Positions 1-64,000 of a stretch of 64,000 nucleotides of DNA are shown here, piece after piece. The notes beneath the pieces are model-generated. The model saw only the letters and a list, made by a program, of their open reading frames with translations. It did no database searches and was not told where the DNA came from. The stretch comes from Streptomyces sp. NBC_01335 (GTDB lineage Bacteria > Actinomycetota > Actinomycetes > Streptomycetales > Streptomycetaceae), in NCBI RefSeq assembly GCF_035953295.1, contig NZ_CP108370.1, forward strand, positions 1,488,001-1,552,000, in the 5' to 3' direction. Numbering within the stretch: the stretch's first letter is position 1; each line of letters starts with the position of its first letter. A program made the translations under genes and the position numbers.

Positions 1-163
1 GCTGGAGGCGATGCGGCACGTGCTGGACCGCTTCGACTACCCGGGCAAGGACGCCTCCGTGGTCGGCACGCCGGACCCGCTGGTCGTCGGCCCGGCGTCC
101 CGGCTCTTCGAGGAGGGCGAGATGGACGCCCGGCTGCTCGCCCCGAGGCCGCCGAGGGGCTGA
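1..163 (+). CDS. C-terminal end of an unrecognised protein (cut by window edge)
   Basis: The frame entering at base 2 stays open to a TGA at 161-163, so about 53 C-terminal residues are visible. They contain the stretch VVGTPDPLVVGPASRLFEEG and end in RPPRG. Codon use (G/C in third position) matches the neighbours, so this looks like a real gene end rather than a shadow. I do not recognise the family from this fragment. A strong hairpin terminator follows at 248-281, which supports a transcript ending here. Confidence 0.6.
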   Translation, partial: LEAMRHVLDRFDYPGKDASVVGTPDPLVVGPASRLFEEGEMDARLLAPRPPRG

Positions 164-247
164 GGGTGCTCGGCAGCTCCCGTCACGGGTGAGCCGTGCG
201 GACCCGAGCGGGAGAGCGCCGGCGTCCGCAGCGTCCCATGAGAACAA

Positions 248-281
248 CCGAGGGCCCCACCGGTGTCGGTGGGGCCCTCGG
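248..281 (+). terminator. Intrinsic terminator hairpin
   Basis: A perfect 15-bp stem (CCGAGGGCCCCACCG and its complement) closes on a GTGT loop, about 85 bases after the stop of the partial gene. There is no T-tract, which is usual for Streptomyces terminators. Confidence 0.8.
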
Positions 282-710
282 TCACGCATGCCATCGGGCC
301 TCGGAGAGGGGGCCACCCTCCCGGAGAGCCCGATGATGCTGGAAGTCCGGGCGAGTTCAAGGCCCATGTCCAACGCGACTATGTAACCGTGCCTACCGGC
401 GAGTTATGCCGTAAACCGAGGTGATTGCACTCAGTGCCACCCCGGAAGCCGTACTTCTGGGGCAAAGACGGTCCGGAAACAAGTGTTCCCCCGGAGCACG
501 GGGACGGGGGGTGAGGGCTGCGGTGTTCGATGATCCATTTCTCTCGATTACGACCCGATTCCCCTACGCATAGGGGTTGTTAGAGCCGCCCCTCCGGGGT
601 CTGTACAGTCTTTCGATACCGGTCGCGGGCGACCTCCCCCCAACAGGGGTGCGGCCGCTGCGTGCTGGCAGTCCGAAGAGTTCACCGGCGGTCTCCGGCC
701 CCGCGCCGGG

Positions 711-773
711 CTCGGCGGTCCATCCCCTCGCCAGGGACGGACCGCCGAGCAGTCGACCGCCCCTTTCAAGGGG
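711..773 (+). promoter_or_regulatory. Structured 5' leader with RBS-occluding hairpin
   Basis: An 11-bp perfect stem (711-721 with 739-749), extended by an inner TCCC/GGGA stem, lies 30 bases upstream of the GTG start at 779. Right after it, CCCCT (760-764) can pair with AGGGG (769-773), which contains the likely Shine-Dalgarno of the next gene. The two hairpins could set translation of the small membrane protein. This is inference from sequence complementarity only. Confidence 0.4.
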
Positions 774-778
774 TCCCC

Positions 779-1027
779 GTGTCCTTACCCGTACTCGTGA
801 CCGTCGCGGTGTTGTTCCTCATCGTCTTCGCGGCCGTCTGTTTCACCGCGTTCCACCTCAAGGTGACGCCCGTGCGCGTCGCGGCCGTCATCATCGCGAT
901 GGGCACACTGGTCACCGCGATGGCGCCAGTCGTCCGTCTCCTCACCGAACCCCGGCAGCCGGCACCCCTCGCGGCCCCGGCTCCCCCCGTACCCGGCTTC
1001 CGACAGTCGCCCGGAAGAGGAGTCTGA
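779..1027 (+). CDS. Small two-helix membrane protein
   Basis: This 82-residue protein starts with GTG at 779, preceded by AAGGGG at 768-773. Residues 1-20 (LPVLVTVAVLFLIVFAAVCF) and about 33-50 (VAAVIIAMGTLVTAMAPVV) are two hydrophobic spans, followed by a short proline-rich tail. It resembles small SpdA/SpdB-like membrane proteins only in general shape, and I cannot assign a function. The stop is one base before the ATG of the Crp-type regulator, so the two are almost certainly co-transcribed and probably translationally coupled. That suggests the pair works together, for example as a membrane partner of the regulator. An upstream ATG at 662 is in frame, but it lies ahead of the leader hairpins and has no ribosome site. 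Confidence 0.7.
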   Translation: MSLPVLVTVAVLFLIVFAAVCFTAFHLKVTPVRVAAVIIAMGTLVTAMAPVVRLLTEPRQPAPLAAPAPPVPGFRQSPGRGV

Positions 1028-1028
1028 C

Positions 1029-1763
1029 ATGGCGCCCAACCGCCCCTTCTCCGAAATCCGGCCGCGCCGCGCCGGCGTCGAGGTACGCCTCACCCGGTAC
1101 TTCCATTCCAAGGGCGTCGGTGTCGAAGCGGCAGCAGCCCTCGCCGGCAGCAGTCGGCTCCACCGGCACGCCCGGCAGAGCGGGACGCTCGACCGCAATG
1201 CCATCGAGATCGTCGTGTCCGGCGTGGCGTCCGAAGGCGGCCGCCTGTGGGGGCCGGAACGCTGGCTCGGCGACATCGACCTGTTCCGCGAGTTCTCGAC
1301 GGTCGTGCGCCTGTGGGTCGACTTCCTGTGCACCACGCGAACGATCCGGATCCCCCGCGACGTGCTGCGCAGTTGGGCCATGCGGGACCTGAGCGTCCAG
1401 CGGATGCTGAACCAGTCACTGGTCCACCAACTCCGCATCCACGACATGGTGTACGGCCTGGACGCGCGCCCGACGGCTTCCCGCCTCGCGCAGCTCATCC
1501 ACTACCTCGCCCATCAGGCTCCCGATCTGGAGGAGGCCCGGCTGCTGCCCTTCGCGGAGGGCCGGTTGCACGGCCCCACGCAGAAGCACCTCGCCGACGC
1601 GCTGGGCGTGAGTCTGGCTTCGATCGAGAAGAGCATGAGCCACCTGCGCACGATCGGCGCACTCGCGTCCTCCGGCAAGGGGCGCGCCAATCGCGCATAC
1701 ACCATCCTGGACGCGGACTTGCTCCACCTCGTGGCCACCGGGACGGAACCGACCGCCACGTAG
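1029..1763 (+). CDS. Crp/Fnr-type helix-turn-helix regulator
   Basis: This 244-residue protein begins with an ATG one base after the stop of the small membrane protein. The C-terminal third reads like a Crp/Fnr winged helix: a segment around residues 185-215 (GPTQKHLADALGVSLASIEK followed by SMSHLRTIGAL) matches the helix-turn-helix plus wing, and a basic patch GKGRANRAY follows. The N-terminal part is about the size of a cyclic-nucleotide-binding barrel, but I do not see the classic RxA cAMP-contact motif, so the ligand is unknown. Such proteins occur in many Streptomyces as orphan regulators. Targets cannot be named from sequence. A strong hairpin terminator follows at 1775. Confidence 0.75.
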   Translation: MAPNRPFSEIRPRRAGVEVRLTRYFHSKGVGVEAAAALAGSSRLHRHARQSGTLDRNAIEIVVSGVASEGGRLWGPERWLGDIDLFREFSTVVRLWVDFLCTTRTIRIPRDVLRSWAMRDLSVQRMLNQSLVHQLRIHDMVYGLDARPTASRLAQLIHYLAHQAPDLEEARLLPFAEGRLHGPTQKHLADALGVSLASIEKSMSHLRTIGALASSGKGRANRAYTILDADLLHLVATGTEPTAT

Positions 1764-1774
1764 CGCGTCAGCAA

Positions 1775-1808
1775 TGTTGCCCCGGGAGCACCTTCACCCG
1801 GGGCAACA
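1775..1808 (+). terminator. Intrinsic terminator hairpin
   Basis: A perfect 12-bp stem (TGTTGCCCCGGG and its complement) with a 10-base loop begins 12 bases after the stop of the Crp-type regulator. Confidence 0.8.
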
Positions 1809-1934
1809 CGCCCCCCTGTCTGGGGGCGCCTCCCCTCCAAGGACCGCGCCCGCATCACCTCCGCGCACCACCGGCACAACGCCGGGCGACCGGATTCCGA
1901 CGGGGCGGCGAACTTCTGCCTTTCGTGGGCCAGT

Positions 1935-1949
1935 TGACCGTACCGGTCA
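1935..1949 (+). promoter_or_regulatory. Inverted repeat ahead of phoD
   Basis: TGACCG, spacer TAC, CGGTCA forms a 15-base dyad ending 16 bases before the GTG start of the phosphatase gene. It looks like a repressor-type operator (TetR-like arms). I see no clear PhoP box (repeated GTTCA-type motifs) in this promoter region. Confidence 0.4.
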
Positions 1950-1964
1950 GTAGCGTGTGCGCCC

Positions 1965-3611
1965 GTGACCACACAACACGCTCCCGCACCCAGCCGTCGT
2001 ACGGTCGTCAGGGCGGCCGCCGCGACGGCCGTCGCCGCCCCCGTCCTCCTCGGCGCGACCGCCGCCCGGGCCTCCGCCGGACCGGTCTTCCTGCACGGTG
2101 TCGCCTCCGGCGATCCGCTCCCCGACGGCGTCCTCCTGTGGACCCGCGTCACGCCCTCCCCGGACGCCGTGCCCGGCTCCGGACGGGGCGCGGACACCGA
2201 GATCGGCTGGGAGATCGCCGAGGACAGGGCGTTCTCCCGTACGGTCGCCGCCGGTACGTCCCTCGCCCGGGCCGCGTCCGACCACACCGTCAAGGCGGAC
2301 GTCCGGGGGCTGCGCCCGGCCACCGCCTACTGGTTCCGCTTCTCGGCCGCCGACGGGCAGGTCCTCTCCCCCGTCGGCCGCACCCGCACCGCGCCCGCCT
2401 CCGGTGCGGCGACGCCCGGCGTCCGCTTCGGCGTGGTCTCCTGCGCCAACTGGGAGGCCGGCTTCTTCTCCCCGTACCGGCACCTCGCGGCCCGCGCCGA
2501 CCTGGACGCCGTGCTGCACCTCGGGGACTACATCTACGAGTACGCGTCCGGCGGTTACGCCCACGGGGACACCGTCGTCCGCCCGCACTCCCCGCTGAAC
2601 GAGATCCTCACCCTGGCCGACTACCGCACGCGGCACGCCACGTACAAGACGGACGCCGACCTCCAGGCCCTGCACGCCGCGCACCCGGTGATCGCGATCT
2701 GGGACGACCACGAGTTCGCCGACGACGCGTGGTCCGGCGGGGCCGAGAACCACACCCCGGCGACCGAGGGCGTCTGGGCCGACCGGGTCGCGGCGGCCAA
2801 GCAGGCGTACTTCGAGTGGATGCCGGTCCGCGCCTCCACCGAGGGCACCGTCTACCGCCGCCTCTCCTTCGGCAGCCTCGCCGAACTGCACCTGCTCGAC
2901 CTGCGCAGCTTCCGTTCCGCGCAGGCGTCGGTCGGCAGCGGCTCGGTCGACGACCCGGAGCGTACGATCACCGGCCGGGCCCAACTGGACTGGCTGAAGG
3001 CCGGTCTCGCCGGGTCGGCGGCCACCTGGAAGCTGGTCGGGACGTCGGTGATGATCTCCCCGGTCGCCTTCGGCTCCGTCCCCGCCGACGTGCTCGCGCC
3101 CCTCGCCGAGCTGCTCGGTCTGCCCGGTGGCGGCCTCGCCGTCAACGTCGACCAGTGGGACGGCTACACCGACGACCGCAAGGAGCTGATCGACCACCTG
3201 CGGACCAGGTCGGTGACCAACACGGTCTTCCTGACCGGCGACATCCACATGGCGTGGGCCAACGACGTCCCGGTGAAGGCGGCGACGTACCCGTTGTCGG
3301 CCTCCGCCGCCACCGAGTTCGTGGTGACGTCGGTGACCTCGGACAACCTGGACGACATCCTGGGGGTCCCCCCGCAGACGGCCTCCGTGGTCGCCGCCCT
3401 GGCGGTGAAGGCCGCCAACCGCCATGTGAAGTGGGTCGACATGGACGGGCACGGCTACGGGGTCCTCGACGTGACCGCAGAACGTTCGCAGATGGACTAC
3501 TACGCGGTGTCCGACAAGACCCGCCAGGACGCCACGGCCGCCTGGGTCCGCTCGTACCGCACCCTCAACGGCACCCAGAAGGTCGAACGGGCCGACGCCC
3601 CGGTGCGCTGA
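1965..3611 (+). CDS. phoD: Secreted alkaline phosphatase, PhoD family
   Basis: This 548-residue protein starts with GTG at 1965. Its N-terminus carries a twin-arginine signal ([20 protein letters not shown]), pointing to Tat export of a folded metalloenzyme. Next come a PhoD N-terminal beta domain ([20 protein letters not shown]) and the metallophosphatase core, with motifs [27 protein letters not shown] and LTGDIHMAW supplying the metal-binding Asp, Tyr, His and Asn positions. PhoD enzymes are Ca/Fe-dependent phosphomonoesterases or diesterases that release phosphate outside the cell. Length and motif order fit the family well. The gene stands alone between two terminators. A dyad at 1935-1949 may regulate it. 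Confidence 0.93.
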
Positions 3612-3637
3612 CTCCGGCGGACGGGACCGCCCGTCGT

Positions 3638-3669
3638 CGTCGCCCGCCCGCGGGCGCGGGCAGGCGACG
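3638..3669. terminator. Bidirectional terminator between convergent genes
   Basis: CGTCGCC (3638-3644) pairs with GGCGACG (3663-3669) around a GC-rich interior that can fold further. It sits between the phoD stop and the alcohol dehydrogenase stop. Confidence 0.5.
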
Positions 3670-3696
3670 GCCTCCCTCCACCGGAAGCCGACGGCC

Positions 3697-4776
3697 TCAG
3701 AAGGTGACCAGCGCCCGGCCGCCCTTGCCGGCGATCATGTTCTCGAAGGCGGCGGGGATGCCGTCGAGGGAGATCCGTTCGGTGACCATCGACGACACGT
3801 CGAAGCGGCCCGCACGGATGTGCTCGGCGAGCACCGGCAGGTCGCGTTCCGGGTCGCTGTTGCCGTAGACGCAGCCGGTCAGGGAGCGGCCCCAGTGGAA
3901 GATCTCCAGGGCGTTGAAGGTGACGTCCTGGTCCTTGGCGCCGATGCCGACGACGGTGGTGCGGCCGCCCCTGCGGGTGGACTCCCAGGCGGTACGGATG
4001 GTCTGCGCGCGGCCCACGCACTCCACGGCCACGTCCGCGCCCACCCCGTCGGTGAGCCCCCGGATCTCGCGCGGGGTGGTGGCGGAGGCGACGACGTAGT
4101 CGGTGGCGCCCGCCAGCCGGGCCAGCTCCTCCTTCTCCGGTGTGACGTCCACGGCGATGATCCGGGACGCCCCGGCGATGCGCGCCGACTGGAGCACGGC
4201 GAGGCCGACCCCGCCGATCCCGAACACGGCCACGGTCTCCCCGGCGCGTACCCGGGCGGAGTGGTGGACCGCGCCGTAGCCGGTGAGTACCGCGCAGCCG
4301 AGGAGGGCGGCGTCGGTGAGCGGGATGCCGGCCGGGGCGGGCAGCACGCAGTTCGCGGCGACGAGGGTCTCCTGCGCGAACGCGGCGACGTTCAGGCCGG
4401 GGTGGAGTTCGGTGCCGTCGGCGAGGCGGGCGTGGACGTTCGCGGCGCCCTTCAGCGCGTCGGCGCAGAGCCAGATCTCGCCGATCCGGCAGGGGTGACA
4501 ATTTCCGCAGGAGGGAGCCCAGTTGAGGACGACTCCGTCGCCGGCGGCGATGTGCTCGACGCCCTCGCCGACCTCCAGGACGGTGCCCGCGCCCTCGTGT
4601 CCGAGGACGCAGGGCACCGGCAGGCGCATGGTGCCGTTGCTCAGGGACAGGTCGGAGTGGCAGACCCCGGCGGCGGCCAGACTCACCCGCACCTGGCCCG
4701 GTCCGGTCTCCGGCAGTTCGATGTCGGTGATCTCCAACGGCGCCTGAACGGCGGGCAGTACGGCGGCGCGAACCAC
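3697..4776 (-). CDS. Zinc-dependent alcohol dehydrogenase (MDR family)
   Basis: This 359-residue medium-chain dehydrogenase is full length. Visible landmarks are the catalytic zinc ligands in GVCHSDL and GHEGAGTV, the structural zinc lobe CGNCHPC with a fourth Cys eight residues later (IWLC), and the NAD-binding Rossmann turn GIGGVGLAVLQ followed by an acidic VDV (NAD preference). It resembles class III-like (formaldehyde/S-hydroxymethyl-mycothiol type) alcohol dehydrogenases in zinc-lobe layout. It lies 141 bases downstream of an aldehyde dehydrogenase on the same strand, so the pair probably oxidises an alcohol through the aldehyde to an acid. The substrate is unknown. The shared upstream operator at 6415 suggests regulation as a catabolic unit. 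Confidence 0.9.
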   Translation of the reverse strand: MVRAAVLPAVQAPLEITDIELPETGPGQVRVSLAAAGVCHSDLSLSNGTMRLPVPCVLGHEGAGTVLEVGEGVEHIAAGDGVVLNWAPSCGNCHPCRIGEIWLCADALKGAANVHARLADGTELHPGLNVAAFAQETLVAANCVLPAPAGIPLTDAALLGCAVLTGYGAVHHSARVRAGETVAVFGIGGVGLAVLQSARIAGASRIIAVDVTPEKEELARLAGATDYVVASATTPREIRGLTDGVGADVAVECVGRAQTIRTAWESTRRGGRTTVVGIGAKDQDVTFNALEIFHWGRSLTGCVYGNSDPERDLPVLAEHIRAGRFDVSSMVTERISLDGIPAAFENMIAGKGGRALVTF

Positions 4777-4834
4777 GGACGGCTCCTCGTGTGGTCGGCC
4801 GGGCCCGGCGGGACCCGGCTGCGGGGTGGACTCG

Positions 4835-4927
4835 GAACTGGGCGGGACGGAGTCGGAACTGGGTGGGTGTCGGGAAGGGGCGGGTGCCAGAACTGGGTGG
4901 GCGCCAGAAAGGAGGTGTCAGAACTGG
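4835..4927. repeat. Short dispersed GAACTGG repeats
   Basis: GAACTGG occurs at 4835, 4856, 4890 and 4921, and the first three copies are followed by a G-rich run. This is the spacer between the aldehyde and alcohol dehydrogenase genes. The spacing (21, 34, 31 bases) is irregular, and I assign no function. Confidence 0.5.
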
Positions 4928-6312
4928 AGCGACTTCGTCTGGAGGTACTCGGCGAGACCGTGCGGGCCGAGCTCGCGGCCGACGCCGGACTGCTTGTAGC
5001 CGCCGAAGGGGGCCAGCGGGTTGAACCGGCCGCCGTTGATGTCGACCTGGCCGGTCTCCATCCGGCGGGCGAAGGCCACGGCCCGCTCGTCGTCGGCCGC
5101 CCAGACCGCGCCGGCCAGGCCGTAGACGGTGGCGTTGGCGATCCGGAGGGCGTCCTCCTCGTCCTCGTACCGGAGGATGGTGAGGACCGGGCCGAAGATC
5201 TCCTCCTGGGCGACGACCATGTCCGGGGTGACGTCGGCGAAGACGGTGGGGCTGACGTAATACCCTTCCTCGCGCGGGGAGTCGGGGCCTCCGGCGACGA
5301 GTCTGGCGCCCTCCGCCACACCCTTCTCGATGTAACTCCGCACCCGTGCTTGCTGCTTGGCGTTGACGACGGGGCCGATCCGCTCTCCGGGCACGTACTT
5401 GGCGACGGCCGCCGCGGCGAGCGCCACGGCCTCCTCGTACCGCTCCGCGTCCACCAGCATCCGGGTCCACGCGCTGCACGTCTGGCCGGAGTTGGACATC
5501 ACGTTGGCGACGCCGACGTTGACCGCCTTGGCGAGGTCGGCGCCCGGCAGGATGACGTTGGCGGACTTGCCGCCCAGCTCCAGCGCGACACGTTTGACGG
5601 CTCCGCTCGCGGTGGCGCCGATCGACCGGCCGACGGCGGTGGAGCCGGTGAAGGAGACGAGGTCGACCCCGGGGTGCTCGGCGAGCGCCTGGCCCGCGAC
5701 CGGGCCGAGCCCGGTGACCAGGTTGAAGACGCCGGCCGGGATCCCGGCCTGCTCGGTCGCCTCGGCGAAGAGCTGGGCGGTCAGCGGGGTGTCCTCGGCG
5801 GGCTTGAGGACGACCGTGCAGCCGGCGGCCAGCGCGGGGGCGACCTTGGCGACGATCTGGTGGAGCGGGTAGTTCCAGGGGGTGATGGCCCCGACGACCC
5901 CGACCGGCTCGTGCAGCACGGTGGAGTTGCCGAGCTTCTCCTCGAAGGCGTAGCCGGCGGCGATGTCGGCGTACGAACCGGCGACCAGCACCGGGACGCC
6001 CGCGTGCACGGTCTGCGAGAGCCGGAGCGGGGAGCCGAGTTCGGCCGTCACCGTCTCGGCGATCTCCTCCGCGCGGGCGGCGAGGACGTCGCGCAGGGCG
6101 GCGAGCCGTGCGGCCCGCTCGGCGGGCGGGGTGGCCGCCCAGCCGGGGAACGCGGCACGCGCGGCACGTACGGCGGCGTCCACGTCGGCGGCCGTACCGG
6201 CGGGCACATGGGCGATGACCTGCTCGTCGGCCGGGTTCACGACCGCGATGGCGTCGCGCCCCTCGGCGGGCCGCCACGCGCCGCCGATGTACATCCCGTC
6301 ATGGGCCTTCAT
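4918..6312 (-). CDS. NAD(P)-dependent aldehyde dehydrogenase
   Basis: I choose the ATG at 6312 (MKAHDGMYIGG) because GGAGGAAC lies just upstream. This gives 464 residues and leaves out a 15-residue in-frame extension. Family motifs are all present: the oxyanion-hole Asn in TPWNYPLHQ, the Rossmann FTGSTAVGRSIG, the catalytic-base region LELGGKSANVI, the catalytic Cys in SGQTCSAWTR, and EEIFGPVLTI near the end. The enzyme oxidises an aldehyde to the acid. It is followed by an alcohol dehydrogenase on the same strand. The ACTA/TAGT palindrome at 6415-6433, about 105 bases upstream, is the likely operator and recurs upstream of the acyl-CoA dehydrogenase at 56.6 kb. Confidence 0.92.
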   Translation of the reverse strand: MKAHDGMYIGGAWRPAEGRDAIAVVNPADEQVIAHVPAGTAADVDAAVRAARAAFPGWAATPPAERAARLAALRDVLAARAEEIAETVTAELGSPLRLSQTVHAGVPVLVAGSYADIAAGYAFEEKLGNSTVLHEPVGVVGAITPWNYPLHQIVAKVAPALAAGCTVVLKPAEDTPLTAQLFAEATEQAGIPAGVFNLVTGLGPVAGQALAEHPGVDLVSFTGSTAVGRSIGATASGAVKRVALELGGKSANVILPGADLAKAVNVGVANVMSNSGQTCSAWTRMLVDAERYEEAVALAAAAVAKYVPGERIGPVVNAKQQARVRSYIEKGVAEGARLVAGGPDSPREEGYYVSPTVFADVTPDMVVAQEEIFGPVLTILRYEDEEDALRIANATVYGLAGAVWAADDERAVAFARRMETGQVDINGGRFNPLAPFGGYKQSGVGRELGPHGLAEYLQTKSLQF

Positions 6313-6414
6313 GGCTGTTCCTCCCGGGCTTGCGGTACCTGCGTGCGGGCCGCCCACTGGCGTCGCCGGACCGGAGCGTCCGACGTCTCCGCGCGGCCTG
6401 GTCGTCCGAACCCC

Positions 6415-6433
6415 AAACTAGCGCTGTTAGTTT
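6415..6433 (-). promoter_or_regulatory. Palindromic operator ahead of aldehyde dehydrogenase
   Basis: AAACTA, seven bases, TAGTTT forms a dyad. The core ACTAGCGCTGTTAGT (6417-6431) matches 13 of 15 bases with a site upstream of the acyl-CoA dehydrogenase at 56702-56716. The arms look like a TetR-family operator; the regulator is not identified. Confidence 0.55.
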
Positions 6434-6605
6434 TTGCGCGCCAGAGCCGGTACGGACCGGGGGCCGGAGACGCGCGTCACGTCGGCGCGAGCCGCATACG
6501 GACAGGGGCGGGAACGCCGAGGGGCGGCGCTCTCCGGCTCGGTGCCGGATGACGCCGCCCTGGGGCGGAACGGGTTGCGGGCTGCGGCCCGCGTGGTCAC
6601 GGCGG

Positions 6606-7391
6606 TTACTTCGGGTCGGCGTTGAAGGTCGAGGTCGACCAGAGGTAGCCGAGGACCGAGAGGCCCAGGCACCAGGCGACGGCGATCCAGCCATTGTTGC
6701 CGATCTCGGTGCCGAGCAGGAGTCCGCGCAGGGTCTCGATCGCCGGGGTGAAGGGCTGGTACTCGGCGATCGGCTGGAACCAGCCGGGCATGGTGTCGAC
6801 GGGGACGAAGGCGCTGGAGAGGAGCGGCAGCAGGATCAGCGGCATCGCGTTGTTGCTCGCCGCCTCGACGGTCGGGCTGACCAGGCCCATGCCGACCGCG
6901 ATCCAGGTGAGCGCCAGAGCGAAGAGCACGAGCAGACCGAACGCCGCCAGCCACTCCAGGACGGTGGCGTCGGTGGACCGGAACCCGATGGCGACACCGA
7001 CGGCCCCGACGAGGACCACGCTGGCGACCGACTGCAGGACGCTGCCGACGACGTGTCCGACGAGGACCGATCCCCGGTGGATCGACATGGTGCGGAAGCG
7101 GGCGATGATGCCCTCGGTCATGTCCATGGAGACGGAGACCGCGCTGCCGACCACGGTGCTCCCGATGGTCATCAGCAGCAGGCCCGGGACGATGTAGGCG
7201 ATGTAGTCGGAGCGGTCCCCGCCGCCGATGCCCGCGCTCATGGTGTCGCCGAAGATGTAGACGAAGAGCAGCAACAGCATGATCGGCGTGAGCAGCAGGT
7301 TCAGGGTGAGCGAGGGGTAGCGCCGGGCGTGCAGCAGGTTGCGGCGCAGCATCGTGGACGAGTCGCGCACGGCGAGGGAGAGAGAGCTCAT
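6606..7391 (-). CDS. ABC-2 type exporter permease (DrrB-like)
   Basis: The start ATG at 7391 overlaps the stop of the ATPase gene by four bases (ATGA), giving a 261-residue protein instead of the longer open frame. It shows the ABC-2 pattern: a short cytoplasmic N-terminus with RRNLLHARRYPSLT, about six hydrophobic spans (for example LLLTPIMLLLLFVYIF and FGLLVLFALALTWIAVGMGL), and the conserved loop PLLLSSAFVP-like segment (LLPLLSSAFVPVDTMPGW). With the adjacent DrrA-type ATPase it should form a membrane exporter. Substrates of this class include anthracyclines, lipids and peptides, but none can be named here. Translational coupling implies fixed stoichiometry. Confidence 0.9.
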   Translation of the reverse strand: MSSLSLAVRDSSTMLRRNLLHARRYPSLTLNLLLTPIMLLLLFVYIFGDTMSAGIGGGDRSDYIAYIVPGLLLMTIGSTVVGSAVSVSMDMTEGIIARFRTMSIHRGSVLVGHVVGSVLQSVASVVLVGAVGVAIGFRSTDATVLEWLAAFGLLVLFALALTWIAVGMGLVSPTVEAASNNAMPLILLPLLSSAFVPVDTMPGWFQPIAEYQPFTPAIETLRGLLLGTEIGNNGWIAVAWCLGLSVLGYLWSTSTFNADPK

Positions 7392-8431
7392 CGGACTTCG
7401 TCCTCCTGGGAGTTGACCGACTGGGCCGGCGCGCCGGTCTGGTCGGACGGGGCGGTCTGGTGGGGGACGCGGGTGCCGCCGGTGAGGGCGAAGAACACGT
7501 CGTCGAGGTCGGGGGTGTGGACGGTGAGTTCGTCGGCTTCGACGTGGGCGGTGTCGAGGCGGTCGAGGATGGTGCGGAGTTCGCGCTGGCTGCCGTCGCT
7601 GAGGATCTGGAGGGCGAGGGCGTCGTCGTCGCGGGAGGCGTCGGGCAGGGCGGTGGCGGCTTCGCGGTAGGTGGTGGGGTCGGTGAAGCGGAGGCGGACG
7701 TGTCCGCCGGGGACGAGGCGCTTGAGTTCCTCGGCGGTGCCTTCGGCGGCGATCTTTCCGTCGTGGAGGACGGCGATGCGGTCGGCGAGTTCGTCGGCTT
7801 CGTCGAGGTACTGGGTGGTGAGGAAGACGGTGACGCCGCCGGTGACGAGTTCGCGGATGATGCCCCACATGGTGTGGCGGGAGCGGGGGTCGAGGCCGGT
7901 GGTGGGTTCGTCGAGGAAGATGATCCTCGGGTCGCCGACCAGGGTCATGGCGATGTCGAGGCGGCGTTTCATGCCGCCGGAGTAGGTGGAGGCGGGCTTC
8001 TGCGCCGCTTCGGTGAGGTCGAACCGCTCCAGCAGTTCGGCGGCGACGCGCTTGCCCTCCGCCTTGGGCAGGTGGTGGAGGTCGGCCATGAGGAGCATGT
8101 TCTCCTCGCCGGTGATCAGTCCGTCGACCGCGGAGAACTGTCCGGTGACCCCGATCGCGGCGCGTACCGCCTGCGGGGCGGTGGCCACGTCGTGGCCACC
8201 GACGCTCAGCTCGCCGGCCCCGGCGGTGATGAGGGTGGAGAGGATCTTGACGACGGTGGTCTTGCCGGCACCGTTCGGGCCGAGCAGGGAGAAGATCGTG
8301 CCTGCCGGGACGGCCAGGTCGACGCCGTCGAGGACGGTCTTGTCGCCGTAGGACTTGCGCAGACCCTTCGCCGCGATGGCCAGGCCGGCGGCGGGGAGGG
8401 CGGGGCTTGCGGGGTTCGCGGAGAGTGCCAT
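7388..8431 (-). CDS. ABC exporter ATP-binding protein (DrrA-like)
   Basis: This 347-residue ATPase has Walker A GPNGAGKTT, a Q-loop region (GVTGQFSAVDGLITG), ABC signature STYSGGMKRRLDIA, Walker B RIIFLDEPTTGLDP and an H-loop position occupied by Gln (LTTQYLDEAD), as is normal for the DrrA subfamily. A C-terminal regulatory domain with DDVFFALTG is also typical of daunorubicin-resistance ATPases. The ending overlaps the start of the permease. The DUF4097 gene lies 12 bases upstream on the same strand, so the order DUF4097-ATPase-permease is one operon, probably controlled by the divergent MarR/GbsR regulator. Confidence 0.93.
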   Translation of the reverse strand: MALSANPASPALPAAGLAIAAKGLRKSYGDKTVLDGVDLAVPAGTIFSLLGPNGAGKTTVVKILSTLITAGAGELSVGGHDVATAPQAVRAAIGVTGQFSAVDGLITGEENMLLMADLHHLPKAEGKRVAAELLERFDLTEAAQKPASTYSGGMKRRLDIAMTLVGDPRIIFLDEPTTGLDPRSRHTMWGIIRELVTGGVTVFLTTQYLDEADELADRIAVLHDGKIAAEGTAEELKRLVPGGHVRLRFTDPTTYREAATALPDASRDDDALALQILSDGSQRELRTILDRLDTAHVEADELTVHTPDLDDVFFALTGGTRVPHQTAPSDQTGAPAQSVNSQEDEVR

Positions 8432-8443
8432 GGGGGTGCTCCT

Positions 8444-9115
8444 TTACAGGCTGCGGGCGGTGATGTCGCCGTAGGCGGTGGTCGCGTGGAGGTTGAGGGC
8501 GGCGGCAGCGCCGTCGGTGTTGGAGAGCGCGTTGTGGACCCGGCCGTAGGTGGTGCCGGCGTCCAGGGATGCCGAGACCCCGCGGGCGGCGCCGACGGTG
8601 ATCTCCCCGTGCGCGGTGCGCAGGGTGACGGTGCCGCGGACGGCCTCGGTGATGTGCAGGTCGCCCTTCTGGGTGCTGATCTCGGCGGGTCCGCCCAGGC
8701 GGCCGACGGTGATGTCCCCGGCGAGGACGGTGAGTTGGGCGCTCGCGGTCTCGTCGAGCTTGACGGTCGCCTGCTGGCCGTCGAAGACGACGTCACCGAG
8801 CCGTCCGACGCCCCGGAGTTCGGCGCTGGCCGCCTTCACCTCGATACGGGAGCCGGCGGGCAGCTGGACGGTCAGCTCGACCGCTCCGGAGGGGCCGAGG
8901 ATCCGGTTGCCCGCCTCGGAGGCCTCGATCCGCAGGACTCCGTCGGCGTGGGTGACCTCGATCCGCTCGGCCGCCTTGACGTCGCGGCTCTTGGAGGCGT
9001 CCGCGGGCAGGACCTCGACCACGGTGTCGGGCCGGTCGGCGGCGATGAACCGGATGTGTCCGGCGGGGATGTCGACGACGGCCGAGATGGGGGCGGGGGT
9101 GGTGAACTTCTGCAT
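8444..9115 (-). CDS. DUF4097 beta-strand repeat protein
   Basis: The start ATG at 9115 (MQKFTTP) is preceded by CCAGGAG, giving 223 residues and dropping a 24-residue upstream extension. The body is a run of short beta strands with repeated ITVG/LHIT/VTLR patterns (residues about 20-215), the right-handed beta-solenoid look of DUF4097 adhesin-like domains. No signal peptide is seen, so it is probably cytoplasmic. In Streptomyces, DUF4097 genes often sit in front of DrrAB-like exporters and opposite a MarR/GbsR gene, exactly as here. Its molecular job is unknown. Confidence 0.82.
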   Translation of the reverse strand: MQKFTTPAPISAVVDIPAGHIRFIAADRPDTVVEVLPADASKSRDVKAAERIEVTHADGVLRIEASEAGNRILGPSGAVELTVQLPAGSRIEVKAASAELRGVGRLGDVVFDGQQATVKLDETASAQLTVLAGDITVGRLGGPAEISTQKGDLHITEAVRGTVTLRTAHGEITVGAARGVSASLDAGTTYGRVHNALSNTDGAAAALNLHATTAYGDITARSL

Positions 9116-9418
9116 CGTTTTCTCCTGGGTCTGCTGGGCGAGCCCCTGCGGCCCGCCGTTTCCGACATGAGAAACGCTACGTTGCATTCACGGATCCGGC
9201 AACGACGTAATCCCCGAAATTCCGGTCTCCGCAGGTGGATTGAGGGATTTCATTGCAATGGATTTGGATCGAACGCAACGACCACATCCATCGTCGTTGC
9301 AATGGCTTGAGTGCGAACGCTAAGGTCGCACCAGGAGGGCTCCGCACGGACCGGGGTCCCTCGCACGCACCACCAGAGGGCTCCAGGGCCCCTCGCACGC
9401 ACCACGAGGGAGAACGCG
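9116..9418. promoter_or_regulatory. Divergent promoter region with TTGCA-type operators
   Basis: This region separates the exporter operon from its likely regulator. It contains GTTGCATTC near 9181, a perfect palindrome CATTGCAATG (9251-9260), and an 8-bp inverted repeat GCAACGAC (9275-9282) / GTCGTTGC (9293-9300) running into TTGCAATGG. The repeated TTGCAAT-like element is a good candidate operator for the MarR/GbsR protein. A 16-base direct repeat CCCTCGCACGCACCAC occurs at 9358-9373 and 9390-9405 in the leader of the regulator gene. Confidence 0.55.
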
Positions 9419-10177
9419 ATGCCGGGAGGCAGACTCACCCAGCAGGAACGCCAGCAGATCGCGCTCGGACTGGCCGACGACCTGGCCTACGCGGAGATCG
9501 CGCGGCGCCTCGACCGCCCCACCTCGACCGTCACCCGCGAGGTCATGCGCAACGGTGGCCCCACCGGCTACCGCGCCGACCTCGCCCAGCGCGCCACCGG
9601 GCGTCGCGCGCAGCGCCCGCGGCAGGCGGAAGCCCGGGAGCCGGAGGCGCCTGAGCCCCCGGGGCACGGGCGGGACGCGGAGGCGGTGCGCGCGTACGAG
9701 GAGACGTTCACGGACGTCCTCGTCCAGTCGGGGCTGTCCAGGATGATGGCCGGGGTCCTGGTCTGCCTCTTCACCACCGACGCGGGCAGCGTCACCGCGG
9801 CCGAACTCGTGCGGCGCCTCCAGGTCAGCCCGGCGACCATCTCCAAGTCGATCGCGTTCCTGGAGAGCCAGGGGCTCGTCCGCCGGGAGCGCGACGAGGG
9901 GCGCCGCGAGCGGTACGTCGCCGACGACGACGTCTGGTACCAGTCGGTGATGGCGAGCGCCCGCTCCACCGCCCAACTCGCCGAGGTGGCACGGGTGGGC
10001 GTCGGCGTACTGGGCACCGGCACTCCGGCCGCCCACCGTCTGGAGAACATCGCCCGCTTCACCGGCTTCGTCTCGGAGAGCATCACCCGCGCCGCCGAAC
10101 AGGCCCGCGACATCCTCGCCACCAAACCTGCGGGGGCGGCGTCCGGCACTGCGTCCGGCACTGATACGGAGAGCTGA
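9419..10177 (+). CDS. GbsR/MarR regulator with N-terminal IS30-type HTH
   Basis: The ATG at 9419 follows GAGGGAG and gives 252 residues. Two DNA-binding parts are visible. Residues 5-45 (LTQQERQQIALGLADDLAYA, then EIARRLDRPTSTVTREV) look like the HTH_38 domain found at the N-terminus of IS30 transposases. Residues 95-175 form a GbsR/MarR winged helix (VTAAELVRRLQVSPATISKS, then LVRRERDEGRRERYV). A low-complexity linker of Arg, Pro and Glu joins them. It is divergent from the DUF4097-exporter operon and most likely represses it and itself through the sites in 9116-9418. A strong terminator follows at 10184. Confidence 0.88.
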   Translation: MPGGRLTQQERQQIALGLADDLAYAEIARRLDRPTSTVTREVMRNGGPTGYRADLAQRATGRRAQRPRQAEAREPEAPEPPGHGRDAEAVRAYEETFTDVLVQSGLSRMMAGVLVCLFTTDAGSVTAAELVRRLQVSPATISKSIAFLESQGLVRRERDEGRRERYVADDDVWYQSVMASARSTAQLAEVARVGVGVLGTGTPAAHRLENIARFTGFVSESITRAAEQARDILATKPAGAASGTASGTDTES

Positions 10178-10183
10178 CGGACG

Positions 10184-10245
10184 ACGCCCCGGGGGTCGTG
10201 GCCGCGGCGGTACGAAGCCTGCCGTGGCCACGGCCCCCGGGGCGT
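10184..10245 (+). terminator. Strong intrinsic terminator
   Basis: A 20-bp stem (10184-10203 with 10226-10245), with one G-T pair and a further inner stem, begins 7 bases after the regulator stop. It also faces the end of the convergent ABC ATPase gene. Confidence 0.85.
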
Positions 10246-10343
10246 TCCTCGCAACGCACCTCGCGAAGACGCGGGCACCGCGAGCGGCCGGGCGTGCGGG
10301 GCCGGGGCCCGGGCTCGGGCCGGGCGCTCGGGGCGGGGACGGC

Positions 10344-11780
10344 TCAGACGTCCAGCCCCGGCACGTCCCTGGGCAGCGGGCAGATCCGCCGGCCCTGGTG
10401 GTCGAAGACGTACAGGTGCGCCAGGTCCACCAGCAGGGGCACCTGACCGCCGGTGCGCAGCCGCATGTCCGGGCTGGTACGTACGACCAGGTCGCCGGGG
10501 GTGACGGCCGGGCGGTCGGGGCCGCTCATGGCGTGCGCCGTCCCGTTGCGGGAAGGTTCGCCGAGCGCCACCACCGGTCCGCTGATGTGGCCGGCCTTCT
10601 CCCGGAGGCGTTCCAGCACGCCGAGGCCGCCGCCCCGGGCCCAGGCGGTGCCTTCCCGGCGTCCGCGGCGCGCGGAGTCCCCGTAGTCGCCGTGGTCCGC
10701 TCCTCCCGCGCGTCCGCCCGCGGCGCGGCGCCGGCGCGTGGACGTTTCCGGGCGGGCCGATTCGAGGTCGGGCACGACGGCCGGCCGCGATCCGGTGTTG
10801 AGGTGCACCAGCGCCTCGTGGCCCTGGTACTCCACGTGCTGGACGATGCCGCCGAGCGCCACCTCGCCGGGGCGGGCCTGGCTCGGCGGGGCGATCCGTA
10901 CGGCCTCGGAGCGCAGCCCGACGATGATCCGGCGGCCCTGCTGGATGCGGAGCAACTGGTGGTCGGGGCTGAGCGGTTCGGGCAGCGCGAGGCGCTGGCG
11001 GCCGAGGTCGAGCGACATCCGGCCTTCGAGCGGCGCGTGCACGACGGCCTGGAGGAGGTTGATCCTCGGGGTGCCGATGAAGGCGGCGACGAAGACGTTC
11101 TCGGGCAGCGCGTACACCTCGCGCGGCGAGCTGACCTGCTGGAGGACCCCGCCGCGCAGCACGGCGACCCGGTCGCCGAGGGACATCGCCTCGGACTGGT
11201 CGTGCGTGACGTAGACGGTGGTTACCCCCAACTCCTTGGTGAGCTGGGCGATTTCCGCGCGCAGGTGGTTGCGGAGCTTGGCGTCGAGGTTGGAGAGCGG
11301 CTCGTCCATCAGGAAGACCGAGGGGCGGCGGGAGATGGCCCGGCCCATGGCGACGCGCTGGCGCTCACCGCCGGAGAGCTGGCCGGGGTAGCGGTCCAGG
11401 ACGCCTTCGATGCCGAGCATCCGGGCGGTGGCCTCGATCTGTTCGGTGGCGTCCTCGCGCGGGTTCTGGAGCTTGAGCGGGAAGCCGATGTTGCCCCGGT
11501 TCGTCATGCTCGGGTAGAGGGCGAAGTTCTGGAAGACCATCGCCATGCCCCGTTCGCGGGGCTGGAGATGGGAGGCCGGTACGCCGTCGAGCAGGATCTC
11601 CCCCTCGGTGACCTCCTCCAGCCCCGCGATCATCCGCAGGACGGTGGATTTGCCGCAGCCCGAGGGGCCGAGCAGCACCACGAACTCACCGGGTGCGATG
11701 TCGAGCGAGAAGTGGTCCACTGCGCGCGGACCCCGTCCGTACGCCTTGCTGATGTCCTGCAGAGAGATCGCGCGAGTCAT
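10344..11780 (-). CDS. Sugar-type ABC transporter ATPase, orphan (MsiK/UgpC-like)
   Basis: This 478-residue protein has Walker A GPSGCGKST, signature LSGGERQRVAMGRA, Walker B VFLMDEPLSNLDAKLR and H-loop YVTHDQSEA, followed by TOBE-type segments (VIVGLRSEAVRI). This is the MalK/MsiK/UgpC pattern. No permease or binding-protein gene is adjacent, so it may energise several sugar importers, as MsiK does in Streptomyces. It is about 100 residues longer than usual: an Arg/Gly-rich insertion around residues 330-400 interrupts the TOBE region. Upstream, TTGCGAC (11884-11890) and GTCGCAA (11935-11941) form a widely spaced inverted pair that could bind a LacI-type regulator; this is weak evidence. Confidence 0.9.
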   Translation of the reverse strand: MTRAISLQDISKAYGRGPRAVDHFSLDIAPGEFVVLLGPSGCGKSTVLRMIAGLEEVTEGEILLDGVPASHLQPRERGMAMVFQNFALYPSMTNRGNIGFPLKLQNPREDATEQIEATARMLGIEGVLDRYPGQLSGGERQRVAMGRAISRRPSVFLMDEPLSNLDAKLRNHLRAEIAQLTKELGVTTVYVTHDQSEAMSLGDRVAVLRGGVLQQVSSPREVYALPENVFVAAFIGTPRINLLQAVVHAPLEGRMSLDLGRQRLALPEPLSPDHQLLRIQQGRRIIVGLRSEAVRIAPPSQARPGEVALGGIVQHVEYQGHEALVHLNTGSRPAVVPDLESARPETSTRRRRAAGGRAGGADHGDYGDSARRGRREGTAWARGGGLGVLERLREKAGHISGPVVALGEPSRNGTAHAMSGPDRPAVTPGDLVVRTSPDMRLRTGGQVPLLVDLAHLYVFDHQGRRICPLPRDVPGLDV

Positions 11781-12017
11781 GAGGTTCCGCCCATGGAAAA
11801 GTGATGCGGCTGCACTGTGGGGAGCGGCTGCGTGGCCTGAAGTTAACCCACGGTGCGGGGCGTGTGAATGACTCGCGCGAAGGTTGCGACGGGAGAGAGC
11901 GACGGATCCTGAAGTGCCAGGAGAGATTCCGGTTGTCGCAATGTTTTCGCCCTGGAGGCAGGGGAGTTGAGGGTTCGGCGGGCGACGGTGACGGCCGGGC
12001 GGCCGCGCCCGCGGGGG

Positions 12018-14198
12018 TCACCGGGCCGTGGTCACCAGGACCGGGAAGCCGTTGAGTACGGCGGTCCCGGAGAGCGGGTCGAGGAGGGTGCCGTCGAGCA
12101 GTTGGTTGACGTTGGTGCCGGGCCGGGCGGCGGCGACCGACTGCCGGGTGCCGGGGCGGCCGTGTCCCCAGCCGTGCGGCAGGCTCACCACTCCGGCGCG
12201 GACCGTGTCGGTGATCTCGACGGGCGCCTCGACCGCTCCGCCGGCCGCCTCGATCCGGGCGGTGGCGCCGTCCACGAGGCCGATCCGGTGCGCGTCCTCG
12301 GGGTGGATCTGGAGGGTGCAGGTGTTCGTGCCCCGGTTGAGCGCCGGGACGTTGTGCATCCAGCTGTTGTTGGAGCGCAGGTGGCGGCGGCCGACGAGGA
12401 CCAGCGGGGCCGGGGTGTCGCCGAGCGCCGCGCGCAGCCGGTGGAGGTCGGCGGCGAGCGGCTCCGGGAGCAGCTCGATCCGGCCGCTGCGGGTCCTGAG
12501 GACCTCGGGCAGCCGGGGGCGGAGCGGGCCGAGGTCGATGCCGTGCGGGTGGGCGAGCAGGTCGTCCAGGGTGAGGTCGTACGGGCCCAGCCGCAGCATC
12601 AGGTCGAGCCGGCGCTCGGGTCCGGTGGTCCCCGAGAGGCGTTCGGCGAGCTCCCTCGGTGCTCCGGCCCGGTCGAGCGCGGCGGCGACGGCGTACGCGT
12701 CGACCGTCTCCGGCGGCGCCCCGTGGTTGCCGCCGACGGCGAGGATCAGCCGGGCCAGGATCTCGCTCTCGTCGAGGGCTCCTTCGTCCAGCGGCACGGC
12801 CGGGCGGGTGTAGCGGACCTGGTTGCGCACCGCGAGGGTGTTGAGCGCGAAGTCGAAGTGGGCGGAGCGGGAGGGCGGCGGCGGGGGCAGCACGACGTCG
12901 GCGTGGCGGGAGGTCTCGTTGAGGTACGGGTCGACGCTGACCATGAAGTCGAGGCCTTCGGCGAGCGCCCGGTCGAGCCGGTCGCCGTCGGGGGCGGAGA
13001 GCACCGGGTTGGAGGCGAGCACCACGAGGGCGCGGATGCGGTCCTCGCCGGGGGTGTCGATCTCCTCCGCCAGTGCGGCCATGGGGAGTTCGCCCTTGGC
13101 CTCGGGGTGTCCGGAGACCCGGCTGTGCCAGCGGCCGAGAGCGAAGCCCTTGCCGGGGCCCGCGGGGCGTGGGGCGCGCGCGGTGGCGGCGAGCGGGAAG
13201 AGGGCGCCGCCGGGGCGGTCGAGGTTGCCGGTGAGGATGTTGAGGACGTCCACCAGCCAGCTGGCGAGGGTGCCGTGTGCGACGGTGCAGCTGCCGATGC
13301 GGGCGTAGACGGCGGCGGTCGGCGCGGCGGCGAGTTCCCGCGCGACGGCACGGACCGTGGCCGGGTCGACGTCGCAGGGCCCGGCGACCGCCTCCGGGGT
13401 GAAGTCCGCGAGGGCGTCGGCGAGTCGGTCGAGTCCGTCCAGGTGATCGGCGAGCGCACCGGGGTCGGCGAGCTTCTCCGCGACGAGTACGTGGGCGAGG
13501 GCGGCGAGCAGCAGGGCGTCCGCGCCGGGCCGGATCGCGAGGTGGCGTCCGGCGAGCTTGGCCGTACGGGTGCGGCGCGGGTCGACGACGGTGAGCGTGC
13601 CGCCCCGGGCGAGGAGCGCCTTGAGCCGGCCGGGAAAGTCGGGCGCGGTGCAGAGGCTTCCGTTGGATTCCAGCGGGTTGGCGCCGATGAGCAGCAGATG
13701 GTCGGTGCGGTCGAGATCGGGTACGGGGATGGCGTTGGCGTCCCCGAAGAGCAGCCCGCTGGAGACGTGTTTGGGCATCTGGTCGAGGGTGCTGGCGCTG
13801 AAGACGTTGCGGGTGCCCAGCGCGACGATCAGCAGGGGCGGGTAGAGGCCGCCCGCCATGGTGTGGACGTTGGGGTTGCCGAGGACGAGTCCGGCGCTCT
13901 GCGGCCCATGGGCGTCCGTGACTTCACGGAAGCGGGCGGCGACGGTGTCGAGCGCCTCCTCCCAGGTCGCCTCGCGCAGGACGCCCTCGCGGCGGACGAG
14001 CGGGGTGCGGAGCCGGTCGGGGTCGGCGTCGAGCCCGCCGAAGGCGGCTCCCTTGGGGCAGATGAAACCCCGGCTGAAGACGTCGTCACGGTCCCCGCGC
14101 ACTCCGGTGACGGTGGTCCCCTCGATGGTGAGGGTCAGCCCGCAGGTGGCCTCGCAGAGCGGGCAGATGCGGGGTGCGGTACGGGAGTTGGCGGACAC
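12018..14198 (-). CDS. Molybdopterin-dependent oxidoreductase with 4Fe-4S site
   Basis: I prefer the GTG at 14198 because GGGGAGG lies just upstream; it gives 726 residues. An N-terminal iron-sulfur motif CPLCEATCGL, with the last Cys in FICPKG about 30 residues later, is followed by molybdopterin-binding segments (LIGANPLESNG, VDPRRTRTAKLAGRHL, LVVLASNPVLSAPD) and a C-terminal dinucleotide-binding domain (RSNNSWMHNVP, VSLPHGWGHGRPGT). This is the DMSO-reductase superfamily, close to formate dehydrogenase/nitrate reductase-like single-subunit enzymes. It has no Tat signal, so it is cytoplasmic. The electron partner and substrate are not visible. A TetR gene lies immediately upstream on the same strand. 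Confidence 0.9.
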   Translation of the reverse strand: MSANSRTAPRICPLCEATCGLTLTIEGTTVTGVRGDRDDVFSRGFICPKGAAFGGLDADPDRLRTPLVRREGVLREATWEEALDTVAARFREVTDAHGPQSAGLVLGNPNVHTMAGGLYPPLLIVALGTRNVFSASTLDQMPKHVSSGLLFGDANAIPVPDLDRTDHLLLIGANPLESNGSLCTAPDFPGRLKALLARGGTLTVVDPRRTRTAKLAGRHLAIRPGADALLLAALAHVLVAEKLADPGALADHLDGLDRLADALADFTPEAVAGPCDVDPATVRAVARELAAAPTAAVYARIGSCTVAHGTLASWLVDVLNILTGNLDRPGGALFPLAATARAPRPAGPGKGFALGRWHSRVSGHPEAKGELPMAALAEEIDTPGEDRIRALVVLASNPVLSAPDGDRLDRALAEGLDFMVSVDPYLNETSRHADVVLPPPPPSRSAHFDFALNTLAVRNQVRYTRPAVPLDEGALDESEILARLILAVGGNHGAPPETVDAYAVAAALDRAGAPRELAERLSGTTGPERRLDLMLRLGPYDLTLDDLLAHPHGIDLGPLRPRLPEVLRTRSGRIELLPEPLAADLHRLRAALGDTPAPLVLVGRRHLRSNNSWMHNVPALNRGTNTCTLQIHPEDAHRIGLVDGATARIEAAGGAVEAPVEITDTVRAGVVSLPHGWGHGRPGTRQSVAAARPGTNVNQLLDGTLLDPLSGTAVLNGFPVLVTTAR

Positions 14199-14235
14199 GG
14201 GGCCTCCCCGGGGAGCGACTGGGTCAGCGCGAGCA

Positions 14236-14247
14236 TACCGACCGGTA
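14236..14247 (-). promoter_or_regulatory. TetR-type dyad ahead of the molybdo-enzyme
   Basis: TACCG-AC-CGGTA lies about 40 bases upstream of the oxidoreductase start and between it and the TetR gene. It is a plausible operator for that regulator. Confidence 0.4.
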
Positions 14248-14285
14248 CGCATGTCGGGGAGCCCCTGGACGGGACGGGTCGGGAC

Positions 14286-14348
14286 GTCGGGCAGGGAGCC
14301 CCCTCAGTCGGGCAGGGCGCTCCCTCGGTCGGGCAGGGCGCTCCCTCA
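14286..14348. repeat. Three 21-bp tandem repeats
   Basis: Three consecutive 21-base units of the type GTCGGGCAGGGCGCTCCCTC(A/G) span these bases; the first unit differs slightly from the other two. The last unit runs into the stop codon of the tetR gene (14346-14348), and a fragment of a fourth continues inside it. This is a small minisatellite between tetR and the oxidoreductase gene. Confidence 0.85.
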
Positions 14349-14957
14349 GTCGAGCACCCGCGCGAGGTAGGCGTGGAGCAGCACCCGGACCTCGGCGACG
14401 ATCGCCGGATCGCCGGACGGGTCTTCGCGGAAGGCGAGTTGGAGCGTGGCGTCGGCCGCCTCCACGCCGACCAGGACGGCGCGGCGCAGGTCCTCGTCCG
14501 GGCTGCCGCCCAGGTGTCCCGCGAGGAGTTCGGCGAGCCGGTCCGCGAGCCGGTGGTTCGCCCGGTGCTGGGGGTCGTCGGCGTGTGCGGCGGCCCCGAA
14601 GTCGACCTGGGCGAAGCCGGGGAGCGTACGCCGCATCGCCAGGTACTCGTCGAGTACGGCGTCGATCGCGCCCCGCCAGTCGGCGGCGGGGACGGCGGCG
14701 AGCCGGGTGGTCAGGTGCTCGGTGTAGGAGTTGAGGTTGCGCACCGCGAGGGCGTCCACCAGGGCGCGCTTGTTGGGGAAGAAGCGGTAGACGGACCCGA
14801 TGGGCACCTCCGCGCGGAGGGCGACGGCCCGGGTGGAGAGCTCCTCGTAGCCGGCTTCGTCGAGGAGTGCGGCACAGGCGTCGAGTATCCGGGTGAGCCG
14901 TTCGGCACTGCGCTGCTGGACGGGGGCGCGGCGCAGCTTCGGTTTCGGGTGGGACAC
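14346..14957 (-). CDS. TetR/AcrR family regulator
   Basis: The GTG at 14957 (SHPKPKLRRAP) gives 203 residues. The N-terminal domain is a textbook TetR helix-turn-helix: RLTRILDACAALLDEAGYEE, then STRAVALRAEVPIGSVYRFF and PNKRALVDAL. The rest is an alpha-helical ligand domain ending in LLHAYLARVLD, of the C-terminal type seen in many actinobacterial TetR proteins. It is transcribed in the same direction as the molybdopterin oxidoreductase, with 147 bases between them containing a TetR-like dyad at 14236 and the 21-bp repeats. It therefore probably controls that gene. The inducer is unknown. Confidence 0.88.
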   Translation of the reverse strand: MSHPKPKLRRAPVQQRSAERLTRILDACAALLDEAGYEELSTRAVALRAEVPIGSVYRFFPNKRALVDALAVRNLNSYTEHLTTRLAAVPAADWRGAIDAVLDEYLAMRRTLPGFAQVDFGAAAHADDPQHRANHRLADRLAELLAGHLGGSPDEDLRRAVLVGVEAADATLQLAFREDPSGDPAIVAEVRVLLHAYLARVLD

Positions 14958-15158
14958 GGCCCCATCATGCCGGAGACCACCCGGCCCCCACCCGTCTCCA
15001 CCTGCCTCCACCAGGCCCCGCCCGGCTTCCGGACGCGCGGCGATTGGCGTTGACGGGCCCCTTCTCCATTCCTACGGTGGTCCATAGGATTCACCTTCCA
15101 CGGTTCCCGCGCGCTCCCGAGGGCCGCGGGGGCCCGTCTCGGCACCGGGAGCAGTGGT

Positions 15159-16586
15159 ATGGGCGGCATGGACGGCACACGCGGTACGGACGGCACACGC
15201 GACACGCGGAACGCCGACGGCACACGCGGCACAGGGAACACGGGCACGGGCGGCGCGGACACCGCGGCCGGCCCGGACACCGCCGGGACCGTGTCCGGCG
15301 GGCGCCTGGCGTACTCCACCGGTTTCGGCAACGAGCACAGCTCGGAGGCGGTGCCGGGCGCGCTGCCGCACGGGCGCAACTCCCCCCAGCGCGCGCCGCT
15401 CGGGCTGTACGCGGAGCAGCTCAGCGGCTCCGCGTTCACCGAGCCCCGCGCCCGTAACCGCCGCTCCTGGCTGTACCGGATCCGGCCCTCCGCCGCGCAT
15501 CCGGCGTTCGTCCGCGCCGGCAACGGCTCGCTCCGTTCCGCACCGTTCACGGAGACCGTGCCCGATCCCAACCGGCTCCGCTGGGACCCGCTGCCCGCCC
15601 CCTCCCCCGGCACCGACTTCGTCGCCGGGCTGTGGACCCTCGGCGGCAATGGCGACGCGGCCGGCCGCACCGGCATGGCGGTGCACCTGTACCACGCCAA
15701 CTCCTCCATGACGGAACGCGTGTTCAGCGATTCGGACGGTGAGTTGCTGATCGTCCCCGAGCAGGGTGCGCTGCTGCTCCGCACCGAGTTGGGCCTGCTG
15801 CGCGCCGCTCCCGGCGAGGTGGCGCTGATCCCGCGCGGGGTGCGCTTCCGGGTCGAGCTGCTCGACGCGACCGCCCGGGGGTACGTCTGCGAGAACTACG
15901 GAAGCCCTTTCGAGCTTCCTGAGTTGGGCCCGATCGGTGCCAACGGACTGGCCAACGCACGGGACTTCCGCGCCCCGGTCGCCGCGTACGAGGACCGCGA
16001 GGGCCCGTTCGAGGTGATCAACAAGTTCTGCGGCAACCTCTGGACGGCGACGTACGACCACTCCCCGCTGGACGTCGTCGCCTGGCACGGCAGCCACACG
16101 CCGTACGTCTACGACCTGCGCCGTTTCAACGTCATCGGCACCATCAGCTACGACCACCCCGACCCGTCGGTCTTCACCGTGCTGACCTCGCCGACCGACA
16201 CCCCGGGGCTGGCCGACGTCGACTTCGTGGTCTTCGCGCCGCGCTGGCTGGTCGGCGAGGACACCTTCCGGCCGCCCTACTTCCACCGGAACGTGATGAG
16301 CGAGTACATGGGGCTGATCGAGGGGGCGTACGACGCGAAGTCCGGAGGCTTCGTCCCGGGCGGCGGCTCGCTGCACAACATGATGTCGGCGCACGGTCCG
16401 GACCGGGAGACCTTCGACCGGGCGAGCGCGGCGGAGCTCGTACCGCAGCGGATCGACGACGGGCTGGCGTTCATGTTCGAGACGCGCCGCCCGCTGACGC
16501 TCACCGGTCACGCCGCCTCCGCCCCCCATCTCCAGCGCGGTTACGACGGGGTGTGGCAGGGTCTGGACAGCAACTTCCGGCCATAG
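15159..16586 (+). CDS. hmgA: Homogentisate 1,2-dioxygenase
   Basis: This protein of 475 residues opens the aromatic ring of homogentisate to maleylacetoacetate in tyrosine/phenylalanine breakdown. From residue 45 on it matches the family throughout: [19 protein letters not shown], the cupin-like middle [10 protein letters not shown] and [12 protein letters not shown], and the iron-site region [18 protein letters not shown] with [15 protein letters not shown]. Residues 1-43 are a low-complexity Gly/Thr/Asp/Arg stretch encoded by near-repeats of GACGGCACACGCG and are not part of the known fold. A start at 15168 is also possible; GGGAGC at 15147 fits 15159. The GntR/UTRA gene follows by 44 bases and may regulate it. 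Confidence 0.95.
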
Positions 16587-16630
16587 CTTCCATGTCCGGC
16601 GAGCCGGGGTGAGACCAGGAGGTGGACCGG

Positions 16631-17491
16631 ATGCAAGCAGAACGCACGGACCGTGGCCGGACCGGTCGGGGCGGACCCGCCGCCCCGGAGGAGACCACGG
16701 GCGACCAAGGCGCGGGGACGGGCGCGGGGACGGGGACGGGGACGGCTGCCTTCGCCCCCGACTCCCTGGTGCTGAACGGGAAGCTCCCCCTCTGGTACCA
16801 GGTCTCGCAGTCGCTGCGCGCCTCGATACTCGGCCGTCCGCACGACGCCCCTCCCCGGCTGCCGACCGAGGAACGGCTCGCCGCGCACTACGGGGTGAGC
16901 GTCCTGACCATGCGCCAGGCGCTCAAGGAGCTGGAGTCGGAGGGGCTGATCAGCCGGCAGCGGCGGCACGGCACCTTCATCGAGCCCCGGGCCAGGCGGG
17001 TCTCGCCGGTACGGGTGCTCGGGTCCGTCGACGCGATCGTGGCCCAGCAGTCGGGCGAGCGGACGACGGTTCTCGGCCACGGCCCCACCGCCGTGCCGGG
17101 CGAACTGGCCCACCACTTCCCGGACTGCGCCGAGGTGGTCGGCTACCGGCGGCTGCGCTGCGACGCGGTGACCGGTGAGCCCGTCAACTGGGCCGAGAAC
17201 ATGGTGCGTCCGGAGGTCGCCGCCCGGATCGACGCCGCCGAGCTGGAGCGGTGGCCGATGACGAAGATCCTGCGGGACACGGCGGGCGTGCCGATATCCC
17301 GGATCACCGACACCGTGGAGGCCCGCCTCGCCGACCCGGCCACCGCCGAGCTGCTGCGGGTGCCGCTGCTCAGCCCGATCCTGCACTTCACCGGCGTCAC
17401 CTACGACACCGGCGGCCGGGTGGTCGACGTGGCCCGCATCCACTACCGGGGCGACCGGTTCTCCTTCTCGGTGACGGTGGACGCGGACTGA
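16631..17491 (+). CDS. GntR family regulator with UTRA domain (HutC type)
   Basis: The ATG at 16631 is chosen because AGGAGG (16617-16622) stands eight bases upstream; it gives 286 residues. After a disordered Gly/Thr-rich N-terminus, residues about 50-120 form the GntR winged helix (LWYQVSQSLRASIL, LPTEERLAAHYGVSVLTMRQ, ALKELESEGLI, RRHGTFI). Residues about 140-285 are a UTRA ligand domain (VGYRRLRCD, PLLSPILHFTGVTYD, HYRGDRFSFSV). It follows hmgA on the same strand at 44 bases and is probably co-transcribed, suggesting control of tyrosine/homogentisate catabolism. The effector could be a pathway intermediate; this is inference. Confidence 0.9.
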   Translation: MQAERTDRGRTGRGGPAAPEETTGDQGAGTGAGTGTGTAAFAPDSLVLNGKLPLWYQVSQSLRASILGRPHDAPPRLPTEERLAAHYGVSVLTMRQALKELESEGLISRQRRHGTFIEPRARRVSPVRVLGSVDAIVAQQSGERTTVLGHGPTAVPGELAHHFPDCAEVVGYRRLRCDAVTGEPVNWAENMVRPEVAARIDAAELERWPMTKILRDTAGVPISRITDTVEARLADPATAELLRVPLLSPILHFTGVTYDTGGRVVDVARIHYRGDRFSFSVTVDAD

Positions 17492-17507
17492 CCGGAGTTC
17501 GTACCTG

Positions 17508-17564
17508 GTGAAGCGGCTCCGCCTCCCGCCGTGGAGCGAAGGGCAGAGGGCAAAGTCGCTTCAC
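17508..17564 (+). terminator. Possible terminator after the GntR gene
   Basis: GTGAAGCG (17508-17515) pairs with CGCTTCAC (17557-17564), and an inner GCTCC/GGAGC stem (17516-17520, 17533-17537) adds structure. It lies between the convergent GntR and FG-GAP genes. Confidence 0.5.
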
Positions 17565-17628
17565 AGCGCGCCCGGAGGCCGGAGCAGGCGTGGTGCGCCT
17601 TCCGGAGCCGGGTGCGGGGACCCGAGGG

Positions 17629-19389
17629 TCAGACCAGGTCGGGGTACTGGTTCCAGCCCCCGGTGCCGATCTGGACCCGGGCCTTGAACGGGGTCTTGGC
17701 GACGCCGGTACCCGCGTAGAAGAACAACTCGCCCTTGGAGTTGGACGCCAGGAGGTCGCCGATGCCGTCCCCGTTGATGTCCCCCGGAGCCGCGAGGTTG
17801 GAGTACTGGCTCCAGCCCGCACCGCCCACCTGGACACGGGCACCGAACGGGGTGGCCGCCTTGCCGGTGCCGGCGTAGAAGAACAGCCCGGCGGAGCTGC
17901 GGGCGATGAGGTCCGCCCGGCCGTCGCGGTTGAAGTCACCCGCGCCGACCAGCCTGTTGTACTGGCTCCAGCCGCTGCCGCCGACCTGGACACGGCCCGG
18001 CAATTCGAGGCCGTCGCCCTTGCCCGCGTAGAGGTACAACGCGGTCGAACTGCGGGCGATCAGGTCGCTCTTGCCGTCTCCGGTGAGGTCACCCGGACCG
18101 ACGACCAGGTTGTAGGACTTCGAACCGGGCGAGATGACGAAATCTTCCTGCGCGTAGTCAGCCGTGTTGTACAGGCTGCCGTCGTACAGGTCGTGCAGGA
18201 TCAGGTCGGAGTACCCGTCCGAGCGCAGGGCGACGCTGTGCACGAGACGGTTCTCGGAACGGCTCCAGCCCGAGCCGATGAGGTTCTTCACCGACAGCTT
18301 CCCGAGGCCGGTGCCCTCGTACGAGTACAGGGTGCCGCCGGCGGTCCGGGCGTAGACCCCGGACTTGCCGAATGCCTGCATGGCGCCGGCGCCCGCGAAC
18401 TGGCCGACCCTGTTCCAGCCGGAGGCGAGGGTCTCCCGGGCCTGGAAGGTACCGGTCCCCTTGCCGTCGTAGTAGTACAGCTTGCCGTCGTAGCCCCGGG
18501 CCATGAGGTCGGCGGTGCCGTTGCCGTCGTAGTCGCTACCGCCGACCAGCTGGTTGTACTGCAGCCAGCCGGTGCCGCCGATCTGGATCTGGGTCTTGAA
18601 CGGGTATCCGGTGACCTTGCCGTTTCCGGGGTAGACGAAGAGCCCGGTGGCGTTACGGGCCACCAGGTCGGCGATGCCGTCGCCGGTGAGGTCGTCCGCG
18701 CCGACCAGCTGGTCGAACTGGCTCCAGCCGGTGCCGCCGACCTGGATGCCCTTGCCGAAGTTGGTCCCGGTGCCGGGGAAGAGGAAGAGTCCAGCAGTGC
18801 TGCGGGCGAGCAGGTCGGGCTTGCCGTCACCGTTCAGGTCACCGGGGACGATCAGCTTGTTGTACGCCTGCCAGCCGGTGCTCAGCGTGGTGTACGAGGT
18901 CAGGCCACCCGCCTTTGTCGCCTTCGCGCCGTTGTGGAGCCGGAGAGCGCCGGTGACCGTGAGGGTCAGCAGGTCGGGCTTGCCGTCGCCTGACATGTCG
19001 CCCGGCAGCATCAGGTCCTTGACCTGCGAGCTCTCCGAGGGAATGACAGCCACCGGGCCGTTCGCTCCCTCGACGTACACCTCGCCCCAGTCCTCGCGGT
19101 AGGCGAGGTCTCCGGCGCCGTCGCCGTCGAAGTCGGCGCGCGCCGCCGCCATGGTCACTACCGCGGAACGGGCCATCGCACTGTTCGGCCCGGGTGTTAC
19201 CGCGTCCTCACCGCCCGGCACCGTGAAGGCCGGGTACTCGGCGGTGGCGCCTTGCGCTCCGGCGTTGCTTCCCGCCGCGTGTGCGGTGATCGTCATCGAA
19301 CCGCTGACCAGCAGACCGGCGCAGACGACCGCCGCCGACGCAGCGATCTTCCGGGACCGCCGGGCCCCGGGTATTGCGGAGTTGGGCAT
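17629..19389 (-). CDS. Secreted FG-GAP/VCBS repeat protein
   Basis: This 586-residue protein starts at an ATG preceded by AGGAGGCAG. A signal peptide (RRSRKIAASAAVVCAGLLVS ... AHA) directs secretion. The mature part is built of about eight repeats of roughly 50 residues, each with a calcium-loop motif such as DFDGDGAGDLAY, DLNGDGKPDLLAR or DINGDGIGDLLA, then YxG(T/K)G and GxGWxQYxxLV. These are FG-GAP/VCBS blades that fold into an extracellular beta-propeller. One or two middle blades (around GKSGVYARTAG) have lost the DxDGDG loop. No enzymatic domain is seen, so it may bind carbohydrate or protein. It stands alone, with long flanking intergenic regions. Confidence 0.9.
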   Translation of the reverse strand: MPNSAIPGARRSRKIAASAAVVCAGLLVSGSMTITAHAAGSNAGAQGATAEYPAFTVPGGEDAVTPGPNSAMARSAVVTMAAARADFDGDGAGDLAYREDWGEVYVEGANGPVAVIPSESSQVKDLMLPGDMSGDGKPDLLTLTVTGALRLHNGAKATKAGGLTSYTTLSTGWQAYNKLIVPGDLNGDGKPDLLARSTAGLFLFPGTGTNFGKGIQVGGTGWSQFDQLVGADDLTGDGIADLVARNATGLFVYPGNGKVTGYPFKTQIQIGGTGWLQYNQLVGGSDYDGNGTADLMARGYDGKLYYYDGKGTGTFQARETLASGWNRVGQFAGAGAMQAFGKSGVYARTAGGTLYSYEGTGLGKLSVKNLIGSGWSRSENRLVHSVALRSDGYSDLILHDLYDGSLYNTADYAQEDFVISPGSKSYNLVVGPGDLTGDGKSDLIARSSTALYLYAGKGDGLELPGRVQVGGSGWSQYNRLVGAGDFNRDGRADLIARSSAGLFFYAGTGKAATPFGARVQVGGAGWSQYSNLAAPGDINGDGIGDLLASNSKGELFFYAGTGVAKTPFKARVQIGTGGWNQYPDLV

Positions 19390-19757
19390 TCTGCCTCCTG
19401 TGGAAAAGACGGCTCCACGGAGAGCGGCGCGCGTGCCGGAGCCGGCTCACGCGAGTGCGGTATCGGATGCACGACGTCGTCGACGTGCCTTCGGTGTCGG
19501 TCAGGACACCGGCGCACGGCATGACGGACCAGAACCCCCCACCAGCGGTGGCGCCCCTCCCCAGGGTCGTGCAGTAGATCTATCCCCACCAGGGCCCATC
19601 AGGCAAGTTCCCACCGTCCGCCCCCCGCTCGGCTACGCGCCTGTGCCCAGGCCCCAACCGTCTGCCGACGCGGGAGAGGGAACATCGGCGCCGGTCCGGC
19701 CGAGGAGACAGCGGGTACGGACCTTCTGCTCCTCGGACCGGGGCACCGCAGGGTCGA

Positions 19758-19925
19758 CTAGGGCGTGTCTGACAATTCGCGTCGGATCAGCGGGCGGTGT
19801 CCGGTGCGGTGCATCGCAAGGCGGAGGACCGCCCGAGTACTGGATGTACTCGGGCGGTCCGACAACGCCGCGAGGTGCCGTGCCGGGCGCCGACCGCCCG
19901 ACGGGAATTGTCAGACACGGCCTAG
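19758..19925. mobile_element. MITE-like palindromic element 1
   Basis: About 168 bases with 21-base terminal inverted repeats (20 of 21 matching) that begin CTAGGGCGTGTCTGAC and end with the complement. CTAG lies at both ends. The centre is a perfect 15-bp hairpin (19826-19840 with 19846-19860, loop TGGAT). There is no transposase gene inside, as expected of a non-autonomous element. CTAG-type flanks fit IS5-superfamily target preference (YTAR), which is an inference. Confidence 0.7.
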
Positions 19926-20075
19926 GGCGTGTGTCGAAAGTAGCGCCGTCCGGTGCGTGCGATCGCACGGCGGAGGGTCGCCCCGATACTGGACGTATCG
20001 GGGCGATCCCGACAACGCGGCAAGCGTGCGTGCCGGGCGTCGCCGGACAGGCGGGACTTTCGACACACGCCCTGG
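19922..20075. mobile_element. MITE-like palindromic element 2
   Basis: About 150 bases, sharing the CTAG at its left end with element 1. Perfect 18-base terminal inverted repeats AGGGCGTGTGTCGAAAGT lie at 19924-19941 and, as the complement, at 20056-20073. The interior has the same layout as element 1, including a 15-bp hairpin (19975-19989 with 19995-20009, loop TGGAC). It differs from element 1 by compensatory base-pair changes. The terminal repeats differ after GGGCGTGT, so these are two subfamilies rather than a recent duplication. Confidence 0.7.
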
Positions 20076-20416
20076 GCCGCGGCGGCACGGGCAGCGCGGA
20101 CCGGGCGCCCGGCGGGGAGGGAGCCGGGCGCGCCGCCGTACGTCCGGGCGCGTCACCTTACGTCCGGGTTGCGTCAGCCGTTCGTCGGAGCCCTTCGGTT
20201 AACCTCGTGCGCCCTTCGACCGGGTCGCCGCGTCCGCATCCGACGGGTGCCGCCATGCGCCCCGGGGAGGACGGGAGGGCAGGCGGCACCACCGGCATCA
20301 GGACATCGGAGCAGGGACATCAGGGCAGAGCGATCTCCCGGGCCGACCCGCGCGAGGGCCGACCCGGTGGCGGCCGGGCCTGAGGCGGCCGGGCCGGTCG
20401 TGGCAGGGCCGACCCG

Positions 20417-20680
20417 TCAGTGGCGGCTGCCGAAGAGCGAGCGCCGCAGTCTCCGCAGCGGGGCGAAGAGCGACACGCGGGCGCTCTTGCTGCCGTGGCG
20501 GTGCGCGGCGTCGCGCGAGGTCAGCTCGCGCATCAGCAGCGTCGCCTCGGCCGCTTCGCGCTGCGGGACGGCAGGGCCGCCGAGCACCGCGAGATGGCGG
20601 TCGAGCCGCGAACTGGTCGCACTGCTTCCACATGTGATGGCAGGCACGCGCGGCCTGCTGCGGACCGTTATCTGTTCCAT
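20417..20680 (-). CDS. Small conserved protein of unknown function
   Basis: The ATG at 20680 (MEQITVRSRPRVPAITCG) follows GGGGAGTG, giving 87 residues. The protein is basic, with no signal peptide or membrane span, and ends in an Arg/Leu-rich helix (FAPLRRLRRSLFGSR) that could be amphipathic. I believe related short proteins occur in other Streptomyces, but I know of no function. Codon bias and ribosome site support it as real. It is divergent from the DUF5925/AAA ATPase gene. Confidence 0.65.
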   Translation of the reverse strand: MEQITVRSRPRVPAITCGSSATSSRLDRHLAVLGGPAVPQREAAEATLLMRELTSRDAAHRHGSKSARVSLFAPLRRLRRSLFGSRH

Positions 20681-20970
20681 GTCACTCCCCACCCGTACGA
20701 GGGCACCCGGTGCGGGCAGGTTAACCCTATCGCTCCGCGAGGACACACGCGTATCCCGGGCGCAGGATTACGTACACGCATGCGGTGGTTGACGGTGCGT
20801 CACGCGATTCGCCTGATACGGGAGGGACTTGGAGAATTCGTGTAGCTCCCGTGCCCGCCCACGCCCTCCCCCGCAGGACCCCTGCACCTGGCGCACTCCA
20901 CCGGGACGAGGGACCATGCCCGCCGGGGAAACCCGGTGCGCCGGGCCGCACGTTGGCGGATCATGGGCGC

Positions 20971-22065
20971 ATGTCTGCCAACCTCGAGTCCGCGCTGCCG
21001 ATCCGGCTCACCGTCGACGACAGCGACTCCCCCTCCGACGTGATGGACTCGCTGTTCCTCGGCCGTTTCACGACGGGCGAGCAACCGTACGCGCACAGCT
21101 GCTCGCTGGAGCGCGTCAAGCCGGACAAGACACTCATGCCGCCGGACGCCACCGTGGTACGGACCGCCCGCGAGGACAACCGGAGCGCGACCCTCGCCGA
21201 GGGCGAGGGCTGGACCCTGCTCGCGCGCCGGTGGAGCCGGGGCGCCGACGTCAACGTGACCGCGACCAGTGCCGAGCTGGCGGAGCGGGTCCTCAAGGAG
21301 GCGACGGACGGCGTCCAGGACGAGCCCGAACCCCAGCCCGAAGACGTGAGCATGGGGTTCTGGTACGTCTCGCCGCAGCGCGGGCCGCACCGCACCACGC
21401 GCCAGATCTCCGCGGGCACCTGGGACCAGGTCCGCCCCAACTACTCGGCGCGGGTGGCCGGGGCGATGGACGGGCTGATGAAGGTCACCCCGGACGACAT
21501 CTCCGGCCGGCTCCTGCTGCTGCACGGCCCGCCCGGGACCGGGAAGACCTCGGCGCTGCGGACGCTGGCCCGCGCCTGGCGCGACTGGTGCCAGGTGGAC
21601 TGCGTCCTGGACCCGGAGCGCCTCTTCAACGACGTCGGCTATCTGATGGACATCGCGATCGGCGAGGACGACGGCTCCGGGAAGGGGCGGTGGCGGCTGC
21701 TGCTCCTGGAGGACTGCGACGAACTCATCCGGGGCGAGGCCAAGCACACGGCGGGTCAGGCGCTCTCCCGGCTGCTCAACCTGACCGACGGCCTGCTCGG
21801 CCAGGGCCGGAACGTCCTGGTGGCGGTCACCACCAACGAGGACCTGGAGCGGCTGCACCCGGCGGTCGTCCGGCCCGGCCGCTGCCTGGCCCGGATCGAG
21901 GTCGGCCCGCTGAGCAGGCCCGAGGCGGTGTCCTGGCTGGGTACGGACGAGGGCGTCGGCCGCGAAGGGGCGACCCTGGCCGAACTGTTCGCGCTGCGCC
22001 GGGGCAGCGGCCCGGCCTCCGTACCGAAGCAGGACGCGGGCGCGGAGGCGGGCCTGTACCTGTGA
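20971..22065 (+). CDS. DUF5925 / AAA-family ATPase
   Basis: This 364-residue protein starts at ATG 20971 (MSANLESALP). Residues 1-125 are a DUF5925-type N-terminal region. Residues about 140-330 are an AAA ATPase core: Walker A HGPPGTGKTSALR (near residue 188), Walker B LLLLEDCDELI, sensor-1 VAVTTNEDLERLHPAV and the arginine-finger region VVRPGRCLARIEV. This resembles the single AAA modules of remodelling ATPases (ClpX/FtsH/Bcs1 style), which form rings on protein substrates. The partner is unknown. Its nearest rightward neighbour, the YtrA-type regulator, is convergent, so it is probably monocistronic. Confidence 0.88.
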   Translation: MSANLESALPIRLTVDDSDSPSDVMDSLFLGRFTTGEQPYAHSCSLERVKPDKTLMPPDATVVRTAREDNRSATLAEGEGWTLLARRWSRGADVNVTATSAELAERVLKEATDGVQDEPEPQPEDVSMGFWYVSPQRGPHRTTRQISAGTWDQVRPNYSARVAGAMDGLMKVTPDDISGRLLLLHGPPGTGKTSALRTLARAWRDWCQVDCVLDPERLFNDVGYLMDIAIGEDDGSGKGRWRLLLLEDCDELIRGEAKHTAGQALSRLLNLTDGLLGQGRNVLVAVTTNEDLERLHPAVVRPGRCLARIEVGPLSRPEAVSWLGTDEGVGREGATLAELFALRRGSGPASVPKQDAGAEAGLYL

Positions 22066-22113
22066 GCGGTGCGCGGCGGACCCGGGCGCGGCCTGCCGCG
22101 TGACGCCGCGCCC

Positions 22114-22488
22114 TCACCCCTCGTAGGCCGCCCGCAGCGCGTCCTCGGCGAGGGCGCGGGCGTCGGCGCGGGAGAGGCCGAGGCGCCTGGCCTCGTCCGC
22201 GTACGCCTGCGCGGCGGTCGCGGCCCTGCGGTCCGCAGCGTCGCCGGCCGCCGCGACGAAGGTGCCGTTGCGGCCACGGGTCTCGATGACGCCGTCGGCC
22301 TCCAGGGCGCGGTAGGACTTGGCCACCGTGTTGGCGGCCAGGCCGAGCTCTTCGGCGAGCCCGCGCACGGTCGGCAGCCGGTACCCGACCGGCAGCGCGC
22401 CCGAGCGGGCCTGTTCGGAGATCTGCGCGCGCAGTTGCTCGTACGGGGCGGTGCCGGTGTCCGGGTCGATCACGATCGTCAGAGTCAC
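22114..22488 (-). CDS. GntR family regulator, YtrA subfamily
   Basis: The GTG at 22488 gives a 124-residue protein, the usual YtrA length; the longer open frame upstream lacks a ribosome site. It begins VTLTIVIDPDTGTAPYEQL, then the winged helix LPVGYRLPTVRGLAEELGLA and NTVAKSYRALEADGVIETRG with the wing GRNGTFVA, and ends in a short helical dimerisation tail. YtrA proteins usually repress ABC transporter operons, but none is adjacent. A perfect 15-base palindrome (22490-22504) begins two bases upstream of the start codon, so autoregulation is likely and the mRNA may be nearly leaderless. Confidence 0.85.
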   Translation of the reverse strand: MTLTIVIDPDTGTAPYEQLRAQISEQARSGALPVGYRLPTVRGLAEELGLAANTVAKSYRALEADGVIETRGRNGTFVAAAGDAADRRAATAAQAYADEARRLGLSRADARALAEDALRAAYEG

Positions 22489-22489
22489 G

Positions 22490-22504
22490 GTGCAGATTCT
22501 GCAC
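22490..22504 (-). promoter_or_regulatory. Palindromic operator at the YtrA-type gene start
   Basis: GTGCAGATTCTGCAC is a perfect dyad (7-base arms, one central base) directly upstream of the GTG start. GntR regulators commonly bind such palindromes, and binding here would block transcription start. Confidence 0.55.
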
Positions 22505-22645
22505 CTCCCGCCCGAAAACCCGGAGGCGGCCCGTCGATTCCCCCACGTAGGGTCGGTCCCGCCCACGCGCCCCTCCCCTGGGAGAGGGCTGCGCCATCGA
22601 CGCCTGGCCGGTCCGGCCACCAGGCACGCGCGACGGAGGTACGCC

Positions 22646-23203
22646 ATGTCCGCACACCCGGCATCACCCACCGACGGAGCCGACGATGGGGCGGGCAACG
22701 GCACCGCCGAGGCGACCCGTGAGGTGACCGTCGTCCTGACCAAGGCCGGGCGGACCAAGATCCGCTACCCGGCCCGCAGGCTGGCCGACGACGGCAGCCG
22801 GGTGACCGTCCTCGCCCCGTGGGCCGCCCCCGGGGTACGGGACTTCGGCTTCGTCACGTTCGCGCCGGGTGACGTCTTCACCGAGCACTACTGGCGCGAC
22901 CGGTGGTACGCGGTGAAGGAAGTCCGTACGGGCGAGGGCCTGTTGAAGGGCTGGTACTGCGACATCACCCGCCCCTGCACCGTCACCGGCGACGAAGTGC
23001 GGGTGGAGGATCTGGACTTGGACCTCTGGGTCTCCGCGGATGCTTCGGAGGTCCTGCGCCTGGACGAGGACGAGTTCGCGGAGAGCGGGCTCGCCGAACG
23101 CGATCCGGCGGCGGCCGCGACGGCCGTCGACGCCCTGGACGCACTCGAACGCCTCGCCCTCGCCGGCCGGCTCCCGGACCTGCTCGCACCCGCCGGCGCG
23201 TGA
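22646..23203 (+). CDS. DUF402 domain protein
   Basis: The ATG at 22646 follows CGGAGGT, giving 185 residues. After a disordered N-terminus, a DUF402 fold is visible: VTVLAPWAAPGVRDFGF, DVFTEHYWRDRWYAVKEVR, LKGWYCDITRPCTVTGDEV and VEDLDLDLWVSADASEVLRLDEDEF. DUF402 proteins include metal-dependent nucleoside di/triphosphatases and FomD, which hydrolyses a nucleotidyl phosphonate; the paired acidic residues in WYCDI, DLDLD and DEDEF fit the metal site. Substrate unknown. A VOC gene follows on the same strand at 48 bases. Confidence 0.82.
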   Translation: MSAHPASPTDGADDGAGNGTAEATREVTVVLTKAGRTKIRYPARRLADDGSRVTVLAPWAAPGVRDFGFVTFAPGDVFTEHYWRDRWYAVKEVRTGEGLLKGWYCDITRPCTVTGDEVRVEDLDLDLWVSADASEVLRLDEDEFAESGLAERDPAAAATAVDALDALERLALAGRLPDLLAPAGA

Positions 23204-23251
23204 CCTCCGCCCCGTCCCGACCACACGCACACGCACACCGAGGACGCACCG

Positions 23252-23716
23252 ATGCCCGCGCACCTGAGACTGACCTCGATCGCACTCGACTGCCCCGACC
23301 CGCTCGCGCTGGCCGCCTTCTACCAGCAGGCCACCGGATACCCCCTCCACCCCAGGTCCACCGCCGAGTTCGCCGGTCTGACCCGCGAGGGCGGACTCGG
23401 CATCGGCTTCCAGAAGGTGGACGGTCACCGGGCTCCGAAGTGGCCGGGCGACGGGACCGCGCCGCAGCAGGCGCATCTGGACTTCGACGTCGACGACCTC
23501 GACGAGGCGGAGGCCATGCTCCTGGAACTGGGCGCGGCGAAGCCCGAGTTCCAGCCGAACAGTGCCCGGTGGCGAGTCCTCACCGACCCGGCGGGCCACC
23601 CCTTCTGCATCGTCGCCCGCCGAGGAGACTCCCCCGGGGAGACGCCCGCCGGGGAGAAGGCCGCGGAGGAGACACCCGTGGAGAAGAAGGGCGCCGAGGA
23701 CGCGTCTGCCGCATAG
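23252..23716 (+). CDS. VOC/glyoxalase-like protein
   Basis: This 154-residue protein has one vicinal-oxygen-chelate module in two halves: LTSIALDCPDPLALAAFYQQ ... TGYPL at the N-terminus, and AHLDFDVDDLDEAEAMLLEL ... WRVLTDPAGHPFCIV at residues about 75-125. The second half has the usual DPAGHPFCI ending. The last 25 residues are a charged Glu/Lys/Ala tail. VOC proteins include dioxygenases, glyoxalases and antibiotic-binding proteins, so the role cannot be specified. It is probably in one transcript with the DUF402 gene and convergent with the methyltransferase-Nudix-VOC gene. Confidence 0.8.
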   Translation: MPAHLRLTSIALDCPDPLALAAFYQQATGYPLHPRSTAEFAGLTREGGLGIGFQKVDGHRAPKWPGDGTAPQQAHLDFDVDDLDEAEAMLLELGAAKPEFQPNSARWRVLTDPAGHPFCIVARRGDSPGETPAGEKAAEETPVEKKGAEDASAA

Positions 23717-23777
23717 CCGAATGGAATGGACGCCTGCCGGGGACGCGTCCGCCGAGGTGTCGCCCATCGAGCACGCG

Positions 23778-25328
23778 TCAGACGGCGGGGACTTCCCTCC
23801 CGGTCGCCGGTTCGCCGGCGCACGGCGCGGGTGCCTCGCGGGCGGGGCCGCCGGCCACGAGTTCGACCTCGAAGCCCGCGTCGTTCTCCAGGTAGGCGGC
23901 CCGGTGCCCTTCGCCTCCCGCGTAGGGGTGCCGGTCGGCGAAGAGCAGGCGCCAGCCGTGGTCGGGGGCCTCTGCCGCGAGCGCGTCGAGCGCCTCCCGG
24001 TCCTCGACGTGGAACGCCAGGTGGTTGAGGCCGGGGCGGAGGCGGTCGTGGGTCCGCGCGACGGCGTCCGGCGACTCCTCGATCACGACGTAGCTGTCGC
24101 CGCGCCGCCAGCTGCGGCCGTGGGACCAGCGCTGGTACGGCAGGTGGCCCAGCCGGCCGAGCAGCCAGTCCCAGCCGGGTGCGGCGGCCGCCAGGTCGGA
24201 GACCCAGAGCTCGATGTGGTGCACCCGTCCGGTGCCGGCCCCGGCGGACGGCAGCGGGACGGCGCGGCGCGGGACGGCGGGGTCGTGGGCGACCGGGTCG
24301 CCGTCCTCGTGCCAGTGGATCAGGAAGCGTTCGCCGGACCGGTATCCGTCGAGACCGGCCCGGCAGTACGCGACCATGTCCTCGGGCAGCGCGTCCAGCC
24401 GGTACCAGTCCAGCTCCGAGCATTTGTCGGGCTCCGCGTTGTACGGCGCCCGCTCGGGGTCGTACTCCGCTTCGAAGAACCAGCCGGTGCGCGGGCTGCC
24501 GCCGGGGCCCCGGTGGTGCATGACGAGCGCGACCCGCAGCTCTTCCGGCTGGAGGGTGACGCCGATCTCCTCGGCCGCCTCGCGGACCATCGCCTCGCGC
24601 ACGTCCTCCCCGTCCTCCAGGTGGCCGGAGGGCAGGTGGAGGAGGCCGTCGGCGTACCCGGTGCCGGCCCGGCGGGCGAGCAGCACCCGGGGGCCGCGCC
24701 GGAGGATCAGGTGGATGTCGACGACCTCGGTGTGGCGGTACCGGGGTTCGGCGCGGGCCACGACGGCGTACCGCTCGTCGTCCACGTCCTTGCCCCAGAG
24801 GCGGGAGTCCTCGGAGAGCGGTTCGTGGTGGACCCGCTCGGTGTGCGGGGCGAGCAGGGCGGTGAGCAGTGCGGCGGAGACGCCCACCCCGTTCCACACC
24901 CCTTCGATCAGGACGAGCCGCCCGCCGGGCTTCAGCAGGCCGACCCAGGTCGCCAGGGCGGCCTCCGGGTCGGGCAGCGCCCACAGGACGTGCCTGACCA
25001 GCACGACGTCGAACCGCCGGTTGCCCACGGGCGGCCGGGCGGCGTCTCCGATCAGCACCTCGGAGCCGGTGCCGGCGAGTTTGTCGCGGGCCTGCGCGAC
25101 CATGCGGGGCGACTGGTCGACGCCGGTGACCCGGTGACCCTGACCCGCGGCGAGCAGGGAGAGGCTGCCGGTGCCGCAGCCGAGGTCGAGGATCTCGCAG
25201 GAGGTGACGGGGAGCCAGTTCTGCAGGCGCTGCGCCCAGGCGTCGCGTACGACGGGGTCGAGCAGTCCGTGGTCGGGTTCTTCGTCGAAGGAGTCGGCGG
25301 CCTCGTCCCAGTAACTGATCGTCGTCAT
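23778..25328 (-). CDS. Trifunctional methyltransferase / Nudix hydrolase / VOC protein
   Basis: From the ATG at 25328 (MTTISYWDEAADSF; an alternative ATG lies at 25337) this is 516 residues with three domains in one continuous frame. Residues about 1-210 are a class I SAM methyltransferase (ILDLGCGTGSLSLLAA, VTGVDQSPRM, LVRHVLWALPDPEAAL, KPGGRLVLIEG). Residues about 228-370 are a Nudix hydrolase with box GHLEDGED ... REAAEEIGV. Residues about 385-505 are a VOC domain (VHHIELWVSDLAAAAPGWDW, GLNHLAFHVEDREALDAL, GFEVELVA). I find no stop or frameshift at the joins. The substrates are unknown; fusion suggests sequential acts on one small molecule or nucleotide damage product. Confidence 0.9.
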   Translation of the reverse strand: MTTISYWDEAADSFDEEPDHGLLDPVVRDAWAQRLQNWLPVTSCEILDLGCGTGSLSLLAAGQGHRVTGVDQSPRMVAQARDKLAGTGSEVLIGDAARPPVGNRRFDVVLVRHVLWALPDPEAALATWVGLLKPGGRLVLIEGVWNGVGVSAALLTALLAPHTERVHHEPLSEDSRLWGKDVDDERYAVVARAEPRYRHTEVVDIHLILRRGPRVLLARRAGTGYADGLLHLPSGHLEDGEDVREAMVREAAEEIGVTLQPEELRVALVMHHRGPGGSPRTGWFFEAEYDPERAPYNAEPDKCSELDWYRLDALPEDMVAYCRAGLDGYRSGERFLIHWHEDGDPVAHDPAVPRRAVPLPSAGAGTGRVHHIELWVSDLAAAAPGWDWLLGRLGHLPYQRWSHGRSWRRGDSYVVIEESPDAVARTHDRLRPGLNHLAFHVEDREALDALAAEAPDHGWRLLFADRHPYAGGEGHRAAYLENDAGFEVELVAGGPAREAPAPCAGEPATGREVPAV

Positions 25329-25634
25329 GGCTTCCATGGTCCCAGCCCGTACCCGCCCCCACGGCACGGACGGTACGAATTGCGACCGACCACCGCCGCG
25401 CACGGCAAGGGTTGCGGCCGGGTGGCTCATCGGCACGAGGTTCCACGGCCTGAACTGCCGCAGGCCGGATGATCTCCCGGCCTCCCGTGGGCTCGCGGCA
25501 GCCGTACCGACCGCCGTCCCGGACCCCACGCGCCCCGCTGCCGCACCCCCGCCCCGTACGGCACCCGGCCGCGCGCAGCCCACCGGGCGCCGCCCGCCGA
25601 GTGCCGGATGCCGAGTGCCGTACGGGAACGTCGG
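25329..25634. other. Intergenic region upstream of the trifunctional gene
   Basis: About 300 bases between the trifunctional gene and the lipase stop. It presumably holds the promoter of the former. I see no clear operator, RNA or gene. Confidence 0.4.
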
Positions 25635-26534
25635 TCAGCCGAGTGCGGAGGTGCAGTCCGTCGGGGTGGCGTGGGCCGGGTCGAGCGCGTTGGCCACCTC
25701 GTGGAAGGCGATCTTGTCGGTGGTGCCGATGAGGACGTGCTCGGAGACGTCGACCGCGCACAGGTCCTGGAGCAGGACGTTGCGGACGTTCGCGCCGCTC
25801 AGGTACTGGGTGCGGTACGGGGTGACGACCTCGTCGTACCGGGTCGAGATGACGGTGTACTTCACCCCGGCCACCGTGTCGGGAACGGAGTTGAGCTTGG
25901 TGACGAACGGCGATCCGGCCACCTGGTCGGCGAGGCCGGGGGTGGCGGAGTTCAGCAGGGGCTCCGCGCCGGGGAAGTACGGCAGCAGCTTGGTCAGCCC
26001 GAGGAGGGTGGTGCCGTGGTTGTCGGGGGCGAGCGCGACGAGCGCGTTCACCTTGGCGGCGCCGCCGAGGAACTTCAGGTAGTAGTTCGGCATCATGCCG
26101 CCCTGCGAGTGGCCCACGAGGTCGGCCTTGGCGGTGCCGGTGGCGGCGAGCACCTTGTCGACGAACGTGCGGAGCTGGGCGGCCGACTGGTCGATGGGGC
26201 CGAGGCCGTTGAAGACCGGCACGCCGGGGAGCTGTCCGTAGTCGAGCGAGAAGACGCAGTAGCCCCGCGCCACCAGGTAGGGGGCGAGCACGAGCCAGTT
26301 GTCGACGGAGTTCCCGAAGGTTCCGTGGACGAGGACCACGGGGCGCGGGTGGGTGGCGGAGGGCTTGCAGGAGTAGTCGTTCCAGCCACTCGTGGTGGCG
26401 GCGGCCGCACCGGCCGAGGGGGCGGCCGAGGCGGCGGCCGCCGAGGGGCCGGCGAGGGCGGCGACGGCGAGGAGCAGCGCGGCGAACGTTCTGCGCGCAC
26501 GCGGGGCTCGCGGTGTACGGGTCCAGGGCAGCAT
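25635..26534 (-). CDS. Secreted lipase/esterase (alpha/beta hydrolase)
   Basis: This 299-residue protein begins with a basic, hydrophobic signal peptide (ARRTFAALLLAVAALAGPSA, then an Ala-rich cleavage region). The mature part shows the lipase oxyanion region PVVLVHGTFGNSVDNWLVLA, the nucleophile elbow LVGHSQGGMMPNYYLKFLGG with the catalytic Ser, an acid-bearing region YDEVVTPYRTQYL and the catalytic His in DVSEHVLIG. This is the Streptomyces class 2 extracellular lipase pattern. Cys residues (YSCKP, DLCAVD, DCTS) may form disulfides. It is likely exported by the Sec route to hydrolyse lipids outside the cell. Confidence 0.9.
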   Translation of the reverse strand: MLPWTRTPRAPRARRTFAALLLAVAALAGPSAAAASAAPSAGAAAATTSGWNDYSCKPSATHPRPVVLVHGTFGNSVDNWLVLAPYLVARGYCVFSLDYGQLPGVPVFNGLGPIDQSAAQLRTFVDKVLAATGTAKADLVGHSQGGMMPNYYLKFLGGAAKVNALVALAPDNHGTTLLGLTKLLPYFPGAEPLLNSATPGLADQVAGSPFVTKLNSVPDTVAGVKYTVISTRYDEVVTPYRTQYLSGANVRNVLLQDLCAVDVSEHVLIGTTDKIAFHEVANALDPAHATPTDCTSALG

Positions 26535-27000
26535 CGTGGGATCTCCTTGCGGCTCAGGGAGTGCGATGTGGGGGTGTGCCCTGTGGCCCGGACCACAAGC
26601 TTTATGTGCTCATGCCAAATTACGCACGAGTAGCTTCGCGGGGGAAGTTACGCGTCGGTAAAAAATGCGCCCTCGTCGGCTCCCCCTCCCGCGACGGGAC
26701 GCACCCCCACGCCACCGGGCACGCCGAAATCGAACACCGCATCCCGCCCCCGGGCGGCGAAGGTCATGCACCGCACCCCGGACGGAGCCCGGAAAGGCGC
26801 ATCGAACCCAAGTGCCGTACCGCGCGTGGAGGGTGACGGACCAGCACCCCACCCCCGCCCCCTCCGTTCGAATACTTCCGCACCGGCCGGGGCCTTGCCC
26901 GCTCGCCGACCAGCGGCGATGGAGTTAAGGTAATCGAACGAACGTACGAGGAACGTATCGGGCAAAGGTCGGAAATGGGGTGGCGGAATGGAGGTGCGGC
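26535..27000. other. Intergenic region with SOS promoter
   Basis: About 465 bases between the divergent lipase and dnaE2 genes. The left part is AT-richer than its surroundings and probably holds the lipase promoter. The right end holds the LexA box at 26934-26949. No gene is supported. Confidence 0.5.
26934..26949 (+). promoter_or_regulatory. LexA (SOS) box ahead of dnaE2
   Basis: TCGAAC-GAAC-GTACGA matches 11 of 12 specific positions of the actinobacterial LexA consensus TCGAAC-N4-GTTCGA. It lies 52 bases upstream of the dnaE2 ATG, an expected position for SOS repression. Confidence 0.7.
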
Positions 27001-30000
27001 ATGGCGGGCTTCGCCCATCTGCACGTCGCGTCCGGTTACTCCGCCCGCTATGGCGCCGCCCACCCCGAGCACCTCGCGCGGCGGGCGGCCGGGCTCGGCA
27101 TGGCGGAGCTCGCGCTCACCGACCGGTCCACCGTGACCGGCGCTGTTCGATTCGCTCAGGCATGCGCCCGGGAGGGCGTACGGCCGGTCTTCGGCATCGA
27201 CCTCGCGGTGGAGGCCCTCGCCCCGCCGCCCCCGGCCGAGCGTCGGCGCACCCCGGCGCGCGGAGGCGCCCATGTCGTCGAACCGCCGCTGCGCGTGGTG
27301 CTGCTCGCCCAGGACCGGGCGGGCTGGGCACGGCTGTGCCGCATCACCTCGGCGGCGCACGCCGGCGCGGTGTCCGGTGCGGCGCCGGTGGTGCCGTGGA
27401 CCGCGCTGCGTGAGCACGGCGGCCCCGGTCTGACCGTGCTGCTGGGCCCGCTGTCGGAGCCGGTACGGGCGCTGGCGGCGGGCCGCGAGGACGTCGCGGT
27501 GAAGCTGCTGGCGCCGTGGCGGCAGCTCTTCGGGGCCGGGCTGCGGCTGGAGGCCGTGGCGTACCAGCGCGGTGGCACGGGCCCGGGGTCGCTGCGGCTG
27601 GCCGCCCGTACCCTGGCGCTGGCCGACCGTACCGGCGTCACCGCCGTGCTCTCCAACGCGGTCCGCTACGCCGACCCCGCCCAGCACCGCCTGGCCGACG
27701 TGCTGGACGCCGCACGGCTGCTGCGCCCGGTCGACCGGCGCCGCCTGGACAGCGGGCAGCGCTGGCTCAAGGGCGAGGGCGCCATGGTCGCCGTCGCCCG
27801 CGCGGTCGCCGCGTCCGCCGGTCTTGACGACCGCCGGGCGCGCCGGCTCCTCGCGGACACCGCCGCGACGGCCGCCGGATGCGTCCTCGACCCGGTGGCG
27901 GACCTGGGGCTGGGCACCCACCACTTCCCGGAGGCGTCACTCTTCGGCGCCGGGCCGGATTCCGGGGGCGCCGCCCGGCTGCTGCGGACACGCGCCGAGG
28001 CGGGTCTGGTCCGCCGGGGCCTGGACCGCGACGCGGACGCCCGGGAGCGGCTGGACATGGAGCTCGGGGTGATCTCCCGGCTGGGGTACGACTCGTACTT
28101 CCTCGCCGTCGGCCAGGTGGTGGCGGACATCCGGGAGCTGGGCATCCGGGTCGCGGCCCGGGGTTCCGGGGCGGGCTCGATGGTCTGCCACACCCTGGAC
28201 ATCGCCACCGCCAACCCGCTGGAGCACCGGCTGCTGTTCGAACGCTTCCTCAGCGAGCGGCGCCGTTCGCTCCCGGACATCGACATCGACGTGGAGTCGG
28301 CGCGGCGGCTGGAGTGCTACGACGCGGTCTTCGCCCGGTTCGGCAAGGAGCGGGTCGCGGTCACCGCGATGCCCGAGACCTACCGGGCCCGCCGGGCGCT
28401 GCGGGACACCGGTCTCGCGCTCGGCATCGCTCCGGACGAGGTCGACCGGATCGCCAAGAGCTTCCCGCACCTGCGGGCCTCGGACATCACCGGCGCCCTC
28501 GCCGAGCTGCCCGAGCTGCGGCAGCTGGCGTCGCAGGCGAAGCGGTACGGACCGCTGTGGGAGCTCGCCGAGGGACTCGACTCCCTGGTGCACGGGATGG
28601 CCATGCACCCGTGCGGCGTGATCATCAGCGACGCGGGCCTGCTGGACCGGCTGCCGGTGCAGCCCACCCCGCAGGGCGACTACCCGATGGCCATGGCCGC
28701 GAAGGAGGAGGTGGAGGCGCTGGGCAACATCAAGCTCGACGTGCTCGGGGTGCGGATGCAGTCCGCGATGGCCCACGCCGTCGACGAGATCGAACGCGCG
28801 ACCGGCGGCCGGATCGACCTGGACGACCCGGAGCAGGTGCCGCTCGACGACGTCTTCGCGTTCAAGCTGATCCAGCAGAGCGAGACGATCGGGCTGTTCC
28901 AGCTCGAATCGCCCGGTCAGCAGGACCTGCTCTCCCGTCTCCAGCCCCGCAACCCGCAGGACGTCATCGCCGACATCAGCCTCTTCCGTCCCGGCCCGGT
29001 CGCCGGAGGCATGCCCGAGCGGTACGTCGCCGCGCGGCACGGCCGGGCCCCCGCCTACGCCCACCCGGACCTCGAACCGGTGCTCGCCGACACCTACGGC
29101 GTGACCATCTGGCACGAGCAGATCATCGAGACCCTCTCCGTGATGACCGGCTGCGACCGGGCGATGGCCGAGGTCGCCCGCCGGGCGCTCGGCGACCGCA
29201 AGCGGCTGCCCGCCATCGGCAGGTGGTTCCACGACCGCGCGTCGGCCCGGGGGTACGGCCCCGAGGTCCGGGCGAAGGTGTGGGCGACCGTGGAGGCGTT
29301 CGGCGCCTACGGTTTCTGCCGCGCGCACGCGGTGGCCTTCGCCGTACCGGCGCTGCAGAGCGCCTGGCTCAAGGCTCACCACCCGGCGTTCCTCCTCGCC
29401 GGGCTGCTCGAACACGACCCCGGGATGTGGCCCCGGCGCGTCATCGTCGCCGACGCCCGCCGCCGGGGCGTGCCCGTGCTGCCCGTGGACGTCAACCGCT
29501 CCCGTGCCCGGTACGTGGTGGAGCGGGCCGGCGACGAGCGGTGGGGGGTGCGGCTCGCGCTGTCCTCCGTACGCGGCATCACCGAGGACGAGAGCGCCCG
29601 GATCGAGGCGGGCGCGCCCTACGACTCGCTGTCGGACTTCTGGCAGCGGGCCCGCCCCAGCCGGCCACTGGCCGAACGCCTGGTCGAGATCGGTGCGTTC
29701 GGTGGGCTCGGTGACGGCCGGCTCACCCGGCGGGACCTGCTGCTGCACGTCGCCGAACTGCACCGGCAGTCCCGCGCCCGGTCCGCCGGCGACGGGCAGC
29801 TCGCCCTCGACGCGGGTGCGGCGGGCGGGGCGGAGCCGAGCGGTCTGCCGGAGATGACCGGCCGCGAGGCCCTGGACGCCGAGCTGAACACGCTGGGCAT
29901 CGACGTGTCCCGGCACCTCATGGTCCACCACCACCGCCTGCTGCGGGAGATCGGCGCGACGGACGCCGCGCACCTGGCCGACGTGCGCCAGGGACAGCAG

Positions 30001-30453
30001 GTCCTCGTCGCCGGGGTACGGGCCTCCACGCAGACCCCGCCGATCGCCAGCGGCAAGCGGATCATCTTCGTCACCCTGGAGGACGGCTCGGGCATGGTCG
30101 ACCTGGTCTTCTTCGAGGACTCCCACCCGGCGTGCGCGCACACCGTCTTCCACAGCGGGCTGCTGCTGGTGCGCGGCACCGTGCAGGTACGCGGCAACCG
30201 GCGGTCGGTCGTCGGCACCATGGCCTGGGACCTGGACCGGATCGCGGCGGCCCGCCGCGACGACGGCCCCGCCGCCGCGCTCGCGCTGCTCGGCGGGGAG
30301 CGCCCGCACCCGACGCCCGCGCAGCCGGGGCGCACCCTGGCCAACGGCACCTCGGGAGCCCGGCTGCACCCGTACGCCGACCTCCAGCCGGCCGGCAGCC
30401 GCTCGGCCGACCTGCGCAAGCTCGGCCACACCAGCCAGGGGAGCGCGGGATGA
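27001..30453 (+). CDS. dnaE2: Error-prone DNA polymerase III alpha subunit DnaE2
   Basis: The ATG at 27001 (MAGFAHLHVASGYSARYGAA) follows GGAGG at six bases and gives 1150 residues. The N-terminal PHP domain (residues 1 to about 290) starts with FAHLHVASGYS. The C-family catalytic Asp pair sits in SLPDIDIDVES near residue 425, and further family motifs include RGSGAGSMVCHTLDIA, GNIKLDVLGVR, ETIGLFQLESPGQQ and YGFCRAHAVAFA. An OB-fold region lies near residues 1000-1090. DnaE2 performs damage-induced mutagenic synthesis together with ImuB. The stop overlaps the next ATG by four bases (ATGA), coupling it to the Y-family partner. A LexA box controls it. Confidence 0.95.
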   Translation: MAGFAHLHVASGYSARYGAAHPEHLARRAAGLGMAELALTDRSTVTGAVRFAQACAREGVRPVFGIDLAVEALAPPPPAERRRTPARGGAHVVEPPLRVVLLAQDRAGWARLCRITSAAHAGAVSGAAPVVPWTALREHGGPGLTVLLGPLSEPVRALAAGREDVAVKLLAPWRQLFGAGLRLEAVAYQRGGTGPGSLRLAARTLALADRTGVTAVLSNAVRYADPAQHRLADVLDAARLLRPVDRRRLDSGQRWLKGEGAMVAVARAVAASAGLDDRRARRLLADTAATAAGCVLDPVADLGLGTHHFPEASLFGAGPDSGGAARLLRTRAEAGLVRRGLDRDADARERLDMELGVISRLGYDSYFLAVGQVVADIRELGIRVAARGSGAGSMVCHTLDIATANPLEHRLLFERFLSERRRSLPDIDIDVESARRLECYDAVFARFGKERVAVTAMPETYRARRALRDTGLALGIAPDEVDRIAKSFPHLRASDITGALAELPELRQLASQAKRYGPLWELAEGLDSLVHGMAMHPCGVIISDAGLLDRLPVQPTPQGDYPMAMAAKEEVEALGNIKLDVLGVRMQSAMAHAVDEIERATGGRIDLDDPEQVPLDDVFAFKLIQQSETIGLFQLESPGQQDLLSRLQPRNPQDVIADISLFRPGPVAGGMPERYVAARHGRAPAYAHPDLEPVLADTYGVTIWHEQIIETLSVMTGCDRAMAEVARRALGDRKRLPAIGRWFHDRASARGYGPEVRAKVWATVEAFGAYGFCRAHAVAFAVPALQSAWLKAHHPAFLLAGLLEHDPGMWPRRVIVADARRRGVPVLPVDVNRSRARYVVERAGDERWGVRLALSSVRGITEDESARIEAGAPYDSLSDFWQRARPSRPLAERLVEIGAFGGLGDGRLTRRDLLLHVAELHRQSRARSAGDGQLALDAGAAGGAEPSGLPEMTGREALDAELNTLGIDVSRHLMVHHHRLLREIGATDAAHLADVRQGQQVLVAGVRASTQTPPIASGKRIIFVTLEDGSGMVDLVFFEDSHPACAHTVFHSGLLLVRGTVQVRGNRRSVVGTMAWDLDRIAAARRDDGPAAALALLGGERPHPTPAQPGRTLANGTSGARLHPYADLQPAGSRSADLRKLGHTSQGSAG

Positions 30454-31508
30454 CACCCCCTCGTCCGGCCGGACGCCACATCGCCCATCTCCACCTGCAC
30501 CCCGTGCCGGACGAGGAGCGGTACGCCGACATCGTCGAGCTGATGTCCGGCATCACCCCGCACGTCCGGGCCGTGCCGCCCGACGCCGTCCAGCTCGACC
30601 TCACCTCGGCGCTGCGCTACTTCGGGCTGGCCCCGTACGACCTGGTGCAGATGGTCATGCTCCGGCTGTTCGCGCTGTACGGGATCGAGTGCGGCGCGGG
30701 GCTCGCGGGCAACCGCATGCTGGCCGCCATGGCGGCCGACGCGTCCGGGCCGGGGCACACCACGGAGGTCCCCGGCGACCGGGCGGACTCCTGGCTGCGC
30801 CCCCGCCCGGTCGCCGCGCTGCCCGGCGTCGGCCGCGCCACCGCGACCGCGCTCGGGCGGTACGGCGTGCACACCATCGGCCAGATCGCCGACCTGCCGC
30901 CACTGACCCTCCAGCGTCTGCTCGGCGCCGGTCCCGCCCGGCTGCTGGCCGAACGCGCGCACGGCCGCGACCCCCGCCCGGTCGTGCCGCAGGAGCCCGC
31001 CGCCCATCTCTCCGTCGATCTGGTGCTCGACCGGGACTGCCTCGACCCCGGCCTGCACCACCGGGCGGTGCTGGGGCTCGCCGAGCGGCTGGGCCAGGGC
31101 CTGCGCGCCGGGCACCGGGTCGCCGGGCGCCTGACGCTCACCGTGCGGTACGCCGACCGGACGTCCAGCACCCGTTCCCGTACCTCCCCCGAGCCCACCG
31201 GCCACTCCCCCCTTCTCGCCGCCACCGCCCTGGGGCTGCTGGACTCGCTCGGGCTGCAACGCGCCCGGGTGCGCGCCTACACGCTGCGCGCGGACGGCCT
31301 CTCGCCGGCCGAGGACGCCCCGCGCCAGCTCTCCCTGGACCCGGTCGACGACCGGTCCCGCGCCGCCGAGGCCGCCTCGGACCGGGCCCGCCGCCGCTTC
31401 GGCGCCGGGGCCGTACGACCCGCGACCCTGGCCCCGGCACCGGGCACGGCACCGGCCCGGGCACCGGCGGGGACGCCGACACCGCGCAGGCACCCGCCCG
31501 CCGCGTGA
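30450..31508 (+). CDS. ImuB-like Y-family polymerase homologue (probably non-catalytic)
   Basis: The ATG at 30450 overlaps the dnaE2 stop; the product is 352 residues. Middle and C-terminal parts look like Y-family palm/thumb and little-finger domains (IECGAGLAGNRMLAAMAADA, LPGVGRATATALGRYGVHTI GQIADL split across two helices, and LSVDLVLDRD). The N-terminal catalytic palm is shortened and altered. The usual DMDAFFA is replaced by HLHLHPV, and SIDEAYLD by PPDAVQLD, so two of the three metal ligands are gone. That fits ImuB, a catalytically dead adaptor that recruits DnaE2 to the sliding clamp. The C-terminus is proline-rich. I do not see a clear clamp-binding motif. Confidence 0.85.
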   Translation: MTPPRPAGRHIAHLHLHPVPDEERYADIVELMSGITPHVRAVPPDAVQLDLTSALRYFGLAPYDLVQMVMLRLFALYGIECGAGLAGNRMLAAMAADASGPGHTTEVPGDRADSWLRPRPVAALPGVGRATATALGRYGVHTIGQIADLPPLTLQRLLGAGPARLLAERAHGRDPRPVVPQEPAAHLSVDLVLDRDCLDPGLHHRAVLGLAERLGQGLRAGHRVAGRLTLTVRYADRTSSTRSRTSPEPTGHSPLLAATALGLLDSLGLQRARVRAYTLRADGLSPAEDAPRQLSLDPVDDRSRAAEAASDRARRRFGAGAVRPATLAPAPGTAPARAPAGTPTPRRHPPAA

Positions 31509-31639
31509 AGGGCGGCCGGGGAGCGGGGATGGGGTGAGACGCCGGGGAACGGGGGTGAGGGGCCGGGGAGCGTCCGCTCCTTGCGCCATTCGGCCCGCCC
31601 CGCCTGCGCGACGCGCCCCTCGCGCCGAGCGTGGAGGGC

Positions 31640-32725
31640 ATGAACTTCGCCGGTGAGGTCAAACAGGCCGTCACTCCCCGGGCCGCCCTGCTCGTCCTCG
31701 GCGCGCTGGTCCTGCAACTGCTCTTCATCGCCTCCTACGTGGGCGCCCTGCACCGGCCGGTGGCCACCGACGTCCCCTTCGGTGTCGTGGCGCCCCCGCA
31801 GGTGTCCCAGCAGCTGACCACCGCGCTGGACGAGCTGCCGGGCGGCCCGCTGGACCCGCGCGCCGTGGACGACGCCGCCGAGGCGCGGCGGCAGATCATG
31901 AACCGCGAGATCGACGGCGCGCTGGTGGTGAACCCGTCCGGCACGACCGACACCGTGCTGGTCGCCTCCGGCGGCGGCTCCGCGCTCGCCAACTCCCTGG
32001 GGAAGATCACCACCGAGGTCCTGGCCCAGCAGCAGCGCACCGCCCGGATCGTGGACGTGGCCCCGGCCTCCTCCGACGACTTCGACGGGCTCTCGTCGTT
32101 CTACCTGGTCGTCGGGTGGTGCGTGGGCGGATACCTCTGCGCCTCGATCCTCGCGATCAGTGCGGGCTCCCGGCCGGCCAACGCGCGGCGCGCGCTCATC
32201 CGCACCCTGGCGATGGCGGTGTACGCGGTGCTGGGCGGCATCGGCGGCGCGCTCATCATCGGCCCCGTCCTCGGCGCGCTGCCCGGCAGCTTCTGGGGGC
32301 TGGCGGGGCTGGGCGCGCTGGTCGTGTTCGCCACCGGGATGATCACCCTCGCACTGCAGGCGCTGACCGGCATCGTCGGCATCGGGCTGGCCGTCCTGAT
32401 CATCGTGATCGCGGGCAACCCGAGCGCGGGCGGCGCCTTCCCGCTGCCGATGCTGCCGGACTTCTGGCGCACGATCGGCCCGGCCCTGCCCCCGGGCGCG
32501 GGCACCTGGGTCGCCCGCTCGATCGCCTACTTCCGGGGCAACGCGGTCACCGGCTCCCTGCTGATCCTCTCCGCCTGGGCCGTCGTCGGTACGGCCCTGA
32601 CCCTGCTGCTCTCCCTGCGGCACACCCGGACGAAGCCCGCAGGGGGCGCCTCAGACACCGCCGGGACCGGTCCCGGCGCACCAGGAACCCCGGGAGCACC
32701 TCCAGGGGGCGCACACACCGTATGA
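31640..32725 (+). CDS. DUF3533-type multi-span membrane protein
   Basis: The ATG at 31640 follows GGAGGG; the product has 361 residues. An N-terminal helix (RAALLVLGALVLQLLFIASY) is followed by an extracytoplasmic domain (residues about 40-150) of the YhgE/ABC-2-like sort: DVPFGVVAPPQVSQQL, MNREIDGALVVNPSG, DTVLVASGGGSALANSL. Five more hydrophobic spans follow (for example FYLVVGWCVGGYLCASILAI and IVGIGLAVLIIVIAG). The last 35 residues are Gly/Pro-rich and disordered. This layout matches DUF3533 and relatives of ABC-2 exporters that lack an ATPase. The function is unknown; a role in cell-envelope or drug export is possible. It is probably its own unit after imuB. Confidence 0.8.
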   Translation: MNFAGEVKQAVTPRAALLVLGALVLQLLFIASYVGALHRPVATDVPFGVVAPPQVSQQLTTALDELPGGPLDPRAVDDAAEARRQIMNREIDGALVVNPSGTTDTVLVASGGGSALANSLGKITTEVLAQQQRTARIVDVAPASSDDFDGLSSFYLVVGWCVGGYLCASILAISAGSRPANARRALIRTLAMAVYAVLGGIGGALIIGPVLGALPGSFWGLAGLGALVVFATGMITLALQALTGIVGIGLAVLIIVIAGNPSAGGAFPLPMLPDFWRTIGPALPPGAGTWVARSIAYFRGNAVTGSLLILSAWAVVGTALTLLLSLRHTRTKPAGGASDTAGTGPGAPGTPGAPPGGAHTV

Positions 32726-32841
32726 CCCCGTTTCTCCCCCAACAGGTAGTGCGCACAAGGGCTTTGATGGCCCATCATCGAAAGGAGAGCTCGTACCGGG
32801 CGCGCCGCGCCCGGGCGGCCGGGCGACCTGAGGAGGTACGG

Positions 32842-33735
32842 GTGCGCAACCGGGTGCGCGTGGCGGACGGACGTCACCTGATCGTGGAGCGGCAGGGGGA
32901 TCCGCGCGGAAGACCCGTCTTCCTGCTGCACGGAACCCCGGGCAGCCGGCTGGGACCCGCTCCGCGCGGCATGATCATGTACCAGCGCCAGACCCAGCTC
33001 ATCACCTACGACCGGCCCGGCTACGGCGAGTCCGACCGGTGTCCGGGCCGCAGCGTGGGCGACGTCGCCGAGGACGTACGCGCCATCGCCGACGCCCTCG
33101 ACCTGGAGCGGTTCGCCGTGGTGGGCCGCTCCGGCGGCGCCCCGCACGCCCTGGCCTGCGCGGCGCTGATGCCCGAGCGGGTGACCCGGGCGGCCGCCCT
33201 GGTGCCGCTGGCTCCCTGGGACGCCCCGGGGCTCGACTGGTTCGAGGGGATGGCCGCCTCCAACGTACTGGCGTACTCCACCGCGGCGGCCGACCCGGAC
33301 AGTCTCACGGCGTCCTTCATCGTCCGCTCGGCCGAGATCCGGGTCGACCCGGTACGGCTCCTGGACGACCTGCGGCGCGAACTCACCGACTCCGACCGGG
33401 TGGTGGTCAACGACGCGGGCATCCGCTCGATGCTGCTGCGCAACTACAGCGAGGGCCTGCGCACTTCGGCGTACGGCTGGATCGACGACGCCCTCGCCTT
33501 CAGCCGGCCGTGGGGCTTCGACCCGGCCGACATCACCTGCCCGGTGATGCTCTGGCACGGCGAGCAGGACGTCTTCTCACCGGCCAGCCACTCCCGTTGG
33601 CTGGGGGGCCGGATCCCGGGCGCGACGACCGTGCTGGAACCGGCGGCGGCGCACTTCGACGCACTGTCTGTGCTTCCCCGCATCCTGAACTGGCTGCTGG
33701 ACGGCCGCGAGGCCGGCGCGGGCTCGATGAACTGA
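32842..33735 (+). CDS. Alpha/beta hydrolase
   Basis: I choose GTG 32842 because AGGAGGT (32831-32837) is right upstream, giving 297 residues. An ATG at 32767 is in frame and would add 25 residues. Motifs include HGTPGSRLGP (oxyanion), TYDRPGYGESDR, the nucleophile elbow VVGRSGGAPHALACA, with Ser in GRSGG, PVMLWHGEQDVFSP for the acid and EPAAAHFDAL for the His. This is an epoxide-hydrolase/proline-iminopeptidase-like fold. Substrate unknown, cytoplasmic. A strong bidirectional terminator follows at 33750. Confidence 0.88.
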   Translation: MRNRVRVADGRHLIVERQGDPRGRPVFLLHGTPGSRLGPAPRGMIMYQRQTQLITYDRPGYGESDRCPGRSVGDVAEDVRAIADALDLERFAVVGRSGGAPHALACAALMPERVTRAAALVPLAPWDAPGLDWFEGMAASNVLAYSTAAADPDSLTASFIVRSAEIRVDPVRLLDDLRRELTDSDRVVVNDAGIRSMLLRNYSEGLRTSAYGWIDDALAFSRPWGFDPADITCPVMLWHGEQDVFSPASHSRWLGGRIPGATTVLEPAAAHFDALSVLPRILNWLLDGREAGAGSMN

Positions 33736-33749
33736 GCAACCGTCCCGAC

Positions 33750-33790
33750 CGGGAGGGGCGGGTCACCGACCGGGTGGCCCGCCCCTCCCG
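33750..33790. terminator. Bidirectional terminator
   Basis: An 18-bp stem (33750-33767 with 33773-33790, one G-T pair, five-base loop) sits between the hydrolase stop and the fxsT stop, so it ends both transcripts. Confidence 0.85.
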
Positions 33791-33795
33791 CGCGC

Positions 33796-36700
33796 TCACA
33801 CCTGGATCGGTTCCAGCTCCCGTTCGAACCTCCTGCCGTCCCGTGCGATCCGCGTCATCGGATGGTCGTCACCGAGCTGGCGGGCCAGCTCCCCCACGAT
33901 CCGCGCCCGCAGCTGCTGGGCCTCCTCGTGCCGGCCGAGGTCCTCCAGCGTGACCGCCGTGTTCCCCATCATGGCCAGCGCCTCCGGATGCTGCGCCCCG
34001 AGAGCCTTGCCGAGCTGTCCTGCGAGGAGCTGCTCCGTCTCCAGTACCAGCACCGCGTCCCCGAGCACCGCGGTCGCGCTGGCCAGGTTCATCACGCAGA
34101 AGAGCGTGTGCGGGTGGTCCCGGCCGAACAGCTCCCGCATCAGGTCGACGACCCGCCGCGACGTCCTGGCCGCCTCCTCGGCCTCCCCCGAGCCGAGCAG
34201 GTAGACGGCCAGGTTGTTCTGCGCGGCCAGGGTGTACGGGTGCCGCTCCCCCGGCACCACCAGGTACTGCTCGACCACCTCTCGCGCCGCGTCCCTCGCC
34301 TGCGACGTCTCACCGATCGCGTAGTAGTCGGCAGCCAGGTTGAGGTCGCAGGCCAGCGACTCCGGGTTGGGCGTGCTGTACTTCGCCCGGTACCTGGCCC
34401 GGGTGGCCAGCGTCAGCCTGCGGGCGTCCTCCAGCTGCCCCGCCCTGCGCAGCGCCACCGCGAGCGCCTTGGCGGCGGAGAGCGTGCCCGGGAAGGCGGG
34501 GCCGAGCGTCCTCTTGTAGCTGTCGTACGTACGGCTGAGCAGCGCCACGGAGTCCTCGTACCGGCCCACGTCGCGCAGGTCGCGGGCGAGGCTCACAGCG
34601 GAGGAGAGGCTGTACGGATGCTCCGCGCCGAGCACCTCGCTGCGCCGGTCGTACACCTCCTGGTCGATCTCCCGGGCCCGGGAGTACTGCCCGACCAGCC
34701 GCAGGTTGAGCGCCAGGTTGTTCGCCGCCGCGAGGGTCCTCGGGTGGCCCTCGTGGAAGATCTGCCCGAACCCCTCACGGGCCTCGTTGGCCAGCTCGAT
34801 CGCCCGGCCGTACTCCCCGAGCATGCCGAGGTCGGTCGCCAGACTGCTCGTCGTCATGTAGGTGTGGGGGTGCTCCGCGCCCAGGATGTCGCGCTGCCGC
34901 TGGAGGGTGATCTCGTCGAGCTCCTTCGCCTCCACGTAACGCCCGCGCGAGCGGAAGATGTTGGAGATGTGGAAGCAGAGGTACAGGTACTGGATGTCCT
35001 CCTTGCCCAGCGTCTCCGCCCAGGCGGCGCGGAGTTCGGCGCCCAGCGCGCCCGCCGTGCGGACGTCGCCGCGCTTCCAGAGGTAGCGGACGCGGTCGAT
35101 CAGCAGCCTGCGGGTCTCCGGCTCCCCGCAGTGGCGCGCCCCGGACGGGCCCAGGTGCGGCCAGATGGTGGCGAACCGCGCCCAGTTCTCCGGGTTGTCG
35201 ATCGGCTCGTCGTCGTCCGGCCGGGCCCCGGCCAGGACGCGGTGGACCACGTGCCGGGCCTCCCGCTGCTCCTCCTCGCTGAGCTGCGCCTTGATGACGG
35301 CCTGCACCAGCCGGTGCACCTGGATCGAGTTGGAGACCTGGTCGACCTTGGCGAGCGCGAACCGGCCGATCTCCCGGATGACCCGGCCGAGGACGAGCTT
35401 CTCCTGGAGGGAGGAGTCGTACGGCTTGAGTGCCTCGATCATCTCCTTGCTGTAGAGGAGGCTCGCGCTGATCGGCTCGGGGGCGAAGAAGGCGCAGAGC
35501 TGGAGCAGCCGCACCGCGGCGGGCGACCGTTCCTTGAGCCGCTCGATGGAGACGTTCCAGGTGGCGGCCACGGGTTCCGGGTAGCCGGCCGGCTGGTTGA
35601 GGGACAGCACCTGGGCGGCCTGCTCGGCGAGCTGGTCGAGGTAGGTGTCGACGGGGGTCGCGGTCTCCGCGATCCAGGCGGCGGCCTGCTCGACGGCGAG
35701 CGGCAGGTCACCGACGGCCGTGGCGACCCGCCCGGCGTCCTCCTCGCTGAGTCCGGGTGCGCGGCGGCGGAGGTGTTCGACGGACTCCTCGCGCAGGAAG
35801 ACGTCGACGGGCAGCGCGTCGCCGTGCTGCGACCAGGTCTGGTTCCGCGACGTCACCAGGATGTGGCCGGAGCCGCCCTGCGGGAAGTAGCGCCTGATCC
35901 GTTCGGGGTCGTCCGCGTTGTCGAAGACCAGCAGCCACCGGTCGGTGGGCACCCCGCGGCGCAGCAGGTCGACGGCTTCCTTGGAGGCCGCCGCCATGTC
36001 GTCACCGCCCTGCGTGCCCAGCCGGGCGGCGAGTTCCGCGAGTCCGGCGACCACGTCGTCGGTCTGCTCGGAGGAGATCCACCACACCAGGTCGTAGTCG
36101 GCCATGAAGCGGTGCACGTACTCCAGCGCCACCTGCGTCTTGCCGACGCCGCCGAGGCCGTACAGGGTCTGCGGCTGGGGCAGCACCACCGCCATGCCGC
36201 CGCCGAGCTGGTCGCGCATGCGTTCCAGTACCAGGGAGCGGCCGGTGAATCCGGGGTTGCGCGGCGGGGCGTTCCAGATCTTCGGGACCGTGCCGGGGAA
36301 CCTGGGTCCCGGCGCCGACCCGTCGCCCAGGTGGGCCGGGCGGTCCAGCGCGCGCAGCAGGGCGGCCGCGGCGTGGGCCTCGTCGAGCCGGAAGAGGTCC
36401 ACCGGGTTGCGGTCGATGTAGGCGGAGGTGAGCCGGACGTCTCCGACGCGGAACAGGATCTGGCGCCGGCCGCCGGTCTGGTCCTCGGTGCTGGAGCGCT
36501 GCCACAGTTCGGTGGCGCGCTGGGACTTGAGGTAGGCGCTGGAGAGCAGCACGACGGTGCGGGCGGCGGTCTCCGGCGCGGTGACGGGCGGTTCGCGGTC
36601 CTCGCGTTCGGTGGAGACGTCGCGCGGTACGACACGGAAGCCGGCCCGGGTGAGGACGGACTCGATCCAGTCCGCCCACATCCGGTTCTCCGCGACGTAG

Positions 36701-37728
36701 TTGAGGAAGATGTCGGCGGGGAGCGTGGGCCGGCGCCGGGTGAAGGCGTCGCGGATGCGCAGCCGGACGTCCTCCGCGACCGGCGGCATGGAGGTGACCT
36801 CCTGCTCGGTGACGACCGCCACGAGCCGTTCGAAGGCGGAGAGCAGCGAGTTGGTGAGCCCGGCTTCGTCGCCGAAGGTCGCGAGCGTCTCCTCGTACGC
36901 GTAGTAGGGGCGGTACGGGATCTCCACCGCACCCCAGTAGGCGGTGAGTTCGTCGCCGGACAGGTCGCGCGGCAGCCGGTCGAACTTGAAGCGGGCGAGG
37001 GCCCGTCCGGCGTCGGCCTTCTCCTTCTCGCCCTCGTCGATGCGCATCGGGACGGGGTAGATCGCGATCGGCCGCCCGCTGTAGCGCTCGGCCGTCTGGC
37101 GGGCCACGGAGGCGGCGCCGTCGATGGACTGGTCGCTGAGGGTGAAGCAGTCCACCAGCACGTCGGGGAGGTGGACGGTGCAGATGTCGGCGATGTCGCT
37201 GAGGCCGGTGCGGCTGTCGATGAGGACGTAGTCGTAGTTGGCCTTCATGTCGTCGCGCAGGGCGTCGAAGAAGCTTCCGCCGCCGAGCCGGTCGTAGAAG
37301 TTGTCCCAGTCGAACGTGGAGACGGCGGCGGAGTACTCGCGGTTCTGGCGGCCGGCCGAGACGAAGTCGAGGGTTCCTCCCCGGGGGAACTCCCAGCCGA
37401 GCGTCTCCGGTGTCAGGGAGACGGCGTGCTGCTGGATGCGCGCGTAGTCGCGGTGCCAGTCGTCGGGGCGCTGCGCGGGGCTGGTGGCGGCCCAGGCGTA
37501 TTCGGTGATGAGGTCGATGACACCGGTGGTGGCGCCGAGGGTGGCGGGGTCGAGGAAGGGGTGGAAGAACCGGTGCAGGCCCGGCGCCTCCAGGTCCCAG
37601 TCGACGGCCAGGACCCGCTTGCCGTTGGCGGCCAGGATCCAGGCGGTGTTGGCCAGGGCCATGGTGCGCCCCGTGCCTCCCTTGTAGGAGTAGAAAGTGA
37701 CGATCCGCCCGTCACGACCGGCTGTCAT
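33796..37728 (-). CDS. fxsT: FxSxx-COOH system NTPase with TIR, NB-ARC and TPR (FxsT)
   Basis: This 1310-residue protein overlaps the fxsC stop by four bases. Domains in order: a ParA/MinD-like P-loop ATPase (residues 8 to about 300, deviant Walker A YSYKGGTGRT, then VDWDLEAPG); a TIR domain (about 338-460, DIFLNYVAENRMWADWIESV, TVVLLSSAYLKSQ with a possible catalytic Glu near 407); an NB-ARC/STAND NTPase (about 485-800, Walker A LYGLGGVGKTQ, Walker B WLLVFDNADD, and LPLAVEQAAAWIA); and a long TPR array (about 880-1290, LGAEHPHT- and LGAEHPYS-type repeats). STAND proteins are switchable sensors; TIR domains can consume NAD. Its place in the fxs operon is known, its biochemical role is not. 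Confidence 0.92.
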   Translation of the reverse strand: MTAGRDGRIVTFYSYKGGTGRTMALANTAWILAANGKRVLAVDWDLEAPGLHRFFHPFLDPATLGATTGVIDLITEYAWAATSPAQRPDDWHRDYARIQQHAVSLTPETLGWEFPRGGTLDFVSAGRQNREYSAAVSTFDWDNFYDRLGGGSFFDALRDDMKANYDYVLIDSRTGLSDIADICTVHLPDVLVDCFTLSDQSIDGAASVARQTAERYSGRPIAIYPVPMRIDEGEKEKADAGRALARFKFDRLPRDLSGDELTAYWGAVEIPYRPYYAYEETLATFGDEAGLTNSLLSAFERLVAVVTEQEVTSMPPVAEDVRLRIRDAFTRRRPTLPADIFLNYVAENRMWADWIESVLTRAGFRVVPRDVSTEREDREPPVTAPETAARTVVLLSSAYLKSQRATELWQRSSTEDQTGGRRQILFRVGDVRLTSAYIDRNPVDLFRLDEAHAAAALLRALDRPAHLGDGSAPGPRFPGTVPKIWNAPPRNPGFTGRSLVLERMRDQLGGGMAVVLPQPQTLYGLGGVGKTQVALEYVHRFMADYDLVWWISSEQTDDVVAGLAELAARLGTQGGDDMAAASKEAVDLLRRGVPTDRWLLVFDNADDPERIRRYFPQGGSGHILVTSRNQTWSQHGDALPVDVFLREESVEHLRRRAPGLSEEDAGRVATAVGDLPLAVEQAAAWIAETATPVDTYLDQLAEQAAQVLSLNQPAGYPEPVAATWNVSIERLKERSPAAVRLLQLCAFFAPEPISASLLYSKEMIEALKPYDSSLQEKLVLGRVIREIGRFALAKVDQVSNSIQVHRLVQAVIKAQLSEEEQREARHVVHRVLAGARPDDDEPIDNPENWARFATIWPHLGPSGARHCGEPETRRLLIDRVRYLWKRGDVRTAGALGAELRAAWAETLGKEDIQYLYLCFHISNIFRSRGRYVEAKELDEITLQRQRDILGAEHPHTYMTTSSLATDLGMLGEYGRAIELANEAREGFGQIFHEGHPRTLAAANNLALNLRLVGQYSRAREIDQEVYDRRSEVLGAEHPYSLSSAVSLARDLRDVGRYEDSVALLSRTYDSYKRTLGPAFPGTLSAAKALAVALRRAGQLEDARRLTLATRARYRAKYSTPNPESLACDLNLAADYYAIGETSQARDAAREVVEQYLVVPGERHPYTLAAQNNLAVYLLGSGEAEEAARTSRRVVDLMRELFGRDHPHTLFCVMNLASATAVLGDAVLVLETEQLLAGQLGKALGAQHPEALAMMGNTAVTLEDLGRHEEAQQLRARIVGELARQLGDDHPMTRIARDGRRFERELEPIQV

Positions 37729-39050
37729 ACGTCCTCCGCTTGCGTCCCAGGGTCGAGCGTGTCGGGTATGAACTGTGTGTGGCCCATGGGCCCCGTCAGC
37801 CGGGTGCGTTCACCGTGCCCGCCGCCGCTGCCGGGCGGGTAGACGGTCGCGTTGCGCAGGTACTGCTGCGCGGCGACTTCGACGACCTGCGGCAGGATCT
37901 GGCCGAACGCCTCCATGGTGGGTACTCCTTTGGCCGCGACGCGGCAGAAGGCGCGCCCCTGGCTCATCTTGACGGGCATGGTCTGTTCGAGGATCGCGGT
38001 GAGTTCCGCTTCCTCGGCGGTGCTCTGCGGGTCGTCGCGGTTCCACGGCACGACCAGGGTCACCCAGGGCCTGTTGTCGGCGTCGAACGCGGCGAGCCTG
38101 CGGCGGCGGTCCTCGTCCCGGAGCGCCCATCGGTCGAGTATGAGGATCTCCGGCGTGGTGGGGGCCCGCTTCTCCGCGGACAGTCCCTGGCCCTCGGACT
38201 GCCCCTGGTCCTCGTCGAACGAGCCGATCACGGCCTGGTAGTTGAGCGAGCGGACGAGTTCCTCGGTGACGTAGGCCAGCGGGCGCGCGGCGGCCGGGTG
38301 GTAGGGGTTCCAGTCCTGCGGGTTGTCGCCGTAGTAGGCCTCGTTCCGCCCGGGCGGGAGATCGTGGCGGGTGGGTGCGGCGATGGTGATGCGCATCGGC
38401 TTCGGCGCCCCCGCACCGCTGCTGCGGGACCCGAAGGCACTGGGGGCGAGGCGGTAGTCGACGGGTCTTCCGGTGTCGATCCGCACGGTGTCGGCGACGG
38501 TGACGATGCGCTTGGCCAGCTCGTACACGGCTCTTTCGTACTCCTGGGCGAAGAGCCGGAGCTTGATCAGGCCGTAGAGCCCGTCGCTGACGTAGCGTTC
38601 CCCGAAGTCCCGGTGGTTGAACTGGATGCGCTCGGCGGAGCCCGGTAACTGACTGGGCGGCACCGGCACCCAGAGCGCCGGGACGATCGCCTCGGCGGGC
38701 TGGTTGGAGCGGGCGCGATGATGGATCGCCCGCTGTTCGAAGGCGTACCACTCCTTGCCGCACATCTCGCTGGCGAAGTAGCGCGGCGAGAACAGCGGAA
38801 CGAAGACCCGGCAGGTGGCGAGCACCGCGCCGAGCCGTTCCGACCAGCCCTCGCCGGATCGTATTTCCCGGTCCATGAACCCCGCGGTGGTGCCCGCGGG
38901 GAGATCGGTCATGGCCATCACATGGCCGCAGAGATCTTGGAAAAGGCGTTCGACCCACATGTCCGGGTCCGTTCCACCGCCGTACCCCGGTGTGTGCGCG
39001 TAACTGAGAAAGAAGTACGGCCGATGGTCCGACGCTCGCTGTTGCATCAT
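37725..39050 (-). CDS. fxsC: TIR-like protein of the FxSxx-COOH system (FxsC)
   Basis: From the ATG at 39050 (39047 is equally possible) this is about 441 residues. The N-terminal half is TIR-like: PYFFLSYAHTPG, FMDREIRSGEGWSERLGAVL, VFVPLFSPRYFASEMCGKEW, where the Glu of CGKEW (about residue 100) sits where catalytic TIR enzymes have theirs. The C-terminal half (about 215-400) is a second alpha/beta domain (MRITIAAPTRHDLPPGRN, EILILDRWALRDEDRRRRLA, WVTLVVPWNRDDPQS) seen in FxsC proteins. The stop overlaps the fxsT start, so the two proteins are coupled. Whether the TIR part cleaves NAD or only scaffolds is unknown. Confidence 0.9.
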   Translation of the reverse strand: MMQQRASDHRPYFFLSYAHTPGYGGGTDPDMWVERLFQDLCGHVMAMTDLPAGTTAGFMDREIRSGEGWSERLGAVLATCRVFVPLFSPRYFASEMCGKEWYAFEQRAIHHRARSNQPAEAIVPALWVPVPPSQLPGSAERIQFNHRDFGERYVSDGLYGLIKLRLFAQEYERAVYELAKRIVTVADTVRIDTGRPVDYRLAPSAFGSRSSGAGAPKPMRITIAAPTRHDLPPGRNEAYYGDNPQDWNPYHPAAARPLAYVTEELVRSLNYQAVIGSFDEDQGQSEGQGLSAEKRAPTTPEILILDRWALRDEDRRRRLAAFDADNRPWVTLVVPWNRDDPQSTAEEAELTAILEQTMPVKMSQGRAFCRVAAKGVPTMEAFGQILPQVVEVAAQQYLRNATVYPPGSGGGHGERTRLTGPMGHTQFIPDTLDPGTQAEDV

Positions 39051-39203
39051 GCGTGCACACGACCCCCGTCCTGTGTGAGCACCCACATCCGATGCTACGG
39101 AGTGAATGCGAGCGAATTCATCATTCCGGAGCGGGCCGCTCTCCACCCCTTCGATCTTCGGTCATTCACCGCCCCTTTTCAGTCATCTCCCCAGCAGCAT
39201 CGA

Positions 39204-41474
39204 TCACTTACCTTCTTGATCGAAGATTGTCCCGGAGTCGCCGTTCCTGCTGACCCCCTGCGCACCGCTGAGCTCTTTTCGGATCACGTCCAACAGACGC
39301 TTCCCGTGGACGGTCGCCTCGGGAGCCTCTTCCAGCAGGTCGAGCGCTTCCTGCACACCCGCGGGGAATTCCGGATCGAAGAGCCCGACGCCCACCCGCT
39401 CATGGGTCTCGGCCAGCAGACGGGAGAACGGAAGGGCGGTCCCGTCCCAGGGCGACAGATACTCCCAGTCCCCGTCCGCCGCGTACAGGTCCGTGACGTC
39501 GCGCAGGGCCCGCAGCTCGCTCCTGCGGTGGGCCCGCACCATCTCGACCGCCGTTCCTGGGCCGTCGGCGTCCACCGGGACCCCGAGCGCTCCATGGCCG
39601 CGAGGCCGCTCGGCCCGGCAGCCCCGGGTCAGCGGGGTGACGGTGGTCACCGCCTCCGCCATGGCCGTGGCCATCGCCGGAGCCACCGCCTCGATCCGGG
39701 CCCAGGCGCCGGCGAGCGCCTCCCCGAAGGCCTCGAAGACCTCGGGCTCCAGACGGTCCGCGGCGGGCGCCGCGTGGCAGTCGCGGTAGGGGTCGAGATC
39801 GTCGACGGCCCAGCCGGGCAGCCCGGCCACCGCGAGCCGGCGGACCGGCCGCCAGCCGCCGCCCGGCTCCCCGAACGCGACGCGCAGTTCCTCGCCGCTC
39901 CCGCGCTCCACCACGAAGCCCTCGGGCACGCCCCGGACGAGGACCGTCCCGTGGTCGCCCGCACCGCCGAGCGTCAGCTCGCCGAGGGTGGGCAGGAACA
40001 GCCCGCCTCCCCGGTGGACCACCGGCACGGGGTCCGTCAGGCCGGCCCGCAGGGCCGCCGCGGCCACGTACGAGGTGAGCCGCGAGGCCTCCGCGACGGC
40101 CCGGTCCGGGTCGGAGTGGAGCCCCTCCACGGTCTCCTGGAGCCAGGAACGCGCGTACGGATGGGCGAGCACGCGGTCGAGGCCGGCGGCCCCCGCCTCC
40201 GACTCCTCCAGGACGCCCGCCGTCTCCCACGCCCGCGCCCACGGCTCACCCCCGAGCCCGTCGAGCAGCGCGTGGAGGCCGGCCAGCAGCGTGCGGGTGA
40301 GCTCGTGGTGCTCGGCGGCCGTCCCGGCCGGGCCGGACAGGGCGGGCGAGACGAGGGCCGACCCCGTACGCTCCTCGATCCCGCGCACCAGCGCTTCGAG
40401 GTCCGCGCAGTACACGGACGGGTTGTCGAACTCGTTGGAGGAGCGGTAGCGGTGGGTGTAGAGCCCGCCGCCGCACGAACGTACGACGGGGCAACTGCGG
40501 CAGTCCTCGCTGACGCCCGCCAGACCGAGCTGGCGGGCCTGGACTCCCGGATGGGCTGCCACCTGGTCGAAGGAGTGGGTGAAGACGTCGAAGCCCGTGG
40601 CGGCTGCGCCCTCGTACGCGCTCTTGAGCGAATCGACCTGTTCCAGCTGCCCGTCCGTCTCCACGACGACGAGGTCGGTGGGGGCAAGCCCGAGCGATTC
40701 GGTGAGGCTCGGCCCGCCGCTCAGGGTGGACAGCACCGAGGAGAACAGCCGGACCGGCACCGGACGCCCCTGCTCCTGCCAGCGATCGAAGATCGCGAGC
40801 AGCCAGTCGGCATAGGCGACGGGCGACCCGTCGGGACGCGGGGGCGGTTCGTCCCAGGTGGCGTGCGGAAGGAGGAAGTCGATGAGCGGTGGATCGAGTT
40901 CGGTCAGGGCGTCGAGCACGGCGTGCGGGTCGTTGGCGATGTCGATCGTGCAGAGGAGGCCGAGGTTCAGGTGGCGGTAGCGTTCCTGCCGGAGCAGTTC
41001 CACGGCCTTGAGCACGAGGGGGTGACTGCTGCGGCCGTCCGCGAAGCGGCGGTGTCGGTCGTTGGCCGCCCGGTCGCCGTCGAGGGAGATGCCCACCTTG
41101 ACGTCGAACTCGGCGAAGAGGTCCAGGTACCGCGGACTGAGCTGAAGGCCGTTGGTGTGGATGCGGAGATCCAGTTCGGCGACTCCCGCGAGCGCGGAGC
41201 CGAACTCCTCGCAGATGCGGCGCAGCCGCGCGGGGCCCGCGAGTAGCGGCTCCCCTCCGTGCAGGATCACTGACACGGAGGGCAGTGCATGTGTCCCGGC
41301 GTGCTCGGCCAATCGCTGAGCCGTCCGCTGAATCACCTGGTCAGAGATTGTTTTCGGGCGGGTTCGCCAACTCTGGTCAGCATGTTCATAGACATAGCAA
41401 TGATCACAGGCGAGATCACATCTGCTGTGAACCTTCAGAACGATTTCACGGAAAGGGACCGGGGGTCCTGTCAT
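39204..41474 (-). CDS. fxsB: Radical SAM/SPASM peptide maturase FxsB
   Basis: This protein has 756 residues. The radical SAM cluster motif CDLACDHC (Cys 19, 23, 26) leads a TIM-barrel core (ILHGGEPLLAG, RIHTNGLQLSPRYLDLF, VGISLDGDRAANDRHRR). A SPASM domain follows (CRSCPVVRSCGGG, YCADLE). FxsB-family enzymes belong to the reported three-residue cyclophane (triceptide) formers that link an aromatic ring to a nearby beta-carbon in the precursor. Residues about 400-756 are an extra domain resembling the HExxH-type peptide beta-hydroxylases (HPYARSWL, VDDLDPYRDCHAAPAADRLE), but the HExxH position reads RAHRR (near 647-651), so this half looks degenerate. It lies 84 bases after fxsA. Confidence 0.92.
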   Translation of the reverse strand: MTGPPVPFREIVLKVHSRCDLACDHCYVYEHADQSWRTRPKTISDQVIQRTAQRLAEHAGTHALPSVSVILHGGEPLLAGPARLRRICEEFGSALAGVAELDLRIHTNGLQLSPRYLDLFAEFDVKVGISLDGDRAANDRHRRFADGRSSHPLVLKAVELLRQERYRHLNLGLLCTIDIANDPHAVLDALTELDPPLIDFLLPHATWDEPPPRPDGSPVAYADWLLAIFDRWQEQGRPVPVRLFSSVLSTLSGGPSLTESLGLAPTDLVVVETDGQLEQVDSLKSAYEGAAATGFDVFTHSFDQVAAHPGVQARQLGLAGVSEDCRSCPVVRSCGGGLYTHRYRSSNEFDNPSVYCADLEALVRGIEERTGSALVSPALSGPAGTAAEHHELTRTLLAGLHALLDGLGGEPWARAWETAGVLEESEAGAAGLDRVLAHPYARSWLQETVEGLHSDPDRAVAEASRLTSYVAAAALRAGLTDPVPVVHRGGGLFLPTLGELTLGGAGDHGTVLVRGVPEGFVVERGSGEELRVAFGEPGGGWRPVRRLAVAGLPGWAVDDLDPYRDCHAAPAADRLEPEVFEAFGEALAGAWARIEAVAPAMATAMAEAVTTVTPLTRGCRAERPRGHGALGVPVDADGPGTAVEMVRAHRRSELRALRDVTDLYAADGDWEYLSPWDGTALPFSRLLAETHERVGVGLFDPEFPAGVQEALDLLEEAPEATVHGKRLLDVIRKELSGAQGVSRNGDSGTIFDQEGK

Positions 41475-41558
41475 TCCGTCAGTCTAGCCATCGGCACCAG
41501 GTGCGTCGGCCATGCGTGAGCGGCGCAATGCCGCTGCACGCCCCCGGGTGAACTCGGA

Positions 41559-41801
41559 TCAGAGCGCGGAGTTGAACGTCGACGTCCTGTTCGAGCGGCC
41601 GCCCGGAACCGAGACGATCCGTCCGAGCTTTTCGGCGACGTCGCCCCCGGCGGTCTCGATCTTGGAAAGCGGCACACGGCTGATCTTCGCGGTGGCGAAG
41701 GAGGAGGGGAATGCGTAGGTCTTCACGGCCGTCCTTGATTGGCTCGTTCCGGACATGGAAACAGCACCGGCCAGCTGCACCATTGCAGTGTCCGGCGTCA
41801 C
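41559..41801 (-). CDS. fxsA: FxSxx-COOH peptide precursor (FxsA)
   Basis: A peptide of up to 80 residues ending FNSAL, which is exactly the FxSxx-COOH signature (Phe-x-Ser-x-x at the C-terminus). It is encoded immediately upstream of the radical SAM maturase. The leader contains KTYAFPSS, PLSKIETAGGDVAEKLGRIV and a Gly/Arg/Ser linker before the core. The start is unsure: GTG 41801, ATG 41783 and ATG 41756 (MSGTSQSR, 65 residues) are all in frame. GAGAG upstream of 41801 slightly favours the longest form. The core Phe-Asn-Ser is the expected cyclophane site. What the mature peptide does is unknown. Confidence 0.85.
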   Translation of the reverse strand: MTPDTAMVQLAGAVSMSGTSQSRTAVKTYAFPSSFATAKISRVPLSKIETAGGDVAEKLGRIVSVPGGRSNRTSTFNSAL

Positions 41802-41937
41802 GACTTTACTCTCAGAATCTCGGCGAGCACATCTTCACAGACATGTGTACCCCCATTCGGGCAAGGAAGTTGCCCGTAATGGCGGATCGGGCCATTCCAC
41901 CAACAGGGCTCCCCCTGTTTCGATCACCGGAGCGGAC
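41802..41937. promoter_or_regulatory. Divergent promoter region of fxsA and the SLATT gene
   Basis: These 136 bases separate the fxs operon from the divergent SLATT gene and are AT-richer than the surroundings. They contain a small inverted repeat GGGCA...TGCCC (41858-41875 region) and GACATGTG. No confident -10/-35 pair is seen. A shared control region would tie the two sides together. Confidence 0.4.
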
Positions 41938-42867
41938 ATGAAAGCGATTCCTGAACCCCTGCGGTCCATGGTCTTCAGGGATGCCGACCTGCCCGAACTC
42001 TTCCACCGCACCGACGCCGTCGCCGTCGCCCGGCAGCGGGAGGCCATCCGTACGACCCGCTTCCAGTTGACGTTCCTCGTCCTCGGGGCGATACCCGCCG
42101 CGCTGCCGTGGAGCGTGGAAGTCGGGGACTCCCTCCAACTCCTCGACTTACTCGGGGCGTTGGCCTACGCGGGCGTTCTGGTCGCAACCCTCTTCGGCTC
42201 GCACCGCAAAGCGAAGTCGCACTGGCAACTCAACCGCTCCGCAGCGGAGTTCATCAAGTCGAACTGCTGGCGCTACGCGGTGCACGGCTCCCCCTACGAC
42301 ACCACCACGCAGCACCCGGAGGCGGTGTTCGCCAACAGGCTGGAGGAAGGGCTCCAGGAACTGCGGAAAGCCGGCTGGGACGACCCCCGCGACGGCCTGG
42401 ACGGGCCGGACGCGGGCCTCGTCACCGAGCCCATGCGGGTGTTGCGGGACAAGGCGTTCACCGTGCGCAAGGAGACCTACGTACGCGACCGCCTGATAGA
42501 GCAGCGCCGCTGGTACCGGAGGCGGCAGTCGGCCTCCCGGCGGAGTGCGCTGGCCTGGTCGAGCACGGTCGCGGCACTGACGGCGCCGGCGCTGGTCCTC
42601 TGCCTCGTGCAGACCTTCGGGACGGGCCGGTCCTTCGGCCTGACCGGGGTGCTGTCGGCCGCCGCCGCGGCGTGCCTGGCCTGGAACGAGATGCGCCGCC
42701 ACCACCCGTTGGTCTCGGCACACTCCGTGGTCGAGAAGGACCTGGAGTCGATGCAGGCGGCGATGGAGACCTCGCTCACCGAACGGCAGTGGCCCGCGGC
42801 GGTCTTCGAGACCGAGCGCATCGTCTCCCCCGAGCACACGGACTGGCTGGCCAGGCACCGCATATGA
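41938..42867 (+). CDS. SLATT (DUF4231) membrane protein
   Basis: The ATG at 41938 (MKAIPEPLRSMVFRDADLPE) follows CGGAG; the product has 309 residues. Two pairs of hydrophobic helices are seen: FQLTFLVLGAIPAALPW and LLGALAYAGVLVATLFG (about residues 42-87), and ALAWSSTVAALTAPALVLCL and LTGVLSAAAAACLAW (about 222-262). Between and after them lie charged helices (HRKAKSHWQLNRSAAEFIKS, ETYVRDRLIEQRRWYRRRQ), and the last part is HSVVEKDLESMQAAMETSLTE. This is the DUF4231/SLATT arrangement. SLATT proteins were proposed, from comparative genomics of nucleotide-signalling conflict systems, as membrane-perturbing effectors associated with SLOG and similar sensors. It is divergent from fxsA and convergent with a SLOG gene. 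Confidence 0.82.
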   Translation: MKAIPEPLRSMVFRDADLPELFHRTDAVAVARQREAIRTTRFQLTFLVLGAIPAALPWSVEVGDSLQLLDLLGALAYAGVLVATLFGSHRKAKSHWQLNRSAAEFIKSNCWRYAVHGSPYDTTTQHPEAVFANRLEEGLQELRKAGWDDPRDGLDGPDAGLVTEPMRVLRDKAFTVRKETYVRDRLIEQRRWYRRRQSASRRSALAWSSTVAALTAPALVLCLVQTFGTGRSFGLTGVLSAAAAACLAWNEMRRHHPLVSAHSVVEKDLESMQAAMETSLTERQWPAAVFETERIVSPEHTDWLARHRI

Positions 42868-42895
42868 CGTATCGTCAATTTGCTTGCGTACGAGC

Positions 42896-43375
42896 TCAGT
42901 CGCGGCGCACACCGTCGCGCCAGATCACGGTGACCGGGCGGCCCAGGGCGCGTGCGTAGGTCACGATGTCGCCGGTGCCGCCCAGGCCCCGGGCCGGGAG
43001 GCCGTCCCAGACGGCCACGAGCCGGTCGCAGTGGTCGGCGATCCAGGTGCCCGCCGCGTAGTACGCCTCGTCCGTGGAGTGCCGGAAGTCGAGCCGCACC
43101 TCCCGCCCGGCGAGGGACTTGAGGGTGAGGTAGTCCTTCAGTTCGGCCTCTTCGTCGAAGCACTCCTCGTAGTCGTCACTGGGGATCACCGCCGTCAGCC
43201 GCGCGCCGCGCGCGAGGGCCAGACGGGCGAAGAGCTGGTCCGCCCCCACGGCCAGGCTGGAGAGCGCCTCCAGCGGGTCCCCGGTCTCGTACAGCGCCGT
43301 GCGCAGACCCGCGCGCACGTGGGCGTAGGCCTCCGGGGGAATGGAACGGTGTCCGGTCACTCCGATGCGATGCAC
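42896..43375 (-). CDS. SLOG-fold (TRPM-SLOG-like) nucleotide-sensor protein
   Basis: This is a 159-residue single-domain protein starting with GTG at 43375. It begins IGVTGHRSIPPEAY, then SLAVGADQLFARLALARGAR, a middle acidic stretch ECFDEEAELKDYL and a C-terminal CDRLVAVWDGLPARGLGGTG DIV pattern (split here for length). The Rossmann-like GVTGHR, GADQLFA and WDG...GGTGD motifs are those of the SLOG superfamily, which binds nucleotides or NAD-derived ligands; ThsA of Thoeris carries one as its sensor. No catalytic domain is attached. The stop lies 28 bases from the SLATT stop, so the two genes are tail to tail. It likely senses a small signal; this is inference. Confidence 0.78.
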   Translation of the reverse strand: MHRIGVTGHRSIPPEAYAHVRAGLRTALYETGDPLEALSSLAVGADQLFARLALARGARLTAVIPSDDYEECFDEEAELKDYLTLKSLAGREVRLDFRHSTDEAYYAAGTWIADHCDRLVAVWDGLPARGLGGTGDIVTYARALGRPVTVIWRDGVRRD

Positions 43376-43504
43376 GGGCCTGGAACCCCCTGGGTGTCTG
43401 CGGGGGCCGGAGGGCGCACCTCCGTACGGACAACGGCGTCCGCCCCCGTCGCTCCTCTGCGTCCGACCGTACGGCCATCATCGCGCAGAGCGGGGGGCGC
43501 GCGG

Positions 43505-43533
43505 GAGCCCCCGTCCGGAGTGAACGGGGGCTC
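43505..43533 (-). terminator. Second terminator downstream of the protease
   Basis: A perfect 10-bp stem GAGCCCCCGT with its complement ACGGGGGCTC and a nine-base loop, between the protease and the SLOG gene. Confidence 0.65.
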
Positions 43534-43592
43534 GTCGGGGCCTGCGGAACCACGGGACCGGGCCGCGGGCCGGGTCCGTGGGGCCACCGCGG

Positions 43593-43618
43593 CCCACGGG
43601 GCGGTTGAACCCCGTGGG
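43593..43618 (-). terminator. Terminator downstream of the protease
   Basis: A perfect 9-bp stem CCCACGGGG / CCCCGTGGG with an eight-base loop, 40 bases past the protease stop. Confidence 0.7.
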
Positions 43619-43656
43619 CTTCGGCGGACCGCAGGACCAGGGGTCGGCGCCGGGGA

Positions 43657-44556
43657 TCAGAAGACGCTGACTCCGTACGCGCTCAGTGCTTCGGTGACGG
43701 GCTGGAAGAAGGTCGTGCCGCCCGAGGTGCAGTCGCCGCTGCCGCCCGAGGTGAGGCCGATCGCCAGGGTCCCGGAGTAGAGCGGGCCGCCGGAGTCGCC
43801 GGGCTCGGCGCACACGTTGGTGCGGATCAGGCCGGAGACGATCTCCCCGTTGCCGTAGTTGACGGTGGCGTTGAGGCCGGTCACCGTACCGCTGTGGATG
43901 CCGGTGGTGGAGCCGCGGCGGGTCACGGACTGGCCGACGGTGGCGTTGGCCGCGCCGGTGATGTCCACGCTGCCCACGGTGCCGCTCTTGGTGACACTGC
44001 TGTTGGTGTACGTCACCAGGCCGTAGTCGTTGCCCGGGAAGCTGGATCCCGAGGTGGTGCCGAGCGTGGTGGTGTGGGCCGAGTTGGACCACCAGGTGCC
44101 CGCGCCGTCGGTGCAGTGACCGGCGGTCAGGAAGTAGTAGGTGCTGCCGCTGCGGACGTTGAAGCCGAGCGAGCAGCGCCAGCTGCTCGCGTAGATCGCG
44201 TCGCCGCCCGAGATCAGCTTGTTGAAGGTGCCGGCCGTGCGCTCGATGCGCAGGGCGCCCGCCTCGTCGCCCGCGGTCTCCTTGATCTTCGCGATCTCGG
44301 CCTGCGTGACGGTGCTGTCCACGGTGACGACGAGGTGCTTGGTGGCGGGGTCGACGCTCCAGGCGGTGCCCGGGACGTCGGCGGTGAGCACGGCGTCGCT
44401 CGCGGCGGTGAGCTGGGCGGTGCTGAACGTTCCGGCCGACTCGGCGTTGGCCGCAGGGACGGCGAGCGCCGCTACGGCGACCAGACCCGCCGCGATGGCG
44501 ACGGCCCTGCTGCGTCTGGCGGTGGTGCTGCGGGGGGTGGTGCGCTTGATCCTCAC
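43657..44556 (-). CDS. Secreted serine protease, streptogrisin type (S1E)
   Basis: GTG 44556 ([10 protein letters not shown]) is chosen because GGAGG lies eight bases upstream; the product has 299 residues. It is a pre-pro-protease: signal peptide ([21 protein letters not shown]), an alpha-lytic-type propeptide with [20 protein letters not shown], and a mature chymotrypsin fold starting near [10 protein letters not shown]. The catalytic triad is visible as His in FLTAGHC, Asp in GNDYGLVTY and Ser in [12 protein letters not shown]. Cys pairs WRCSLGF/GHC and CAEPG/GDC are the expected disulfides. It resembles streptogrisins A/B. It is exported, self-processed, and feeds on protein. Two terminators follow it. 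No link to the adjacent fxs/SLOG genes is evident. Confidence 0.93.
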
Positions 44557-44757
44557 TTCGCGTTCCTCCAAGGGGGAATCAGGGGCCCGTCCGTGGGGTG
44601 GCGGACCCGTGAGGCGCAGTCAGGCGTCGGGCTTCCGACATGCGTTCGCTATGCGGATGCCGTGTTCCTGACAAGCGCTGATGGGGAGTATTTGGGACCG
44701 GCCGCGCGTGGCGCAAGGGCGTCTTTCAGCCGCCCGGGGCCGTACGGGACGCGGGAA

Positions 44758-44799
44758 CGCCCCGGCCCCGGCAGCGTGGATGCTGCCGGGGCCGGGGCG
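44758..44799 (-). terminator. Strong terminator at the end of the organosulfur operon
   Basis: A perfect 18-bp stem (44758-44775 with 44782-44799) and six-base loop lies 38 bases after the DUF1684 stop. Confidence 0.85.
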
Positions 44800-44836
44800 G
44801 ACGGCGCTGATTCCGCAACGCGGCCCAGGTGCCGGT

Positions 44837-45622
44837 TCAGCCGTCGAGCCGCTTCCGCTCCCCCGCCGGGACGGCGATCGGGAGGGTGTTGCCCGGCGGC
44901 GGGAAGGGGCAGATGAAGTGGTCGGCGAAGGCGCACGGGGGCAGCAGGGCGCGGTTGAAGTCGACCGTCACCGAGCCGTCCGCCGCGGGGGCGGCGGGCC
45001 GCAGGAAGCGGAACCGGAAGCTGCTGTCACCGCTGGTCGCGTCGGCGAAGACGATCCACAGCGAGCCGTCCGGCTCGACCGCGGCCTGGAGGGTGTGCTC
45101 GGTTCCGTCCACGACGAACGCCGCCTCGCCCGCGAGTTGGAGGCCGCGCTCGACGCCGTCGGCGTTCTTCACCCGGACGGTGCGTTCCTCGTACCGGCGG
45201 AAGGTGCCGGACAGGCTCCAGCGCGCGTCGTACGGCGTCGCCTCGATCGACCTGAACGCGTGCCGGTTCGGCGCCGCCGGGTCGAAGTCACGGACCGCCC
45301 AGAGGCCCTCGCGGCGGAGCACGACGAACCGCCGTTCGCCGAGGGCCACGCGGGCGTCGTCGACCGGCCCGCTGTCGGGACGCAGGCGTACCTCCCCGGT
45401 GAGCGGCTTGCCGTCGACGGTCAGGCCGTCCTCGGCCCGGGCGCCGAGCACCAGATCGTCACCGTCCTCGCGCCACTCTCCCGGGACGGCCGGAATTCGC
45501 CCTTCCGGGTAATCGGCGAGCCAGTGCGTACCGGCCAGCGCCAGCAGTCCGTAGGGCGCCGCAGCCGCGGCGGTGCGCCCCTCGTGCCAGCTCTGCCACT
45601 CCTGCGTCGCGTTCGTGCTCAT
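44837..45622 (-). CDS. DUF1684 protein
   Basis: The ATG at 45622 (MSTNATQEWQSWHEGR) gives 261 residues. It matches DUF1684 in length and pattern: an N-terminal helix, then a beta-rich core (FVVLRREGLWAVRDFDPAAP, YDARWSLSGTFRRYEE, LWIVFADATSGDSSFRFRF) and the characteristic end VTVDFNRALLPPCAFADHFI followed by CPFPPPGNTLPIAVPAGE. The function is unknown. It starts only four bases after the stop of the nitrilotriacetate-type monooxygenase, so it is the last gene of the leftward organosulfur-type operon. A strong terminator follows. Confidence 0.88.
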   Translation of the reverse strand: MSTNATQEWQSWHEGRTAAAAAPYGLLALAGTHWLADYPEGRIPAVPGEWREDGDDLVLGARAEDGLTVDGKPLTGEVRLRPDSGPVDDARVALGERRFVVLRREGLWAVRDFDPAAPNRHAFRSIEATPYDARWSLSGTFRRYEERTVRVKNADGVERGLQLAGEAAFVVDGTEHTLQAAVEPDGSLWIVFADATSGDSSFRFRFLRPAAPAADGSVTVDFNRALLPPCAFADHFICPFPPPGNTLPIAVPAGERKRLDG

Positions 45623-45626
45623 GTGC

Positions 45627-46925
45627 TCAACCTTTCCATACGGGTTCGGCCAGCCCGAGGTGTGTCCGCAGGGTGGAACCGGTGTACTCGGACCGGAACG
45701 CACCACGTTCCTGGAGGAGGGGGACGACCCGGTCGACGAAGTCGTCGAGGCCGCCGGGGGTGAGGTGCGGGACGAGGATGAAGCCGTCCGCCGCCCGCTG
45801 GTCGACGAAGTCGGTCATCTCGGCGGCGACGGTCTCCGGGCTGCCGACGAAGGACTGCCGGGTGGTGGTCTCGATCACGGTCTCCCGGATGGACAGCCCC
45901 TTCTCCTCCGACAGCGCCCGCCACCGCGCGGCCACGGCGAACGGGTCGGCGATCCTGACCCGGCCCTGCGCGAACTCGGAGTCCGGCTCCGGGTCGATCG
46001 CGGGGAACGGTCCGTCGGGATCGTACGAGGACAGGTCGCGGCCCCAGACCTGTTCGAGGGCGAGGATCGCGTTCTGCGGGGAGACCTGGAGGCGGCGGAT
46101 CCCGGCGGCGTGCTCCTGGGCCTCCTCGTCGGTGTCGGCGACCACGGCCCTGACCCCGGGCATGATCTTCAGGTCGTCGGGGCCCCGGCCGTACGCCGCC
46201 AGCCGCCCCTTGACGTCCGCGTAGAAGGTACGTCCGGCCTCCAGGGTGCCGTGCCGGGTGAAGATCACGTCGGCGGCGGAGGCCGCGAACTCACGGCCCT
46301 CGTCCGAGTCCCCTGCCTGGATGACGACCGGATGCCCCTGCGGGGACCGGGGGAGGGTGAACTCGCCGGAGATGTCGAAGTGCTGCCCCCGGTGCGCGAC
46401 CGGCCGGGGCGTCCCGTCCGGTGTCCAGGAGTCCCACAGTTCGCGTGCGGTGGCGACGAACTCGGCGGCCCGGGTGTAGCGGTCGGCGCGGTCGAGGAAG
46501 CCGCCCCGGCGGAAGTTCTCGCCGGTGAAGGCGTCCGAGGAGGTGACCACGTTCCACGCCGCGCGGCCGCCGCTGAGGTGGTCGAGAGTGGCGAACCGGC
46601 GGGCCAGTTCGTACGGCTCGTTGAAGGTCGCGTTGACGGTGGCGGCGAGCCCGAGCCGGTCGGTGACGGCGGCGAGCGCGTTCAGCACGGTGAGGGACTC
46701 CGGCCGCCCGACGACGTCCAGGTCGTGGACACGCCCGTCGTACTCGCGCAGCCGGAGCCCTTCCGCGAGGAAGAAGAAGTCGAACTTGCCGCGCTCGGCG
46801 GTCCTCGCCAGGTGCTCGAAGGAGGCGAAGTCGATCTGGCTGCCGGACCGGGGGTCCGACCAGACCGTGGTGCTGTTGACGCCCGGGAAGTGGGCGGCCA
46901 GATGCATCTGCCGGTGCTCGGTCAT
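45627..46925 (-). CDS. FMN-dependent monooxygenase, NtaA/SnaA/DszA family
   Basis: The ATG at 46925 overlaps the stop of the preceding monooxygenase (ATGA); the product has 432 residues. It is a luciferase-like TIM barrel of the nitrilotriacetate/desulfurisation class: ARTAERGKFDFFFLAEGLRL, VLNALAAVTDRLGLAATVNA, HLSGGRAAWNVVTSSD, HPVVIQAGDSDEGREFAAS and a family-typical C-terminal lid. Such enzymes use reduced flavin to cleave C-N or C-S bonds (DszA, SnaA, NtaA). In this transporter operon, sulfur scavenging from organosulfur compounds is the best guess. No dedicated flavin reductase is seen in the cluster. Confidence 0.9.
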   Translation of the reverse strand: MTEHRQMHLAAHFPGVNSTTVWSDPRSGSQIDFASFEHLARTAERGKFDFFFLAEGLRLREYDGRVHDLDVVGRPESLTVLNALAAVTDRLGLAATVNATFNEPYELARRFATLDHLSGGRAAWNVVTSSDAFTGENFRRGGFLDRADRYTRAAEFVATARELWDSWTPDGTPRPVAHRGQHFDISGEFTLPRSPQGHPVVIQAGDSDEGREFAASAADVIFTRHGTLEAGRTFYADVKGRLAAYGRGPDDLKIMPGVRAVVADTDEEAQEHAAGIRRLQVSPQNAILALEQVWGRDLSSYDPDGPFPAIDPEPDSEFAQGRVRIADPFAVAARWRALSEEKGLSIRETVIETTTRQSFVGSPETVAAEMTDFVDQRAADGFILVPHLTPGGLDDFVDRVVPLLQERGAFRSEYTGSTLRTHLGLAEPVWKG

Positions 46926-47998
46926 CGCTGCTCCCCCGCGGTCCGGGCGAGCGCGTAGCGGCTGGCGGGGCGGGCGAGCCCGAGGTGCTCGCGGAGGGTG
47001 TGGCCGGGGTGGAAGGTGCGGAAGAGGCTGCGGTGCTGGAGGAGGGCCACGGTGCCGTTGACGATCCTTTCGAGGTCGCGGGCCGGGGTGATGGGGGTGA
47101 GGTGGAACCCGTCCGCCGCGCCCGCCCGGTACCACTGGGAGATGAGCTCGGCGAGGTCCACCGGCCCGCCCCGGAAGTAGGTGCCGTGGCCGGCCAGCGG
47201 CGGCCCGCTCGCCAGCCCGGGCTCGGGGGCGGTCTCCGCGTCGCCGAGGTCGACCGCGAGCGCGACCAGCACCCGCAGCTCGCGCGCCGGGCGGCCGTGC
47301 GCGGCGGCGAGCCGGAGGACGTCCGCGCGGGCGGCGGCGGCCTGTTCGGGCGAGGTGGCCCGGACGTGCACCACGTCCGCGTGGCGGGCCGCGACCGCCC
47401 GGGCGGTGGCGGTGGTGCCGTCGATCACCGTGACGGGCCGGCCCTGCGGGGGCCTCGGCACGATGGCGGGGCCCCGTACGGAGAAGGCCTCGCCCTCGAA
47501 GTCGATGTGGTGCACCTTGTCCCGGTCGATGAACCGGCCGGTGGCGGTGTCCCTGATCTCGGCGTCGTCCTCCCAGCTGTCCCAGAGCCGGGCGCCCGCG
47601 TCGGCGGCCTCGCCCGCCTCGCGCCACAGGGCCTCGGCGGGCGCGGCGGCGCGGCGGCCGAAGAGCCGGGCCACGGCCTCGGTGGTCGAGACGTCGGCCG
47701 TCCAGCCGGCCCGGCCCCGGCTCACCCAGTCCAGGGTGGCGACGGCGGACGAGACGTGGAAGGGCTCGGTGTGCGTGGTGTCGACGGTCGGCACGAGCCC
47801 GATCCGGTCGGTGGCGGGCGCGATCCGGGCGAGCACGGAGAGCGCGTCGGGCCCGGGCCTGGCGAAGGAGTCGCCGAGGGTCACGTAGTCGAGGGCGCCG
47901 CCCTCGGCGAGCCGTGCCAGGCCGAGGTAGTGGTCCGGCTCGTATCGGGGCGGGCCACCGATCTCGGCGGCCAGGTGGAGGGGTCTGCCGGTGGTCAT
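46922..47998 (-). CDS. Luciferase-like flavin monooxygenase
   Basis: This 358-residue protein is a second luciferase-like (LLM) enzyme, smaller and more divergent than its neighbour. Motifs: LAAEIGGPPRYEPDHYLGLA, LDYVTLGDSFARPGPDALSV, DRIGLVPTVDTTHTEPFHVS, VSRGRAGWTADVSTTEAVAR and GRPVTVIDGTTATARAVAAR. Its C-terminus ends in the same type of HTLREHLGLARP motif as the NtaA-like protein (TLRTHLGLAEP), so the two are paralogues acting in one pathway. It overlaps the next gene by four bases. Substrate unknown; two-step oxidation of a sulfonate, sulfone or thioether is plausible. Confidence 0.88.
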   Translation of the reverse strand: MTTGRPLHLAAEIGGPPRYEPDHYLGLARLAEGGALDYVTLGDSFARPGPDALSVLARIAPATDRIGLVPTVDTTHTEPFHVSSAVATLDWVSRGRAGWTADVSTTEAVARLFGRRAAAPAEALWREAGEAADAGARLWDSWEDDAEIRDTATGRFIDRDKVHHIDFEGEAFSVRGPAIVPRPPQGRPVTVIDGTTATARAVAARHADVVHVRATSPEQAAAARADVLRLAAAHGRPARELRVLVALAVDLGDAETAPEPGLASGPPLAGHGTYFRGGPVDLAELISQWYRAGAADGFHLTPITPARDLERIVNGTVALLQHRSLFRTFHPGHTLREHLGLARPASRYALARTAGEQR

Positions 47999-48110
47999 GC
48001 GGGCCTTCCGGGATCAATGGGGGGCGTTGGACGGTGGGTCGGAGGGGATCGGTCCCGGCGGGGTCGGAAGGGGCGGGGCGGGGCCGGCCGGCCCGACGGA
48101 ACCGCCGGCC

Positions 48111-48893
48111 CTACAGGACCTTGGAGAGGAAGGCGCGGGTGCGTTCCTGCGCGGGACGGTCGAGCACCTCGGAGGGCGGGCCCTGCTCGACGATGCGTCC
48201 CTCGTCCATGAAGACGACGGTGTCAGCCACCTCGCGGGCGAAGCCGATCTCGTGGGTCACCACGATCATGGTGGTGCCCTGCTCGGCCAAGTCCTTGATC
48301 ACGTCGAGGACTTCGCCGACGAGTTCGGGGTCGAGCGCGGAGGTCGGCTCGTCGAAGAGGAGCAGCTTCGGCTCCAGCGCGAGGGCGCGCGCGATGGCGA
48401 CCCGCTGCTGCTGCCCACCGGAGAGCTGCCGCGGGTACGCCTGCGCCTTGTCGGCCAGGCCCACCCGCTCCAGCAGCCGCTCGGCCGCTGCGATCGCCTC
48501 GTCCCGGGGGCGGCGCAGCGCGGAGACGGGCGCCTCGATGATGTTCTCCACCACCGTGAGGTGCGGGAAGAGGTGGAAGCTCTGGAAGACGAAGCCGATC
48601 CGGGTCCGCCGGCGCAGCACCTCGCGCTCGCGCAGTTCGTACAGCTTGTCGCCGTCCCTGCGGTAGCCGATGAGCTCGCCGTCCACGGTGATCCAGCCCT
48701 GGTCGGCCTTCTCCAGGTGGTTGATGGTGCGCAGCAGGGTGGACTTGCCGGAGCCGGAGGGGCCGAGGACGACGGTCACCTCGCCGGGCCGGACGGTGAG
48801 GTCGATGCCGCGCAGCACGTCGGTCGAGCCGAAGCTCTTGTGCAGGGAGCGGATCTCGACCATGGGTGGCGTTTCGGTGGTGGTGAGCGACAT
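48111..48893 (-). CDS. Polar amino-acid-type ABC transporter ATPase
   Basis: This 260-residue ATPase of the GlnQ/TcyC type has Walker [15 protein letters not shown], the Q-loop region [20 protein letters not shown], signature [16 protein letters not shown], Walker [17 protein letters not shown] and the H-loop [12 protein letters not shown]. With the permease at 50.9 kb and the lipoprotein at 52.4 kb it should form an importer for an amino-acid-like compound; in this cluster cystine or another sulfur compound is likely. It lies 112 bases upstream of the monooxygenase pair on the same strand. Confidence 0.92.
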
Positions 48894-49038
48894 GGCATTT
48901 CCTTGGACGCGGTTCGGGGCGGCGGACGCGGTTCGGGGCGGCTGACGCGGTTCGGGCAGTTCGGGCGGCTGACGGGGCTCGGGCGGCGGGCGCGTTCCGG
49001 ACGGACACGGCCCGGAGGGAGGGCGCGGCCCGGGAGGG

Positions 49039-50880
49039 TCAGTTCGCGAGGACGGGGCGTTCGGAGAGGGCGCGCAGGAAGGCGAGTGCGGTACGGGCGG
49101 TGGCGTCGTTCTGGCTGAACGCGGGGCCTCCGGTGCGCGGCCGGGTGAAGGCCCCCGACGCGCGGGCCGTGGTGAAGGGACCCAGGGCGAAGCGACGGGG
49201 GTGGGTGGTGCCGTCGCGGTCCTGTATCCGGCCGTCCTGCGGGGAGACCTGGAGGAGGCCGTTGCCGGTGACCGACGCCCCGTCCTCGTACAGTCCGCGC
49301 AGGAGCGGGCTGCTGGTGTGCCGCAGCGAGGGGGACGGGAGGCGGGCCTCGACGAGCGCCCGGGCCTCGGTGTGCGCGCCGGGGACGGTGGGGCTGCCGG
49401 CCCGGAAGACGCCGTGTTCCTCGTCGGTCTCGACGGTCATGTCGGCGCCGAGGAAGCGCACGACTCCCGCGCGGGAGAGCGCGAGAAGCTGTTCGAGCCG
49501 GGGGCCGGGCGGGCCGGAGGCGAGGTAGCTGAAGAAACCGTGCCAGCTGTCGCCGGTGTCTCCGAGGGCGACCAGTTGTACGTAGGCGGAGAGGAGCCCG
49601 AAGAAGACGGCGAGATCCGAGGAGTGGGACGGGTCGTGACGGCGCGTCAGATCGGCGGTGATGTAGTCGCGCAGGGCTTCCTGGAGGGCGTCCTGGTCAG
49701 GGAGGGCGAGCCCCTTGAGGGGCCGGTCCAGCAGGTCCAGGTCGAGCCGGTCGGCGGGGTCGGGGACGGACCGGGCGACGATCTCGGCGCGTTCGGGGCC
49801 GTCCGGCCCGGCGGCTTCGTAGCTCCGCCGGAACGCGTCCCAGGAGGTGGTGGTGCGCTCGGGGTGCGCGGTGAAGAGCCGGTGGTAGTGGGCGTGGGCG
49901 AGTTCGCGTGCGATGAGCGGCCAGACGTCACGCCGGAAGTCCAACGGGCCCGGGGCCGCGAGGAGTTCCTTGATGTGTTCGGGGCCGAGGTGGTGCGGGA
50001 GCGGCGGGCGCTCGCCCTCCCAGCCGTAGCCGATCTTCGAGTGGTACGGGACGCCGCGCCGGGACCCGACGTACAGGACGGGTTCGCGCCCGGACGGGTG
50101 GTAGACGCCGTCCTGGTGCCGGCCGCCCCGGCCTTCGGTGAGCAGCACCATCAGGTCCACGAAGGCCAGCCCGAAGCCCCGGACGATGACGGGCTCACCC
50201 GGGCGGAGCGCGCCGAGGTCGGTGTCGGCGGTGAAGTCGGGCGGCAGGTGCACCAGTTGGTGGCGCAGCGCGAAGGCGGACAACTCCTTCTGTTCGTCGT
50301 CGAGTTCGGCGTCCAGGTGGCCGACCGTGAGGACGACGAGGTCGGCCACGAGAGGTTCGGTGCGCCCTTCGAGCCAGACCCGCTGCCGGCCGTCGCGCGG
50401 GCCGGTGACACGCAGGGCGCGGGTGGGGTGCTCGTGGACGGTGATCCCGGCGGGCAGGGCCGCGGCGGACTCCTCGTAGAACCAGCGCAGATAGGTGCTC
50501 TGGAGCCGGCGGGTGGGGAAGTCCTGGCCGGTCAGGGCGTGGATCTCCGCGAGGACGGCGGGTTCGGCGTCGATGGTGATGCGGCCCGCTCTGACCTCCT
50601 CGGCCCAGGCGTCCAGGGCGGGCCCCGGGCGGACCGGGCCCTCCTGGCGCACCGTGTCGTCGGTGAAGACGGTGACGTCCTGGGCCATGGAGTTCATCCA
50701 GAGCAGCGGGGACTGGTCGTGGCGCCAGATGCGCCCGCCGCCGGCCGGGTGGGGGTCCACGAGGTGGATGTCCAGCGGCCGGTCCGCGTACAGCTCGGCG
50801 GCGTTGGCGGCGATGCGCTCGATCAGTCCGGTGCCGCGGGGTCCGGCGCCGATGACGACGAGGGTGGGTGCGGGGGTCAT
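49039..50880 (-). CDS. FAD/NAD(P)-binding protein (NAD_binding_9 type)
   Basis: The ATG at 50880 overlaps the permease stop by four bases; the product has 613 residues. The N-terminus has a dinucleotide fold [20 protein letters not shown], followed by [35 protein letters not shown] and a second nucleotide-binding portion ([36 protein letters not shown]). This pattern is that of large FAD-dependent enzymes of the NAD_binding_9 family, whose biochemistry is poorly known. It is a likely redox partner or oxidase in the organosulfur pathway, since it is translationally coupled to the importer permease. Confidence 0.85.
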
Positions 50881-51773
50881 CGGGCGTCCGCCGTTCCGCG
50901 TGCGTAGTAGCGCTCGACGTAGTGCTGGCCGACGCTGAGAAGGGAGGTGACGACGACGTACCAGATGGTGGCGACCAGCAGCAACGGGATGATCTCGTAG
51001 GTGCGGTGGTACACGAGCTGGACGGAGTAGAGCAGGTCCTGCACGGCGATGATGCTGACGATCGAGGTCCCCTTGAGGGCGCCGATCAGCATGTTGCCGG
51101 CGGGCGGCACGATGGACCGCATCGCCTGGGGCAGCACGATCCGGCGGAACCTGCGCCAGGGGCCGAGGCCCAGTGACTGCGCGGCCTCCAGCTGCCCGCG
51201 TTCCACGGAGAGGATGCCTCCGCGCACCACCTCGGCGGCGTACGCGGCTTCGTGCAGGGTGAGCCCGACGACGGCGACGGTGACCGGCCCCAGGAGATTC
51301 ACGGTGTTGACGCCGAGGATCGTGGGGTAGAGGGCGCCGATGTTGAACCAGAACAGCAGCTGGACCAGGATCGGGGTGGACCGGAAGAGCCAGACGTACC
51401 CCCAACTGGTCGCCTGGAGCACGCGGTTGCCCGAGAGGCGCATGACCGCGAGCAGGGTTCCCAGGGCGAAGCCGAGCACCATGACGACGGCCGTCAGCCA
51501 GAGGGTGAGGCCGAGCCCGCGCAGCACCGAGTCGGTGGTGAAGTACTGTGCGACGACGTCCCATTGGAAGGCCTTGTTGCGGACGACGGAGACGAGCGCG
51601 AGGCCGAGGAGGACGAGGACGACGGCGGCGGCCACCCACTGGCCCGTGCGGCGCACCGGGACGATGCGGGGTACGACGTCCTTGCCGGCGCCCTCGGGGA
51701 CGGGTGGGTCCGCCGCGGACGTGGTGTCGGAGGAGATGGGTGCGGGCGTGAGGGATTCTGTCTGCGCGGACAT
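50877..51773 (-). CDS. Polar amino-acid-type ABC transporter permease
   Basis: This 298-residue permease has a disordered N-terminus of about 40 residues, a first span VAAAVVLVLLGLALVSVV, and the BPD transmembrane domain with a His/Gln/Cys/GlnM-type pattern: GLGLTLWLTAVVMVLGFALG, VWLFRSTPILVQLLFWF and the EAA loop GQLEAAQSLGLGPWRRFRRI that docks the ATPase. Only one permease is present, so it should act as a homodimer. A good promoter (51866-51895) lies upstream. It heads the leftward operon permease-FAD protein-ATPase-two monooxygenases-DUF1684. Confidence 0.92.
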   Translation of the reverse strand: MSAQTESLTPAPISSDTTSAADPPVPEGAGKDVVPRIVPVRRTGQWVAAAVVLVLLGLALVSVVRNKAFQWDVVAQYFTTDSVLRGLGLTLWLTAVVMVLGFALGTLLAVMRLSGNRVLQATSWGYVWLFRSTPILVQLLFWFNIGALYPTILGVNTVNLLGPVTVAVVGLTLHEAAYAAEVVRGGILSVERGQLEAAQSLGLGPWRRFRRIVLPQAMRSIVPPAGNMLIGALKGTSIVSIIAVQDLLYSVQLVYHRTYEIIPLLLVATIWYVVVTSLLSVGQHYVERYYARGTADAR

Positions 51774-51865
51774 GCTGGGGCTCCGTGGATGCGGGATCGA
51801 ACACGGGGCGCGGCTTCACAGCGGGCACGAGGCGGACCAGGCCCCTCAGCACTGGTCCGCCTATG

Positions 51866-51895
51866 AGATAAGCGGTGTACGCGCCCCGCTGTCAA
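51866..51895 (-). promoter_or_regulatory. Sigma70-type promoter of the permease operon
   Basis: Read on the minus strand, TTGACA (51895-51890) is followed after 18 bases by TTATCT (51871-51866), about 95 bases upstream of the permease start. It is a near-consensus housekeeping promoter. Confidence 0.55.
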
Positions 51896-51965
51896 GCTTG
51901 TCCACACTGTGAGCCTCGTCCGGGCGGCAGTTGACGCACCACCGAATGCCTGTTCCACTGGGCGC

Positions 51966-52037
51966 ATGTATTCGCAGCAGTGGCTGGTCACCCGCTCCCA
52001 CATCGACTTCGGTCGTGTGTGGTCCTGTTCCTGTTGA
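51966..52037 (+). CDS. Cys-type leader peptide (putative attenuator)
   Basis: A 23-residue open frame beginning MYSQQWLVTR, continuing SHIDFGRV and ending WSCSC before TGA. It matches the actinobacterial putative leader peptide pattern (LVxRxHxDxGRV ... Cys) found upstream of sulfur and cysteine genes. Both Cys codons are TGT, which is rare in this high-GC genome, and they lie next to the stop, as expected for a ribosome-stalling cysteine sensor. TTGACG at 51931 may be the -35 of its promoter, which would make the message leaderless or nearly so. It lies 372 bases ahead of the binding-protein gene. Confidence 0.7.
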   Translation: MYSQQWLVTRSHIDFGRVWSCSC

Positions 52038-52286
52038 GCTGACCCCCTGCTCCTCTCCGCACGCTCGCGCCCTCGCGCGTCTTCGAGCGTTCCTCCCCGC
52101 GTGACTTCACCCGCACGACAGCACCCTCCCCTCCCCTCGCACCACTGACGGCTTCCGCTCCGCCTCGCGCCGCCCCCGGGCCGCGTACGGCGGGGCCGGC
52201 CGGCCTACCCAGGCACGTCCAGCGCCCTCCCGCCACGTCCAGCGCCCTCCCCCGTCATCCCCAGCGCCCTCCCACCACACCCCGCG

Positions 52287-52331
52287 CATCCAGCACATCC
52301 AGCACATCCAGCACATCCAGCACATCCAGCA
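52287..52331. repeat. Five tandem copies of a 9-base repeat
   Basis: CATCCAGCA occurs five times without a break. It lies in the leader between the Cys leader peptide and the binding-protein gene. The number of copies could vary by slippage. Confidence 0.9.
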
Positions 52332-52395
52332 CCCGACCGGTACATCCGGCACTTCCGGCGTGCCCGGCACCTCCCGGCACGCCCCCGACGAATCT

Positions 52396-52406
52396 GGAGC
52401 AGCTCC
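52396..52406 (+). promoter_or_regulatory. Ribosome site that can self-pair, ahead of the binding protein
   Basis: GGAG (52396-52399), loop CAG, CTCC (52403-52406) forms a tiny hairpin over the only Shine-Dalgarno of the gene at 52410. It could be an occluded ribosome site released by leader translation; the stem is short, so this is tentative. Confidence 0.35.
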
Positions 52407-52409
52407 GTC

Positions 52410-53342
52410 ATGCCCCGCACCCGGCACACCGTCGCCTTCGCCCTGATCACCGCCGCCACCCTCGCCCTCGCCGGGTGCGGAACGGGCGAGCCCACCACGA
52501 CGCAGGCGGCCGGCACCCCCGCCCAGGACACCCCGAAGGACGACGTGGTGTCCTCCGTGAAGAAGGACGACGCGGCGGCGGCCCTGCTGCCCGCGGACGT
52601 CCGCTCGGCGGGCACGCTGAGAATCGCCAGTACGGCGGGCTCACCACCGAGTTCGTTCTACGAGGCGGACGGCAAGACGCTCTCCGGCGCGGACGTCGAC
52701 TTCTCCGACGCGGTGGCCCGCAAACTCGGCCTGAAACTCCACCGCGAGATCGCCTCCTTCGAGGCGATCCTGCCGGCGCTCGGCAGCGGCAAGTACGACC
52801 TGGGCACCGGGAACTTCGGCGTCACCGAGGAGCGGCGCAAGACGATCGACTTCGTCACCTACATCAACGACGGCCAGGGCTTCGCCGTGCGCAACGACAG
52901 CAAGCTGAAGGAGGTCACCGACCTCACGCAGCTCTGCGGCCTGAAGGTCGCCACGGGGGCGGGGACCACCTTCGAGGTGACGCTGGAGAAGAACAAGAGC
53001 CTGTGCACCGCGGCGGGCAAGAAGCCCTACACCGTGCAGACCTTCGCCGACCCGACCTCCATCTGGATCGGGCTCCAGCAGGGCCGGATCGACGTGGTGA
53101 TGTCGACCATCAACGGGCTGCGCTACGCGGTGACCCAGCAGAAGGACGTCCGCTTCCTCAACGAGTTCAAGCGGCTCGACGTCGGCTTCGCCTTCAAGAA
53201 GGGCACCCCGCTGGCCCCCGCCTTCCAGGCCGCGGTGAACAGCCTCAAGGCGGACGGCACCTACGACCGCATCCTGAAGAAGTGGGGCACCTCCGAGTCG
53301 GCGATCGAGACCTCGCAGATCTCGCCTCCCGAGATCGGTTGA
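52410..53342 (+). CDS. ABC transporter substrate-binding lipoprotein
   Basis: This 310-residue protein has a lipoprotein signal with lipobox LALAGC (Cys near residue 22). After a linker of about 40 residues comes a type 2 periplasmic-binding fold of the polar amino-acid family (SBP_bac_3): TLRIASTAGSPPSSFYEADG, DVDFSDAVARKLGLKLHREI, FEAILPALGSGKYDLGTGNF, ERRKTIDFVTYINDGQGF, VATGAGTTFEV and a final YDRILKKWGTSESAIE. It is the outside receptor of the importer whose permease and ATPase lie on the opposite strand. The ligand is probably a sulfur-containing amino acid or organosulfur compound, judging from the monooxygenases and the Cys leader. Confidence 0.92.
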   Translation: MPRTRHTVAFALITAATLALAGCGTGEPTTTQAAGTPAQDTPKDDVVSSVKKDDAAAALLPADVRSAGTLRIASTAGSPPSSFYEADGKTLSGADVDFSDAVARKLGLKLHREIASFEAILPALGSGKYDLGTGNFGVTEERRKTIDFVTYINDGQGFAVRNDSKLKEVTDLTQLCGLKVATGAGTTFEVTLEKNKSLCTAAGKKPYTVQTFADPTSIWIGLQQGRIDVVMSTINGLRYAVTQQKDVRFLNEFKRLDVGFAFKKGTPLAPAFQAAVNSLKADGTYDRILKKWGTSESAIETSQISPPEIG

Positions 53343-53385
53343 GTCCGCGCGGCGGCTTACCGCACACCGGCGGCGCCGGGGCGGC

Positions 53386-54594
53386 TCAGCAGTCGCAACC
53401 GCAGTCGCAGTCGCAACAGCCGCATCCGTCGCAGCAGTTCGAGCAGCAGTCGCACCCGTCACAGCAGTCGCTGCAGTCCATGCCGTTGCAGAGCCCCTGC
53501 CGCCGCTCGCGCGACCAGGGTCCGTCGTAGGTGCCGCAGCACATCTGGCAGGTGCAGGCGAGCCCGGCCCAGACCAGGCAGCCGGCGATGAGCCCGCGCC
53601 GGTCGCGGGGCGGCCGCGGGGGCTCGGGCGGCGGTTCCGCGGGACCACCGGGAGCGTGCGGACCACCGGGGGCGTACGGATTGCCAGGGGCGTACGGGTT
53701 GCCGGGAGGCGGCCCGTACGCCCCCCGGTGCCCGCAGGAGTCGGTGGCGAAGGCGCGGTCCACCGCGCGGCGCAGTTCGTGCACCAGCAGGACGTGCACC
53801 AGCTTGCCGTCGCCGAACTCCGCGTCGGCCAGCGCCAGACGCACCCCGCGCACCGCGTCGTCGCAGAGCCGCCGGGCCTCGGCGAGCGGGGTCCCGGTGG
53901 CGGTGAGCGGGTTCCACGCCCCCGCCTCGGCATCCGCCCGCTGGTCCTCCACCGCGTCGAGGAGGTGGGCCAGCCGCCCGAAGAGCCGTCCCGCCTCCGC
54001 GAGCGGGGCCGCGTTGCCCGGCCGCCCGGCGAGGACGGCGGTGTGCGCGAAGGCGGCGGCGGTGGCCGTCTCGGTGGGTTCGGTGACGACGAGCAGCGGA
54101 GTGCCCGTCACGGCCAGCGCCTCGATCCCGCCCTGCCGGTCCACCGCGTCCAGCAGGACCGCGGTGTCGAAGCCGAGCGCCGCGCCGCTCCGGGCCCCGG
54201 CCCGGTCCCAGCCCGCCGCGACCCGGCGGGCGGCGGCGGCGACCGGACGGTGCGCCAGCAGCCCGTCCCGGTCGGCGACATGGTCGCGCACCTTGGCGGA
54301 GGCGAGCACCAGGGAGACGGCGGCGGCGAGCTTCGCCCCCTCGCCCACGGCGACGGGCGCGGTCCGCATGGCGCGCAGCGGGCACGGACCGGCGGTGCGC
54401 CGTCCGGCCGGGACCGGTCCGGTCTGAGCCTCCGTCAGGACCGAGACGATCAAGCCGTCATAGTTCGTCACGATCCGGGCGAACTGTCCGTGGTCGGCGC
54501 GGAGAGCGAGGCAGAGCCCGCAGAGATGGGCCATCCACTCGGCTTTGAGCCCTTCGCTCAGCCGGTGCGTACAGGGCCTGACGATTCCGAACAC
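53386..54594 (-). CDS. DUF5685 family protein with Cys-rich C-terminus
   Basis: GTG 54594 (FGIVRPCTHRLSEG) follows GGGGGGAAC; the product has 402 residues. The body is helical and Ala-rich, with Cys residues placed as CTHRL, HLCGLCLALR, and GPCPLRAM near the N-terminus, typical of DUF5685. A Pro/Gly linker (GNPYAPGNPYAPGGPHAPGG) leads to a tail of about 55 residues containing roughly 20 Cys (CCDGCDCCSNCC, then DGCGCCDCDCGCDC at the very end). The tail looks metal-binding, like a metallothionein, or palmitoylation-like membrane anchoring in other systems. The function is unknown. It is convergent with the binding-protein gene. Confidence 0.85.
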   Translation of the reverse strand: MFGIVRPCTHRLSEGLKAEWMAHLCGLCLALRADHGQFARIVTNYDGLIVSVLTEAQTGPVPAGRRTAGPCPLRAMRTAPVAVGEGAKLAAAVSLVLASAKVRDHVADRDGLLAHRPVAAAARRVAAGWDRAGARSGAALGFDTAVLLDAVDRQGGIEALAVTGTPLLVVTEPTETATAAAFAHTAVLAGRPGNAAPLAEAGRLFGRLAHLLDAVEDQRADAEAGAWNPLTATGTPLAEARRLCDDAVRGVRLALADAEFGDGKLVHVLLVHELRRAVDRAFATDSCGHRGAYGPPPGNPYAPGNPYAPGGPHAPGGPAEPPPEPPRPPRDRRGLIAGCLVWAGLACTCQMCCGTYDGPWSRERRQGLCNGMDCSDCCDGCDCCSNCCDGCGCCDCDCGCDC

Positions 54595-54907
54595 GAGCGT
54601 TCCCCCCGAGAACCTGAACGACGGGTCCGCGACGCCTCGCACACCCACGCGTCGGTCATCGTACCGATCCGGTCGTTCACTCGTACGCCCTCTACATCAC
54701 CCGTACGGTCGCGGGCATCCTATTTTCTTCCTACAAGCCCCCTTATTCGGTCGGAACCCTGACGAACCGCCACATGTTCTGCATCAGTAGCGTCACGAAT
54801 CGCCTGCGCGCCGACTATCCACTTGGCGCGCTATCCGCATGATGGACGACCATAGGGATACGAAAGACATGCGGAACATCAGAGAACCGCGGTGAGAGGA
54901 GGCGTCC
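54595..54907. other. Divergent region between DUF5685 and sepF genes
   Basis: About 310 bases, AT-richer than the surroundings (for example ATCCTATTTTCTTCCTAC near 54717). It should contain both promoters. I see no operator or RNA I can name. Confidence 0.4.
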
Positions 54908-55351
54908 ATGGGATCGGTACGCAAGGCGAGCGCCTGGCTGGGCCTCGTGGAGGACAACGACGAGCGCTACTACGACGACGAGTACTCCGAAGGCGCCGAA
55001 ACGGGCACGCACGGCCAGGCATGGGTGACCGACCCCCGGGTCCAGGTCGCCTCCGAGGCGGCCGAGGAGCGGGAGCGCCGCATCGCCACGGTGACCCCGG
55101 ACAGCTTCCGGGACGCGCGCACCATCGGCGAGCTGTTCCGGGACGGCGTCCCGGTCATCCTGAACCTCACGGCCATGGACCCCGCCGACGCCAAGCGCGT
55201 GGTGGACTTCGCCGCCGGGCTGATCTTCGGCCTGCGCGGTTCGATCGACCGGGTCGCCACCCGCGTCTTCCTGCTGACCCCTGCCCACACCCACGTGGTC
55301 AGCGGCGAAGCCTCCGGCCGGCAGACCGGCGGCTTCTTCAACCAGAGCTGA
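54908..55351 (+). CDS. sepF: SepF-like cell division protein
   Basis: This 147-residue protein is preceded by GAGAGGAGG. The N-terminus [25 protein letters not shown] is the SepF form (amphipathic membrane helix plus acidic stretch; quoted in parts: [14 protein letters not shown]). Residues about 55-140 are the SepF core ([54 protein letters not shown]). SepF anchors and bundles FtsZ in Gram-positives. Streptomyces have several SepF paralogues; this shorter one is not next to ftsZ/yl mB genes here, so it is probably one of the accessory SepF-like proteins rather than the main one. The gene is single and convergent with the acyl-CoA dehydrogenase. Confidence 0.9.
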
Positions 55352-55411
55352 GCAGGGCGCTCGCCAACACGCCCCGGACTCCGGCCCGCCGTCGCGCACG
55401 GCCGGGCGGCC

Positions 55412-56629
55412 CTACCGGAAGGCGTCCAGGCCGGTGAGCGCCTTGCCCAGCACCAGCTGGTGCATCTCGACGGTGCCCTCGTACGTGAGCACCGACTCCA
55501 GGTTCGTCGCATGCCGCATCACCGGGTACTCCAGCGAGATCCCGTTGGCACCGAGGACGGTGCGTGAGGTGCGGCAGATCTCGATCGCTTCCCGCACGTT
55601 GTTGAGTTTCCCGAAGCTGACCTGTTCCGGGCGGAGCGAGCCCGCGTCCATCCGGCGGCCCAGATGGTGGGCGAGCAGGATGCCCTTGTGGAGTTCCACC
55701 GCCATGTCCGCGAGCTTGGCCTGGGTGAGCTGGAAGCCTCCGATGGGCCGGCCGAACTGTTCCCGGGTCCGCGCGTAGTCGACGGCAGCCTCGAAGCTCG
55801 ACCGCGCGGCGCCCATGGCGCCCCAGACGATCCCGTACCGCGCGTGGCTCAGACAGCTGAGCGGCCCGCGCAGCCCCGTCACGCCCGGCAGCACCGCGTC
55901 GGCGGGCAGCCGCACCCCGTCGAGCACCAGCTCGCTGGTGACGGAGGCGCGGAGCGACCACTTGTGCCTGATCTCCGGCGCGGAGAATCCGGGGCTGTCC
56001 GTGGGCACGACGAATCCCCGGACGCCCCGCCCCGCGTCGCCCTCGTCGGTCTGCGCCCAGACGACGGCGACCCCGGCGACCGAACCGTTGGTGATCCACA
56101 TCTTGCGGCCGGTGAGGATCCAGTCGTCCCCGTCGCGCTTCGCGTGCGTCCGCATCCCGGCGGGGTCGGAGCCGTGGTCGGGCTCCGTCAGCCCGAAGCA
56201 GCCGATGACCTCGCCCGCCGCCATGGCGGGCAGCCACCGCTCCTTCTGCTCCTCGGAGCCGTAGCGGTGGATCGCGTACATGGCGAGCGAGCCCTGTACG
56301 GAGACGAGTGAGCGGATCCCCGAGTCGGCGGCTTCCAGCTCCAGGCAGGCGAGGCCGTACTGGACGGCCGAGGCGCCCGCGCAGCCGTACCCCTTCAGGG
56401 ACATGCCCAGTGCGCCGAGCGAACCGAGTTCGCGGGCCAGCTCGCGGATGACGGGCAGCTCGCCCTGTTCGTACCACTGGGCGATGTGCGGCAGCACCCG
56501 GTCGGCGGCCCAGGCGCGGACCGCTGCGCGGATCGCGAGGTCCTCGGGGTCGAGGAGGTCGTCGATGCCGATCGGGTCGCCCGGATCGAACGGGGGCGGC
56601 TTCGGCCGGTCGTGCTCGGTGCTCTGCAT
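55412..56629 (-). CDS. Acyl-CoA dehydrogenase, glutaryl-CoA dehydrogenase-like
   Basis: This 405-residue flavoenzyme has the full acyl-CoA dehydrogenase fold: GLTEPDHGSDPAGMRTHAKR, WILTGRKMWITNGSVAGVAV, YARTREQFGRPIGGFQLTQA, and the catalytic Glu in VLTYEGTVEMHQLVLGKALT. The TYEGT context and overall sequence are closest to glutaryl-CoA dehydrogenases, which convert glutaryl-CoA to crotonyl-CoA in lysine and aromatic catabolism, though a related acyl-CoA substrate is possible. It stands alone. The ACTAGCG-type operator at 56702, 73 bases upstream, matches the aldehyde dehydrogenase site at 6417, suggesting one regulator for both. Confidence 0.9.
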   Translation of the reverse strand: MQSTEHDRPKPPPFDPGDPIGIDDLLDPEDLAIRAAVRAWAADRVLPHIAQWYEQGELPVIRELARELGSLGALGMSLKGYGCAGASAVQYGLACLELEAADSGIRSLVSVQGSLAMYAIHRYGSEEQKERWLPAMAAGEVIGCFGLTEPDHGSDPAGMRTHAKRDGDDWILTGRKMWITNGSVAGVAVVWAQTDEGDAGRGVRGFVVPTDSPGFSAPEIRHKWSLRASVTSELVLDGVRLPADAVLPGVTGLRGPLSCLSHARYGIVWGAMGAARSSFEAAVDYARTREQFGRPIGGFQLTQAKLADMAVELHKGILLAHHLGRRMDAGSLRPEQVSFGKLNNVREAIEICRTSRTVLGANGISLEYPVMRHATNLESVLTYEGTVEMHQLVLGKALTGLDAFR

Positions 56630-56701
56630 GGTTCCTCCGGCGGCTCGCGCGGTGTCCGGGCCGTGGGCCGCAGCCCTGTCCGGCGGTCCGGATCCCGAAA
56701 A

Positions 56702-56716
56702 ACTAGCGGTGGTAGT
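56702..56716 (-). promoter_or_regulatory. Operator-like site shared with the aldehyde dehydrogenase
   Basis: ACTAGCGGTGGTAGT matches ACTAGCGCTGTTAGT at 6417-6431 at 13 of 15 positions, with outer ACTA/TAGT arms intact. Each lies 70-105 bases upstream of a leftward catabolic dehydrogenase gene. Confidence 0.5.
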
Positions 56717-56743
56717 CAGACTTCGCGCGGCCGACGCTACGGC

Positions 56744-58618
56744 TCAGCGGGACGCGCGTCCAGAGCCGGTCGCCTCGGCCGGTTCGCGTCGCGCCACAGG
56801 CACCTCACGGCCGGCCCGGAGGCCGCCCCGCTCCTGGTGGTCCGGTGTGCGGGGGCCGGCGATCCGGGGCTCGGGCCCCGTACGGCGGGGGTCCGCCGCG
56901 CACTCCATGGACCGCGGCAGCCGCAGCGCGGCCAGCGCGCCGAGCAGCAGCAGCCCGGCGCTGACCAGCAGGGTGAGGTGGAGGCCGTGGACGAACGCGT
57001 GCCGCGCGGTGGACCGCACCAGCCCCCCGGCCGGGCCGCCGAGCCGGTCCGCCACCTGGTACGCCTCGCCGAGGGAGTGTGCGGCGGCGCTGCCCGCGGC
57101 GGCCGGTACGCCCTCCTTGTGCAGGGCGGCGAGGCCGGGGGCGTAGGCGGCGTTCATGACACTGCCCAGCAGGGCGATCCCGAGCCCGGCGCCGAGCTGG
57201 TACGAGGTCTCCCCGATCGCCGCCGCACCGCCCGCGCGGTCGGCCGGAACGTCGTTGAGCATCGACTCGTAGGCGCCGAAGAGGGTGGTCTGGAGCCCGA
57301 AGCCCAGCAGGACGAAGCCGGCCGTCATCAGGGCGGGGCGGTCGTGCCCGCCCATCAGCGTCAGCAGCAGCACCGACCCCGCCGTCAGCACGAAGCCGAG
57401 CCCGACCATCCTGCGGGGGCCGAGGCGGCGCAGGGTGTACATGCCGGTGGCCCCGGCGGCCATGGCCGCGAAGGTCAGCGGGAGCAGCCGCAGTCCGGTC
57501 CTGAGCGGGCTGAGGTCCAGGACGAGCTGGAGGTACTGGACGGCGATGAGTTCGAGGCCGACCAGGGCCAGCATGGCGAGGACGATGCAGCCGACCGCCG
57601 TGGCGAAGGCGGGCCGGGCGAACATGCCGATGTCGATCAGCGGGTGCGTGCGCCGCCGCTGGCGGCGGACGAACAGCACGAGGAAGAGCACCCCGGCCAC
57701 CAGCGGGACGAGCGAGGCCGGATCGAGGACGCCCTCCCCCGCGCCCATCCGCTTGACGCCCAGGACGGCACCGAGCACCCCGGCGGCGGCCATCAGCGCG
57801 CCGAGCACGTCCCACGGGCCCTTGCCGGAGCCGCGCGACTCCGGCAGCAGCCGGCGCCCGACCGGGAGCACCAGCGCCATCAGCGGGACGTTGATCAGGA
57901 AGACCGAGCCCCACCAGTAGTGCTCGACGAGGAAGCCGCCGATGACCGGGCCGGTGGCAGCGCCGACGGCGGCGACCGCCGTCCAGACCCCGATGGCGAC
58001 GGCCCGCTCGCGGCGGTCGGGAAAGACCTGGCGCAGGATCGACAGGGTGGCCGGCATGATCATCGCGCCGCCGACCCCGAGCAGGGCGCGGGCGGCGACG
58101 AGTATCCCGGGGCTGCCCGCGAAGGCGGCGAGCGCGGAGGCGGCACCGAAGAGGGCGTAACCGCAGAGCAGCACCCGCCGTCTGCCGACCCGGTCCCCGA
58201 GGGTGCCGAAGAGGATCAGCAGCGAGGCGCAGACCAGCGGGTAGGCGTCCACGATCCACAGCAGGGCCACCGGGCCGGGCCGCAGGTCCTCGGTGACGGC
58301 GGGCACGGCGACGTGCAGCACGGTCGAGTCGAGCGCGACCAGCAGCAGGCTGAGGCAGAGGACGACGAGAACGACCCAGCGGTTTCGGCCGGGGCCGCGT
58401 CCGGAGCGGGCGGAGTCGGTGCCGCCGCCGCTCGGGGTCGTACCGGGGGCTGGGCCCGTATCGCTCGCACCGGTGCCGCCCGGGGGCGTACGGGAGGCGG
58501 GGCCGGCGTCCTCGTCGCTCGTGCGCGCACTCGTGCTCGTGCTCGTGCTCGTGCTGGAGGCGGAGCTCTTGCCGGTGGCTGGGCGCGGGGCGCTCGGGGC
58601 CGTGTTCCTCCCGGACAT
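56744..58618 (-). CDS. MFS drug exporter, DHA2 family (14 spans)
   Basis: ATG 58618 (MSGRNTAPSAP) has GGGAGGT six bases upstream; the product has 624 residues. The first 75 residues are disordered, with a (Ser-Thr)n run encoded by a GTGCTC microsatellite (on the plus strand). Fourteen hydrophobic spans follow, with MFS signatures FGTLGDRVGRRRVLLCG (motif A), LLGVGGAMIMPATLSILRQV, and GPVIGGFLVEHYWWGSVFLI (motif C). This is the DHA2 multidrug/EmrB-QacA group, which exports drugs or cations by proton antiport. It has no adjacent MarR/TetR gene, so regulation and substrate are unclear. Confidence 0.92.
   Translation of the reverse strand: MSGRNTAPSAPRPATGKSSASSTSTSTSTSARTSDEDAGPASRTPPGGTGASDTGPAPGTTPSGGGTDSARSGRGPGRNRWVVLVVLCLSLLLVALDSTVLHVAVPAVTEDLRPGPVALLWIVDAYPLVCASLLILFGTLGDRVGRRRVLLCGYALFGAASALAAFAGSPGILVAARALLGVGGAMIMPATLSILRQVFPDRRERAVAIGVWTAVAAVGAATGPVIGGFLVEHYWWGSVFLINVPLMALVLPVGRRLLPESRGSGKGPWDVLGALMAAAGVLGAVLGVKRMGAGEGVLDPASLVPLVAGVLFLVLFVRRQRRRTHPLIDIGMFARPAFATAVGCIVLAMLALVGLELIAVQYLQLVLDLSPLRTGLRLLPLTFAAMAAGATGMYTLRRLGPRRMVGLGFVLTAGSVLLLTLMGGHDRPALMTAGFVLLGFGLQTTLFGAYESMLNDVPADRAGGAAAIGETSYQLGAGLGIALLGSVMNAAYAPGLAALHKEGVPAAAGSAAAHSLGEAYQVADRLGGPAGGLVRSTARHAFVHGLHLTLLVSAGLLLLGALAALRLPRSMECAADPRRTGPEPRIAGPRTPDHQERGGLRAGREVPVARREPAEATGSGRASR
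58530..58556. repeat. Hexanucleotide microsatellite in the exporter gene
   Basis: GTGCTC repeats about four to five times inside the disordered N-terminal region of the DHA2 exporter. Six bases keep the frame, so length changes alter only the Ser-Thr linker. Confidence 0.8.
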
Positions 58619-59093
58619 CTGCGTACCTCCCATGTGTCCCTCGCGCTCGGCGGACCGGAGCGGCAATGGTGCGCGGCGCCCCCGGGGCCCGGCATCGACG
58701 GGCGAGTGAGCCGTCAGCGTACGCGAGTGCACCGCTGTCACACGTGGCCCAGCTCATACCCTCCGTCACGGGCGTTGTGGCGTGCGCCACACTTCTGCCC
58801 GTCCGGCGCCCGCTCTCCCGCGCCCGCGCCGGGAGGGCGGGACCTCCTTCCCTCCAGGAGAGCGGGGGCGGCGGAAAGGCCGGCAAATACCGACGGCGAC
58901 TTCTTCCGCGAAATGGAGTGGCCGTCACCGCGGCCTTGACGGAACTACCCGGAAGGAGGAGAAGGGCCGATCCTGTTGTTTTTTCTCCGGGACCGGAAAA
59001 CGGCACGTCCGGCGACATGGGTCACATCACATCGTCATCACAAACCCGTGGGATCGACCGGGTCACACACTCACTCGCTGTAACGTCGATTGG
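58619..59093. other. Divergent intergenic region
   Basis: About 475 bases between the exporter and the PAP2 gene. Near 59020-59060 the sequence is AT-richer and has short repeats of TCACAT/TCATCAC. TAACGT at 59081 is a possible -10 element just before the PAP2 start. No gene is supported. Confidence 0.4.
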
Positions 59094-60104
59094 GTGCGTA
59101 CCGACATCTTTGCCCGGCTGGACCGGGAGCCGGAACCGCCGAAGATAGAGATCCCGCGGATGAGCCGTCACCGTGTGGCCCTCTTCGGCGGGACGTTGGC
59201 GTTCTATCTCGTCATCGTCTACCTGGTCCTGATCTCGTCGTGGCTGGTGGCCCTGGACTGGAAGGTCATGCTCTTCCGGCCGTACCAGCAGTGGCCGTCG
59301 CTGCACGCCTTCCTCGACTACTACGTCGTGCTGGGCCAGCGCGGACCGACCGCGGTGATGATCGCGAGCTGGCTCGGCTGGCGTTCCTGGCGTCAGCACA
59401 CCTTGCGCCCCCTGCTCACGCTGGGGGCCGCACTGCTGCTGCTCAACGGGTCCGTGGGCGGCGTCAAGATCTTCCTCGGGCGGCTCGGCCCGCACTACGC
59501 GACGCAGATCGGATCGGCCGAGCTCTTCGCCGGCGGCGATATATTTCCGTCCGGACACACCGCGAACGCCGTCGTGACCTGGGGAATCCTCGCCTACCTG
59601 GCCACCACGCCGAAGGCCCGGCGCTATCTGTCGGCCATCTCGGCGACGGTGTCGCTGGGCGTGGGACTCACCACCGTGTACATCGGCACGCACTGGCTCA
59701 GCGACGTCCTGCTGGGCTGGGCGGCCGGGCTTCTGGTCCTCCTGGCCCTGCCCTGGGTGGAGCCGCTCGTCACCCAGGCCGAGCAGCTGATCCTGGCCGC
59801 GCGCGAGCGCTGGCGGCAGCGGCGGAGCCGCGGGGCCGCGGGCATCTCCGTCCCGGTCGCGGCGGGCGGGCACCGTCCGGTGCGACCGCTCGGCGCGGAC
59901 CCCGACGAGGCCGTGGCCGTGGCCGTGGGGACCGACGGCGCTCCGGGGCTCATGCCCGCCGGTGCGGCCGCCCGTACCCGACCGGCTCCGCACGCGGTAC
60001 GCACGGAGCGCGCCCCGGGAGCACCGGCCGGTTCACGGCGGCCGTCGCACCCGGACCGGCCACCCCGGTCCACCGCAGCCCCGGCCCGCCCGATGGGCGG
60101 CTGA
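59094..60104 (+). CDS. PAP2-family membrane phosphatase
   Basis: GTG 59094 (RTDIFARLDREPEP) gives 336 residues; the message may be nearly leaderless. About six membrane spans are seen (for example VALFGGTLAFYLVIVYLVLI and LLTLGAALLLLNGSVGG). The three PAP2 motifs are present as KIFLGRLGP, DIFPSGHTANAVV and GTHWLSDVLLGWAAG, supplying the two catalytic His residues and an Asp. Family members dephosphorylate lipid phosphates such as undecaprenyl pyrophosphate or phosphatidic acid at the outer face. The last 100 residues are a disordered cytoplasmic tail rich in Ala, Arg and Pro, which is longer than usual. A terminator follows at 60125. Confidence 0.9.
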   Translation: MRTDIFARLDREPEPPKIEIPRMSRHRVALFGGTLAFYLVIVYLVLISSWLVALDWKVMLFRPYQQWPSLHAFLDYYVVLGQRGPTAVMIASWLGWRSWRQHTLRPLLTLGAALLLLNGSVGGVKIFLGRLGPHYATQIGSAELFAGGDIFPSGHTANAVVTWGILAYLATTPKARRYLSAISATVSLGVGLTTVYIGTHWLSDVLLGWAAGLLVLLALPWVEPLVTQAEQLILAARERWRQRRSRGAAGISVPVAAGGHRPVRPLGADPDEAVAVAVGTDGAPGLMPAGAAARTRPAPHAVRTERAPGAPAGSRRPSHPDRPPRSTAAPARPMGG

Positions 60105-60124
60105 CCGCGCCGGCGCACGCAGGG

Positions 60125-60154
60125 CGGAGGCCCCGGCTCCGGCCGGGGCCTCCG
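60125..60154. terminator. Bidirectional terminator
   Basis: A 12-bp stem CGGAGGCCCCGG with its complement and a six-base loop lies between the convergent PAP2 and I78 genes. Confidence 0.75.
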
Positions 60155-60194
60155 TCGTGCCCGGGGCCCGCGGGACCCTCCGGGCCCCGGTGGG

Positions 60195-60410
60195 TCAGCC
60201 GATCCAGCAGCGGGTCACGGTGGAGTCCTCGACCTGGAAGTTGATGCGCCCGGTGCGGAACTCCATGGTCAGGATCGTGCCCGGCGGGACGGCCCGGACC
60301 GTGGTCCAGCCGTGCGCCACGGCCCTTCGCTCGGCGGTCGTGGTGTCCAGGCCGACGTACGGCCCGGGCGGGTCGTCGGGCTGGACGGGCGGGGTCGGTA
60401 GGGATGCCAT
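60195..60410 (-). CDS. Peptidase inhibitor I78 family protein
   Basis: ATG 60410 (MASLPTPPVQPDDPPG) follows GGAAGGT; the product has 71 residues. It has the I78 core: PYVGLDTTTAERRAVAHGWT, then VRAVPPGTILTMEFRTGRIN and VEDSTVTRCWIG, with the usual Trp and a single Cys near the C-terminus. I78 proteins are small serine protease inhibitors related in fold to potato inhibitor I. No signal peptide is visible, so it is probably cytoplasmic. Confidence 0.85.
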   Translation of the reverse strand: MASLPTPPVQPDDPPGPYVGLDTTTAERRAVAHGWTTVRAVPPGTILTMEFRTGRINFQVEDSTVTRCWIG

Positions 60411-60781
60411 ACCTTCCACCGTAGAGCGTGCGGGGCGCCCCCGGGCAGGGTGCGGCCGCCCCGGGACCCGTACGACCGCCCGCTCGCGCGCCTCTTCCGC
60501 GTGCGGCATCGGTCACACTTGTGTCACAAGATCCACATCGGTATTCGGCTCGAACAATTAACTCGAACAAGTGGCCCGGTGCGGCGGAAACGGTAATGTG
60601 AACGCCCTTGCGGCGTACGCGTCGGCAGCTTCGGGGAATTGCGCCGGGAGCCGTCGGAAGGTCCGGTTCGCAGCCTTCTCCGGAATATGCGCGCACGGGA
60701 CCGCGCCGCCCGGAATTCATCTGCTCTTATGCCGGTCTTATCCCGTCCTCACCCATCCCTCACATCCGTCCGGCGCGTCCA
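60411..60781. other. Intergenic region downstream of the WYL gene
   Basis: About 370 bases. A direct repeat CTCGAACAA occurs at 60549-60557 and 60562-60570, and GTCACACTTGTGTCAC lies just before it (60511-60526 region). These could be promoter or operator elements of the I78 gene. No gene is supported. Confidence 0.4.
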
Positions 60782-61765
60782 CTATGCGGAATGTCCAGAC
60801 CTGTGCAGGGCCGAGGTCAGCAGGTCACGGGCGGCCAGGATGCGCGCGGTCAGCTCCGGGGGCTCCACGACCGCGAACTCGAAACCCGTCATCAGCACGT
60901 GGACGACCAGCACGTCCAGGCTCGCCGCTCCCGAGGTGAACAGGCAGCTGTCGGCGTCGAGGGGCTCCAGTACGCCCGCCGACGGGCTGATCCGGGAGGC
61001 CGCCTCCTCGGCCGGGACCATCAGCCGGACCACCCCCCTGACCGGGTAGACGGTGGTCGAGACGCCCCGCGACACATAGGCGGCCAGGTCCTCCGCCGGG
61101 GGCGGGCGGGGGGTGAAGCGGGAGCCGTGCGGCGGGGTCGGAGTGATCCGGTCGGCCCGGAAGGTACGCCAGCCCTCCCGGTCCACGTCCCAGGCGACCA
61201 GGTACCAGCGGCGCTCGGCGCACACCAGCCGGTGCGGTTCCGCGTGTCTGCGCGACTCGGCCCCGCCGTGGTCCCGGTAGGCGAACCGGAGCCGCCGGCA
61301 GTCCCGGCAGGCGCCCGCGAGCTCGGTCAGCAGCCCGGGGTCGACCGCGCTCCCCTCCGGCCCGGGCCCGCGCACCATGGGCACCGTGAAGGCGCTCAGC
61401 GCGCCGACCCGGCGGCTCAGCCGGTCCGGCAGCACCTGTTCGACCTTGGCGAGCGCACGGACCGAGGTCTCGCCGATGCCCTCGACCCCGTTGCCCGCGG
61501 CGGTACGCAGCCCGACCACCACCGCGACGGCCTCGTCGTCGTCCAGCAGCAGCGGCGGCAGCGCCGCCCCGGCACCGAGCTGGTAGCCGCCGCCCGTACC
61601 GGGACTGGCGTGCACGGGGTAACCGAGCTCGCGCAGCTTGTCGACGTCGCGCCGTACGGTGCGCGGGGTGACGCCGAGGCGTTCGGCCAGCTGGTGTCCG
61701 CTCCAGTCGCGGTGGGCCTGGAGGAGCGAGAGCAGGCGCAGCAGTCGTGCCGAGGTCTCCAACAT
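60782..61765 (-). CDS. WYL-domain transcriptional regulator
   Basis: ATG 61765 (MLETSARLLRLLSLLQAHRD) gives 327 residues. The N-terminal HTH_11 winged helix is clear (SGHQLAERLGVTPRTVRRDV, DKLRELGYPVHASPGTGGGY). Residues about 145-235 form a WYL domain (RLRFAYRDHGGAESRRHAEP, HRLVCAERRWYLVAWDVDRE, TFRADRI). A WCX C-terminal domain follows. WYL regulators in actinobacteria respond to nucleotides or DNA ends and often repress defence or stress genes. It faces a conserved gene of unknown function across a 440-base region that contains a palindrome and tandem repeats at 61788-61845. Confidence 0.9.
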   Translation of the reverse strand: MLETSARLLRLLSLLQAHRDWSGHQLAERLGVTPRTVRRDVDKLRELGYPVHASPGTGGGYQLGAGAALPPLLLDDDEAVAVVVGLRTAAGNGVEGIGETSVRALAKVEQVLPDRLSRRVGALSAFTVPMVRGPGPEGSAVDPGLLTELAGACRDCRRLRFAYRDHGGAESRRHAEPHRLVCAERRWYLVAWDVDREGWRTFRADRITPTPPHGSRFTPRPPPAEDLAAYVSRGVSTTVYPVRGVVRLMVPAEEAASRISPSAGVLEPLDADSCLFTSGAASLDVLVVHVLMTGFEFAVVEPPELTARILAARDLLTSALHRSGHSA

Positions 61766-61787
61766 GCCCGGGAGTCTGCCAGCACTC

Positions 61788-61806
61788 GCGGACACCTTCT
61801 GTCCGC
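61788..61806 (-). promoter_or_regulatory. Palindrome upstream of the WYL gene
   Basis: GCGGACA, five bases, TGTCCGC, located 23 bases upstream of the WYL start. A likely autoregulatory operator. A further TGTCCGC half-site is repeated 26 bases away. Confidence 0.5.
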
Positions 61807-61845
61807 GGTCGGAGCGGGCACCTTCTGTCCGCGGTCGGAGCGGGC
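61794..61845. repeat. Two 26-base tandem repeats
   Basis: A 26-base unit beginning ACCTTCTGTCCGCGGTCGGA is repeated perfectly (61794-61819, 61820-61845), with a partial third copy. It contains the right arm of the WYL palindrome. Confidence 0.9.
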
Positions 61846-62207
61846 ACCCTCTGCCGATGCCGGGGGCGAGCGCCTTCTGCCCGCTGAAAATCGTACGGAC
61901 GCTGCCCCCGATGCTGTACGCGGCCGTACGCGCGCGAGGGCCCGGGGCCCGTCCCCCAGGGCCCCGGTACGCGCCCGCGTCCGCCCCTCCGTGCCCGGTC
62001 GGTCCCCCTGCGGCGGCGGGCCGACCGGGCACGGAACCCGGGACCCCGCCCCGTGCGGCGGACCCGGCCGAACGGTCCGGGCGCCCGTCGCGCCCGGGGG
62101 TACGCCGTTTCGGTGCGGCTTCGGGCGTGACCCGGGCGGCGGATCGTCCGTTGTTCTTGCATGAGCCGGGACCCGCCCGGCCACGCACCGACTCCTAGGA
62201 GCGCCCC

Positions 62208-62990
62208 GTGCCCCGCATGCTCGACGTCAGCGAGGACGTACGCGCCGAAATCGGCGACGCCGAAGCAGACCGGCTGCTCGTCGGCGACAACGCCCCGGGC
62301 AGCTACGACTGCACCTCCTGCCGCACCCCCGGCAACTCGGAGCAGGAACGCACCAGCACCGTGCTGTTCGTGGGGGACGAGACGGCCGTCCTGGCCTTCG
62401 CCCACGCCTCCTGCATCCCGTCCCAGGTCGTGCGCGTCGCCGAGGACCAGCTCCAGGGCGCGGTGCGCAGCATCACCGGCAGCGAACCGCAGAACCCGGA
62501 GGGTCTCATGCCCGAACAGGCCGTCCTCGGCATCACCAGCGGACTCGTCCTCATCGAGGACGATCTCCGCCCGGCTCTGGTCGTCGAGCCGACCGGCCCG
62601 ATCGCCCGGCCCGGCACCGACGGCAGCAGGGGCGACGAGTTCCTCCAGCTGCTCCTGGAGCAGGGCTTCCGGCACGCCCACGACCTCGACCGGCTGCCCG
62701 GGGTGCTGCCCGGCTGGTCGGTGCTGCTGGCCATGGGTCAGCTGCACGCCGTGCTGCAGCCGGGCACCGGCGGCGGCTCCCCCGTCGCCTGGTGGCAGGC
62801 GCACCAGCCGCTCCAGGTCACCGACGGCTGGCGGGCGGCGGCCAACAAGTCGCAGCAGGTCCTGGTCTTCGCCGCCCCGGCCGGGGCGATCGGCCAGCAG
62901 CCCCGCGAGGACCTGCTGAGGGACGCGCTGGACAAGGCGGCGGTCAACGGTCTGCTCGTCGCCTCCTCGATGCCGCTGGCCGGGACCTGA
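62208..62990 (+). CDS. Conserved actinobacterial protein of unknown function
   Basis: GTG 62208 follows TAGGAG; the product has 260 residues. It begins MPRMLDVSEDVRAEIGDAEA (GTG read as Met) and continues with a CTSCRTPG pair of cysteines near residue 37 that could bind a metal or form a disulfide. Later stretches are FAHASCIPSQVVRVAE, GLVLIEDDLRPALVVEP and WWQAHQPLQV. There is no signal peptide and no membrane span. I believe it is a conserved Streptomyces protein found near der, but I know of no function. It precedes another conserved unknown by 90 bases. Confidence 0.75.
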   Translation: MPRMLDVSEDVRAEIGDAEADRLLVGDNAPGSYDCTSCRTPGNSEQERTSTVLFVGDETAVLAFAHASCIPSQVVRVAEDQLQGAVRSITGSEPQNPEGLMPEQAVLGITSGLVLIEDDLRPALVVEPTGPIARPGTDGSRGDEFLQLLLEQGFRHAHDLDRLPGVLPGWSVLLAMGQLHAVLQPGTGGGSPVAWWQAHQPLQVTDGWRAAANKSQQVLVFAAPAGAIGQQPREDLLRDALDKAAVNGLLVASSMPLAGT

Positions 62991-63079
62991 TCGTGTCCAC
63001 GCCTCCCGCCGGTCTCCGTCGCGTGGCGTTTTCTCCTCCGGGGCCGCATCCGACGGACGCCGGGGTCGTTGGCCCTTAT

Positions 63080-63448
63080 GTGCACTCATACGACCCACCC
63101 CGCCAGCATCTGAGCCCGATCCCCGGCATGCGCCCGTCCAGGGACTTCCCGGGGGGCTCATCGCCCACCCCGATCTACGACGCGCTGTACTCCGAATACC
63201 TGCGGTCGTTCCGGGCGCTTCCGGGTGACCGAAGCGGCGAGGAGAGTCTGGGCTTCCTGGGCTTCGGCGGTCCGGGCAGGCTCGCCGCCCGCCCGGGGAG
63301 CTTCGGGCACGCCGCTGCCGCCGCGCAGCAGGGGCGTACGGCCGCCCAGAGCGGCGGCTCGGGCGCGGGCGGCGCCTGGCAGCGGGTGGGCCGGCACGCC
63401 GGGCGTCCGCAGCCGGCGGCTCTGCCCCCCGGCTCGCGGGAGCCCTGA
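63080..63448 (+). CDS. Conserved protein of unknown function
   Basis: The open frame ends at 63448. The most characteristic part is GMRPSRDFPGGSSPTPIYDA followed by LYSEYLRSFRALPGDRSGEE, then a Gly/Ala-rich disordered tail. I recall similar short proteins in other Streptomyces but no function. The start is uncertain: GTG 63080 (used here, 122 residues), ATG 63128 and GTG 62993 are in frame, and none has a strong ribosome site. It lies just before the terminator shared with der. Confidence 0.6.
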   Translation: MHSYDPPRQHLSPIPGMRPSRDFPGGSSPTPIYDALYSEYLRSFRALPGDRSGEESLGFLGFGGPGRLAARPGSFGHAAAAAQQGRTAAQSGGSGAGGAWQRVGRHAGRPQPAALPPGSREP

Positions 63449-63515
63449 GGCGGACCGCCGTGGCACCGCCGCTCGCGGAGGTCCTGCGACGGGCCCCGCG
63501 CCAGGTCCCGTACAC

Positions 63516-63572
63516 GTGACGGAGCCCCGGACGCTTCCCTCCCGGTGAGGGGGGCGTCCGGGGCTCCGTCAC
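63516..63572. terminator. Strong bidirectional terminator
   Basis: A perfect 19-bp stem (63516-63534 with 63554-63572) and a 19-base loop that can fold further. It lies between the convergent unknown gene and der. Confidence 0.9.
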
Positions 63573-63587
63573 GTTCGGGGCCGCGTG

Positions 63588-64000
63588 CTACTTGTTGCGG
63601 CCGCGCTTCTCGCGCACCCGCACCGAGATGTGGATCGGGGTGCCTTCGAAGCCGAACTCCTCGCGCAGGCGGCGCTCCACGAAGCGGCGGTAGCCGTGCT
63701 CCAGGAAGCCGGAGGCGAAGAGGACGAACCGCGGCGGCTTGGTGCCCGCCTGGGTGCCGAAGAGGATGCGGGGCTGCTTTCCGCCCCGGACCGGGTGCGG
63801 GTGGGAGGCGACGATCTCACCGAGGAAGGCGTTCAGCCGGCCGGTGGGGATACGGGTCTCCCAGCCTTCGAGAGCCGTCTCGATCGCGGGGACCAGCTTC
63901 TCCATGTGGCGGCCGGTCACCGCGGAGACGTTGACGCGCGGCGCCCAGGCGATCTGCGCGAGCTCCGTCTCGATCTCGCGCTCCAGGTAGTAGCGGCGCT
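63588..64000 (-). CDS. der: Ribosome biogenesis GTPase Der (EngA), C-terminal part
   Basis: The gene runs off the right edge; about 137 C-terminal residues are visible. They cover the end of the second GTPase domain ([40 protein letters not shown]) and the KH-like domain of Der ([77 protein letters not shown]). Der has two GTPase domains and helps mature the 50S ribosomal subunit. The lower-numbered end is the true C-terminus (stop TAG at 63588-63590). A strong terminator follows. Confidence 0.93.

Follow-up and report, generated by a model that had tools for sequence, protein, structure and literature searches.

The window analysed here is a stretch of 64,000 nucleotides from Streptomyces sp. 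NBC_01335 (positions 1,488,001-1,552,000 on contig 1 of a genome of 8.36 Mb). It carries the genes of a FxSxx-COOH peptide system next to a gene encoding a SLATT membrane protein and a gene encoding a SLOG protein (Table 1). All six genes named in a preliminary description of this DNA, fxsA, fxsB, fxsC, fxsT, SLATT and SLOG, are present, SLOG being recognised through the predicted fold of its product.

Table 1. Features of the fxs and SLATT/SLOG genes, with positions counted from the first nucleotide of the window.
Feature	Position	Strand	Description
fxsT	33796..37728	-	KGGTGR-type MinD/ParA-like domain, degenerate TIR, NB-ARC with intact GLGGVGKT P-loop, DUF7779, TPRs
fxsC	37725..39050	-	TIR-like domain, in which the glutamate of SPRYFASEMCGKEW is conserved, and FxsC C-terminal domain
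fxsBH	39204..41474	-	radical SAM/SPASM maturase with CxxxCxxC and the 'inactivated' HExxH extension; belongs to the FxsB family, which forms cyclophanes
fxsA precursor	41559..41756	-	65 aa; C-terminus TSTFNSAL-COOH
SLATT promoter-like element TTGCAG-N18-TACTCT	41783..41812	+	kept upstream of SLATT
SLATT protein	41938..42867	+	tandem SLATT_3 and SLATT_1; hydrophobic helices
YpsA/DprA-like SLOG protein	42896..43375	-	convergent with SLATT

While the ATGA overlap between fxsC and fxsT and the 28 bases separating the ends of SLATT and SLOG agree with what had been described, the interval between fxsA and SLATT measures 181 bases rather than 136, the start of fxsA being placed at 41756 by its homologues and that of SLATT at 41938. 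The fxs genes had also been described as an apparent operon. However, the open reading frame of fxsC opens at 39146 and homologues favour a start at 39050, 153 bases after fxsB, so that the operon is not tight at this junction.

The maturase of the window reaches 593.4 bits with the FxsB family model (cut-off 370) and 389.6 bits with the model named 'FxsBH, inactivated beta-hydroxylase extension form' (cut-off 225). Its CxxxCxxC motif reads CDLACDHC, and no HExxH motif was seen on reading its sequence by eye. Among the seven flanking proteins of the window that were scanned, none is a zincin-like metallopeptidase. FxsC is recognised by both its N-terminal (238.8 bits, cut-off 130) and C-terminal (225.5 bits, cut-off 55) domain models, and FxsT by its own model with 1039.9 bits (cut-off 300). 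FxsA, scored as a peptide with nine extra N-terminal residues, falls just under the cut-off of its model (27.5 bits for a cut-off of 28). Its tail is FNSAL-COOH, and a tail of the form F-[NS]-S-[AS]-L is found in 75 of 77 loci, that is the window and 76 of the 80 named loci described below, the other four being left out of this count. At loci lying at other chromosomal sites the tails are looser (FDSAL or FTSSI, for example). Searched by pattern, 4 of 20 SLATT-bearing loci yielded no peptide ORF, and loci with and without SLATT could not be clearly told apart by their peptide tails. The product of FxsA probably contains a Phe-Ser three-residue cyclophane. It would thereby resemble the triceptides, three-residue cyclophanes formed by radical SAM enzymes, among which MscB is reported, in the excerpted text of that work, to join Phe C4 to Ser C-beta (PMC11002830). 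It differs from the triceptides of that excerpt in being linked to immune-type regulators.

FxsT combines a KGGTGR variant of the MinD/ParA P-loop with an NB-ARC P-loop, GLGGVGKT, that is intact in the window. A PADLOC search returned part matches only, the best being between the N-terminus of FxsT and the candidate system PDC-M28B (1.1e-22). A glutamate at the TIR catalytic position marks NAD cleavage. In an alignment read by eye, this glutamate (GKEW/GREW) is kept in 26 of 26 FxsC sequences, and at the corresponding position of FxsT it is not conserved. We rejected a TIR activity of FxsT because of this lack of conservation, and the earlier proposal that the TIR parts of both proteins could act as a signal source should be narrowed to FxsC.

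The SLATT protein of the window holds two SLATT domains, matched at 120.7 bits (SLATT_3) and 112.5 bits (SLATT_1), the cut-off being 26.3 for each. Its structure model (mean pLDDT 82) is all but helical. A simple hydropathy scan delimits three hydrophobic stretches, and two SLATT domains would give four helices. A fold search of the PDB with this model returned no solved relative at or below 1e-3. The SLOG protein, a stand-alone protein of 159 aa, has no Pfam match at E 0.01 and is linked by Pfam to DprA, deoxyribosyltransferase and YAcAr through weak matches only. Its initial identification is nonetheless borne out by its predicted fold. Indeed, its structure model (mean pLDDT 94.4) matched YpsA (5.8e-9), DprA (5.7e-7) and ShosA (3.6e-6) in a Foldseek comparison with the PDB and, more weakly, LOG (5.2e-4) and the SLOG domain of BcThsA (5.1e-3). 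The motifs GxTGHR, LAxGADQxFA and AVWDGxPxRGxGGT are invariant at their lettered positions in the 19 aligned SLOG rows, window included. As modelled, this fold would point to nucleotides.

The preliminary description had called for a survey of fxsB neighbourhoods, which we carried out in 150 genomes of the same genus, Streptomyces. SLATT homologues above 200 bits are found in 42 of them, one in each. An FxsB row lies within 15 kb of this gene in 41 of the 42 cases, the exception being genome G057, and a close SLOG homologue lies within 5 kb in 41 of the 42, genome G079 having its SLOG at 10.7 kb. Taken from the other side, all 42 SLOG matches above 150 bits, the only ones entered in the linkage count, lie within 15 kb of a SLATT match above 200 bits. 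None of the six weaker SLATT rows, found in five genomes, is within 15 kb of an FxsB row; 48 of the 49 listed SLATT rows were counted in all. FxsB is represented by 141 rows, namely the listed rows over the cut-off and one contig-edge fragment, weaker listed fragments being left out. A SLATT gene lies within 15 kb of 39 of the 55 FxsBH rows (above 540 bits) and is missing there from the other 16, a few of which are near contig ends. It accompanies 2 of the 86 shorter or partial FxsB rows, one of the two being a contig-edge fragment; these shorter rows include a fragment from G028 that is 86% identical to the FxsBH of the window. These counts are not independent, most of the loci being related by descent. 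The linkage goes beyond chance. The pattern that would have spoken against the preliminary description, with SLATT and SLOG rare in the vicinity of fxs genes or conserved apart from them at unrelated loci, was not observed in these genomes (41 of 42 close SLATT homologues near FxsB, 42 of 42 close SLOG homologues near such a SLATT).

In 296 genomes sampled across the class (114 genera), strong SLATT matches were restricted to nine genomes of the same genus, each of which has an FxsB row no more than 15 kb away. SLATT matches between 1e-34 and 1e-42 also occur in five other genera, where the genomes concerned lack an FxsB match at 1e-60, and neither fxs nor SLOG was found near these matches in the five loci fetched. 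FxsBH-type rows also exist outside the genus (for example in G292, G337 and G239), in genomes that have no such SLATT match. Finally, we described 80 named loci, which, ranked on similarity of their SLATT, are the best 80 of 173 relatives and do not form an even sample; 79 are from Streptomyces and one is from '[Kitasatospora] papulosa'. Among these best 80 of 173, SLOG is present in 80, fxsB in 79, fxsC in 72 and fxsT in 71, fragments being counted (for example in L083 and L126). Ten of the named loci are incomplete, five of them on short or cut contigs (L088, L105, L137, L143 and L147). In L083, on a contig of Streptomyces griseus BIG105, an ORF that by eye looks like UvrB (~8078-9589) overlaps the fxsB fragment, possibly through an assembly join.

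Loci L032-L044 have the flanking genes of the window and represent one ancestral site; the copy of the window sits in a conserved chromosomal region. At twelve other loci (L045-L050, L152, L153 and L165-L168), only the unit itself matches the genes called between 20 and 60 kb of the window, the flank compared at these loci being a few kb. SLATT is beside fxs in all twelve and SLOG is beside SLATT in eleven, L049 (from G079) being the one with SLOG 10.7 kb off. L152 has flanking DNA in common with the group of L046, and L050 and L153 resemble the others in their core only. From these sequences, it is likely that the unit occupies at least three further chromosomal sites.

The arrangement of the unit also varies. 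In L041-L044, at the site of the window, the fxs block is turned round with respect to SLATT/SLOG, and SLATT begins with a GTG codon 63-79 bases after fxsT on the same strand (an ATG start in L043 would give 49). L145 has this inverted arrangement as well, and G039, G042, G046 and G078 would have it too, judging from coordinates. The fxsT-SLATT gap of L041, L042, L043 and L044 contains a GC-rich inverted repeat lacking a T run, a possible attenuator, and fxsT and SLATT might be co-transcribed in this configuration.

Three of the loci at other sites, L050, L152 and L153, possess a different fxs type. Their FxsB is of a lower-scoring type (448-463 bits), their FxsT is at most 45% identical to that of any other row, and in L152 the genes follow the order fxsC-fxsT-fxsB-AAC3-SLATT. 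In a quick tree of 37 FxsT rows, in which these three have long branches, a starred branch joins them with SLATT-less rows as opposed to the main SLATT-bearing clade. The SLATT label changes four times on this tree, and none of 500 shuffles gave a number as low. The SLATT and SLOG proteins of the three loci fall in one clade with those of L045-L049 (support 100/100, L153 being placed by SLOG only). SLATT and SLOG of a single clade thus stand beside a divergent fxs type, which indicates that a second type of fxs genes has been joined to the pair. Pure synteny as the sole cause of the linkage was rejected, because the unit is found at other sites and beside this divergent fxs type.

Parts of the unit have been lost repeatedly. 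At the syntenic site, L051 (from G057) keeps SLATT/SLOG without fxs; L058 keeps only fxsBH and L066 only fxsT. L119 and L132, two of the 80 named loci, have fxsA, a full-length fxsBH, SLATT and SLOG and lack both fxsC and fxsT, and L126 and L133 have SLATT/SLOG with no intact fxsB and no detected fxsA. SLATT/SLOG is therefore neither universal with fxs nor inseparable from it, and the pair outlives fxs in a few genomes.

Additional genes are found in and around the unit. The fxs unit can include a gene for an AAC(3)-fold acyltransferase, in most cases flanked by fxsB and fxsC, at L037:7305-8081, in L038-L050 and in the SLATT-less loci L052, L055-L057, L059, L060, L068 and L071. It scores 225 bits with PF02522 and stays below the cut-off of the NCBIfam AAC(3) model (132 bits for 270). 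It is present in 22 of the 40 loci L032-L071 and in 19 of the 80 named loci (best 80 of 173); no AAC(3)-like gene was matched in the window, where fxsB and fxsC are separated by 153 bases. A membrane-type protein of about 258-290 aa is encoded between fxsA and SLATT in 20 of the 80 named loci (for example L032, L033, L034 and L069); that of L069 has no Pfam match, and a relative occurs in L058. An alpha-lytic-protease-type gene flanks the locus (43657-44556 in the window), and several relatives have similar copies of it on either side of the fxs/SLATT/SLOG genes (L032:1652-2425 and 14886-15659). No transporter gene was found inside the unit.

The element upstream of SLATT, which resembles a sigma-70 promoter, was found in the form TTGC-N18-24-TACTCTC once in 69 of the 80 named loci, always on the SLATT strand and 92-167 bases ahead of the aligned start of SLATT. 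When this strict pattern is applied, L041-L044 and L045-L050 lack it. We rejected the idea that fxsA and SLATT use one common promoter: the element stays near SLATT across the intervening membrane protein gene in L032, L033 and L069, and also in L036, where the gap to fxsA is longer. In its commonest arrangement, SLATT thus has a promoter-like element of its own and not one in common with fxsA, which counts against coupling.

SLOG-SLATT modules were reportedly predicted in nucleotide conflict systems by Burroughs in 2015. The present locus likewise combines neighbouring genes for a SLATT membrane protein, a SLOG protein and a protein with a TIR domain, but its trigger side is a RiPP peptide system and its SLATT domains are two in tandem. 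Thoeris follows a TIR and SLOG logic, in which ThsA is a SLOG domain fused to an effector in one protein. The locus has TIR plus SLOG in common with it; in contrast, its SLOG is a separate, small, unfused YpsA-like protein, for which the SLOG domain of BcThsA is a weak fold match (5.1e-3). Standalone FxSxx systems with an AP-ATPase and a MinD-like domain have been described (PMC7159879). These have in common with the window the type of peptide, the radical SAM/SPASM enzyme and an AP-ATPase/TPR protein with a MinD/ParA-like domain. The window differs from them by its attached SLATT/SLOG pair, by the inactivated HExxH extension of its FxsB and by the lack of a metallopeptidase among the genes scanned, a zincin-like metallopeptidase gene being part of the peptide-processing system as that paper defines it. 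In the excerpted text of that paper, SLATT is mentioned only with GAP1 systems. Excerpts of a second study report that TIR genes adjoin SLATT in phages and that YpsA-clade SLOG domains sense cADPr (PMC9503650). While the fxs core is already in print, no paper joining FxSxx with SLATT/SLOG was found among the matches listed in the open-access literature, and an earlier mention is possible.

Altogether, these observations make it very probable that the fxs and SLATT/SLOG modules are functionally coupled. The composite proposed in the preliminary description stands as a recurrent, recombining gene unit; the flow of a signal through it is what we infer. As the best explanation of the whole, to which we give almost even credence, the locus would be a conserved two-module Streptomyces system involved in conflict or stress and so far seen only in this genus. 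One module, fxsA-fxsBH-[AAC(3)-like]-fxsC-fxsT, brings together a FxSxx peptide, a regulator of the STAND class (NB-ARC/TPR) and an enzyme resembling TIR proteins, and the other the two-SLATT-domain membrane protein and the YpsA-like SLOG protein. The modified peptide, free or as a ligand guarded by FxsT, may switch the NB-ARC protein. FxsC, with its conserved TIR glutamate, could then make or cleave a NAD-derived nucleotide that SLOG would bind or process, and SLATT would respond at the membrane by permeabilising it, in a dormancy or cell-death circuit. That SLOG reads a nucleotide signal from FxsC is possible but rather doubtful. Against this link stand L119 and L132, which lack fxsC and fxsT, and L051, L126 and L133, where SLATT/SLOG exist without intact fxs. 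The full RiPP-gated chain, in which an NB-ARC/TPR protein reading the cyclophane peptide would control the TIR enzyme, whose NAD-derived product would reach the YpsA-like SLOG and open SLATT, is unlikely in that complete form.

It is very unlikely that SLATT/SLOG is an independent pair that merely adjoins fxs in an inherited chromosomal region. This idea would account for the single syntenic site of window-like loci, for the promoter-like element of SLATT, for the survival of the pair after loss of fxs in a few genomes and for the 16 of 55 FxsBH rows devoid of SLATT. However, the linkage recurs without the flanks of the window, with the order inverted and next to a divergent fxs type, module exchange already weakening such an idea, and only 1 of 42 close SLATT relatives in the 150 genomes is away from FxsB. 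Alternatively, SLATT, regulated by SLOG, might export the modified peptide or confer immunity to it, with TIR and NB-ARC acting separately. The unit is without a transporter gene, L119 and L132 retain fxsA-fxsB together with SLATT/SLOG in the absence of fxsC and fxsT, and SLATT is modelled as an all-helical protein that has hydrophobic segments. Yet an F-x-[ST]-type peptide ORF precedes fxsB in 9 of the 13 SLATT-less fxsB loci examined, so that loci lacking SLATT also make the peptide; the fold of SLOG suggests nucleotides, and SLATT/SLOG persist in L126 and L133 where fxsA was not detected. We regard export or immunity as improbable.

The same components could also tune the state of the membrane to an internal peptide signal, in development or stress rather than in defence. 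The conserved chromosomal position in the main clade would fit such a role, as would the finding that, across the class sample, a single genus has all the strong SLATT matches. Carriage of SLATT by plasmids or phages was moreover rejected for want of any match; with its conserved chromosomal setting, the window in this respect differs from a typical mobile defence island. On the other hand, NB-ARC, TIR, SLOG and SLATT are parts of published conflict systems (PMC7159879 and PMC9503650, in their excerpted texts), and repeated partial loss fits conflict genes better than housekeeping genes. Developmental or stress signalling in this form thus appears improbable too. Within the two-module system that we favour, a role in phage defence, as opposed to stress or developmental signalling, is conceivable, with the balance leaning somewhat against it.

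To our knowledge, no target or output has been established for the FxSxx peptide. The SLATT/SLOG partner pair provides a concrete candidate output (SLATT) and a concrete candidate sensor (SLOG), and since this pair is recurrent, the role of the peptide becomes testable in common laboratory strains of Streptomyces. Module exchange suggests that SLATT/SLOG can attach to a RiPP system and can stay when the type of fxs genes changes. If the RiPP-gated circuit were true, it would be a bacterial circuit with a modified self-peptide as its trigger or guard.
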